Assembly: GCA_016185105.1 (NCBI GenBank)
Contig: JACPOE010000042.1
Location: 1 to 39,488 of the forward strand
Direction of reading: 5' to 3'
From: Bdellovibrio sp.
GTDB lineage: Bacteria > Bdellovibrionota > UBA1018
Length of the DNA stretch: 39,488 bases
Below the pieces are notes generated by a model, which was not told the DNA's origin, searched no databases, and saw nothing but the letters and a program-made list of their open reading frames with translations. Numbering within the stretch: position 1 is the stretch's first letter; each line of letters starts with the position of its first letter. Position numbers and translations under genes: made by a program. Shown piece after piece: positions 1-39,488 of this stretch.

Positions 1-74
1 TTGGAATTTATCCAGACTGAATGTTTTACCCAGAATTAGGAATGAACGGCCGACCCAAACCGGGTAAGTTTTTC
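1..74 (-). other. Operon continuation downstream of fliI; possible beginning of fliJ
   Basis: After the fliI stop the minus strand continues to the window edge. One frame stays open to position 1 and ends in residues TFSLDKFQ, which resembles the F-x-L-D-K start of FliJ proteins, the usual next gene. No ATG, GTG or TTG start lies in that frame inside the window. It is therefore only a hint, and the true start may be outside. Confidence 0.2.
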
Positions 75-1499
75 CTAGATCCGAAATTTCTGAAGGGATT
101 GATTTTGGGGCCGTTGGACGGCTGGACCTTGCTGCTGTGAGGCCAGAAATGCTTCTCCAGAGCGGAATATGGAATACATAGCCCCGAGAGTCTCCTCCAT
201 GCTGGAGCCTTCTTCTATTCCTTGCCGGAGGAACTGCTCAATTCGATCATGGACGATTACTGCCTGGTCAATCACGGGACTGGTCCCTTTGACATAGGCA
301 CCGATATTAATCAAATCCTCAGCCTGCGCATAGGTTGCCATCCAATCTTTGATCTGACTTGCCCATGCTTGATGATCTTTACTGGTGACTGCTCTCATCA
401 CTCGGCTTGCACTCTGTAAGATATCTACGGCTGGAAATCGATTTTGTTGCGCGATTTTTCGACTTAGAACAATGTGTCCGTCTAAAATGGCTCGGACGGC
501 ATCAGCGATAGGATCGTCCATATCGTCGCCTTCAACCAGAACGGAATAAAGTCCGGTGATGCTTCCTTTTTTTGGCGCCATGCCAGCCCGCTCCAAGAGC
601 TTAGGAATAGTAGAAAACACACTGGGTGTATATCCTTTGGAGGCCGGAGGTTCCCCTAGCGACAGACCAATCTCTCTTTGGGCCATACAAAATCGGGTAA
701 TCGAATCCATCAGCAAGAGTACGTCTTTCCCTTGGTCTCTAAAATACTCTGCAATACTAGTGGCTAAAAAGGCTCCCCTCATTCTCAATAGAGGAGATTT
801 ATCAGAAGTGGACACGACGACTACAGACTTTTTCAACCCTTCCGGGCCTAAGTCGTTTTCAATAAACTCTCTTACTTCGCGACCTCGTTCTCCGATAAGG
901 GCAATCACATTTACATCGGCTTGGGTATGCCGGGCAATCATCCCTAGAAGAACCGATTTCCCCACTCCCGAACCGGCCATAATACCAACCCGTTGTCCTT
1001 TACCGCAGGTCAACAAGCCATTGATCGATCGAATCCCCAAGTCTAGCGGCGCCTTTACCATCATTCTTTCTAGAGGATGCGTTGGCTTTTGGTAGAGACT
1101 CCGTTCTTCTAAGTGAGAAGCGCCACGCATCACCGAACCTAAACCATCAATAGGCTGCCCACGTCCATCGAGCACCCTACCCAGCAGCGACTCACTCACG
1201 GTCACCGTTGAAGACTTTTTCTTTAGAATGACCAAACTGTCATTGTTTAATCCCGAGACATCCTCAAAGGGCATCAAAAGAACACGTTTGTCCCGAAATC
1301 CTACAACTTCGGCCTCTACCCCTGTTTCCGCATGAGGATCCCCAGAGGTAATGATTTGACAGATACTCCCCAAGGCTGCTCCTGGTAAATGAGCTTCGAA
1401 CGCCAATCCCATGCTGCGGGTGACCTTACCCCCTTCTGAGTAAAGGAGTGCGTGCCGAAGGAGATCGCTGTACCGGTTCTTATCAATTTCCCAGGTCAT
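75..1499 (-). CDS. fliI: Flagellar export ATPase FliI
   Basis: This is the ATPase of the flagellar type III export gate. It acts in the cytoplasm at the base of the motor with FliH and FliJ and prepares export substrates. The 474-aa protein has an F1-beta-like layout: an N-terminal barrel, a Walker A GSGVGKS at about residues 176-182, the ERGREVREF segment at about 204-212, and a Walker B-like LLLMD at 261-265. This is followed by the SITRFCMAQREIGLSLGEPP stretch typical of FliI/SctN. Length is normal (about 440-480 aa). The ATG start at 1499 gives a complete N-terminus. It follows fliH by 23 nt and is the last complete gene of the flagellar operon in the window. No truncation is seen. Confidence 0.97.
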   Translation of the reverse strand: MTWEIDKNRYSDLLRHALLYSEGGKVTRSMGLAFEAHLPGAALGSICQIITSGDPHAETGVEAEVVGFRDKRVLLMPFEDVSGLNNDSLVILKKKSSTVTVSESLLGRVLDGRGQPIDGLGSVMRGASHLEERSLYQKPTHPLERMMVKAPLDLGIRSINGLLTCGKGQRVGIMAGSGVGKSVLLGMIARHTQADVNVIALIGERGREVREFIENDLGPEGLKKSVVVVSTSDKSPLLRMRGAFLATSIAEYFRDQGKDVLLLMDSITRFCMAQREIGLSLGEPPASKGYTPSVFSTIPKLLERAGMAPKKGSITGLYSVLVEGDDMDDPIADAVRAILDGHIVLSRKIAQQNRFPAVDILQSASRVMRAVTSKDHQAWASQIKDWMATYAQAEDLINIGAYVKGTSPVIDQAVIVHDRIEQFLRQGIEEGSSMEETLGAMYSIFRSGEAFLASQQQGPAVQRPQNQSLQKFRI

Positions 1500-1522
1500 G
1501 AAGCTCCCTCATCGAATTAAAC

Positions 1523-2374
1523 TCACTGATTATCCTGGCTCTTTTTTCCAAATAAACTCTCATAGACGCCCTGAAGCTGAGTTTCGATGGATGCATCAAT
1601 CGCGTTCCACTCCGTTTCAACCTGACATCCCCCCTGTTGGACAGAGCGAGAAGCTTCAATATTCAAATTGTTCATTTTTCCAAAGGCCTTCTCGAGCCCG
1701 CCCCTGAGCTTCGCAATAGTCTCGGCGTCCTCAGTGTTTAATTTGATCTTAATATTATCTTTAAGACCCACGCGCGTCACTAGCTCGACGGCAAGGCGTG
1801 ACAGATACTCTTGATCCGTCTGCAGCTCCCGGAGCAGAACCATTTTAGCGATTCGGAAAACCAGCTCGATTAGGAAACGCTCGTTCGCACGAAAAATTTC
1901 TACTTTCGCCTTCTCAGCTTCACTGACCATCTGATCAAATCGACTGAGACTGCCGGCGCTCTCGGACTGAACTTTCAAATAGGCCTCGTCATGGCCCCGT
2001 TTAAGCCCTTCTTGGTAACCTTTTTCGGCTGCCTCTTTTCGTGCTTCTTCTGCCACGGCAGCAATCTGATCCCGAACTTTTTCATCAATCACCCGGCGCT
2101 CTTCCTGCTCCACAGAAAGTGGGTTCCTCAAAAGTGGATTCAGGCTAAAGCGTCGATCCTTAATGGTTCACGCATTTCGCTCGGCATCGGTGGCGGCCAA
2201 GGGACCATACTTGGCTTTAATCGATTTATAATCTCCCTTGCCTTTTGTACTGACTTGAGTGAATTCAAAATCGCGAATCACCGGAACGGAGTCCGAGTCC
2301 ATGTTCGCGACCTTTCTCTGAGAGAGTCCTTCCTCACCTTTAATTTGGAAGTCAGTTTTTTTAAATTCGGCCAT
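1523..2374 (-). pseudogene. fliH: fliH, flagellar export ATPase regulator, split by one in-frame TGA
   Basis: FliH binds FliI and links it to the C-ring protein FliN. The 3' part (1523-2131, 202 aa) shows FliH features: a long helical coiled region and the small-residue heptads AEKGYQEGLKRGHDEA, then a C-terminal FliI-binding domain. Directly upstream, in the same frame, lies a 68-aa ORF (2168-2374) that starts with ATG 26 nt after fliG and ends at TGA (2168-2170). Reading through that TGA gives 12 sense codons ending SLNPLL and joins the two parts into about 282 aa, a plausible FliH length. The only start for the 3' part is a TTG at 2131 with no visible Shine-Dalgarno. I infer one gene interrupted by a stop. 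Two separate genes, with the first a small unknown protein, is the alternative. Confidence 0.72.
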
Positions 2375-2400
2375 AGTTTCCTATTTTCCAAATCGTTTGG

Positions 2401-3414
2401 TTACACCAGAGCGTCCGCATCCCCACCACGACTGACAATAATCTTGCCCTCAGCTTCGAGTTTCTTGGCAACGTTGATGATTTCCTGCTGAGCTGATTCG
2501 ACATCCGAAAGACGAACAGGTCCCATTGCCTCGAGATCTTCTTTAAGCAATTCGCCGGCTCGCTTGGAAATATTTCGGAAGATCTTGTCTCGAATTTCCT
2601 CGGGTGCGGTTTTCAAAGCTATGACTAGCTTGTCGTTTGGAACTTCTTTGAGAAGCTGCTGCATTCCGCGATCGTCGATGTAGACAATGTCTTCAAATAC
2701 GAACATCAACTTACGAATCTCCTCAGCCAGCTGAGGATCTTTTTCTTCGACCCGGGCCATAATGTTTTGTTCGCTGGATTTGTCCATGACGTTCAACATT
2801 TCGGCGATAGGCTGAATTCCTCCCAGCTGCTGGGTGTCGATGGAGCCGAGAGTTGCCAACTCCTGTTTCAAGACCTCGTCGACCTGTGCAATCAAATTTG
2901 GAGAAATAAAATCTAGGTTTGCGATACGCAATACGACTTCTGTCTGGATGGATTCCGGCAATCGTCGCAAAACTTCGCACTTCTTCATCGGCTCGAGATG
3001 AGCCAAAATCAAAGCCACAGTCTGTGGATGTTCGTTGACCAAGAAGTTGGCAAGAGTTCTGGGGTCAACAAGTTCGAGCGCTTCCAGTGTACGACTGCCT
3101 TCCAATACTGCAAGCTGCCCGAGAACCGTTTTTGCTCGATCCTCTCCGAGAGTGGTTAATACGAAATCCCGACCCGACGCATGTCCGAAGATCAAGTTGT
3201 CTTCTTCAGCAATTTCCGTATAAAACGCTTCTAAAACTTCCTTTACTGTAGGAATGGGAACCTTTGTGACTTGGCCCATCGCATTCACTAGACGCTTCAC
3301 GTCGTTGTCTTTCATTTTTTTAAAGACCTGAGCTGTGACCTGGTTGCCCAAGATATTTAAAAGCAGGGCTGACCTTTCCAGCCCACTCATTTCGTCAAAG
3401 GTATCAAATGGCAT
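2401..3414 (-). CDS. fliG: Flagellar motor switch protein FliG
   Basis: FliG is the rotor protein that sits on the FliF ring and generates torque against MotA, and it takes part in switching. The 337-aa sequence has normal family length. The EHPQTVALILAHLEP motif of the middle domain is at about residues 128-142. The torque-generating C-terminal domain begins near MFVFEDIVYIDDRG at about 237-250, with its charged helix around 290-310. The ATG at 3414 gives MPFDTFDEMSGLERSA, and an internal ATG nine codons on (MSGLERSA) could also serve. It lies 17 nt after fliF and 26 nt before the fliH ORF. All segments look intact. Confidence 0.97.
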   Translation of the reverse strand: MPFDTFDEMSGLERSALLLNILGNQVTAQVFKKMKDNDVKRLVNAMGQVTKVPIPTVKEVLEAFYTEIAEEDNLIFGHASGRDFVLTTLGEDRAKTVLGQLAVLEGSRTLEALELVDPRTLANFLVNEHPQTVALILAHLEPMKKCEVLRRLPESIQTEVVLRIANLDFISPNLIAQVDEVLKQELATLGSIDTQQLGGIQPIAEMLNVMDKSSEQNIMARVEEKDPQLAEEIRKLMFVFEDIVYIDDRGMQQLLKEVPNDKLVIALKTAPEEIRDKIFRNISKRAGELLKEDLEAMGPVRLSDVESAQQEIINVAKKLEAEGKIIVSRGGDADALV

Positions 3415-3431
3415 AGGCTAGATCCTTCCCT

Positions 3432-5123
3432 TTAGGCGCTTTCTTTCTTCTTAGCTGCATTCGCCTCTTCCTTCTTCTTAGACTCTCCGTGCAACCAATC
3501 TCTCAAGATCAAGGCGGCCTTGTGCGGATTAGCTTCAATCAGAGTAATGATTTTTTCTTTAATCATTTCCCCTTCCACCTTCGCAGGGTCCATGTTCTCA
3601 GGTAAGACTGGGACCACTTCCTCAATCACTGGTAGAGCGGTGTTCTTTTGAATTCGTTCCAACTCCTCAATCGTCTGAGGAAGAAAGGTATCCACGCTAT
3701 CAATTGTATTTTCCGTAACCCATTTAATAAAGGGCCGGACCACCCACATGAAGAAGAGCAGGATCGCAAGACCAATTACTCCGTACATAATCATGTTCTG
3801 GATGTAGCTCTTTGTTTCCTTCTCGGCGATAAAGCGTTGCGCTTCCTCGAAATCCTCGCGAGTGAACTCAATATTCTTAACATCCAGCGTATCGCCACGC
3901 TTCCGATCTAGCCCAACGGCACCCGCAGCAATCTCTTCAAATTCTTTCAGCTTCTCTGGTGGCCAAGCATCTAACTTCGTCGTGACTACCCCATCTTTCG
4001 CAGTCGTCTTCGTCGTCTTGCTATCTACCACCACGGCAACAGAAAGCTTTTTAACAGCACCGGTCGCGCGAGTGGTCCTTCTGACGGTTTGAGGAACCTC
4101 ATAATTTGTGACTTCATTATTTTTAGAAGTCTCCGTCTTGACCTCGCCGTTACTTCCATTTGGCGTTTGGCCAGGAGCGTTTGCGGTATTTCCGGCGGCA
4201 CCATAAGGTCCGGGACGCGAACCATTCATTGAATCGTTATGTTTTTCGACGGACCGTATGGCTGCGCCGTCTCCGTCAAAGATCGTCTGAGTCTCGTTCA
4301 CCTGTGCGAAGTCTAACTCAGCAGTCACTTTGGCTACTACGTGCCCCTCGCCTACCACGCGAGACAGCATATTCTCGATTCGCCGTTCCATATCCCCTTG
4401 GAGTTTCTCCTGAAAATCCAATTGAGTTGCAGTTGATGCAGCCAGGGGGTCTGTCGGATTCTTCGAGAGCACTTTCCCTTCTGAATTCATGATCACTACG
4501 TCGGTAATGTCTAGACCTTCAATTGCTCTAGCTACTAGGTTCCCGATTCCAAAGACCTGTTTTTCAGCTAAAACCGTACCCGGCTCAAGGTCGACCACTA
4601 CTGAGGCGGTGGATTTCTTTTGGTCTTCGACAAAAGCACTCTTCTGAGGAATAGCCAAATGCACTCGGGAACGGCGGACTCCACGAATCGTATTGATCGT
4701 CCGCATGAGTTCGCCTTCTTGAGCGCGCTTTTGATTCACCTTTTGAATAAAGCTGGTGGCCCCCAGCTGCTGCTTATCAAAAACTTCGTAGCCGACGATG
4801 CTGGACTGAGGTAAGCCGATCGTAGCTAATTCCAATCGAAGCTCGTACATACTCTCAGGCGGAATTGAAATATTCTTGCCCGTCGGATCAACTTTAAAGG
4901 GGATATGTTTGTCTCTGAGAATTCGGATGATGTTTGTGGAGTCTTCAGGACTAAGATTTGTCATTAGCGGAACAAAGTTCGTGTTTCCTGCCCACAACAC
5001 CATCAATGCTAGGACAGCAACAATCCCGACAAAGACTCCGAATAAAGCAAACCGCTTCCCCGGACTCAGGGATTTTACAAATTCCCTAATTTGGACAAAT
5101 ACCTTATTTAAATATTCACCCAC
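3432..5123 (-). CDS. fliF: Flagellar MS-ring protein FliF
   Basis: FliF builds the MS ring in the inner membrane, the base on which the motor and export gate assemble. The 563-aa protein has a first membrane helix at about residues 24-45 and a periplasmic ring-building YscJ/FliF region at about 50-230. A low-complexity Gly/Asn/Pro loop lies at about 298-330, and a second helix at about 441-465. The C-terminal cytoplasmic tail contains AALILRDWL at about 535-545, the FliG-binding segment. The start is GTG (5121-5123) with a GAGGG about 12 nt upstream. It follows fliE by 16 nt. Length and topology are standard. Confidence 0.96.
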   Translation of the reverse strand: MGEYLNKVFVQIREFVKSLSPGKRFALFGVFVGIVAVLALMVLWAGNTNFVPLMTNLSPEDSTNIIRILRDKHIPFKVDPTGKNISIPPESMYELRLELATIGLPQSSIVGYEVFDKQQLGATSFIQKVNQKRAQEGELMRTINTIRGVRRSRVHLAIPQKSAFVEDQKKSTASVVVDLEPGTVLAEKQVFGIGNLVARAIEGLDITDVVIMNSEGKVLSKNPTDPLAASTATQLDFQEKLQGDMERRIENMLSRVVGEGHVVAKVTAELDFAQVNETQTIFDGDGAAIRSVEKHNDSMNGSRPGPYGAAGNTANAPGQTPNGSNGEVKTETSKNNEVTNYEVPQTVRRTTRATGAVKKLSVAVVVDSKTTKTTAKDGVVTTKLDAWPPEKLKEFEEIAAGAVGLDRKRGDTLDVKNIEFTREDFEEAQRFIAEKETKSYIQNMIMYGVIGLAILLFFMWVVRPFIKWVTENTIDSVDTFLPQTIEELERIQKNTALPVIEEVVPVLPENMDPAKVEGEMIKEKIITLIEANPHKAALILRDWLHGESKKKEEANAAKKKESA

Positions 5124-5139
5124 AGTTCAACCATTCCCT

Positions 5140-5523
5140 CTAGACCTGCATGCGCATAATTTCTCGATACGCATCCAAGATCTTGTTTCTCACTTGCATC
5201 ATTAGCTTCAATGAAGTGTCTGCTCGTTCGATTGTTAACATCGTCTCGTGAATATTCTTGCTCCGACCGGCCACCAACTCCTTAATTGCGGTGTCTGCCT
5301 GTGCTTGCATTTCATTCACTTTCTCTACAGAATTTCTTAAAATATCTGAAAAAGACTTTCCTTGATCCGCGCCTAAAACCGCAGGACTGCCTTTGAGGTC
5401 CGGGTCCTGTGCAGAGTTGGGTCCCGAAAGTTCTCGACGAACTTTCCTGTCTCCACCAAAAAAACGTTCGGAATCGGCCGAGTCAATCGTCTGAGTCAGG
5501 TTTTCAACTGTCATATTAGCCAT
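5140..5523 (-). CDS. fliE: Flagellar hook-basal body junction protein FliE
   Basis: FliE joins the MS ring to the proximal rod and is exported early. The 127-aa protein ends in the FliE domain (about residues 55-127): FSDILRNSVEKVNEMQ, then the conserved helix ETMLTIERADTSLKLMMQVRNKILDAYREI split over about 90-123. The N-terminal 50 residues are polar and variable, a little longer than in enterobacterial FliE (about 104 aa). It starts at ATG 5523, ten nt after flgC, and precedes fliF by 16 nt in the common flgB-flgC-fliE-fliF order. Confidence 0.95.
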   Translation of the reverse strand: MANMTVENLTQTIDSADSERFFGGDRKVRRELSGPNSAQDPDLKGSPAVLGADQGKSFSDILRNSVEKVNEMQAQADTAIKELVAGRSKNIHETMLTIERADTSLKLMMQVRNKILDAYREIMRMQV

Positions 5524-5533
5524 AAACTTCTAC

Positions 5534-5977
5534 CTATCTCCCGATCTCCAGTGCCTTTTGTGCCATCGACTTTGCCGCTCCCATGGCTGTGACGTTGGCT
5601 TCGTACGAGCGCTGGGCGCTAATCATATTGGCCATCTCTTCCACAGGATTCACATTAGGCATGGCAACATAGCCCTCTGGGTTGGCATCTGGGTGGCGAG
5701 GATTGTAAACCAATCGGGGTGGTTTCGGATCCTCGGCAATATCGACGACCTGCACACCCTGGACATTTTCGTCCAGCGCGTTATCCAGGATCTCTCCAAA
5801 GCTTTCACGATCAGTCTGCGCACTCAGAATCGGATCTTTCTTCCGATAGGGGCCACCATTCGGACCCACTCCCCGAGTGGTTTCAGCATTTGCGATATTG
5901 CTGGAGATCGTGTTCATCCGCTTGGTCTGAGCATCCAACCCACTGGCACTAACTCGCATTGAAGAAAAGAAGTCCAT
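5534..5977 (-). CDS. flgC: Flagellar proximal rod protein FlgC
   Basis: FlgC is a proximal rod subunit exported through the flagellar gate into the periplasm. The 147-aa protein has the N-terminal rod/hook motif SGLDAQTKRMNTISSNIANAET at about residues 13-34. A central variable part is followed by the C-terminal motif NPVEEMANMISAQRSYEANV at about 110-129, which forms the coiled D0 domain with the N-terminus. The start codon overlaps the flgB stop as TAATG, which indicates translational coupling. Typical length is about 135-150 aa. Confidence 0.96.
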   Translation of the reverse strand: MDFFSSMRVSASGLDAQTKRMNTISSNIANAETTRGVGPNGGPYRKKDPILSAQTDRESFGEILDNALDENVQGVQVVDIAEDPKPPRLVYNPRHPDANPEGYVAMPNVNPVEEMANMISAQRSYEANVTAMGAAKSMAQKALEIGR

Positions 5978-6393
5978 TACCTATTCCCTCCCCCTTCAGT
6001 CACGGCGTATTTTAACATCCCTAACTTTCGTTTCAGCATTTCTGCCGAAGCATCGTACAGAAGCTGGTTCTCAGCCATTTTTGCCATCTCGGCCGAGCGA
6101 TCCACAGTGTTACCATCCAAGGACTCAACCCCATTTGGGTCTTCATAGATTTCAGGCTCTACAGGTTCTGTTGATCGATGCTGAATGTGGTGAGGATCGG
6201 ACTCAACAGGGGGGAGCTTCCCCCCTACCCCAAGAGCATCGCGGAGGGCGGATTCAAACTCGACTTTTTTTGCTTTATAGCCAGGCGTGTCTGCATTCGC
6301 GATATTCGAGCTGATCACGTTTTGGTTGACCAGCCTCAAATTCAGCGAAGTATTCAGAGCACCTATAATCGGATCAAATCCCCCGTCCGCCAT
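5977..6393 (-). CDS. flgB: Flagellar proximal rod protein FlgB
   Basis: FlgB is a proximal rod subunit and partner of FlgC and FliE. The 138-aa protein has the rod motif LVNQNVISSNIANADTPGYK at about residues 22-41, then VEFESALRDAL, and a C-terminal helix (VDRSAEMAKMAENQLLYDAS) at about 97-117. It starts at ATG 6393, 15 nt after the stop of the sigma-54 activator gene, so both are probably on the same transcript. Its stop overlaps the flgC start. Confidence 0.95.
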   Translation of the reverse strand: MADGGFDPIIGALNTSLNLRLVNQNVISSNIANADTPGYKAKKVEFESALRDALGVGGKLPPVESDPHHIQHRSTEPVEPEIYEDPNGVESLDGNTVDRSAEMAKMAENQLLYDASAEMLKRKLGMLKYAVTEGGGNR

Positions 6394-6408
6394 GAAAGTG
6401 TCCCCTGT

Positions 6409-7420
6409 TTAGAGATGAATGCCCAGTCTCCGATAGTCGGCAATTTTATTTCTTAGAGTTCGAATCGAAATTCCCAATGCTCGAGCTGTGTGAGTCCGGT
6501 TTCCGTGATGGTATTTGAGCGCTTCGATGATTACGTTACGCTCGATATCATCCAAGGTTCTACCAGGAAGCCAATTCTTATCCTGTCCGTTCGCAGAGCC
6601 AGCCAACACCGATCCCCCCTGAACAAGACCTTGTGCATCGAGATCCTGCCCTGCCAGCCCGGCGTGACTCAAGCGCCCCTCTCTTCTTTCGATGTAGATG
6701 TCTGCCGCAGAAATCATATTGGTCTTGGCAGTCAAGACAGTCCGTTCGATCACATTTTCCAGTTCTCGAACATTACCTGGCCAAGAGTGGGACTCAAGTA
6801 GCCCTAAAGCTTCGGGTATAAACCCAGTCATCGATTTTCCGTTTTTATCTGAATACACTTTCATAAAGTGCACAGAAAGAAGACGAACGTCGCCTAGCCT
6901 CTCGCGCAAGGGTGGTAAGGTTAGGTTAACTACAGAAAAGGTCTTCTCTGAAGGTCCCTTCCTTGACACAGTCTCCCAGGTTCCGGTTCGTCGTTGCAAT
7001 AATTCGGACATCAACCGGAATGGGCCTCCTGCCGCCAATGCGGTCGACTTCGGCTTCTTGAAGGACCCGCAAAAGCTTGGCTTGAAGGCGGATATCCATC
7101 TCCGAAATTTCGTCCAGCAGTAGGGTTCCCCCGTTTGCCATTTCAAACTTTCCGGTTTTGGCATTCATGGCTCCTGTGAAAGACCCTCTCTCATAGCCAA
7201 AGAGTTCAGACTCCAGCAGGTTGTCTGGAATAGCTGCGCAATTAATCGCAACAAAAGGTCTAGAGGCGCGGGTGCTTTGAGTGTGAATAAGATGAGCAAC
7301 TAACTCCTTGCCCGTTCCACTCTCGCCTTGAATCAAGATCGTCGCCTTGCTCGGGGCGACCGTCTTAGCTAATTGAACTATATCCCGCATTCTACGGTCA
7401 CCAGTCAAAATATCACTCAT
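6409..7420 (-). pseudogene. Sigma-54-dependent flagellar activator (FlbD/FlrC-like), apparent 11-nt deletion
   Basis: This gene encodes a bacterial enhancer-binding protein that would remodel sigma-54 RNA polymerase, presumably for flagellar genes. The 5' frame (7420 down to about 6934) carries Walker A GESGTGKE (about residues 32-39), a GSFTGA variant of the sigma-54 contact loop (about 79-84), Walker B GTLLLDE, and stops just after FREDLF. The second frame continues with [32 protein letters not shown] and a C-terminal Fis-type helix-turn-helix (HTARALGISIRTLRNKIADY). The two other activators here read FR(D/E)DL(Y/F)YRLNV at this point. Restoring 11 nt between 6933 and 6934 recovers YRLN and a 340-aa frame. 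There is no receiver domain. The start overlaps the upstream TPR gene stop (ATGA). It may be a true null allele or a consensus error. Confidence 0.85.
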
Positions 7421-10380
7421 TTCGTGCCCTCCTTGGCATCTAATCGAGTTCCCATACTTCTTGCATCTGCGAGAGTTTCACTCGCCATTCTCTTCCAAAA
7501 ACTTTCCGGTGTCTGGGTCAAGCCAGGCGTACCGCCGGCAGGAGCAGGCGCTGCCGGCGCGGCTGGGGTTGTACCCGCTGAAGTCGCTGGTACGGCTGGT
7601 GGCGGACTCCACTTAGAGAGTGTATTTAACTCCGACCCCGCTAAAACCACCTCAGCAGTGGTCCCCATTTTTTCTAATGCTCTTGCATAAGAGTAATGAA
7701 TAGAAGGCTGGGTCAACCCGTATTCGAGCGCCCGCTGATAAACTTCTACCACTCCAGCCCATTCATTTTGCTTCTCTAAAATCTCAGCCTCTGCGCGCAA
7801 TACCTCTTCAAGAGATGGCATTTCAGGTAGAGCTAACGGGTTGTCTATTGCATCTGCTGAATGCTCTGCTTGATGGGAAGGGGTTTTTCCTCTGAGGACC
7901 ATTCTTTTTTCTAAGTCCCTAAAGACTTCCAACGCGGTTCGTAAGTCACCATGATCTTTTTGCAGGAGACCCTGCCACGCCTGCACTCTGACCGACGGGT
8001 TCAGACTCTCGGCGAGATTCACGTGTTTCAGAGCGCTTTCGAATTTTCCCTCACGCTGATCAATTAAGCCTAGGATCAACTCTTTTTCGAAGGAATAAGC
8101 TGACTCATCACGGACAGTCTCGAGAAGATTGCGTATTTTTCCAAAGCTCTCTGTGTCACCCGTGATTTTTGAATTGACCCAGAGCGCTTTCGCCTCAGTA
8201 AAGGCTCTCTCAGAAATTCGAATCTCGCTTTCGAAGCGATCAAGATCCACTACCAACGAGGCATTTCCCCCTGCTGCCGATCCCGATGAGGTTGCGACCG
8301 AGGCGATCTTACGGTTTCGGTGCAATTGATGATCGTAATTTTCGTAGAGTTTTTTTGCAAATCCGCCCATTCCAAGGTCTGACGCTGCCTGAGACAGTTT
8401 CAGAAGGTAGTCAATGTCTGTGACGGTTTCGGCTGGAGGGATAATAGGAGCAACTGACGTATAGTAGCTAATTGCTTCGTAGTTCTTATTCTCGTCTAAA
8501 AGACGACTAATCATCTTTTGAAAGAAGTCATTAGCAATTGTGCTCAACATTACCCGCGCAAAAGTACCCTTGGTGTTTTGGAGTTCATGGATCGCAGACA
8601 GTGCAATCTGGTCCTGCGTTCCCATGGTGATTAAAGTGCGAATATGTGCAATCGCTCGAAAGTCCTGATAGTTTTTCATCAGAACCTTGCCATCACCGTC
8701 AAAGTCTTTGGATTCTTCAAAGAATTTTTCAGCTTTTGACAAGCTAAAGCCACCATGGTCTCCACAGGGTAAGAGCCGAAGTCTAGCCAGCGTCGAGCCC
8801 GGACTGAACGGATAATGGTTAATTGTCTCGTAGTTCCATTTTCTAGCAACAGAGCTTGCGTCAGAAATGCTTTCCCTTCGGCCTACAATTTCTGCCAAAC
8901 GGAGAGTCGCTCTCCAACCTTCAGGATGCCCTGGAAACTTTTCTAGATATTCCTTGAAGGCTTGCTCAGCGCGATCATATTGCTGCAGTTGATAAAGAGC
9001 TTCTGCGCGGTTCACGTGAAATCCGGGAAATCGTGAAGCCTGCTTTGGAAAATAATGAATCCCTTGAAAGTAGGCCGCGAGGCTTTGTTCATACTGAAAT
9101 CTCAGCTGGTAAATATCCCCCATACGGTAGGCGGCTTCAGCTTTGTAGTCGTCGGTGGGGGCATTCTCAATTACCCATCGAAACTCTTTGGCCGCTCGGT
9201 CGGACTCGTGCATCGAATACAAACACTCCGCCGCCCCCAGATGGAACATCCACGCCGCATCATGATTTGAGTAGTTTTGAATGAGCCAGAAAAAAGTCTG
9301 TAGGGCCTGCTGATAACTTTGAATCTCCATTTCACGGCCTGCAAGATACATCGCAGAATGCAAAGCAACCGGGGATTCCTTTTTCTGTTGAATAAGTTTG
9401 CGCAAAATGGACTCACCCACCGCGGGGTGACCCAATTTGATCATGAGGTTTGCTCTCAGAAATTCCATTTCAAGCTGGTAGTCGGAGGAGGGATACTCTG
9501 ACTCAAGAAAGTCCAGAGTTCTGACAGCCAAACCAAACTTTCCCTTTCCATAGAGATTAAGAGCAAGCCTTACATACTGAGCATCCTTGTTCTCGCTTTT
9601 GGGCTTAAAGTAGTGAAACTGTGTATCAGGAGAAGTCATTGGAAGAAATTTGGAAAATTTATAGGGAACATGAACCGGGAGAAATTCCAGGAATAAGTCG
9701 TTTTCTTCGGACATGGGCCGGTCACAAAAGCGGCTCGAATTCGCAGCTTCCGCGCGCTTACGTTCTGTGGCCAACCTGCGCTCAATTCTACTTTTAGCCT
9801 CTTCTCGGACTTTATTTAGTGCAGCCAAGTGCTGTTTTCGTCGCAACTCCAGTGCAGCGTCAATTCGAGTCGGTCCTTTTTTAACCCAAAAATCCACGAC
9901 AAAACCTGGGGGATTTTTTTCCCGATAGTCAAATATTTCCATTTCAGGATTGGCTAAGGTTAGTGCGCCTTTGGGATATTTCCATTTCCCATGAATTAAA
10001 ATTCCCTCAGCTTTTTCTTGAAACTCGATCCCCTCTACTCGGGTGTCAGCGATCCCTTTATAAAGACTCTTCCAACGAGCTTCCTCGCCCATGGGAGCAC
10101 CCAAATCATTTAAGGTAATCCCTTTGAGAAGCAGCTCGAAGCCGGTAGGAGTTTTTTTCCAGCTCACCTGGACGGAATCGTCAATTTTAAATAACAGTCG
10201 ACTGTGGGTTAGAAAAGTTTTGAGCTGAACAGCTTGTGACGCATCCCCAGCGCCGGGACTGGCCAGGGAGGGAAAGGCAAGACAAGTTAAGGAAATTAAA
10301 TAACCAGTCTTGAGACATCTATTGAGACTCTTCCTGAGACTCTGCATTTCTATAAATACTCCCGGAGGATTAGCGAGCAT
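7417..10380 (-). CDS. Secreted TPR-repeat protein, first gene of the flagellar operon
   Basis: I do not recognise a named family for this 987-aa protein. An N-terminal signal peptide is visible ([20 protein letters not shown], then a hydrophobic stretch ending ASPGAGDA), so it probably acts in the periplasm or outer envelope. Residues about 40-170 look beta-rich. A basic helical stretch lies at about 170-215. TPR-like helical pairs follow from about 265 to 520 (for example [20 protein letters not shown] and [20 protein letters not shown]) and again near 740-920. The tail is Pro/Ala-rich. Start: ATG 10380 or, better for the signal peptide, ATG 10347. It lies directly below a sigma-54 promoter and overlaps the activator gene by 4 nt, so a flagellum-related envelope role is inferred. 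Confidence 0.85.
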
Positions 10381-10407
10381 CCTGCTCTACCCCTCAGAAA
10401 GGATAAA

Positions 10408-10422
10408 GCAAATCTGGTGCCA
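10408..10422 (-). promoter_or_regulatory. Sigma-54 (-24/-12) promoter of the flagellar operon
   Basis: Read on the minus strand the sequence is TGGCACCAGATTTGC. It has the -24 element TGGCAC and the -12 element TTGC with exactly 10 nt between the GG and GC pairs, which is the strict sigma-54 spacing. Transcription would begin near 10397, just upstream of the TPR gene start at 10380. This fits activation by an enhancer-binding protein such as the one encoded second in the operon. Confidence 0.85.
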
Positions 10423-10569
10423 ATTCTTTCCTATTTTCAATATTCTTTATCGCTCGTTCTAATGCCCTGATCATGCTAGGTAATCCTTGACTAGGTCTAA
10501 ATTTTTTATGGGAAAGTTAGTCCAAGCTAATTTGACCCAGCGTCAACAAACCCAACAGAGCTCGTCGAT

Positions 10570-10647
10570 AACTTGCCGGGTTCCCGTTTGAAAGTTGACA
10601 CGATGAAGGAATGAACGGCGACTGAAATTTGATAAAAATTTGATAAA
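10570..10647. promoter_or_regulatory. Candidate upstream activator/operator sites between divergent operons
   Basis: The roughly 330-440 bp between the flagellar operon and the lipoprotein-mla operon holds no gene. Besides the sigma-54 promoter it contains an exact tandem repeat of the 11-mer AATTTGATAAA (10626-10636 and 10637-10647), about one helical turn apart and about 205 nt upstream of the -24 box. An interrupted dyad with arms AACTT/AAGTT and CGGG/CCCG lies at 10570-10596. Enhancer sites for sigma-54 activators usually lie 80-200 nt upstream, so these are candidates. They could equally serve the mla operon. A TTGACA occurs at 10595 but no -10 box is properly spaced from it. Confidence 0.35.
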
Positions 10648-10817
10648 TGGATCGCTGACGTGCTCAGGTTTGGTGCAAGTTCAGGCTAGGCAAGGTTCGC
10701 CTATTTATGGTTTCTCCTGCTCGGTCTAGACTGGGTATTGCACCTTATTTGGAACAAAAACGGTTGAAGCATCTGATGATGAAAGATCGAATGAGTAAAA
10801 TTGGAAAAACGAAAAAT

Positions 10818-11387
10818 ATGAAACCGTCCCCATTTCAACGGTTTTTTGCGATTTTTTTCTTTTTATTTCTGCCCATCTTTTCGGGTTGTAGCCTATTTTT
10901 CGGAAATATCCGCCCAGTAGAAGAAAAATCCAAAGACTATTCGATTCAAGACCTAGCTGTGGACAATCCCAACTGGGTACTCATCAATAAGACTACTGAG
11001 GGCAGCGGTGCCGGCTCCGAGAGTGGAAAATCAGATCTTGCTTATCAGTCGAAGAAAAGCAAAGCCATAATCTCCGTTAGCTCTGCTTGCAGGAAATTTC
11101 CCAATGCAGAGGGAGAGGCGTCGTTGAAAGATCTGACGCGAGGCCTTCTTTTGGGTATGACTACTACCACTACGCCAGAGGAAAAAGAAATCCTTGTAAA
11201 CGGCGCCAAGGGTCTCGAGACTACAGTTCGAGGAAAAATGCTCAATTCCGATGTTAAGATCCGGGCCGTAGTGCTTCGGGTAGATCAATGTCTTTTCGAT
11301 CTGATGTACCTAGCTTCACCTCAAGTCTTTGACTCTGATTTAGAAGTCTTTTCCAAATTCGTCCGATCGATTCGAGTGGGGCCCTAA
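10818..11387 (+). CDS. Probable lipoprotein encoded ahead of the Mla-type transporter
   Basis: This is an unrecognised protein of about 189 aa from ATG 10818 (the frame is open back to ATG 10707). It has a short basic start, a hydrophobic run FFAIFFFLFLPIF and a lipobox-like FSGC, so the mature protein would be membrane-anchored through Cys. The mature part is one small domain with no motif I can name. Alternative starts at 10707, 10779 or 10791 give longer cationic N-termini, and none has a strong ribosome binding site. The stop overlaps the mlaE start as TAATG. The coupling suggests a role with the lipid transporter, perhaps in place of the missing outer-membrane or periplasmic partner, but that is inference. 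Confidence 0.7.
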   Translation: MKPSPFQRFFAIFFFLFLPIFSGCSLFFGNIRPVEEKSKDYSIQDLAVDNPNWVLINKTTEGSGAGSESGKSDLAYQSKKSKAIISVSSACRKFPNAEGEASLKDLTRGLLLGMTTTTTPEEKEILVNGAKGLETTVRGKMLNSDVKIRAVVLRVDQCLFDLMYLASPQVFDSDLEVFSKFVRSIRVGP

Positions 11388-12214
11388 TGGACGGAAACTC
11401 AGTGGCGATGGGCCTGAATACGGCCTCCCGGGGCCTCGTTCAGAAATTAGGAGCTCGAATCCTGGGCATGATTCGATTTGCAGGTGGATTTGGATTCCTC
11501 TGCTATCAGATCCTACGTGAGTGCGCCTACCCACCCTACTATTGGAAATTAGTTCTGCAGCAAGTCTTTTCCATTGGAGTTCAGTCCATCCTCCTAGTCG
11601 CCGTCACTGCATTAGCGACTGGGTCAGTGATGGCCCTCCAATTTGGATATGGATTGTCGAAGTTTGGGGGAAAACTCTACGTTCCTAAAATTGTTGCTCT
11701 AGCGATCTTACGAGAAATGGGTCCCGTCTTTACAAGCTTGCTGGTAGCCGGCCGTATCGGCTCCGGGATTGCTTCGGAAGTAGGGTCAATGAAGGTCACC
11801 CAGCAGATCGATGCAATTCGAGCCCTGGGGACCAGCCCAATCAAAAGGATCGTTATCCCCCGGCTTCTGGCCAGTCTGATTGCCCTCCCGATTCTTACCC
11901 TCTTTGCAGACTATATTGGGCTATTTGGCGCAATGGTCGTCTGCCTGAAAGACCTGTCTATTAACGGGGAGTTTTTCATAGCTAAAACGATTGAGACTCT
12001 AAAGATGTATGACCTGCTAACAGGCATGGCCAAAACTACCGTCTTTGCTTTTTTCATTTCCGTGACAGCTTGCTGGAAAGGCTTAAATACGGAAGGGGGA
12101 ACTCAAGGGGTTGGAAATTCCACCACCTGGGTAGTTGTGACCTCAAGTATTTTCATCATGATTAGCGACTTCTTCCTGACAAAACTCTTTATCCTAACGG
12201 TGTACCCGAAATGA
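11387..12214 (+). CDS. mlaE: Mla-type ABC transporter permease (MlaE family)
   Basis: This is the inner-membrane permease of an MCE/Mla phospholipid transporter, which moves lipids between the inner and outer membranes. The 275-aa protein has the MlaE pattern: an amphipathic N-terminal segment, then several membrane helices. The conserved loop LREMGPVFTSLLVAGRIGSG (about residues 105-124), with SEVGSMKVTQQIDAIRALG following, is the coupling-helix region that contacts the ATPase. Near the C-terminus, GTQGVGNSTTWVVVTSS resembles the family GxxGVGxxTTxAVV motif. Length is normal (about 260-275 aa). It overlaps mlaF by 4 nt (ATGA). Confidence 0.93.
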   Translation: MDGNSVAMGLNTASRGLVQKLGARILGMIRFAGGFGFLCYQILRECAYPPYYWKLVLQQVFSIGVQSILLVAVTALATGSVMALQFGYGLSKFGGKLYVPKIVALAILREMGPVFTSLLVAGRIGSGIASEVGSMKVTQQIDAIRALGTSPIKRIVIPRLLASLIALPILTLFADYIGLFGAMVVCLKDLSINGEFFIAKTIETLKMYDLLTGMAKTTVFAFFISVTACWKGLNTEGGTQGVGNSTTWVVVTSSIFIMISDFFLTKLFILTVYPK

Positions 12215-12975
12215 GCTCTACCCCTTCGCTAGAAAAGGTTCTCGAAGTCAGGGGTCTGCACAAGACTTTCGGCACAAAAGTGGTTTTAAACGGCTTGAAC
12301 TTCGAGCTTTTTAAGGGCGAGATTTTAGGTCTCTTTGGAGGCTCTGGAACAGGTAAGAGTGTTATCCTACGGACCATTGTTGGCTTAGAACACGCAGATG
12401 AAGGCCAAGTTATTTTTGAGGGTCAAGACATTAGCCATTTTTCAGAAAGGGAATTGGTCAACGTTCGGACGAAAATTGGATATGTTTTTCAAAACGGGGC
12501 ACTCTTTGATTCCCTCACAGTACAAGAAAACCTCGCTTATCCTCTTCAAGAACACACTCAGTTTTCCGAGTCCCAAATTCTCCAAAAAGTGAACTCAATG
12601 TTAAGTCTAATCGACATGAAAGGGTCCAACCTTCTTTTTCCCAACGAACTTTCCGGCGGGATGCAAAAAAGAGCCGGCCTGGCGAGGGCCATCATCATGG
12701 AACCCAAAATCATTCTTTTTGATGAACCTACTGCTGGCCTGGACCCTGTGAATACCCAGAGACTCCTCGATAATATCAAGAAACTTAAAAAAACTGGAAT
12801 CACCGGAATCTTTGTCACTCACGACATTCCTAGCGCCTTTGAAATTGCTGACCGAATTGCAATTCTATACAATGGAAAGATACACGTGATCGACAGTGTG
12901 GATCAGATTAAGAAATCGAAAGACCCCCTTGTCCAAAGCTTTGTTAAGGGGGCATTGAACTCAGATGGCAAATAG
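12211..12975 (+). CDS. mlaF: Mla-type ABC transporter ATPase (MlaF family)
   Basis: This is the cytoplasmic ATPase that powers the MlaE permease. The 254-aa protein has all ABC motifs: Walker A GGSGTGKS at residues 43-50, Q-loop FQNGALFDSLTV at about 94-104, signature LSGGMQKRAGLARAI at about 147-161, Walker B IILFDEPTAGLDPV at about 167-180 and the H-loop VTHD at 202-205. The FQNGALFDSLTV and LSGGMQKR forms are typical of MlaF/Ttg2A. It starts with ATG overlapping the mlaE stop and is followed by mlaD after 14 nt. Confidence 0.95.
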   Translation: MSSTPSLEKVLEVRGLHKTFGTKVVLNGLNFELFKGEILGLFGGSGTGKSVILRTIVGLEHADEGQVIFEGQDISHFSERELVNVRTKIGYVFQNGALFDSLTVQENLAYPLQEHTQFSESQILQKVNSMLSLIDMKGSNLLFPNELSGGMQKRAGLARAIIMEPKIILFDEPTAGLDPVNTQRLLDNIKKLKKTGITGIFVTHDIPSAFEIADRIAILYNGKIHVIDSVDQIKKSKDPLVQSFVKGALNSDGK

Positions 12976-12989
12976 GACGGCTAATATCG

Positions 12990-13814
12990 ATGCGCAAACA
13001 GCTTGAAACAGAAATTAAAGTAGGAATTTTCATCACGATTGGATTGGCTCTAGTCATGTCTGCCGTCATCATGCTGGGTGGCACAGACAATCTCTTTGCC
13101 AGAAAAGTTCGATACCATTCTAAGTTTGATTCTGTGGATGGCCTAGTCAGCGGAGCCCGTGTCATCCTGGGTGGGGTACCCATTGGCACCGTCGAAGACA
13201 TCGCTTTTGACAATCAACTGCGGAAAATTATTGTGACCCTCGCAGTTTCTAAGAATTCGGAAGATTGGATTCGCAAAGACTCGAGTGTTGAGATTGCAAC
13301 CCAAGGAGTACTCGGAGACAAATATTTGACGGTCAACGTGGGAACCATGGAAAACCCAGTCATGCCTCCTGGGTCTGAAATCCCGGTAACCACCGGAAAA
13401 GACATTGCCCATTTTTTAAACAAAGGGGATCAGCTCATTGCTTCGTTACTCAGCATTTCCTCTAGTCTTGACCGCGTCCTCAAGAGCTTCGAAACAGACC
13501 ATCGCAATGAGGCCTTTTTTAAGGGAATGGCTGAGAGTTCAAAGAACTTGGCCCAGCTAACCGATAAAATGAATCGTGAAATGGATAATATTCAACTTAA
13601 GAAAGCCATTTCAAATATGGCTCAGATCACAGACAAGCTAAATAACGGTAGCGGAACTATTGGTGCGTTTATCAATGACCCCAGCCTTTATGACGAGATC
13701 AAAGCCCTTTTTGGGGGCGTCAACCGAAACCGAATTATCCGAAATCTAGTTCGGCAGTCAGTCACAGAGTCGAGCAAACCCGCCGCCTCCGAAACGCCTA
13801 GTCCGCGCCCCTAG
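12990..13814 (+). CDS. mlaD: MCE-domain lipid-binding protein (MlaD family)
   Basis: This is the membrane-anchored MCE protein that forms a periplasmic ring on MlaE and passes lipids. The 274-aa protein has an N-terminal membrane helix (VGIFITIGLALVMSAVIMLGG, about residues 11-31, split here as a single anchor). An MCE domain follows at about 38-120 (YHSKFDSVDGLVSGARVILG with GVPIGTVEDIAF), then a helical tail to about 260 of the kind that forms the central tunnel. It is longer than E. coli MlaD (183 aa). AGGACGG about 9 nt upstream of the ATG is a good ribosome binding site. No mlaC or mlaB follows, since the next gene runs convergently. Confidence 0.92.
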   Translation: MRKQLETEIKVGIFITIGLALVMSAVIMLGGTDNLFARKVRYHSKFDSVDGLVSGARVILGGVPIGTVEDIAFDNQLRKIIVTLAVSKNSEDWIRKDSSVEIATQGVLGDKYLTVNVGTMENPVMPPGSEIPVTTGKDIAHFLNKGDQLIASLLSISSSLDRVLKSFETDHRNEAFFKGMAESSKNLAQLTDKMNREMDNIQLKKAISNMAQITDKLNNGSGTIGAFINDPSLYDEIKALFGGVNRNRIIRNLVRQSVTESSKPAASETPSPRP

Positions 13815-13838
13815 TCTTCCCAGCCCTAAGACTGCCGA

Positions 13839-14966
13839 TTAAGACTCAGCGTCCGTTCCCGACGCTGGACCTATGTCCGAAGGTTCCGAGAACGTCTGGA
13901 GGTCCGGAGAATTCAATTCGCTCTCACTCGATGCAACGTCGGGGAGTCGCTCCTTCGATGAGAGAGGGACAATCATTCCCCGCTTTCGAAGTTTTTCAAC
14001 AAGTGTGGTGCGATTCATACTTAGCAGTTCGCTAGCCCGATTCTTATTTCCATTTGTCCGCACCAGTGCCTGATCCACTAAGTGATTTTCAAAGGCAGCA
14101 ACAATGGCTTTAAGATCTACCCCTGAATGAGGCAGCACCATCCGAGGGAACTCCCACTCAGAGAGTGCTCCAGCTCCTTGTGGGCGACCATCGGCATATT
14201 TCTGAAAAATTCTGTGAGGCAAGTCACCCAGATCGACCGTCCCCTGAACTTTAAGAATCACCAAACGCTCCATCAAATTTTCCAACTCGCGAACATTCCC
14301 CGGCCAATCGTAGGCCATGAGTGCCTCAAGAATCTGCCCGGAAGGGAATTCAACAGAGTACCCTGTAATTTCATTAAACTGTTGAATAAAGTGTTGAACC
14401 AAAATAGGGATGTCACTTTTTCTTTCGCGCAGCGCCGGAACTTTGAGCGGAATCACATTGAGACGATAATAGAGATCATCTCTAAATTCCTTCTTTGCTA
14501 CCGCATCTTCCAGGTCTCTATTCGTGGCGGCGATAATTCGAACATCCACCTCGACGGTCCTCGATGACCCCACGGCCTCAAACTGGCGCGTCTGAAGAAC
14601 TCGGAGTAGCTTAACCTGCAAATGCAAAGGAAGGTCACCGACTTCATCTAGAAAAAGTGTGCCGCCATGGGCCAATTCGAAACGCCCCTGACGACTCTGT
14701 GTCGCCCCTGTAAACGCTCCTTTTACGTGCCCAAAGAGTTCCGCCTCGAGCAGCTCCGACGGAATTGCACCACAATTCACGACGACAAAGGGCTTCGATG
14801 CACGTAGCGAATTCTCATGAACGGCCCTAGCCACCAGCTCTTTTCCTGTGCCACTTTCACCAGTGATGAGAACTGTGCTATCCGTCTGCGAGACTTTCTC
14901 GATTGTAATGAAGATATTTTGAATAGCCGGACTTTCACCAACCAACGGAGATCGAAATGCGAGCAT
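13839..14966 (-). CDS. Sigma-54-dependent transcriptional activator without receiver domain
   Basis: This is an enhancer-binding protein of 375 aa that starts almost directly in the AAA+ domain. Walker A GESGTGKE is at about residues 36-43, the sigma-54 contact loop GAFTGA at about 83-88 and Walker B GGTLFLDE at about 101-108. FRDDLYYRLNV, LRERK and YDWPGNVRELENLMERL then follow in order. A Fis-type helix-turn-helix (GNKNRASELLSMNRTTLVEK) lies at about 298-317, followed by a polar Ser/Glu/Pro tail of about 45 aa. With no regulatory domain it may be constitutively competent or controlled by a partner. The start is ATG 14966, preceded by a strong GGGGGAG 6 nt upstream; a TTG one codon earlier is less likely. 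Targets are unknown. Confidence 0.93.
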   Translation of the reverse strand: MLAFRSPLVGESPAIQNIFITIEKVSQTDSTVLITGESGTGKELVARAVHENSLRASKPFVVVNCGAIPSELLEAELFGHVKGAFTGATQSRQGRFELAHGGTLFLDEVGDLPLHLQVKLLRVLQTRQFEAVGSSRTVEVDVRIIAATNRDLEDAVAKKEFRDDLYYRLNVIPLKVPALRERKSDIPILVQHFIQQFNEITGYSVEFPSGQILEALMAYDWPGNVRELENLMERLVILKVQGTVDLGDLPHRIFQKYADGRPQGAGALSEWEFPRMVLPHSGVDLKAIVAAFENHLVDQALVRTNGNKNRASELLSMNRTTLVEKLRKRGMIVPLSSKERLPDVASSESELNSPDLQTFSEPSDIGPASGTDAES

Positions 14967-15125
14967 CAATGCTCCCCCTTCACCCTTCCCTGAGTCGTGT
15001 TTTTGTTCCTAAACCCACAGAGTCGATTGAATCCCACCGCTGTTGATCACTTTGCGTATCATCGATATCTATAAGGCTAAGCAAATTCTGCCAACGTGTC
15101 AAAAAAATATTCTAAATGGATTGAT

Positions 15126-15347
15126 TCACAGACGAAATAGAGCCTTCATCCAAACATCGGAATATAAATCACCACGATAGAAAAACCATAAGACCATCCC
15201 GAGAACCATAAACAGAATGGACCCCCAACATGAAAACTGAAGTGGGTGTTTCTTTCGTCTAAAAAAAACACCCACCTCAAAAGTGATTAAAATTACAGGG
15301 ATAGCCCAAATGGGATAGGTCCGAGCTAAGATAAAAAGGAAGTGCAC
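15126..15347 (-). CDS. Small predicted two-helix membrane protein
   Basis: This is an unrecognised 73-aa ORF 22 nt downstream of metK on the same strand. It has two hydrophobic stretches (about residues 3-25, TYPIWAIPVILITF, and about 42-57, CWGSILFMVLGMVLWFF) separated by a basic RRKKH loop, so a small inner-membrane protein is likely. The start is GTG. An AAAGGA overlapping the metK stop is about 16 nt upstream, farther than usual. A palindrome ACACTT-A-AAGTGT (15346-15358) lies at the start codon. It is probably the last gene of the metK transcript. Confidence 0.55.
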   Translation of the reverse strand: MHFLFILARTYPIWAIPVILITFEVGVFFRRKKHPLQFSCWGSILFMVLGMVLWFFYRGDLYSDVWMKALFRL

Positions 15348-15369
15348 ACTTAAAGTGTAACGGAATCCT

Positions 15370-16539
15370 TTAGTTTTTCAAGCTACGCAATGCACTGACT
15401 TGGTCCGTCTTCTCCCAGGTGAACTCGGGCTCGAGCCGACCAAAATGCCCGTATGCAGCAGTCTTGGTATAAATCGGACGGAGGAGATTCAAAGACTCGA
15501 TAATCCCAGAGGGACGCAGCTGAAACAACTCCCGAGCTGCCGTTTCAAGCTTAGAAATGGCAATCTTCTCGGTTCCAAACCCATTCACCATGACGCTGAC
15601 GGGTTCAGCCACGCCAATAGCATACGCCAACTGGACGAGACAACGGTCTGCAAGTCCTGCGGCTACAATGTTCTTGGCCAAGTATCGACCCATATAGCAA
15701 GCGGATCGGTCTACCTTTGAAGGATCTTTACCAGAGAACGCACCGCCCCCGTGGGCCCCATGTCCGCCGTAGGTATCTACAATAATCTTTCTTCCGGTAA
15801 GACCACAGTCGCCCATCGGACCACCGACCACAAACCTGCCCGTTGGGTTGACATAATATTTAGTTTTGGAATCCAAAAGATGCGCAGGGACGGTCTTCTT
15901 AATGACCTCCTCAATCAACGCTTCTTGAATCTGTTTGTGAGAAACACTGTCCTCATGCTGAGAACTTACAACGATGGTGTCTACACGCTTGGGACGGTCA
16001 TTTTCGTATTCAACCGTGACCTGTGTTTTTCCGTCAGGTCGCAGCCAAGGCAAAGTCCCATCTTTTCGAACCTGAGATAACCTCAAGGCCAATTTATGAG
16101 AAAGATCGATCGACAGAGGCATTAGCTGCTCGGACTCGCGTGTTGCGTAACCGAACATCAACCCCTGGTCCCCTGCCCCTTGATCTTTCTGATTATGCAT
16201 CCCTTGACCGGTGGTTACACCCTGGGAAATATCCGGAGACTGCCTATCAAGCGTGACAACTACGCCGCAGGTCTTGTAATCAAACCCTTTTTCGGATGAG
16301 TCATAGCCAATCTTTTTAACCGTCTGACGAGCCACATCAGCGTAGTCAATCCTAGCATTCGTGGTCACTTCTCCAGCAACAACGATCAGACCAGTGGTGA
16401 CTAAAGTCTCGCAAGCAACTCGGGATTTTGGATCCTGAGTCAACAGAGCATCCAAAATGGAGTCTGAAATTTGGTCTGCGATTTTATCTGGATGGCCTTC
16501 GGTTACCGATTCGGACGTAAAAAGATATTGATTTGACAT
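15370..16539 (-). CDS. metK: S-adenosylmethionine synthetase
   Basis: MetK makes S-adenosylmethionine from methionine and ATP in the cytoplasm. The 389-aa protein (from ATG 16539) has the normal family length. It has the signature [19 protein letters not shown] near the N-terminus, the ATP-site loop DQGLMFGYA, the second signature [22 protein letters not shown] and a C-terminal [18 protein letters not shown] four codons upstream (16551) extends the frame, but the ATG with GGATG upstream fits the known [19 protein letters not shown] start better. It is encoded 32 nt after the small basic protein gene and shares its promoter. No SAM riboswitch is seen. Confidence 0.96.
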
Positions 16540-16571
16540 AGATGCATCCAATTTGTTTTTAGAAGTTGATT

Positions 16572-16700
16572 TTAATTTTCGACGTGAATCGGGAACTTTG
16601 GGGTAGTTCCTTTATTCTGCTGCTTACGTTTGCGAGGCTTTCCTTTGCGAGCTTTTCGAATTTTTCGAGCTGTCTTCGTTTTCATCATGCGTGATGGCAT
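16572..16700 (-). CDS. Small, very basic protein upstream of metK
   Basis: This is a 42-aa protein with a strongly cationic middle ([20 protein letters not shown]) and a short [11 protein letters not shown] tail. Such composition suggests RNA or ribosome binding, but I do not recognise a named family with certainty. The start ATG 16700 is supported by GGAG 11 nt upstream and by a sigma-70-like promoter whose predicted start site (about 16728) lies inside the longer ORF that begins at 16763, so the longer version would not be transcribed whole. It precedes metK by 32 nt in the same operon. Confidence 0.65.
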
Positions 16701-16734
16701 ATAAATCTTGTCTCCAATATAGAAATTTCCAGAT

Positions 16735-16763
16735 TTATCACTCAGAATGGTCAGGAAAGTCAA
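16735..16763 (-). promoter_or_regulatory. Sigma-70-type promoter of the small basic protein-metK operon
   Basis: On the minus strand there is TTGACT (16763-16758), a 17-nt spacer and TGATAA (16740-16735), close to the -35/-10 consensus. The predicted start near 16728 leaves a leader of about 28 nt containing GGAG before ATG 16700. Confidence 0.6.
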
Positions 16764-16812
16764 TTGCCTTTCTCGGACTTCGAAAGGCGCGGTCTTTGCT
16801 TAAGCGGCCCTC

Positions 16813-18270
16813 ATGCGATCCAGACTTCTTCTTATTTGCCTGTTCGTTGGATGGTTCCTCACCCGAAGCGCGTCCGCAAATATGCTGGACGGTCCACCCA
16901 TAGTCCTGTCTCAGGGAGAGCAAAAAATCCTAACCATTCCAGATTTAAGAAGATTTTCAATCGGAAGTCCCATCTTACGAGCGACGCCCCCTCCTCAATT
17001 TAAGAGAGACCCAGGGAAAAACCTATTAATGATCAAGGGCGTTTCGCCCGGCTTGACTGACCTGGTCGTCTGGAAGGACGACGGAACGGTTGAAAAGCGG
17101 TCGGTGCAAGTTTTGAAAGGCGGCCGCGATGAGCTCAGTCCGGCACTCCTGAGATCCTTGAGTCGCTTGAACGAAGTCGAAATACTCTTCACAGGAAAAG
17201 GAGCCGTTCTGAGAGGAGAGGTTCAAAGCCACAAAGAAGCAGAAATTCTTAATGGAATCACTAAAAGCTTTCCTGACTTAATTCATGATGAAACCGAAAT
17301 AAACGAAGAGCTTCTTCACCAGGCCACGGCAGATCTCAGAAAGTGGATCGACACCAGTCAATTGGGAGGGCGGCTAACCCTGGGCCAGACCGGAGCACAA
17401 CTCTGGATTCGCGGCACCGCTTCTAGCCCCAGCGATAAACAAAGCCTCATCCGAAAAGCCAAAGCCATTTTTGGTGGCGTTCAAGTAGAGCTGGACACCC
17501 TGCCAGACCATGCTCCGACCGTCTATTTTAGAGTTTTTCTGTTAGAGCTGAAAAGAAATCACTTTCAGACGCTGGGCTTGTCCTGGCCCTTAGGAATCCC
17601 AGATGCAGTCCAAATTACTTCTGGATCCATTCAAGACCTGATGCAAATCCATTTAGCCATACAAAGCCTAGAAGGCACTGGCCACGCTCGGATCCTGTCC
17701 AAGCCAGAGGTTGTAGTTCGTGCACCTGGTGAAGCTGAGCTTTTCGTTGGAGGTGAGCTTCCCATCCAAATCCAAAACCGATACTTCTCTAACGTTTCGT
17801 GGAAAAACTACGGTCTTACGTTGAAGCTCAAAGTCTCCCACGTCACAGGGGAAAAAATTCGCCTGGATATCTTCACGGAGCTCAGTCATCTCGACCCCCA
17901 GATCTCACAAAGCCAAGTCCCAGGTTTCCAGTCGAATCGAATGAAAACCCAAGTCGATGCTACGTTCGGAGCCCCCCTTCTTTTATCGGGGCTCCTCCAG
18001 CAGAAGGTTCGAGAAGAAGTGAAGGGTCTTCCAATCTTGAAAAACATTCCCGTCCTCGGCGCCCTATTTGGCTCTACCGACTATTTAAATGAACAATCCG
18101 AACTGGTAGCGATTCTTTACCCAGGACTCGCCCCCCCTCCGGTGAAAATCGGCCACCGGTTCAACACCGTTGGTTCGGAAAAAATTCCAGCTCCACGAAA
18201 TTGGAAAAATCCGACCGTCAAAACAAAACCCGGAGAAAGTGAGAACTACCCATGGAACCTTCTGGAATAG
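16813..18270 (+). CDS. Secretin of a Tad-like pilus/secretion system (CpaC/RcpA-like)
   Basis: This is a predicted outer-membrane secretin channel for a Tad/Flp-type machine. The 485-aa protein starts with a signal peptide (about residues 1-22, ending SASA). An N-terminal BON/T2S-N-like part with QGEQKILTIPDLRRFSIG at about 34-51 is typical of CpaC. A middle domain spans about 115-240, and the secretin core about 285-438, including ARILSKPEVVV, VPGFQSNRMKTQVD and GLPILKNIPVLGALFGS. The order and the GLPxLxxIPVLGxLF motif are diagnostic of secretins. Its 3' end overlaps the cpaF start by 19 nt. The ATG at 16813 has only a weak ribosome binding site. Confidence 0.9.
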   Translation: MRSRLLLICLFVGWFLTRSASANMLDGPPIVLSQGEQKILTIPDLRRFSIGSPILRATPPPQFKRDPGKNLLMIKGVSPGLTDLVVWKDDGTVEKRSVQVLKGGRDELSPALLRSLSRLNEVEILFTGKGAVLRGEVQSHKEAEILNGITKSFPDLIHDETEINEELLHQATADLRKWIDTSQLGGRLTLGQTGAQLWIRGTASSPSDKQSLIRKAKAIFGGVQVELDTLPDHAPTVYFRVFLLELKRNHFQTLGLSWPLGIPDAVQITSGSIQDLMQIHLAIQSLEGTGHARILSKPEVVVRAPGEAELFVGGELPIQIQNRYFSNVSWKNYGLTLKLKVSHVTGEKIRLDIFTELSHLDPQISQSQVPGFQSNRMKTQVDATFGAPLLLSGLLQQKVREEVKGLPILKNIPVLGALFGSTDYLNEQSELVAILYPGLAPPPVKIGHRFNTVGSEKIPAPRNWKNPTVKTKPGESENYPWNLLE

Positions 18271-19235
18271 TCGCTCAGTGTCTTAAAGAAGCCCTAGCGA
18301 ATGCTCAAGTCACGGATATCTGCGTTAATGGCTCCTCTGGAGTTTACATTGACCAGGGATTCGGAATGCAGCCGCTAAGCCCCCCCTACTCCACAAAGGA
18401 CTTTACCCAAGAACAAGTACGAGAATGGGTTCTTGATCAGCTGACCTCAGTCGGTAAGACCTGGGACGCACGACACCCCTTTGTGGATGCCTCTCTTCCT
18501 TCGGGGCATCGCCTCCATGTTGCCTTCCCGCCGCTCTCTCAGCAGGGAATTTTGATCTCACTTCGAAAAATTCCGGTCTCGAATCCTAATGTCCCCCGTC
18601 AAAGTGGGATTAAACTCGCAAGGAATCGTTGGGCAAGCTCGCCTCTATTCGAACGTTTATTGGAAATTGTCCAATCTGGAGACTCGATCTTGCTAAGCGG
18701 AGCAACCGGTAGCGGCAAAACCACTCTTGCCAATGATCTTTTGTCGGCAGTGCCGGAATCGGAAAGAATTATCGCACTGGAAGATACTCGAGAACTCGCA
18801 CCGGCCCATCCCCATTTTGTGTCTCTCAACAGCCGACCTGCAAACGCGGACGGTTTCGGTGAGGTGACTCTCAGAACGCTTCTTCGGCAAACTTTACGGA
18901 TGCGGCCTGATCGCATCATTTTAGGAGAGTGCCGCGGTGCCGAAGTGCTTGAGCTTTTACAGGCTCTTAACACGGGGCATAGAGGGGCAATGGCTACTCT
19001 TCATGCGAATTCCCCTCGTGAAGCACTCCGCCGCATAGAACTCCTCTGTTTAATCGCTTCATCGGGCTCGGTCCCCATTCCCTGTATCCGAGAACTTCTA
19101 GCTGTCGGAGTCCAATGGATTGCCCAGGTCAAACGATTGAGCGAGGGACGGAGAATCCAAGAATTATGGAAAATTGAGGGCCGCGAAGGGGATACAATTC
19201 TTCTACGGCAAGTGCTAGGATCAACTCTACCGTGA
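18252..19235 (+). CDS. cpaF: Tad-type secretion ATPase (CpaF/TadA-like), short N-terminus
   Basis: This is a cytoplasmic hexameric ATPase powering a Tad-like pilus or secretion system. The 327-aa protein has the CpaF N-terminal sheet (VTDICVNGSSGVYIDQG at about 20-36 and HPFVDASLPSGHRLHVAFPP at about 75-94). Walker A GATGSGKT is at 150-157, the Asp box ALEDTREL at about 175-182, Walker B DRIILGECRG at about 220-229 and the His box HRGAMATLHANS at 243-254. Most CpaF proteins are 420-500 aa, and the helical N-terminal extension of about 80-100 residues is absent here. The start ATG lies inside the secretin gene. It overlaps the next gene by 4 nt (GTGA). Confidence 0.93.
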   Translation: MEPSGIVAQCLKEALANAQVTDICVNGSSGVYIDQGFGMQPLSPPYSTKDFTQEQVREWVLDQLTSVGKTWDARHPFVDASLPSGHRLHVAFPPLSQQGILISLRKIPVSNPNVPRQSGIKLARNRWASSPLFERLLEIVQSGDSILLSGATGSGKTTLANDLLSAVPESERIIALEDTRELAPAHPHFVSLNSRPANADGFGEVTLRTLLRQTLRMRPDRIILGECRGAEVLELLQALNTGHRGAMATLHANSPREALRRIELLCLIASSGSVPIPCIRELLAVGVQWIAQVKRLSEGRRIQELWKIEGREGDTILLRQVLGSTLP

Positions 19236-20230
19236 CGGATCAAAAGATGCTTCCACAGATGAACAAGTCTTCCTATGATAATTGGTTCCTAAAGATAAAT
19301 GACCCAACCTCCCAAAGAGCGCTGTGGTTGCGGTTTTCTGCCCTGGTTAGCTCCAATGGATTTAGAAGGGTAGCAGATAATCTAGCGATTTATTCCCAAC
19401 GAACTGCTCAAGATGAAGTAAAGAAAACAGCATTAAAACAAAGTTACGACTTGAGCGCTTCCGAACGTTCCGACCCAGAGCCAAGCATTCGCACCGGGGA
19501 TTGTAGCCTCACTCCTGTATCCTCGCATGGCACAATCACCTCAAAAGGGAGCACCATCAGCTGGGACCTTACTTTCGCACCTTCGCGCCAGGTCGGCTTC
19601 GAGCCAATTCCTGAAAGGTTTCAGAAAATCGGTCTCATTAGAAATTCTTTTCGGACCCCCTTTGAGGACGTTGCTGTCAGCGGAAGAACAACCCTCAACG
19701 GAGAAACTTTCCACTGGAAGGATGCCCCTGGGATGTTGGGCCACCGCAGCGGAGTTAGAAACCCCTATTCTTGGACGTGGGGACACTGCAATACTTTTAA
19801 GGATGAGCAAGGGAATTATTCTGATTTTATATTTGAGGGTCTGAGCGCTCGATTCAAACTAGGCCCTTTTGTTACACCCCCAGCTTCGGCATTTTTTTTC
19901 TCCTACCGTGGAACTGAGTACGTATTCAACTCCCTGAGACGCCTGTTACAAATCAAGTCCAATCATAGTTTGAATGAGTGGACCTTTGAGGCGGGGAAAG
20001 ACGATCTTTCGTTCCGAGGATACCTGAAGGCTGAACATAAAGATTTCGCAGGACTCTCATTTGAAGACACCAATGGATCATTGCTCTACTCATCGAACTC
20101 CCTCCTTTCCAATATGCGGATCTTAGTCTACCGTTCTGGAAAATTAGAGGCCACTCTACAATCCCAAGGGTCGGCGGCATTTGAGATCGCTTCAAGAGAG
20201 AGAAATCCTTACGTTCCCCTGATTTTTTAG
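19232..20230 (+). CDS. Lipocalin-like / tocopherol-cyclase-like (AttH/CrtC/Svf1-type) protein in the Tad cluster
   Basis: This 332-aa soluble-looking protein has no signal peptide. Its N-terminus, NWFLKINDPTSQRALWLRFS (about residues 17-36), and the GHRSGVRNPYSWTWGHCNTF segment (about 173-192) resemble the double lipocalin-like fold of the AttH/CrtC/Svf1/tocopherol cyclase superfamily, whose members bind or modify lipophilic molecules. That assignment rests on motif resemblance only. The GTG start at 19232 overlaps the cpaF stop. ATGs at 19247 or later are alternatives. It is located between cpaF and the TadB/C-like gene with tight spacing, which implies co-expression with the pilus machinery, but its role there is unknown. 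Confidence 0.65.
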   Translation: MTDQKMLPQMNKSSYDNWFLKINDPTSQRALWLRFSALVSSNGFRRVADNLAIYSQRTAQDEVKKTALKQSYDLSASERSDPEPSIRTGDCSLTPVSSHGTITSKGSTISWDLTFAPSRQVGFEPIPERFQKIGLIRNSFRTPFEDVAVSGRTTLNGETFHWKDAPGMLGHRSGVRNPYSWTWGHCNTFKDEQGNYSDFIFEGLSARFKLGPFVTPPASAFFFSYRGTEYVFNSLRRLLQIKSNHSLNEWTFEAGKDDLSFRGYLKAEHKDFAGLSFEDTNGSLLYSSNSLLSNMRILVYRSGKLEATLQSQGSAAFEIASRERNPYVPLIF

Positions 20231-20245
20231 AAAGAATCCAAAATC

Positions 20246-21268
20246 ATGATTTTATGGAGCAGCGTTTTTTTATGCCTTTTTCTGGCTGTGCGTCTTCTTT
20301 ATGCTGAATCAATCCAAAACAAGGGACTCTTTGGATTTGCAAAAAAGAAACTAGAGCTGGCTGAGGTCATTCTTTTGCTTAGAGAAATAGAGGATTGCCT
20401 CTCGGCAGGTCAAGTTCCAGAGCGCGAGGTTTGGGAAAACTTGAAAGAGCTTCCAGCTCCTTGGGGTGCACTTTCTTACGAAAGTATAACCGCTCTACGA
20501 GAGTCGGGTGGCTCCCTCCTCCCGACGTTAAAAAGGCTGCGCTCGCTAGCTGAAGACCAAGCAACTGCATTGCTGGACGCGAGATCAAAAACTTCTCAGG
20601 CTTTTGCGCAAGCCTTTGCTTGTGCGAGTCTAGTTCCTATCCTTGGGTACGGCCTCTATTCAATCGTCCCTGGAATGACCGATCAATCTCGCCCGTGGGC
20701 GTTCGCCTGTGGATGCGCCCTGCTTTTTACAGGCTTCGGTGCATTATGGATGGTGAGGCTTGCTGAAACCGCTAGATGGGGCGGACTGCCCAAAGAAAAT
20801 CGAGTGTGGCTTCTGGGTGCTTTAATCGCAGGGGAACGTTTTTTAGCAGCAATTCGTTGTGGAACTCCTCCTGATTTGGCCTGGTCCAAAGCGGTGGATA
20901 CACTCAGAGTCGACGCTTTGAACCTATCTATTGCTTGGGGGCATTCAGTCTGGGAAACCCCTCCAAACCCCTATCGACAGGCTGCCGAAAAATCGATCGT
21001 CTCAGCAGGCTCCTCAATTAAAAAGTCGATTCAAGTCAGTCTACTCGAAGGAAGGCCGTGCACCGATCGAATTGAATCCACACTCCTGGTGATGCGAAAT
21101 GAGGTTTCAGCAATCATAGAAAGAGAATTGAGCCTTCTGACCACTAGGGCTCTAAAACCCCTTTTCATTTTCGTAGCGCCCTCTTTATTAGGATTGCTCT
21201 TTTATGGTCTCTGGCTAACCGCACAGGCAGGCCTTCAGGAAAGCCTAGCCGAAACTGGCTTATTTTAA
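20246..21268 (+). CDS. TadB/TadC-like inner-membrane platform protein, two halves in one chain
   Basis: This 340-aa membrane protein probably forms the inner-membrane platform of the Tad-like system. Hydrophobic helices lie at about residues 3-20, 120-142, 150-172 and 304-326. Each half reads like a type II secretion F (T2SSF) domain. The first has LREIEDCLSAGQVPEREVWENL and a following RESGGSLLPTLKRLRSLA. The second has GERFLAAIRCGTPPDLAWSKAV and ends ELSLLTTRALKPLFIFVAPSLLG. In typical Tad operons these are two proteins, TadB and TadC. The gene follows the lipocalin-like gene by 15 nt. Sequence similarity is weak, so the call rests on topology, motif feel and neighbours. Confidence 0.65.
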   Translation: MILWSSVFLCLFLAVRLLYAESIQNKGLFGFAKKKLELAEVILLLREIEDCLSAGQVPEREVWENLKELPAPWGALSYESITALRESGGSLLPTLKRLRSLAEDQATALLDARSKTSQAFAQAFACASLVPILGYGLYSIVPGMTDQSRPWAFACGCALLFTGFGALWMVRLAETARWGGLPKENRVWLLGALIAGERFLAAIRCGTPPDLAWSKAVDTLRVDALNLSIAWGHSVWETPPNPYRQAAEKSIVSAGSSIKKSIQVSLLEGRPCTDRIESTLLVMRNEVSAIIERELSLLTTRALKPLFIFVAPSLLGLLFYGLWLTAQAGLQESLAETGLF

Positions 21269-21271
21269 ACA

Positions 21272-21502
21272 ATGACTACAAACACACAGAGAACAGAAAG
21301 GTGGATCTTCTATTGGGCTATTTTCACTCTTTTTTTAGCGGTTTGCATGGACCCAATACCCTGGATCTTTCCGTTGAATGGTGAGTATTGGTTGGATTCT
21401 CTTTCGAAAAAAGAAGCTTCTAGTTCCCAGCAGAATCCTTTTTCCAATAGGTCCCGACAGGCACCTCGCCCCCCACGGTCAACTCAGGAATTCGCAAGGT
21501 AG
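21272..21502 (+). CDS. Small predicted membrane protein, overlapping the tldD 3' end
   Basis: This is a 76-aa ORF three nt after the TadB/C-like gene, with one hydrophobic helix (WIFYWAIFTLFLAVCMDPIPWIF, about residues 11-33) and a polar Ser/Arg/Pro tail. The last roughly 83 nt overlap the antisense 3' end of tldD. Tight spacing after the preceding gene argues for translation, whereas the tail could be an accident of the overlap. The function is not recognised; a small pilus-related membrane protein is possible. Confidence 0.4.
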   Translation: MTTNTQRTERWIFYWAIFTLFLAVCMDPIPWIFPLNGEYWLDSLSKKEASSSQQNPFSNRSRQAPRPPRSTQEFAR

Positions 21503-22607
21503 GCTGAGCATCTGTAACCGGAGCACCCTGGCCGTCCTTTCCGCAAGTACCTGTTGAAAAACCCAAATCATTCCCGACACGGTCAACAATGGAGAGGACT
21601 TTCGGCCCATTCCCCACCAAAGTCGCGCCTCGAATAGGCTCGGCAAGTTTTCCATTTCGAATCAGGTAGCCTTCCGTCACAGCAAAAACAAAATCTCCAG
21701 TGACAGTATTAACCTGGCCTCCGCCCATTGCTTTCACAAAAACTCCCCAGTCAGTGTCTTTAAGAATTTTTTCCGGATCATCCTTACCAGGAGCGATGTA
21801 GGTGTTTGTCATCCGAACAATCGGTTTATGACGAAAAGACTCTCTTCTACCATTTCCGGTAGCCATAAGATCAAATTTCAATGCCGAAAGCCGATCCACC
21901 ATGTAGCTCTTCAACACGCCTTGTTCAATTAAAGTACTTGGCTGTGCGGGCGTTCCTTCATCATCAAAACTGTAACTGCCCCTCTTGCCCGCTAACGTAC
22001 CGTCATCCATAACGGTAATTAAGGGGGAGGCCACTTTTTGCCCCAGCTTCCCTTCGTAAACAGAAAGACCATTGCAAGCAAGGTCGGCCTCAAGACCATG
22101 GCCAACAGCTTCATGAATCATGGTACCCCCGGCTTCGGAGGCCAAGACCACAGGCATCGTCCCTGAAGGCGCAGGCTTTGCACCGAGGAGGACACCTACC
22201 CGTTGGGCTGCCATTTTTCCAAGCTCTTTATAGTCGGCAATGCTCTTGTGCGATTGTCGCGCTGTTTGCCACTCTATCTCTTTTGCTGAATTCGATTTGG
22301 AAGACCCTTTCTTTCCAATTACCGCCTCAGATAGAGTCTCGGCTAAACGGAGCAAAGAAATCTCAGTCAACTCAGTGGTATAGCCGTAGACACTGCGGCC
22401 ATCAAAAAGGATTCGCAGGCCTACGCCTCGGTCAATTCCGTCTGTAACGCGGTCTAGACGGCCACCCTCAAAAATGACCCGAGTCGAGGCAGTATTTTCA
22501 AAAAAAAGCTCGGCCAGCACGCCGCCATTTCTTAGTGCCGTCTTAAATACTTTCTCAATATCGACAGACTTAACTCCAAAACTATTGAGTGCCTGCTTTA
22601 ATTTCAT
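21420..22607 (-). CDS. tldD: TldD-family metalloprotease, shorter than usual
   Basis: TldD works with TldE/PmbA as a heterodimeric zinc protease that trims unfolded peptides. The 395-aa protein keeps the N-terminal TldD subdomain (about residues 30-92, EGGRLDRVTDGIDRGVGLRI) and the full catalytic part. This includes HExxxH within MIHEAVGHGLEAD (His165, Glu166, His170), GSYSFDDEG, the C-terminal Cys ligand in STGTCGKDGQG (Cys355), and RGATLVGNG. TldD proteins are usually 450-480 aa. Here the second N-terminal subdomain, which normally lies between the first subdomain and GTMPVVL, is reduced to about 45 polar residues (about 98-142), roughly 75 fewer than E. coli TldD. The frame is uninterrupted. 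No tldE is in the window. It overlaps the upstream DUF4911-like gene by 26 nt. Confidence 0.9.
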   Translation of the reverse strand: MKLKQALNSFGVKSVDIEKVFKTALRNGGVLAELFFENTASTRVIFEGGRLDRVTDGIDRGVGLRILFDGRSVYGYTTELTEISLLRLAETLSEAVIGKKGSSKSNSAKEIEWQTARQSHKSIADYKELGKMAAQRVGVLLGAKPAPSGTMPVVLASEAGGTMIHEAVGHGLEADLACNGLSVYEGKLGQKVASPLITVMDDGTLAGKRGSYSFDDEGTPAQPSTLIEQGVLKSYMVDRLSALKFDLMATGNGRRESFRHKPIVRMTNTYIAPGKDDPEKILKDTDWGVFVKAMGGGQVNTVTGDFVFAVTEGYLIRNGKLAEPIRGATLVGNGPKVLSIVDRVGNDLGFSTGTCGKDGQGAPVTDAQPTLRIPELTVGGEVPVGTYWKKDSAGN

Positions 22608-22833
22608 AAATGAGATCTCCTAGTTGCTGCAAAACTTCTTGTGTCTCGGTTACAAAATCTGGAGGAATCCTTAATTCAAGGTCTCTAAAAGCATCCCCCG
22701 TCTTAAAATCCAAGGTGGAATAGCTTGTTATTCCTTCATGAGATTCTAGGATGAAGTACACGAACGCGGAATCTTCTTTTCTCACTCGGATGATTTTTTT
22801 TTCAGACTTCAAAGGCGCACTTACCACTGACAT
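22582..22833 (-). CDS. DUF4911-like small protein
   Basis: This 83-aa protein of unknown function has the pattern FVYFILESHEGITSYSTLD, then LELRIPPDFVTETQEVLQQL, which resembles the DUF4911 family found mostly in delta-proteobacteria and their relatives. It has no signal peptide or membrane segment. Its 3' end overlaps the start of tldD by 26 nt, so the two are probably translated from one message. The family link is from memory of the pattern and not a search. Confidence 0.65.
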   Translation of the reverse strand: MSVVSAPLKSEKKIIRVRKEDSAFVYFILESHEGITSYSTLDFKTGDAFRDLELRIPPDFVTETQEVLQQLGDLIYEIKAGTQ

Positions 22834-22993
22834 CTCTACCTACCTCGATCGATTCACCCATTCGATCCAATTTTTGGCGATCACACTCAAAAAACCGTCA
22901 AAAACAAGACACTTTGACTTCAGCCTAAGGGATACCTCAGGTCCTCTCCTGGAAAAACTTGCTGATCCTCAGAGGGCACCTTATCCTATTGAT

Positions 22994-23875
22994 ATGAAAC
23001 CAAGCTCCCTATCCAGGGCTGGGCTTACCATACTTCCTGCTATTTTTCTTGCCCCAATCAGTATGCTCGCTCTCTCAGGCTGTTCAACTCTTTTTAGAAA
23101 AACAGACGCGAATCCGTCCACTCTGGACACTCCAGCGATCCTTTCTCCCGAGAAAGCTCCTGAGAAAACTGAAACTGTGGACAAAGACAAAGCTTACGCA
23201 ACCATCGATATGCGTCTTCAGATCATGGAAGCTAAACTGAACAGCCTGAACGACAAAATAGATGCGGCAAAGAGTGGGTTAGATACCCTCACTCTGAACA
23301 TGAAGCATCGGGAAACTCCAGTGCTTCCGGCCCCTTCGCAAGGTTTCGGAAAAAAGGTCTCGCCGCCTTTGGCCGTCAATGACCCCCAGGTTGGGTTTGA
23401 AGACGATGATGCCATACAAGACTTTCGCAAGGCCCTGATTCTCTTTCACGCCCAAAAATATCCAGAGGCCATTGTCTCGCTTTCCGAATATATCTCGATG
23501 AACTCGGACCATCCCCTGGCTGCAAGTGCCCAGTACTACCTCGGGGAAAGTTATTTCAGACAAAAGGAATACCGTTTGGCCCGACAAGAGTACCGTCGAG
23601 TCCTCGACTCTTACCCAGCTTCAGCCCATATTTCAGATGCGCTTCGTGGCCTTGCTTCCTGCTCGGACCTACTCCAGGATCGCTCAGGCTCGGCTATGTA
23701 TTGGCAAATGTTGAATATGGGGTTTCCACAGTCACCTGCAGCTGCCTTGCCGCTAAGCGCGATTGAGCCCAGCGCAGATACTCGAGAAAACCCGAAGCCC
23801 TCAAAAGATCTTGCCTCCGATCATACGTCAGCAATGCCAGCAACTGCTCCGATTGGAAGTCCTGAGCACCCATGA
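22994..23875 (+). CDS. CpoB/YbgF-like lipoprotein with coiled coil and TPR repeats
   Basis: This is a 293-aa envelope protein. A signal peptide ends in a lipobox LSGC (Cys30), so it is predicted to be lipid-anchored. It has a heptad-rich segment MRLQIMEAKLNSLNDKID at about residues 73-90, a Pro-rich linker, and then TPR-like repeats at about 140-245 (AQYYLGESYFRQKEYRLARQ, RRVLDSYPASAHISDALRGL). The coiled coil plus C-terminal TPR layout matches CpoB/YbgF, which coordinates outer-membrane constriction and peptidoglycan synthesis with Tol-Pal. No tol or pal genes are nearby. The frame is open further upstream, but ATG 22994 gives the signal peptide. It overlaps the LysM gene by 4 nt (ATGA). Confidence 0.8.
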   Translation: MKPSSLSRAGLTILPAIFLAPISMLALSGCSTLFRKTDANPSTLDTPAILSPEKAPEKTETVDKDKAYATIDMRLQIMEAKLNSLNDKIDAAKSGLDTLTLNMKHRETPVLPAPSQGFGKKVSPPLAVNDPQVGFEDDDAIQDFRKALILFHAQKYPEAIVSLSEYISMNSDHPLAASAQYYLGESYFRQKEYRLARQEYRRVLDSYPASAHISDALRGLASCSDLLQDRSGSAMYWQMLNMGFPQSPAAALPLSAIEPSADTRENPKPSKDLASDHTSAMPATAPIGSPEHP

Positions 23876-25590
23876 AAATTAAAGGCTGCTTTCGCAGAAG
23901 CTCCCTCGTACTGACCTTGATTTTCGGAGGGGGATTACTCAGCAGTGTGCCTTCCGTTGCCGCAAAAGACCCGCTGACTCCTGAGAAAGAGGCAGCACGC
24001 TTAGGAAGAATTCTTAAACCAATCTCCGATGACACCTGGCAAACCGTCGCTGGACCTCGGATCTCTGAAAAATACTCGGTCGTAAAAGGGGATACCCTTT
24101 TTGATATTTCGAAAAAACTCTTTGGCGACCCCAAATACTGGCCGAAAATTTGGGCGCTAAATAACGATACCATTTCAAATCCTCACTGGCTTAAGCCCGG
24201 GTATGTCATCGCATTTTCACCCGGATCTGGCAGTTCCCTCCCGTCCCTCTCACTCAAAGATCAGGCAGCAAATGTAGAAAAGACAACGGATGCTCCGGCG
24301 CCACTGGTAGTGTCTTCAAAGAGGTCTCAGGAATGGAAAGACCTACCTCAACAACCTTGGGAAATTTTTAAAATTACCCTTCCTCCCGAAGTAGATCCTC
24401 TAGGATTTGACCGGTCTGCTAGACAAAAGATCATCTATAAAGGAGGCTTCGAGCCTTTTGTTTTTCCTGCTACTGAGCAAATTCCTGTACTAGGACAGAT
24501 AGTGGGAGGCAGGAACGAGGCGCAGTTCTTTACGCTCCATGATCTAGTTTACATTCAGGCAGATGAAAAACTCCAAGTCGGCGAAACCTACTCGCTTACT
24601 GGTCCTCCGGTGCTCCTTAAATCAAAAAAATCAGATCGAGTGGGGTATTCTTATCTCGCACTGGGTAAGGTCAAGATCGTGGGCGTTCGCGATCACCTTT
24701 TTCTCGGAAAGATCGTCAGCACCCGTGATTTCACTCCACGAGGATCCTTCGTTATAGCGGAACGTCCCAAGCTACCTGAGCTGACCCCAATTGCAGGTCC
24801 GAGACCTATTCCAGGGCTGCTTCTGATCGACCATAACGGCTCTATTTTCACAACAACCCAGCATAAAGAAGCCCTTGTTGACCGGGGATCTGATGATGGT
24901 GTCCAACCAGGAATGATTTTCAGAGCCTACCAACACCGTGATCCGGCCAATAATAAAAGAATCACTAATGGAAACTTCGTGATCATGGGTGACTTCATGG
25001 TCACCCAAGTCAGCCCCACTTTTTGTTCGGTCGTTGCCCTTCAGACCATCAGCACCATTAACGAGGAAAGCCCGGTTGTCCTATTGACGGACATTTCGGA
25101 TCTTCAGAATAGTTCGGGATTTTCTGAGAAAACAGCTGATGACGACGAGCTCGACAAGCTTGACGAAAACGACGGGCTCTCCGCAGCCGAGCGCCGAGAA
25201 CTAAAGCAATTAGAGAGATGGAAGAAAAACCCCACCCCATCCCCTAGCGCAAGTCCTACCCCTAGTCCGAGCATAAGCCCTAGCCCAGAGCCGACACCGA
25301 CAGATACTCCTAGCCCAACCCCAAGCGACACGCCAACTCCGGCACCTAGCTCTGCAGAGCCAACCTCGGAACCTACCCCTGCGGTCACAAATGAACCGGC
25401 ACCATCAGCGACTTCAGCAACTCCTGATAGCGCCTCAAGCTCTCCTTCTCTATCGTCTCCGGGAACGGAAACGCCACCGATTGCAGAGCCAACGCCGGCT
25501 CTACCGAGCGCGCCTGAAACAGCTCCTCCCACTGTTCCAACCACCAACCCAGCTCCCGAAAGCGGAACCACCGCCCCAGTTTCAAATTAA
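23872..25590 (+). CDS. Secreted LysM-domain protein with Pro/Ser/Thr-rich tail
   Basis: This 572-aa protein has a signal peptide (about residues 1-31, ending SVAAKD) and one LysM domain (YSVVKGDTLFDISKKLFGDP, continuing to YVIAF, about 68-114) that should bind peptidoglycan. A middle part at about 160-430 contains beta-rich segments (KVKIVGVRDHLFLGKIVS, VDRGSDDGVQPGMIFRAY). The last roughly 120 residues are low-complexity Pro, Ser, Thr and Ala. The DDGVQPGMIF type of segment resembles the FlgT/Bdellovibrio-like LysM proteins of unknown role, but that is uncertain. It is coupled to the CpoB-like gene by a 4-nt overlap, which points to a cell-wall function. Confidence 0.85.
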   Translation: MKIKGCFRRSSLVLTLIFGGGLLSSVPSVAAKDPLTPEKEAARLGRILKPISDDTWQTVAGPRISEKYSVVKGDTLFDISKKLFGDPKYWPKIWALNNDTISNPHWLKPGYVIAFSPGSGSSLPSLSLKDQAANVEKTTDAPAPLVVSSKRSQEWKDLPQQPWEIFKITLPPEVDPLGFDRSARQKIIYKGGFEPFVFPATEQIPVLGQIVGGRNEAQFFTLHDLVYIQADEKLQVGETYSLTGPPVLLKSKKSDRVGYSYLALGKVKIVGVRDHLFLGKIVSTRDFTPRGSFVIAERPKLPELTPIAGPRPIPGLLLIDHNGSIFTTTQHKEALVDRGSDDGVQPGMIFRAYQHRDPANNKRITNGNFVIMGDFMVTQVSPTFCSVVALQTISTINEESPVVLLTDISDLQNSSGFSEKTADDDELDKLDENDGLSAAERRELKQLERWKKNPTPSPSASPTPSPSISPSPEPTPTDTPSPTPSDTPTPAPSSAEPTSEPTPAVTNEPAPSATSATPDSASSSPSLSSPGTETPPIAEPTPALPSAPETAPPTVPTTNPAPESGTTAPVSN

Positions 25591-25627
25591 CTTCGGTTTG
25601 GCCTGATTTCTGCACGAGACATCCGGC

Positions 25628-26581
25628 ATGTACCAAACACTTGAACTTCGTAAGCACGACCTTCCTCAACTTGCTATTTGGAATGTTCCGTCACCGCCGG
25701 AAAAAATATATGTCATGGGAAGAACACATGCCTTTTCAATCCTAAACCGGCTTCCCCAGTGCGGATTAGCGGTTGTAGGGACCCGATATCCTCAAAGTCG
25801 AACTGTCCTCTGGACAGAAAACCTGATTCGCGACCTAGCGAAAACCGATTTAATAATTATCTCTGGCCTTGCCAGGGGGATCGATACCATCGCTCACACG
25901 ACCGCCCTTCGCTTCGGCCTGCCCACGATTGCAGTTCTTGGAAGCGGTTTAAACCGGACTTACCCCAGGGAAAATCAGGGCCTGAGACAAGAAATCCTCA
26001 GCCAGGGAGGTCTAGTCATGACAGAATATGAGCCAAACACCCCTTCAAGACCCTTTCAGTTTCTTCAGCGCAATCGACTGATCGCTGGTTGGGCTAAAGC
26101 CATTTGTGTCATGGAAGCGGGATTTCGCTCCGGCGCACTCAATACGGCGAAATGGGCCCGCGAACAAAACAAGCTCACCTTCGCCATTCCATGTTACCCG
26201 GAAGACCCATTTCTTGCTGGCAACCAAGTTCTCCTTGATCGGGACCATGCCTTGCCTCTGTGGGGGCCCCACAGCCTCGGGGCCGCATGGCTAGAACTGG
26301 CTACTTTGTCTACCCCTCGAAAAAGCGTGCTCCCACCTCCAGCGGAAGACATTGAAAAACGAAATAGCCTCCTTAAATTGACCCTAGAAATCGAGCGACG
26401 GACTTTTGACGAAGGTGGAGTCTCTAGGCACCATCTTTTGGATTGGGCATTAAACAATGGCTGGAACAGCCACGAGTTCTTCGTTACACTGCGCGAAGCG
26501 ATCCGCACTCAGGTAGTCCTAGAGCGGCTCGGCGTCCTAATAAAAAACCCTGATTTCGCATCGTTAGCGCAAGTGACTTGA
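25628..26581 (+). CDS. dprA: DNA processing protein DprA (Smf)
   Basis: DprA loads RecA on incoming single-stranded DNA during natural transformation and is widely conserved even in organisms not known to be competent. The 317-aa protein has the Rossmann core: GLAVVGTRYPQSRTVLW (about residues 47-63), ISGLARGIDTIAHTTAL (about 79-95), VLGSGLNRTYPRENQGL (about 103-119), the LQRNRLIAGWAKAICVMEA strand, and SGALNTAKWAREQ. A C-terminal winged-helix-like part lies at about 250-310. The N-terminal SAM-like domain is very short. It precedes topA by 31 nt, the same order seen in many bacteria. Confidence 0.93.
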   Translation: MYQTLELRKHDLPQLAIWNVPSPPEKIYVMGRTHAFSILNRLPQCGLAVVGTRYPQSRTVLWTENLIRDLAKTDLIIISGLARGIDTIAHTTALRFGLPTIAVLGSGLNRTYPRENQGLRQEILSQGGLVMTEYEPNTPSRPFQFLQRNRLIAGWAKAICVMEAGFRSGALNTAKWAREQNKLTFAIPCYPEDPFLAGNQVLLDRDHALPLWGPHSLGAAWLELATLSTPRKSVLPPPAEDIEKRNSLLKLTLEIERRTFDEGGVSRHHLLDWALNNGWNSHEFFVTLREAIRTQVVLERLGVLIKNPDFASLAQVT

Positions 26582-26612
26582 AAATTACCAAAGTTTCCGA
26601 CTATTGTAAGGC

Positions 26613-28925
26613 ATGGCCAAGAAAGCACTAGTAATTGTTGAGTCACCCTCAAAAGCCAAGACTATTCAAAAGTACCTAGGCCGCGAATACATCGTTAAGG
26701 CGAGCGTGGGTCATATTATGGATCTTCCAAAGAGCAAGTTGGGTGTGGACCCGAAAAAAGGGTTCAAAGTCGACTACCAGCTCATTCCTACGAAGACCAA
26801 AGTGATTGAAGAGTTGAAAAAGGCCTCTAAACTTGTTCCAGAGCTTTACCTGGCCACAGACCCTGACCGTGAGGGTGAGGCCATTGCATGGCACATTCGC
26901 GAAGAGCTTAAACAAAAAGGAAAAAAAATTCATCGAGTCCTATTTAACGCAATTACCAAAGCGAACGTTCTAGAGGCGATGAAGAACCCATTAGAGCTCA
27001 ATGAAGATAAATTCCACGCGCAACAGGCCCGACGCGTTCTAGACCGACTGGTGGGATACAAGATCAGCCCTTTGCTTTGGGATAAAGTAAAAAGAGGGCT
27101 CTCAGCAGGTAGAGTGCAATCCGTCGCACTCAGATTAGTGGTTGAAAGAGAAGCTGAGATCAAAGCATTCAAGCCAGAAGAATACTGGACCTTGCTTGGA
27201 TTGTTTAAAAAAGACGGAGTTGAATTCGAGGCACGACTCTTTAAGAGCGAAGGCAAAGACCCGGTCCTCCCGAACAAGTCAGTCGTAGATGATCTGCTGA
27301 AAGACTTGAATGGGACAAAATGGAAGGTTGAATCTCTCGAGCAGAAAGAGAGATCTAGAAAACCAGCTCCACCTTTTATTACCAGTAGGCTGCAACAGGA
27401 AGGGGCACGCAAGTTAGGTTTCAGTGCAAAAAAAACGATGACCCTCGCCCAGCAACTTTATGAAGGGGTGGACCTAGGAGACTTGGGCACAACCGGTTTG
27501 ATCACCTATATGAGAACGGACTCGGTCCGAGTTGAGCCGAATGCCCTGAATGCGGTTCGAGAACACATTGAGAAAACATACGGGAAGACCTACCTTCCGG
27601 CAGAGCCCAATATTTACAAAACCAAGAAAAGCGCGCAGGATGCTCACGAAGCGATTCGTCCCACCTCGCTAGAGTTTCCGCCTGAACGAATTATTCATTT
27701 CCTAGAAAAAGACGCCTTCCGCCTCTATCAATTAATTTGGAACCGTTTTGTTTCCTCTCAGATGAATCCAGCTGTATTTGATCAGACGACGTTAGATCTG
27801 ACCGGTAAGGATAACGCGGGCACTTCTCAACAGTTTCGAGCCACTGGTTCCGTGATGAAATTTCCTGGCTTTACGGCAGTCTACTCTGAAACCGCTGAAG
27901 AGGGGGACAAGGCTGATGCAGACCATGACAATGCGCTAAAGCTTCCGTCGATCCGAGTGGGTGACTCAGTAGAGAACGAATCTTACAAACCTCTCCAACA
28001 TTTTACTCAACCTCCACCCCGATACACCGATGCCTCGTTAATTCGGGATCTTGAAGAAAAAGGGATTGGACGCCCTTCCACCTACGCTACGATTCTTTCC
28101 AATCTTCAGGATCGCGAATATGTGGAAAAACGAGAAAATAAATATTTTCCAAGTGAGCTAGGCACTGTCGTAACAGAGCTGTTAGTGAGCTCTTTTCCTG
28201 ACATTTTGAATGCAGAGTTCACCGCAGACATGGAAAACCAACTGGACGAAATTGAAGAAGGCAAGGCCGATTGGAAAAAGACCCTTTCAAAATTTTGGAA
28301 GCCTTTTGAAAAGACTCTAGAATCTGCCAAAAAGCACATGAAGAATGTGAAGCGGCAGGAAGTGCCAACCGATATTCCTTGCGACAAATGCGGCCATAAA
28401 TTTGTTATTAAATGGGGAAAATTAGGCTCGTTCCTAGCTTGTTCAAACTATCCTGAATGCAAAGGAACGCAGGACTTCAAGAAAGACGACAACGGTAACA
28501 TCGTTATCGTTCCAAAAGAATATACAGATAAAAAGTGTAAAAAATGTGAAAACCCGCTGATTGTAAAAAGTGGAAAGTACGGACGTTTTCTAGCCTGCTC
28601 GGATTACCCAAACTGTAAATACACAGCGGCGATCACCTTGGGAATCCCTTGCCCCACCTGTAACAAGGGAGAAATCGCTCAGCGAAGGTCTAGGTACGGA
28701 CGAACTTTTTATAGCTGTGATCAATGGCCGGATTGCACCTATGCCCTTTGGGACAAGCCGATCCAAAAGCCTTGCCCAAAATGTGCCTTTCCGATCATTG
28801 CGGAAAAAATTACCAAAAGAGCAGGACTCATGCATAAATGCACTCGCAAAGAGTGTGACTATGTCGAGGTCATTGATCCAGATTATGGAAAAATGGAGAC
28901 CGCAAAAGAAGTTACAGCAACCTAG
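26613..28925 (+). CDS. topA: DNA topoisomerase I
   Basis: This type IA topoisomerase relaxes negative supercoils. The 770-aa protein has a TOPRIM domain (ALVIVESPSKAKTIQKYLG at about 5-23; ATDPDREGEAIAWHI at about 81-95). The core contains SAGRVQSVALRL and the catalytic tyrosine in GLITYMRTDSVR (Tyr299), followed by DAHEAIRPT and GRPSTYATI. Four C-terminal zinc ribbons, each with two Cys pairs, lie at about 590-616, 642-668, 680-708 and 721-748. The start ATG 26613 has TAAGG immediately upstream. It is normal in length for four-ribbon TopA and convergent with ddl (14-nt gap). Confidence 0.97.
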   Translation: MAKKALVIVESPSKAKTIQKYLGREYIVKASVGHIMDLPKSKLGVDPKKGFKVDYQLIPTKTKVIEELKKASKLVPELYLATDPDREGEAIAWHIREELKQKGKKIHRVLFNAITKANVLEAMKNPLELNEDKFHAQQARRVLDRLVGYKISPLLWDKVKRGLSAGRVQSVALRLVVEREAEIKAFKPEEYWTLLGLFKKDGVEFEARLFKSEGKDPVLPNKSVVDDLLKDLNGTKWKVESLEQKERSRKPAPPFITSRLQQEGARKLGFSAKKTMTLAQQLYEGVDLGDLGTTGLITYMRTDSVRVEPNALNAVREHIEKTYGKTYLPAEPNIYKTKKSAQDAHEAIRPTSLEFPPERIIHFLEKDAFRLYQLIWNRFVSSQMNPAVFDQTTLDLTGKDNAGTSQQFRATGSVMKFPGFTAVYSETAEEGDKADADHDNALKLPSIRVGDSVENESYKPLQHFTQPPPRYTDASLIRDLEEKGIGRPSTYATILSNLQDREYVEKRENKYFPSELGTVVTELLVSSFPDILNAEFTADMENQLDEIEEGKADWKKTLSKFWKPFEKTLESAKKHMKNVKRQEVPTDIPCDKCGHKFVIKWGKLGSFLACSNYPECKGTQDFKKDDNGNIVIVPKEYTDKKCKKCENPLIVKSGKYGRFLACSDYPNCKYTAAITLGIPCPTCNKGEIAQRRSRYGRTFYSCDQWPDCTYALWDKPIQKPCPKCAFPIIAEKITKRAGLMHKCTRKECDYVEVIDPDYGKMETAKEVTAT

Positions 28926-28939
28926 CGGCCAAAAACCTT

Positions 28940-30073
28940 TTAGGTCTCGTTGTAGTCGCGAACCAATTTCTTTCGTCTCTCATGCCGAGCCACGGCAAGA
29001 TCAATAAGACGAGTCAGCAGTTCTGGGTAAGGAATTCCGGAATACTCCCACATCTTCGGATACATACTAATGCTGGTAAATCCGGGAATGGTGTTGATCT
29101 CGTTAAAATAGAATTCACCGCTGATTTTATCTAAAAAGAGATCTACCCGCGCCATGCCTTCACATTCCAAAAGCTCAAATGCTTTTTTTGCAATGGCCTT
29201 GGCTTTTTCCATTTGTGCAGGCTCCAGCTTAGCAGGCAAGAGCAGCTCAGCGCCGTTCTCATCCAAATACTTAGCCTCATAGGAGTAAAACTCGTGCCCT
29301 GGTACAATTTCACCAGCAACACTCACTAAAGGCTCCGCGCCTTCAATCGGATTTTCCAGGACAGCTAATTCAATTTCTCGGGCAGGAACACCCTTTTCAA
29401 CTAAGACTTTGGTATCAAATCTAAAAGCGTTTTCTAACGCCACCTCAAGATCTTTCCATTCTTTAACCTTGTAGACTCCAACACTCGATCCAAGATTGGC
29501 TGGTTTCACAAAAACAGGGAGATCGAAACTTTTTTTAACCTCTTGCAAAACCCCTGGCTTTTCTTTTTTCCATCTTCCCGATTTCACCGCTAGATAGGGC
29601 ACGATAGGGAGACCGCCCTCTTTAACGACTCTCTTGGCCATGTCCTTGTCCATACCGACAGAGGAAGACAGCACACCGCAACCTACGTAGGCGACATCGG
29701 CCAACTCGAAAATTCCCTGAATCGATCCATCCTCGCAAAGTGGACCGTGCATCACAGGAAAAATAACATCCACGCTTTGAGGGGACTTGCTGCCCCCGAG
29801 TACGACCAAAGAAGCCTGTGAGTTTTCAGGGTTTGGCGGCAACAAAACTTTAGGAGCATCCTTAAAAACAGGCAATACATCACCCGAGTTTTGGATCAAG
29901 GAAAGATCATTCAGCAACCAGCGCCCTTGTTTGTCGATAGCAACAGGGATGACGTCGAAGCGACTGGGATCAAGATGCCGGATGACTGAAGCTGCCGATC
30001 TCAAAGAGATTTCGTGTTCACCCGAACGGCCTCCATAAAGGACTGCTACCCTGAGCTTTTTGGAATTCGACAT
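28940..30073 (-). CDS. ddl: D-alanine--D-alanine ligase
   Basis: Ddl joins two D-alanines with ATP for peptidoglycan precursors. The 377-aa protein is of the longer DdlA-like type. It has VAVLYGGRSGEHEISLRSA near the N-terminus, PVMHGPLCEDGSIQGIFEL and YVGCGVLSSSVGMDKDMAK, the ATP-grasp lysine region LPVFVKPANLGSSVGVYKV, EIELAVLEN, and the metal-binding end GMARVDLFLDKI with FYFNEINTIPGFTSISMYPK. GAAGG upstream of ATG 30073 supports the start. It stands alone on this strand. Confidence 0.96.
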   Translation of the reverse strand: MSNSKKLRVAVLYGGRSGEHEISLRSAASVIRHLDPSRFDVIPVAIDKQGRWLLNDLSLIQNSGDVLPVFKDAPKVLLPPNPENSQASLVVLGGSKSPQSVDVIFPVMHGPLCEDGSIQGIFELADVAYVGCGVLSSSVGMDKDMAKRVVKEGGLPIVPYLAVKSGRWKKEKPGVLQEVKKSFDLPVFVKPANLGSSVGVYKVKEWKDLEVALENAFRFDTKVLVEKGVPAREIELAVLENPIEGAEPLVSVAGEIVPGHEFYSYEAKYLDENGAELLLPAKLEPAQMEKAKAIAKKAFELLECEGMARVDLFLDKISGEFYFNEINTIPGFTSISMYPKMWEYSGIPYPELLTRLIDLAVARHERRKKLVRDYNET

Positions 30074-30107
30074 TTCACAACCCTTCGTTTTGCTTGTTTT
30101 TACTTTC

Positions 30108-30136
30108 TTGATTCAGGACTGCTTTCCCAGTAATGT
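30108..30136 (+). promoter_or_regulatory. Possible sigma-70-type promoter of the dehydrogenase gene
   Basis: TTGATT (30108-30113), a 17-nt spacer and TAATGT (30131-30136) precede the gene. The predicted start near 30143 leaves a short leader that includes AAGGAAG before ATG 30169. The -10 match is only fair. Confidence 0.4.
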
Positions 30137-30168
30137 TCTCCATATTACAAAAAGAAGGAAGAGAAAAC

Positions 30169-31473
30169 ATGTCAGAAAATACTGGTACCCTGACCTCTCA
30201 TCTCTGGAGTTCAAGCGATTTATATCGAAATGCAGTCTTGGAATTACAAGAAGCTGCAGAAACGATGAAGCTAGATCCTAATATTGCGAGTCGCCTCCAG
30301 GTTCCAAAAAGAGCCATGATTGTTAGCGTTCCCATCCGGTTGGACAACGGTAGCATTCGAGTGTTCGAAGGTTATCGCGTTCAGCACAATATGACTCTTG
30401 GACCTGGAAAAGGGGGAATTCGTTTCCATCCGGAAGTGAACCTTTCCGAAGTGGCCGGCCTTGCTATGTTGATGACCTTTAAGTGTTCACTGGTTGGACT
30501 GCCCTTGGGCGGCGCAAAAGGCGGCGTTCGGGTCGATCCTAATCAATTGTCGCGACAAGAAGCGCAAGCGCTGACCCGTCGATATACGACAGAAATCAAT
30601 ATGATCATTGGCCCTGACAAAGATATCCCTGCTCCAGACATCGGAACAGATGCGCAGCATATGGCCTGGATGATGGACACTTACTCTCAAGAGAAGGGCT
30701 TCGCCATTCCTGGAGTAGTGACCGGAAAGCCAATTGAAATTGGTGGATCCCTAGGCCGCGCGGAAAGTACAGGCCGTGGCGTCGTTTACACGATTCAACA
30801 TGCCGCCAAGCATTTGAAGGACACGGGCAAACCGGGTCCAAAAATGGATGGCTCGACCACAGTGGCCGTCCATGGATTTGGTAAAGTTGGCGCAGTTGCA
30901 GCGTTGGAAATTCACCAGCTGGGCACCAAAGTGGTGGCTATCAGCGATGTTCATGGTGGTCTTTACAATAAGAATGGTCTCAATATTCCAGACATTCTCA
31001 GTTTCATGGGTAAGAATCGAACCTTCGTAGGTTACCCAGAGGCCGAAGCAATCACAAACGAAGAACTTCTGGCGACCCCGGTTGATATCCTGATCCCTGC
31101 TGCGATTGACGGTGTTATTACTGCTGAAAACGTAGGCCGAGTCAAAGCAACCATTATCGCTGAAGGTGCCAATGGGCCGATTACACTCCCCGCATTAAAA
31201 CAGCTGGAAGAACGAGGATGCTTTATTATTCCAGACATTCTGTGTAACGCAGGGGGCGTGATAGTATCCTATTTTGAATGGGTACAAGGGATTCAAAATT
31301 TCTTCTGGAGTGAGCGCGAAGTAAACGCTAAACTTGCTGAAGTCATGGAAAACGCCTTCAAAAAAGTAATTGATGTACGAAGTCACTACAATTGCGGAAT
31401 GAAGACGGCAGCCTTGATCGCTGGAGTGGACCGTTTGAACCGAGCCATGCTGCTCCGAGGTCTTTTCCCTTAA
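30169..31473 (+). CDS. Glutamate dehydrogenase (Glu/Leu/Phe/Val dehydrogenase family)
   Basis: This enzyme interconverts glutamate and 2-oxoglutarate plus ammonia with NAD(P). The 434-aa protein has GPGKGGIRFHPEV (about residues 78-90), MLMTFKCSLVGLPLGGAKGG (about 100-119) with the substrate-binding Lys105 and catalytic Lys117, and PAPDIGTDAQHMAWMMD (about 155-171). The dinucleotide-binding VAVHGFGKVG is at about 224-233, and GANGPIT and DILCNAGGVIVSYFEW lie near the C-terminus. ATG 30169 is preferred over the frame's earlier ATG 30133 because AAGGAAGAG lies 7 nt upstream. It is monocistronic, with a clear terminator downstream. The gdhA name is likely, though cofactor preference cannot be told. 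Confidence 0.93.
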   Translation: MSENTGTLTSHLWSSSDLYRNAVLELQEAAETMKLDPNIASRLQVPKRAMIVSVPIRLDNGSIRVFEGYRVQHNMTLGPGKGGIRFHPEVNLSEVAGLAMLMTFKCSLVGLPLGGAKGGVRVDPNQLSRQEAQALTRRYTTEINMIIGPDKDIPAPDIGTDAQHMAWMMDTYSQEKGFAIPGVVTGKPIEIGGSLGRAESTGRGVVYTIQHAAKHLKDTGKPGPKMDGSTTVAVHGFGKVGAVAALEIHQLGTKVVAISDVHGGLYNKNGLNIPDILSFMGKNRTFVGYPEAEAITNEELLATPVDILIPAAIDGVITAENVGRVKATIIAEGANGPITLPALKQLEERGCFIIPDILCNAGGVIVSYFEWVQGIQNFFWSEREVNAKLAEVMENAFKKVIDVRSHYNCGMKTAALIAGVDRLNRAMLLRGLFP

Positions 31474-31519
31474 GTCGCAACGTCCGACTGGAAACCAGCT
31501 TTTTGTTCAAGTAAAATTT

Positions 31520-31558
31520 CTGGAAAGGTCATCTAAGAGTGATCTTTCCAGTTTTTTT
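31520..31558 (+). terminator. Rho-independent terminator after the glutamate dehydrogenase gene
   Basis: The stem CTGGAAAG(G)TCA pairs with TGA(T)CTTTCCAG, with one G-U pair and an 8-nt loop, followed directly by seven T. This is about as strong as intrinsic terminators get. It starts 46 nt after the stop codon. Confidence 0.93.
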
Positions 31559-31604
31559 AACTTTTTGTCATTGGCCTTCTGGGTCAAAAGATGTGGGGTC
31601 TTGA

Positions 31605-32762
31605 ATGAAAAAATGCTGGATCGAATCGACGGGCGCTCGTCTTGTGCTAGGCTTTCTAGTGTTCCAGGCGGGATCAGCTTCTTTCGCATGGGATGTCCAC
31701 CAGACGCTCATGCCCTCAATCCTGGAGTATATCGACGCCAGTTCTCCTGGGGCCCTAAAAGATACCCTTGGGAGGGTTTTCCCCACTCCGTGCGAAACCG
31801 ACGATCAGACGCTATTAAAGCAAATCGTCCCAGACTTTCAGCTTAATCCAGCGGCAACCCTTCCCGCCTTTAAAGTCGCGCAAATCTCTCAGCAATGTGG
31901 GGTACAGGCTCCTATCACCATCCGGGAAATTTTACTTGGGCCTTCAGTAGATGATCCCGACAAGGGAATTGATCGAGACCTTCCAGATTCCTTTGACCCA
32001 ACAAACGAAAGAGACTGGATGGGGGGTCGCACCGGTTCTTCAAGCCAAGGTTTCCGACATATGTACTTTGGAGGGTGGACTATCAAAAGCCCACTCACCA
32101 CCTTTCAAATCCCTTTTCATGAAATCGGCCAAGCCGCCGAAAGAGCCGAACTCTTCGGAACAAAGTCAAAAAAATTTCTCAATGCTGGCGTCGGTGCTTG
32201 GAGCATTCGAATCCTGGGCTGGGCGTTACACTATATTCAAGACCTTTCTCAGCCCTTTCACACCTCTCAGATTATTAGCTTTAGAATCATTCCCCTTTAC
32301 GAACTGCTAGCCTGGCCCCCCTCACAAGCTTGGGCGAATTTAAAAAAAGAATCATCACGGACGATCGCAAACTACCATTGGTCTCTTGAAGGTTATGTCA
32401 GAACACGATTGAAAGAGGGCGTAGCCTCACCCTTTGCAGAATGCTTGAGGAACCCAAAAGCCTACTCAACTCTGGATGTGGAAGCGCTATCAAGTCCACG
32501 AGAAATTGCTAAAGAAGTAGCCAAACAGTCGATTGGAATCGCCTCTCGTCTTGCGAAAGCCGAGACTGATTTTTTTTCTATGAAGCTGATGCAACCTGAT
32601 TTTGATCTGTCGGCTTTCAAGGGAGAAATAGACTACAGCGACTACGGTTCCCGACCTCAGCTCACTGCGGAAAGAGAAGCACTGCATAGCGTAGTTTGTC
32701 AGGCTTTGGCAAATGCTTCAATTGCTAGCGAACGCCTCATTCGGGTCGCTCTTTCTCCTTAA
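31605..32762 (+). CDS. Secreted zinc-dependent phospholipase C / S1-P1 nuclease-like protein
   Basis: This 385-aa protein has a signal peptide predicted to be cut as ASFA|WDVHQTL, leaving tryptophan as the mature first residue. In zinc phospholipase C and S1/P1 nuclease the N-terminal Trp itself binds zinc. Further likely metal ligands are His in DVHQTL, in GFRHMYFGGW, in the family-typical GWALHYIQDLSQPFHTSQ (about residues 205-222), and in NYHWSLEGYV (about 260-269). The fold would be all-alpha with a trinuclear zinc centre. Whether it cleaves phospholipids or nucleic acid is not readable. It may be secreted for nutrient or prey degradation (inference). The glycosyltransferase gene follows at 37 nt. 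Confidence 0.82.
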   Translation: MKKCWIESTGARLVLGFLVFQAGSASFAWDVHQTLMPSILEYIDASSPGALKDTLGRVFPTPCETDDQTLLKQIVPDFQLNPAATLPAFKVAQISQQCGVQAPITIREILLGPSVDDPDKGIDRDLPDSFDPTNERDWMGGRTGSSSQGFRHMYFGGWTIKSPLTTFQIPFHEIGQAAERAELFGTKSKKFLNAGVGAWSIRILGWALHYIQDLSQPFHTSQIISFRIIPLYELLAWPPSQAWANLKKESSRTIANYHWSLEGYVRTRLKEGVASPFAECLRNPKAYSTLDVEALSSPREIAKEVAKQSIGIASRLAKAETDFFSMKLMQPDFDLSAFKGEIDYSDYGSRPQLTAEREALHSVVCQALANASIASERLIRVALSP

Positions 32763-32798
32763 AAAACCTTGTCGACGCTTCGGCAAAGAAGGGAACCC

Positions 32799-34370
32799 AT
32801 GACTGGCAAAAAGATTCTAAAATTTGGACTTTTGGGGACGGGATGGTCTCTGGTGTTATTCTTGTGTTTTTATTTAACAAGGGATGGCGTCCAATCGTGG
32901 GACCTGTTCGAACACTACATGCATGCCCGTTGGCTTTTTGATTGGCTGGGACTAGAGGCGTTTCCTTCCTACTTCAGCCCGCCCAATTCAGTGGTAAAAC
33001 ACTATGGGCCTTTTTGGGAAGTTGTCCTGGCTTTTTTTAGTGAATTCGGGTTTGCCTTCCTAAGGGAGCCAGCTTGGGTTTGGAATGCAATGACTCTATT
33101 TTCTTTCCCCGCTTCCCTCTACCTATTGTTCAAGTGGTTAAAGAAAGCTGGGATTGAAACCTTTACCGCACTTCTTTCTCTTAGCATGCTACCCGCTTTT
33201 ATTCGTTTGGGAGGTCATGCGTTAATGAATTACAAAGACTTTCCAGCCGCGATGGCCTATCTCTTGGTCATTGTCTTTCAGTATAATTGGATAAAAAAGG
33301 AATCCAAAAGTCGTAGGTTTTCGATTCCATCTTTGGCCATTCTAGGTGCCTTTAGTCTCTTACCTGCACTGATTCGGACTTCGATGTTCTTGCAGTGGCT
33401 AGTCAGTTTATGCCTCCCTCTCATCATCTGCTACCATCAGAAAATCAAAACTTCCTGGCGCCACGTCTTGGTGCCATTCTTGTCAGGCTCTTTTTTAATC
33501 TTTCTCTGTTTTCTCCCTCTATATGATGAAGGACTGCTTCAGTTTCTGACTGCTCCATTTTCTTTTATGCACTATCAGGCTGCCCATCATTGGCCGGTTC
33601 AGATCTTTGGAACAGAATACGCTTCTGAAGATCTTCCTTTTTGGTACCCGTTTGTTTGGATTTTAGTTGGCTTTCATCCCCTACTGTTTTTGTTAACGTT
33701 GGCTGGCCTTGGATTTCTGACTTTTCGATTTAGACCAAAAAGTCTGGCAAGCTGGATGCTTCTTTTTTTCATCCTACCCGTGATCAGCATATGGGTCACG
33801 AAACCTATTCTCTACAACGAGGAACGCCATATTTTATTTCTATATCCGCCATTGATTCTTGGCGCCGGCTTAGCATTAGGGGAACACTTGAAAGAAACTT
33901 TAAAGAAAGGGCTGATCTTTCTCTTAATCGCTTGCTCGGTGTACTCCTACAGTTTCTGGACTCGCTATTCTTACATTTATTTAAGCCCTTTGGTAGGGGA
34001 ACAGAGCGTGGACCGGTTTAACGGAGACTATTGGGCCCTCAGTATCCCGCTGGTCGTGCGCAAGACGAAAGACTTACTCCCGGCGAATGCTCCGGTTTTT
34101 CTGCGGATCGCACCCACTAACGTCTATATCGAAGCAGACCGACTTACAAACAGTCTTCTCCACCAAGAGCCTGGCTACCAAAGGCTTCAGTGGATCTCAT
34201 CCGAAGATGGCCTAAGCCCTGGTCAGACCTATTACAAAATAGAAGCCAATAAACATGATGCTCAAAAACAAATCCTAAAAGATATTGAAGCGGGTAAGGC
34301 AAAATTGATTTTCAAAACTGACTTACCGACAGGCGAACCGGGCGGCGTGCTGGCGCAATACACCAAATAG
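32799..34370 (+). CDS. GT-C type multi-pass membrane glycosyltransferase-like protein
   Basis: This 523-aa integral membrane protein has around ten hydrophobic helices. The first periplasmic loop contains SWDLFEHYMHARWLFDWLG (about residues 33-51), with the acidic residue expected for a GT-C catalytic aspartate. GGHALMNYKDFPAAMAYLL lies at about 142-160. A soluble C-terminal part follows the last helix (about 410-523, with LVVRKTKDLLPANAPVFLRI). This layout fits lipid-phosphate-sugar-dependent transferases of the GT39/ArnT group. The substrate is unknown. ATG 32799 with AAGGGA upstream is preferred over the TTG at 32769. Confidence 0.72.
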   Translation: MTGKKILKFGLLGTGWSLVLFLCFYLTRDGVQSWDLFEHYMHARWLFDWLGLEAFPSYFSPPNSVVKHYGPFWEVVLAFFSEFGFAFLREPAWVWNAMTLFSFPASLYLLFKWLKKAGIETFTALLSLSMLPAFIRLGGHALMNYKDFPAAMAYLLVIVFQYNWIKKESKSRRFSIPSLAILGAFSLLPALIRTSMFLQWLVSLCLPLIICYHQKIKTSWRHVLVPFLSGSFLIFLCFLPLYDEGLLQFLTAPFSFMHYQAAHHWPVQIFGTEYASEDLPFWYPFVWILVGFHPLLFLLTLAGLGFLTFRFRPKSLASWMLLFFILPVISIWVTKPILYNEERHILFLYPPLILGAGLALGEHLKETLKKGLIFLLIACSVYSYSFWTRYSYIYLSPLVGEQSVDRFNGDYWALSIPLVVRKTKDLLPANAPVFLRIAPTNVYIEADRLTNSLLHQEPGYQRLQWISSEDGLSPGQTYYKIEANKHDAQKQILKDIEAGKAKLIFKTDLPTGEPGGVLAQYTK

Positions 34371-34388
34371 CCTTAAAAAAACGGTTCT

Positions 34389-35376
34389 CTACCTTCGACT
34401 CTTTAACAAAGATTTTAAGATAGCAGGGTGATTCGCTGAGTCCTTCATCAGTTCAGTGATCGCCCCAAGATCCTGCAAACCCTGTTGAACGAGCACTGAC
34501 TCCTGTGGGCCTTGAACGACTTTGCCGTCCACATAGATCCATTCAGCCGTTTGAATTCGACGGGCAAATTCACCGAGCAATGCGATACTAGCCTTTTCTA
34601 AGACCTGAGGATTCTCCTGACCCGAAAATTTACCTATTCCTCTGAGACCATATTCACCTTTCGGAGCCAAGATCCCCTTGAGTCTCGGATGAAAGGATTC
34701 CCCTTTGGAATAGATTTGAACGTTAAGATCTCCCTTAGGAAGTAACCAGTTTTCTTCTGCCTCGGCAATTTCCTTCCGATCCAGGAAAATCGCATACACA
34801 AAAGAATTTCCAAGTCGATCAGGATGAGCATCTGAACCTACCCAATCCGCTAACGCTGGAACGAATTTCAGCGAGCCGAGGGTCCTGGGAATAGGCAAAT
34901 AGGCACTCAAGATCATCTGCCTTCCAACGCGGTATAATGGGAAAGGTATCCAATTCAATGGCGGCTATTTCCGAAAGCAGTCTTTCAATAATCTCAGAAT
35001 AGATTTTTTGCGCCAACTGCTCGTTGAACCCACGCTGACCAATCCATTCTAGAAACTCAGCGGACTTTTTTAAATGAATTCCGAGGTCGACGTAGTCATG
35101 CCATTCTCGCTGTTTAATCAAACGGGATCGAATATGAGAGCGGTACATGAAAAGATCCCACACCGTATTCGGAATCCACGTCGCTTTTAAATCGGGAATG
35201 CCACTCGAATCTGCCTGTTTCTGGTTGTATTCCTTTTCAGTATAGAGATGAGCCTCTTGCTGCACTCTCGTGTCAAAGACATTTCTAATTCCTTGATTTG
35301 AGGGATTCTCGTAAAAATAGGCTGCATTTGCAGATGTGGAGACAAATAGCGCCAGAACTAAAAATAGCTTCTTCAT
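34389..35376 (-). pseudogene. Secreted protein of unknown function, interrupted by a frame shift
   Basis: The 5' frame (35376 down to 34819) begins MKKLFLVLALFVSTSANAAY, a clear signal peptide. It runs about 185 aa of alpha-helical sequence (IRSRLIKQREWHDYVDLGIH, EFLEWIGQRGFNEQLAQKIY) and stops at 34819. A second frame takes over somewhere in about 34820-34930 and continues to 34389 (VGSDAHPDRLGNSFVYAIFL, then a polar helical end). The span is 3n+1 nt, so one extra or two missing bases would join it into about 328 aa. No ribosome binding site supports a separate second gene. I do not recognise the family. The start codon abuts an octamer repeat. Confidence 0.6.
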
Positions 35377-35400
35377 AATATTCCAATATTCCAATATTCC
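35377..35400 (-). repeat. Triple octamer repeat directly upstream of a start codon
   Basis: Three exact copies of GGAATATT on the minus strand lie immediately before ATG 35376. Each unit brings a GGA that could act as a weak ribosome binding site. Eight is not a multiple of three, so a change in copy number would shift the upstream ATG at 35394 out of frame and would move promoter and leader spacing. This is a candidate contingency (phase-variable) repeat, although three copies is few. Confidence 0.8.
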
Positions 35401-35721
35401 AACTTTTATTGCTCGGTCTCTTTACCACGAAAAAACTGAACCTCCGAGGCCATAATCGATGGCCGCTTACCGAGGATAAGCAATACCTATGCCACCCCTC
35501 ATCTGTCCCCTACTTAAATTGATGAATAAATCTATATATTTATTTAAAAAACAGGAACCATACTACCAGAATGACTGTAAGTTCACCTTCATGTGCTTAC
35601 GGATGTAAAAAACATTTACACTTATTTGAATGGTCAATTCGTGGCAAATAAACTACCTGGCCCAGCCTTGAATGCTTGAACAAAATGAGAAATACTACGA
35701 CTCATCGGAAAGGGCCAATAA
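35401..35721. other. Intergenic region between divergent genes
   Basis: This 321-bp stretch has no convincing ORF. It contains an AT-rich hairpin with arms AATAAAT and ATTTATT (35525-35544, 6-nt loop) followed by a run of A. It also has a perfect inverted repeat TGTAAA-N5-TTTACA (35604-35620) that could be an operator. No well-spaced -35/-10 pair was found by eye, though both flanking genes must be transcribed from here. Confidence 0.4.
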
Positions 35722-36693
35722 ATGACTGCACTGAAAAAACTCTCTCACAAACTCGGACTACTTTTAATTCTGTGCTCACTCCCCGTAGAAGCTGCCCGAT
35801 GGGATCCAGGAACAAACCTGGAACAGATTCCAATTTGGCCAAAAGACCTACCAGCAATCCCTTCCAATCCCAGTCTAGATGAATCCGTCACACCTGGAGA
35901 AAAACCCATAGGGGGAGGACCCATTTCTATCATTTGGAATGTTAGCCAGCCAACAATGACAGTCTATCCCCCAAAAGCGCCAAACTCGGGTGCTGCAGTA
36001 GTGGTGCTTCCAGGAGGAGGCTATCACGGCCTAGCCATTGACCTTGAAGGCACTGAAGTCTGCGATTGGTTAACTTCAAAAGGTATAACCTGTATTTTAT
36101 TGAAATACCGCGTTCCAGCGTCGGGTCCATACTGGGACAAGAAATGTAGATGCCACGTCAAACCCAAAGTCTTTACCGCCTTACAGGACACTCAGCGTAC
36201 CCTAGGTTTGGTGCGTGCAAACGCCGCGAAGCTTAGGGTCGACCCAAAAAAGATCGGGGTGATTGGCTTCTCAGCAGGAGGACACCTAGCCGCAGCAATC
36301 AGTACGAATTACAAATCGCGAACCTATCCGGTCATCGACGTCGCTGACAAAGAGAGTTGTCGTCCCGACTTCGCAATGGTGCTCTATCCTGGACACATGT
36401 CTGATAATGACGACAATTTATCCGATCGATCCAAATTAAATCCTGACATTCCTGTCACTAGTAATACGCCGCCGACCTTCATGGTGCATGCGATGGATGA
36501 TCCCGTGGACACAGTTAAGTACTCCTTGCTTTACTTCAATGCCCTAAGAAAAGCGAAAGTTCCTGTGGAAATGCACCTCTTCGCTAACGGTGGGCACGCC
36601 TTCGCATTACGTCCAACTGAATCTTCAGTTTCTGACTGGACTGCTTTGGCGGATGGGTGGCTAAGGACAATCGGGATCGTCCCAAAACAATAG
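35722..36693 (+). CDS. Secreted alpha/beta hydrolase (esterase-like)
   Basis: This 323-aa protein has an N-terminal signal peptide (about residues 1-24, LLLILCSLPVEA). The catalytic fold is clear: oxyanion motif LPGGGYHGLA (about 93-102), nucleophile Ser in GFSAGGHLAAA (about 180-190), acid Asp in VHAMDDPVDTVKY (about 255-267), and His in ANGGHAFALR (about 289-298). This is the BD-FAE/xylan-esterase-like branch. A cysteine pair in WDKKCRCHVK is unusual and could form a disulfide. It is likely an exported ester hydrolase; the substrate is unknown. AAGGG sits 8 nt before ATG 35722. Confidence 0.88.
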   Translation: MTALKKLSHKLGLLLILCSLPVEAARWDPGTNLEQIPIWPKDLPAIPSNPSLDESVTPGEKPIGGGPISIIWNVSQPTMTVYPPKAPNSGAAVVVLPGGGYHGLAIDLEGTEVCDWLTSKGITCILLKYRVPASGPYWDKKCRCHVKPKVFTALQDTQRTLGLVRANAAKLRVDPKKIGVIGFSAGGHLAAAISTNYKSRTYPVIDVADKESCRPDFAMVLYPGHMSDNDDNLSDRSKLNPDIPVTSNTPPTFMVHAMDDPVDTVKYSLLYFNALRKAKVPVEMHLFANGGHAFALRPTESSVSDWTALADGWLRTIGIVPKQ

Positions 36694-36774
36694 CTTTTGT
36701 GTAAAAATCTTGGAGATTTCGTCTGCAGTTTTAGAATCTGAACAGACTTTACGCCGATTAAAAGGAGTCGAGCT

Positions 36775-36801
36775 ATGCTTAGCAGAACCCGATCTCGCTG
36801 A
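36775..36801 (+). CDS. Possible 8-codon mini-ORF with an ideal ribosome binding site
   Basis: AAAGGAG (36761-36767) is followed after 7 nt by ATG and seven sense codons (MLSRTRSR), then TGA. It lies in the 160-bp gap between the convergent hydrolase and response-regulator genes. Nothing downstream on this strand could be regulated by it, so it may be chance or a gene remnant. Confidence 0.15.
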   Translation: MLSRTRSR

Positions 36802-36854
36802 TTCACCTGTTTACTGTCACCCCTGCCCGGATGGGACGCTGATATTCAGGGTAA

Positions 36855-38270
36855 TCACCGCCGGATCAAGCCCAGCTCCTTAATTTTAAGCTGCAACCCT
36901 TTACGAGACAGACCTAGTTTCTCAGCAGCCCGAGTGACATTACCACCCGTCTCTTCCAAGGCCTTTTCAATCAGCTCCCGCTCTAAATTCTGGGTTTGTC
37001 GGCGAACAATAGCCTTAAATCCTTCGCTGCCCTCTTCTTCGGCACCGGGCATAGCAACCGGCTGAATTTCCTCTGGCAAATCAGCCAAGGTCAAGACACT
37101 GCCTTCACACATCAGAATCATACGCTCCAAGGCGTTCTCGAGTTGCCTAATATTCCCAGGCCACGGGTGATTTTTCAATGCGTTCAAGGTTTCAGGCATA
37201 ATAGCGGTGACAGACTTACGCAGTTTTTCATTGAACTGGGTTAGAAAGTATTTAACTAAAAGTTCGATATCTTCTTTTCGTTCTCGAAGCGCGGGTAAGT
37301 GAATCGGCACCACATTCAATCGGTAGAAAAGATCTTCTCGAAATCGTCCAGCCTTTACTTCCGCTTCTAGGTCTTTATTGCTGGCGGTGATAATACGAAC
37401 ATCAACCTGGATGGTATTGACTCCCCCTACTCGTTCAAACTCTTGCTCTTGTAAAACTCGAAGGAGTTTCACTTGCATCTCTGGAGGCATTTCGGCGACC
37501 TCATCCAGAAACAAGGTTCCTTCATGGGCCAGCTCAAACCGTCCAGGTTTGGATGCTACCGCGCCAGTAAAAGCTCCCCTTTCAAAACCAAAAAGTTCGC
37601 TTTCAATTAATGTAGCCGGAATTGCCGCACAGTTAATTTTGATGAAAGGTTTATTCGCCCGATTCGAGTTTCTGTGAATTTCAAAGGCGACAAGTTCTTT
37701 GCCTGTTCCGCTCTCTCCCCAAACCAGGACGGTGGATGGACTCGAAGCGATCTTTGAAATCACTTTAAAAATTTCTTGCATCTGAGAACTATTGCCAATG
37801 ATCGAACTGATTTCAGCCGCTGGCTGGGCGGAATTTGAAACAGGAGCAGGCCGTTGAGACGACACCAAAGTAATTGGCTCTTTTTGTCGTTGCTGGTGAG
37901 TAGCGACAGCTTTTTTTACAATAGTGAGCAACTCGCTCTGCTCAAAAGGTTTGGTAATAAAATCAAAAGCTCCACGCTTTAACGCGTTGACGGCAGATTC
38001 GACCGTTCCATAAGCCGTGATGATCACTACCGGGAGTTGAGGGTAGTTATTCTGGCAGAACTCTAGGATTTCCATTCCACCCGGTCCCGGCATGTAGAGA
38101 TCCGTGATAATCAGGTCCACATCGTCCGTACCGATGCTATCCATGGCCTCAGCGCTATCATTAAAGATCAAGGTCTCGTAGCCGGCTCGATCCAAAATCG
38201 CCTGAATAACAAAGGTAATATTTTTTTCGTCATCAATAACCAACACACGGCCCTGAACCCCTTGTACCAT
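36855..38270 (-). CDS. NtrC-family response regulator (receiver, AAA+, Fis helix-turn-helix)
   Basis: This is a two-component sigma-54 activator of 471 aa. The receiver domain spans about residues 7-125, with phosphoacceptor Asp57 in LIITDLYMPG and Lys107 in FITKPF. In the AAA+ domain Walker A GESGTGKE is at about 185-192, GAFTGA at about 232-237, then TLFLDEVAEM, FREDLFYRLNVVP and HPWPGNIRQLENALERM. The C-terminal Fis-type helix-turn-helix is GGNVTRAAEKLGLSRKGLQL. ATG 38270 with AGGAG upstream is chosen because it yields the standard receiver start (GRVLVIDDE). The longer frame would overlap the kinase gene. It lies 7 nt after the kinase stop, so it is a coupled kinase-regulator pair. Confidence 0.95.
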   Translation of the reverse strand: MVQGVQGRVLVIDDEKNITFVIQAILDRAGYETLIFNDSAEAMDSIGTDDVDLIITDLYMPGPGGMEILEFCQNNYPQLPVVIITAYGTVESAVNALKRGAFDFITKPFEQSELLTIVKKAVATHQQRQKEPITLVSSQRPAPVSNSAQPAAEISSIIGNSSQMQEIFKVISKIASSPSTVLVWGESGTGKELVAFEIHRNSNRANKPFIKINCAAIPATLIESELFGFERGAFTGAVASKPGRFELAHEGTLFLDEVAEMPPEMQVKLLRVLQEQEFERVGGVNTIQVDVRIITASNKDLEAEVKAGRFREDLFYRLNVVPIHLPALRERKEDIELLVKYFLTQFNEKLRKSVTAIMPETLNALKNHPWPGNIRQLENALERMILMCEGSVLTLADLPEEIQPVAMPGAEEEGSEGFKAIVRRQTQNLERELIEKALEETGGNVTRAAEKLGLSRKGLQLKIKELGLIRR

Positions 38271-38277
38271 CTCTGGA

Positions 38278-39480
38278 TTACTCCTTTGCAAAAGGCAATA
38301 TGATTGAAAACCGAGTGAAAAGTCCCTCTTCGCTGGCCACTTCGATCCTTCCCCGGTGAGACTCGATGATTTTCTGGGAGATCGAAAGCCCCAAGCCAGT
38401 GCCACTGGGTTTGGTCGTAAAAAACGGAATGAAGAGCTTTTCCAAATTCTCTTTCTTGATACCACACCCGGTGTCTTCTACGACTAGGAAAACTTCAGCA
38501 TGGGGAAAGCGCCCTTCGACGCTCACACTGACCCGAATCATTCCCGAATTCTTTCCAGCCAACGCGTTATTCGCGTTTTGAACAAGATTCATAATGACTT
38601 GTTGTAGCTGTTCAGCTGAAGCCATCACCCAGGCGGCAATCCGAGATTTTTGAAACTCAAGTTCGATACCAGTGTTCAAGCTGGGCTTCAAAAGCTCTAA
38701 GGTTTTCTCCGCAAGGGTGGATAAATCGACAGGATGAAGCTCTAGGGTGGGAGGTTTGGAATAGTCTAGAAACTGGGTAACCACTCGGTTCAAACGGTCC
38801 ACCTCTTCGACAATCACTCGCAAAAAGCGACTTTCTGGCTTGTCTGCCGAGGGGTCCAAAAACTGCGCGGCTCCTTTTATAGCACCCAAAGGATTTCGGA
38901 TCTCATGTGCAAGGCCGGCAGCCATTTCTCCGAGCGCCGCCAACCTTTCTTTTTCCCTTTGCCGTGCATAGATTTCCATACTTTGCATCATCTCAGCGGC
39001 CTTTTCAAAAAACGGGTAAATCACGGTCAAAAGACCCCAGTTATTTCCCCAGGCTTCGGGAGGAGAGGGAACGTCCAGAACCACGAATCCTAGCATTTTT
39101 CCGGATGAAAAAAGCGGAATCAGAAGATTTCCGCCCAACGCCCTTAGTCCTTCAATTAGGCTCGTGTAATTTTCTCGCTGGATACGGCTGGCAGACCGGT
39201 CAATTTCGTTTTCTAAGACTTGGTCTAAAAGGATAGGAAACTTTCCCTTTCGAGCTGAATCTTCCGCATATTTTAGCAATGACTGACTTGCGAGGACTTC
39301 TCTGAATCCATTCTTATGATTTTGAGAAGAGGGATCCACTGGAATTTCCTTTCCAATGGTACGTACCCTTCGGAACTTAGTACCGTCGCTGCGCAAGACA
39401 AAAAGAGCACCCCAGACCGGTACCAAAGTCTGTTCGGCAGTTCCCAGGATCACATGAAAAAGAGTACCCATGTCTACCAC
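38278..39480 (-). CDS. Sensor histidine kinase with GAF-like domain (5' end outside window)
   Basis: This is the partner kinase of the NtrC-type regulator. The visible 400 aa contain a GAF-like sensor part (about residues 1-165, GALFVLRSDG to GKMLGFVVLDVP) and a linker helix. The HisKA H-box ALGEMAAGLAHEIRNPLGAI has the phosphorylated His193. In the ATPase domain the N-box is QVIMNLVQNANNAL (about 290-303), then VEDTGCGIKKENLEKLF and FFTTKPSGTGLGLSI. There is no membrane helix in the visible part, so it may be cytosolic. The frame is open from GTG 39480 to the window edge, so the true start may be upstream. The NtrB/AtoS-like H-box fits its sigma-54 partner. Confidence 0.93.
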   Translation of the reverse strand: MVDMGTLFHVILGTAEQTLVPVWGALFVLRSDGTKFRRVRTIGKEIPVDPSSQNHKNGFREVLASQSLLKYAEDSARKGKFPILLDQVLENEIDRSASRIQRENYTSLIEGLRALGGNLLIPLFSSGKMLGFVVLDVPSPPEAWGNNWGLLTVIYPFFEKAAEMMQSMEIYARQREKERLAALGEMAAGLAHEIRNPLGAIKGAAQFLDPSADKPESRFLRVIVEEVDRLNRVVTQFLDYSKPPTLELHPVDLSTLAEKTLELLKPSLNTGIELEFQKSRIAAWVMASAEQLQQVIMNLVQNANNALAGKNSGMIRVSVSVEGRFPHAEVFLVVEDTGCGIKKENLEKLFIPFFTTKPSGTGLGLSISQKIIESHRGRIEVASEEGLFTRFSIILPFAKE

Positions 39481-39488
39481 CCCAGTAA

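Follow-up and report, generated by a model that had tools for sequence, protein, structure and literature searches.

What is assembled or exported by a secretin, a shortened motor ATPase, and a membrane platform when no pilin gene lies beside them? The question is raised by five plus-strand genes (positions 16813-21502) on contig C96 of a 1.69-Mb draft assembly (82% complete) from the Bdellovibrionota, the phylum of the bacterial predator Bdellovibrio. Within the window, i.e., the whole 39,488-nucleotide stretch that was analysed, these genes lie between metK and tldD in the order secretin, short CpaF, 332-aa gene, 340-aa gene, and 76-aa gene, overlapping or nearly touching one another (Table 1). 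An earlier sequence-only reading had described four or five tightly packed genes of a minimal Tad-like machine, and the comparison with relatives agrees with this: all five open reading frames are there, and chance is ruled out as the origin of the gene set because it is conserved across the order. The local absences reported in that reading were also borne out, with none of flp, tadV, cpaE, or tadD recognised at the locus.

Table 1. Features of the locus, its flanks, and the unlinked pilin cassette of the same genome
Feature	Position	Strand	Remarks
metK	15370-16551	minus	left flank
CpaC/RcpA-type secretin, 485 aa	16813-18270	plus	PF00263 E 3.7e-29; PF13629 E 6e-4
Short CpaF/TadA-type motor ATPase, 327 aa	18252-19235	plus	PF00437 E 2.3e-38
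Passenger gene, 332 aa	19232-20230	plus	predicted AttH/kievitone-hydratase-like double-lipocalin fold
Predicted TadB-TadC fusion, inner-membrane platform, 340 aa	20246-21268	plus	N half (~28-177), TadB; C half (~183-337), TadC
Predicted single-span membrane mini-protein, 76 aa	21272-21502	plus	PWxFP motif (RWIFYWAIFTLFLAVCMDPIPWIFPL...); directly 3' of tadBC
tldD	21420-22607	minus	right flank
TPR lipoprotein	22751-23875		adjoins the locus; best match YbgF/CpoB
Own-genome Flp cassette	C87:57069-58904		upstream of pfkB
Own-genome Flp	C87:58665-58904		GQGLTEY motif

The first gene encodes a secretin, as had been claimed from the sequence, and its PF00263 match agrees with this. The protein is of the RcpA/CpaC type and comprises, in the family alignment, a signal peptide, a weak pilus N-domain, the secretin domain, and a conserved C-terminal PWN motif; RcpA (8odn) is among its solved relatives. 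The second gene encodes a TadA/CpaF-type motor ATPase that covers residues 151 to 450 of the 501 residues of C. crescentus CpaF (9e24; phmmer E 1.4e-57). It is therefore without the N-terminal extension of ~150 residues, whose absence the sequence-only reading had already noted, and the C-terminal ~50 residues are gone too. Its nucleotide-binding motifs are intact in the alignment (Walker A GATGSGKTT, conserved E177/D178, and R228). The GspE-type ATPase, GspF, GspC, and pseudopilins that would mark type II secretion were not found at the locus, the motor being of the CpaF/TadA type, and a separate T2SS/T4aP set resides on C35/C36.

The 340-aa protein had been proposed to contain two T2SSF-like halves. 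A direct search for this domain failed, with no Pfam match at E≤1, none in NCBIfam, and nothing useful in a sequence search of the PDB, whereas structure prediction did return two helical halves (AlphaFold AF2, pLDDT 89). Foldseek comparison of this model with the PDB gave unrelated helical bundles only, none at E≤0.001, so that the fold search speaks neither for nor against an F-domain and the identity of the protein rests on chains of profile matches. Elsewhere in the phylum, the fusion profile finds two neighbouring genes, one of roughly 200-260 aa and the other of roughly 145 aa, and these split homologues match PF00482 (E 2.9e-6 and 1.2e-9 for the pair at L124; E 1.4e-4 and 3.6e-6 for the C-half genes at L115 and L120). 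Such split relatives are needed as a bridge because the fusion halves alone match weakly in hhalign (N half to TadB, probability 63.5%; C half to TadC, 16.6%). When they are included, the N half matches TadB at 97.3% versus TadC at 65.8%, and the C half matches TadC at 96.2% versus TadB at 15%. By these profile comparisons, the protein is a fusion of TadB (N half) and TadC (C half), domains that are normally encoded by two genes, and the two proposed halves are recovered in both the model and the bridged matches. Archaeal type IV pilus platforms likewise carry two F domains in one protein, but there it is the N-terminal T2SSF domain that corresponds to TadC and the C-terminal one to TadB (Denise et al., PMC6668835). 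Since the TadB-TadC order in our protein is the opposite, it is most simply explained as a secondary fusion and not as an ancestral unsplit form, and the gene fission that separated TadB from TadC, considered the starting point of Tad, would have been reversed here.

Of 30 near relatives, 24 have the fusion, as do 47 of the 55 genomes of the order (table count). Relative loci were searched for with a closer subset of the family alignment, and 19 of the 23 that were read hold the secretin, cpaF, and tadBC together beside metK, with the order metK / secretin-cpaF / tadBC / tpr / lysM kept in most. In most relatives, tadBC and cpaF converge; the two point the same way only in the window and in G009 (L049). 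The secretin-CpaF pair recurs across the Bdellovibrionota; the named relatives are mostly MAGs labelled Oligoflexia, Bdellovibrionales, or Bacteriovoracaceae, all belonging to this phylum. The 76-aa open reading frame is a genuine, conserved gene, as 20 of 39 distinct relatives encode a PWxFP single-span mini-protein immediately 3' of tadBC, and none does so on the antisense strand. The reduced gene set and the fast evolution of the short CpaF relative to canonical CpaF (tree branch lengths) would both be expected of a Tad operon remnant in decay, yet the Walker motifs are intact, the fusion and the secretin-CpaF pair are retained across order and phylum, respectively, and invariant residues are spread along the whole fusion in the alignment, which makes decay very improbable.

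A complete Tad operon does exist elsewhere in this genome, but the linkage of the secretin, cpaF, and tadBC is strongly kept among relatives as described above. Contig C9 encodes Flp, TadV, TadE/F-like proteins, CpaB, CpaC, a CpaE-CpaF fusion, and TadB, and the canonical TadC lies on C86, followed by FHA-like genes (FHA recognised by eye). Bd0470, a tadC essential for predation (PMC6561027), was considered as a counterpart of the split TadC and rejected; it shares its operon with a gene for an FHA protein, like the canonical TadC and FHA-like genes on C86. The window machine belongs to a lineage separate from the canonical one. In the secretin tree, the window type groups with Flp-linked secretins from across the phylum, apart from the genome's own canonical RcpA (SH-aLRT 93), and in the CpaF tree, it groups with sister-family CpaFs, apart from the canonical ones (SH-aLRT 88); both grouping nodes are below 95, some branches are long, and 2 of the 14 sister-family CpaFs fall outside the window-type group.

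Known Tad systems need several of CpaB, CpaE, and TadD, and that no equivalent of these was identified for the window-type machine counts against a second Tad system. The sole CpaB/RcpC of the 82%-complete genome belongs to the canonical operon, and the sole TadZ/CpaE seen is the one fused to the canonical CpaF on C9, with none at the locus or in the pilin cassette described below. As for a TadD pilotin, the neighbouring TPR lipoprotein matches YbgF/CpoB best. The two A24 prepilin peptidases are TadV (C9) and a PilD-like protein (C54), neither of which is at the locus; the Tad model allows TadV to lie apart (PMC6668835). The best reading of these genomes is of a split system with no detectable CpaE/TadZ, CpaB, TadD, or TadV of its own.

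Pilin genes occur in trans. In all 19 relatives with sufficient sequence, own genome included, the stretch immediately upstream of pfkB contains a cassette of genes for Flp, TadE-like, and TadF-like proteins, and the machine (at metK) and the cassette (at pfkB) are unlinked in every order member read. The cassette Flp carries a class III signal with the canonical GQGL(T/S)EY cleavage motif in every readable relative. Pfam Flp_Fap does not match the own-genome Flp, which was identified by motif, position, and orthology, and the TadE/TadF-like counterparts in this genome by motif, position, and similarity; the TadE-like protein of L204 matches PF07811 (E 5e-5). The loci of the secretin-CpaF pair in sister families also contain genes for an Flp, for TadE-like and TadF-like proteins, and for a hybrid kinase/response regulator. 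Scored with an HMM built from the pfkB-linked Flps, the seven secretin-linked Flps of these families, their orthologues, reach 27-54 bits versus ≤22 for canonical Tad Flps (own genome's included), and the TadF-like proteins of the order are related to those of the sister families (hhalign probability 80, E 1.4e-5). These two results tie the cassette to the machine despite the lack of linkage, and we infer that the two work together. A cassette protein of ~190 aa ending in DPREIRY was tried as a CpaB equivalent and discarded; it shows no relation to a 167-aa CpaB-like candidate of the sister families, which itself has no Pfam support.

It could be argued that the canonical Tad machine serves the pfkB-linked cassette while the locus serves some other substrate. 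The canonical machine is conserved and has a full set of parts, a CpaB, CpaE-CpaF, and TadV of its own among them, and the cassette is physically unlinked from the window-type machine in the order. However, this arrangement is improbable, as the canonical Tad has Flps of its own (L064:49-273) that are distinct from the pfkB-linked Flps, and the HMM of the latter prefers Flps linked to the window-type secretin-CpaF pair.

Collectively, the locus likely supplies the assembly part of a second Tad (type IVc pilus) system, which is split, ancient in the Bdellovibrionota, and has its pilins encoded in trans. The sequence-only reading had offered either a reduced pilus or a dedicated secretion machine that takes its substrate from elsewhere; the reduced Tad-like machine supplied from elsewhere stands, while a secretion machine free of pilin is disfavoured by the unlinked cassette. 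A pilin-free or pseudopilin-type exporter, i.e., a small type II-like system with a short periplasmic filament instead of a surface pilus, would account for the lack of a pilin at the locus and of an own CpaB, CpaE, and TadD, for a CpaF without its N-terminal module, and for cassette Flps that are short and outnumbered by minor pilin-like genes. We nevertheless judge it unlikely, given the conserved Flp cleavage motif, the sister-family loci in which orthologues of the cassette Flp accompany a window-type secretin and CpaF, and the lack of any conserved candidate exported protein at the locus. Because the genome contains an unlinked Flp cassette, the simpler explanation is a filament of the pilus type. 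Possible, though not probable, is a Tad-derived, phylum-wide machine without CpaE/TadZ, CpaB, and TadD, with a re-fused TadB-TadC and a new mini-protein, whose short Flp filament would act as a secretion piston or an envelope-spanning fibre and not as a classical surface pilus.

In the split Tad system, the short CpaF would be the cytoplasmic motor driving the one-piece TadB-TadC platform, of which the 76-aa membrane protein may be a small subunit. Pilin and minor pilins would be supplied in trans by the C87 cassette, and either TadV (C9) or the PilD-like peptidase (C54) would have to process the prepilin. ATP hydrolysis by CpaF could then set the platform in motion and lift processed Flp from the inner membrane into a fibre that would exit via the dedicated secretin and may reach the surface.

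The proposed split system shares with canonical Tad (the cpa system of C. crescentus and the genome's own C9/C86 genes) a CpaC-type secretin, a CpaF-type motor, TadB and TadC domains, Flp with a class III signal, and TadE-like/TadF-like minor pilins. Unlike canonical Tad, it occupies two unlinked loci, its TadB and TadC are fused, its CpaF is shortened at both ends, none of the four accessory proteins named above was found as its own, and it has the extra PWxFP mini-protein. Tad systems are almost exclusively single-locus (Denise et al., PMC6668835). That one machine, the canonical Tad, might in principle suffice for both pilin sets is a point we counted against a split system. Another Tad-like machine of a predatory group, Kil of Myxococcus xanthus, is likewise encoded in two clusters (PMC8460266); compared by description only, it includes a CpaB (KilB), and its platform is made of two proteins, KilG and KilH, whereas the platform at our locus is fused.

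Bdellovibrio bacteriovorus has non-TAD flp genes, of which flp3 (bd3297) was silent in the laboratory and not needed for predation (PMC5430801), and bd3306 (annotated pilQ) and bd3307 (cpaF) are reported to lie close together (PMC3818213). The tag spacing from bd3297 to bd3306/bd3307 fits the sister-family locus of Flp and secretin-CpaF, and matched by published locus tags only, flp3/bd3306/bd3307 are probably the counterpart of our system; flp3 is near bd3306/bd3307 there, whereas in the window's order machine and pilin genes occupy different loci. No description of a separate machine was found in the literature searched, mostly outside subscription papers. Our results point to a machine dedicated to assembling Flp pilins outside the TAD operon, pilins whose assembly machinery is unassigned in that literature, and suggest that a Tad system may need only a small number of parts. 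A single-chain platform would also fix TadB and TadC at one to one, which makes it a convenient subject for structural studies of how platform and motor are coupled.

We also asked whether the 332-aa gene encodes a further machine part and rejected this on its fold and its patchy presence, the gene being missing at the locus in many relatives. Its predicted structure (AF2, pLDDT 86) is matched best in Foldseek by AttH (2ich, E 1.2e-9), with kievitone hydratase also found (7a0t, E 1.4e-6), and the product is probably a small-molecule or lipid enzyme.

The TadB-TadC fusion gene (tadBC) and its mini-protein gene run in the same direction as cpaF only in the window and in one relative (L049), and they are convergent to cpaF in the remaining linked relatives, which suggests that one-gene inversions occurred independently at least twice. 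In the window, an imperfect inverted repeat (19 nt, 79%) lies on both sides of the tadBC segment.

In several relatives, cpaF and the AttH-like passenger gene are separated by a gene for a membrane protein with four spans and no assigned family; this protein is absent from the window. The small, very basic protein between metK and the secretin gene is conserved, with 48 to 91% identity across relatives. Compared with relatives, the window tldD has lost ∼97 codons cleanly and in frame, including the middle PmbA_TldD domain; this gap represents either a true deletion or an assembly error of the metagenome-assembled genome.

Coordinates of the features (L, loci of relatives; G000:C87, contig of the window's own genome)
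Feature	Location	Strand	Context
tadBC and mini-protein	window 20246-21502		
Inverted repeat	window 20223-20241 / 21392-21410		
Four-span membrane protein	L042:3934-4362, L044:3271-3732, L048:3951-4574, L049:8060-8512, L059:4365-4814		between cpaF and AttH-like gene
Very basic protein	window 16572-16763	minus	between metK and secretin
tldD	window 21420-22607	minus	
∼190-aa inner-membrane protein	G000:C87:57069-57668; L214-L230		Flp cassette
f9 secretin-CpaF and TadBC-like region	L235:1166-7648, L238:1371-7689		
Two-cysteine protein	L121-L123, L126-L128, L133, L134		just downstream of split tadC

The conserved ∼190-aa protein of the Flp cassette, for which no family was found, typically ends in DPRE(I/F)(R/H)(Y/F) and is a candidate structural part of the cassette's pilus.

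Another family (f9) has a divergent secretin-CpaF pair and, close to this pair, a protein of 278 to 301 aa that looks TadBC-like; the latter protein matches PF00482 in L235 (E = 0.00095) and does not in L238. The split tadC of other families is followed by a small secreted-looking protein, matched to no known family, whose two conserved cysteines follow roughly the pattern C-x(7-9)-[FILV]-P-x2-C.
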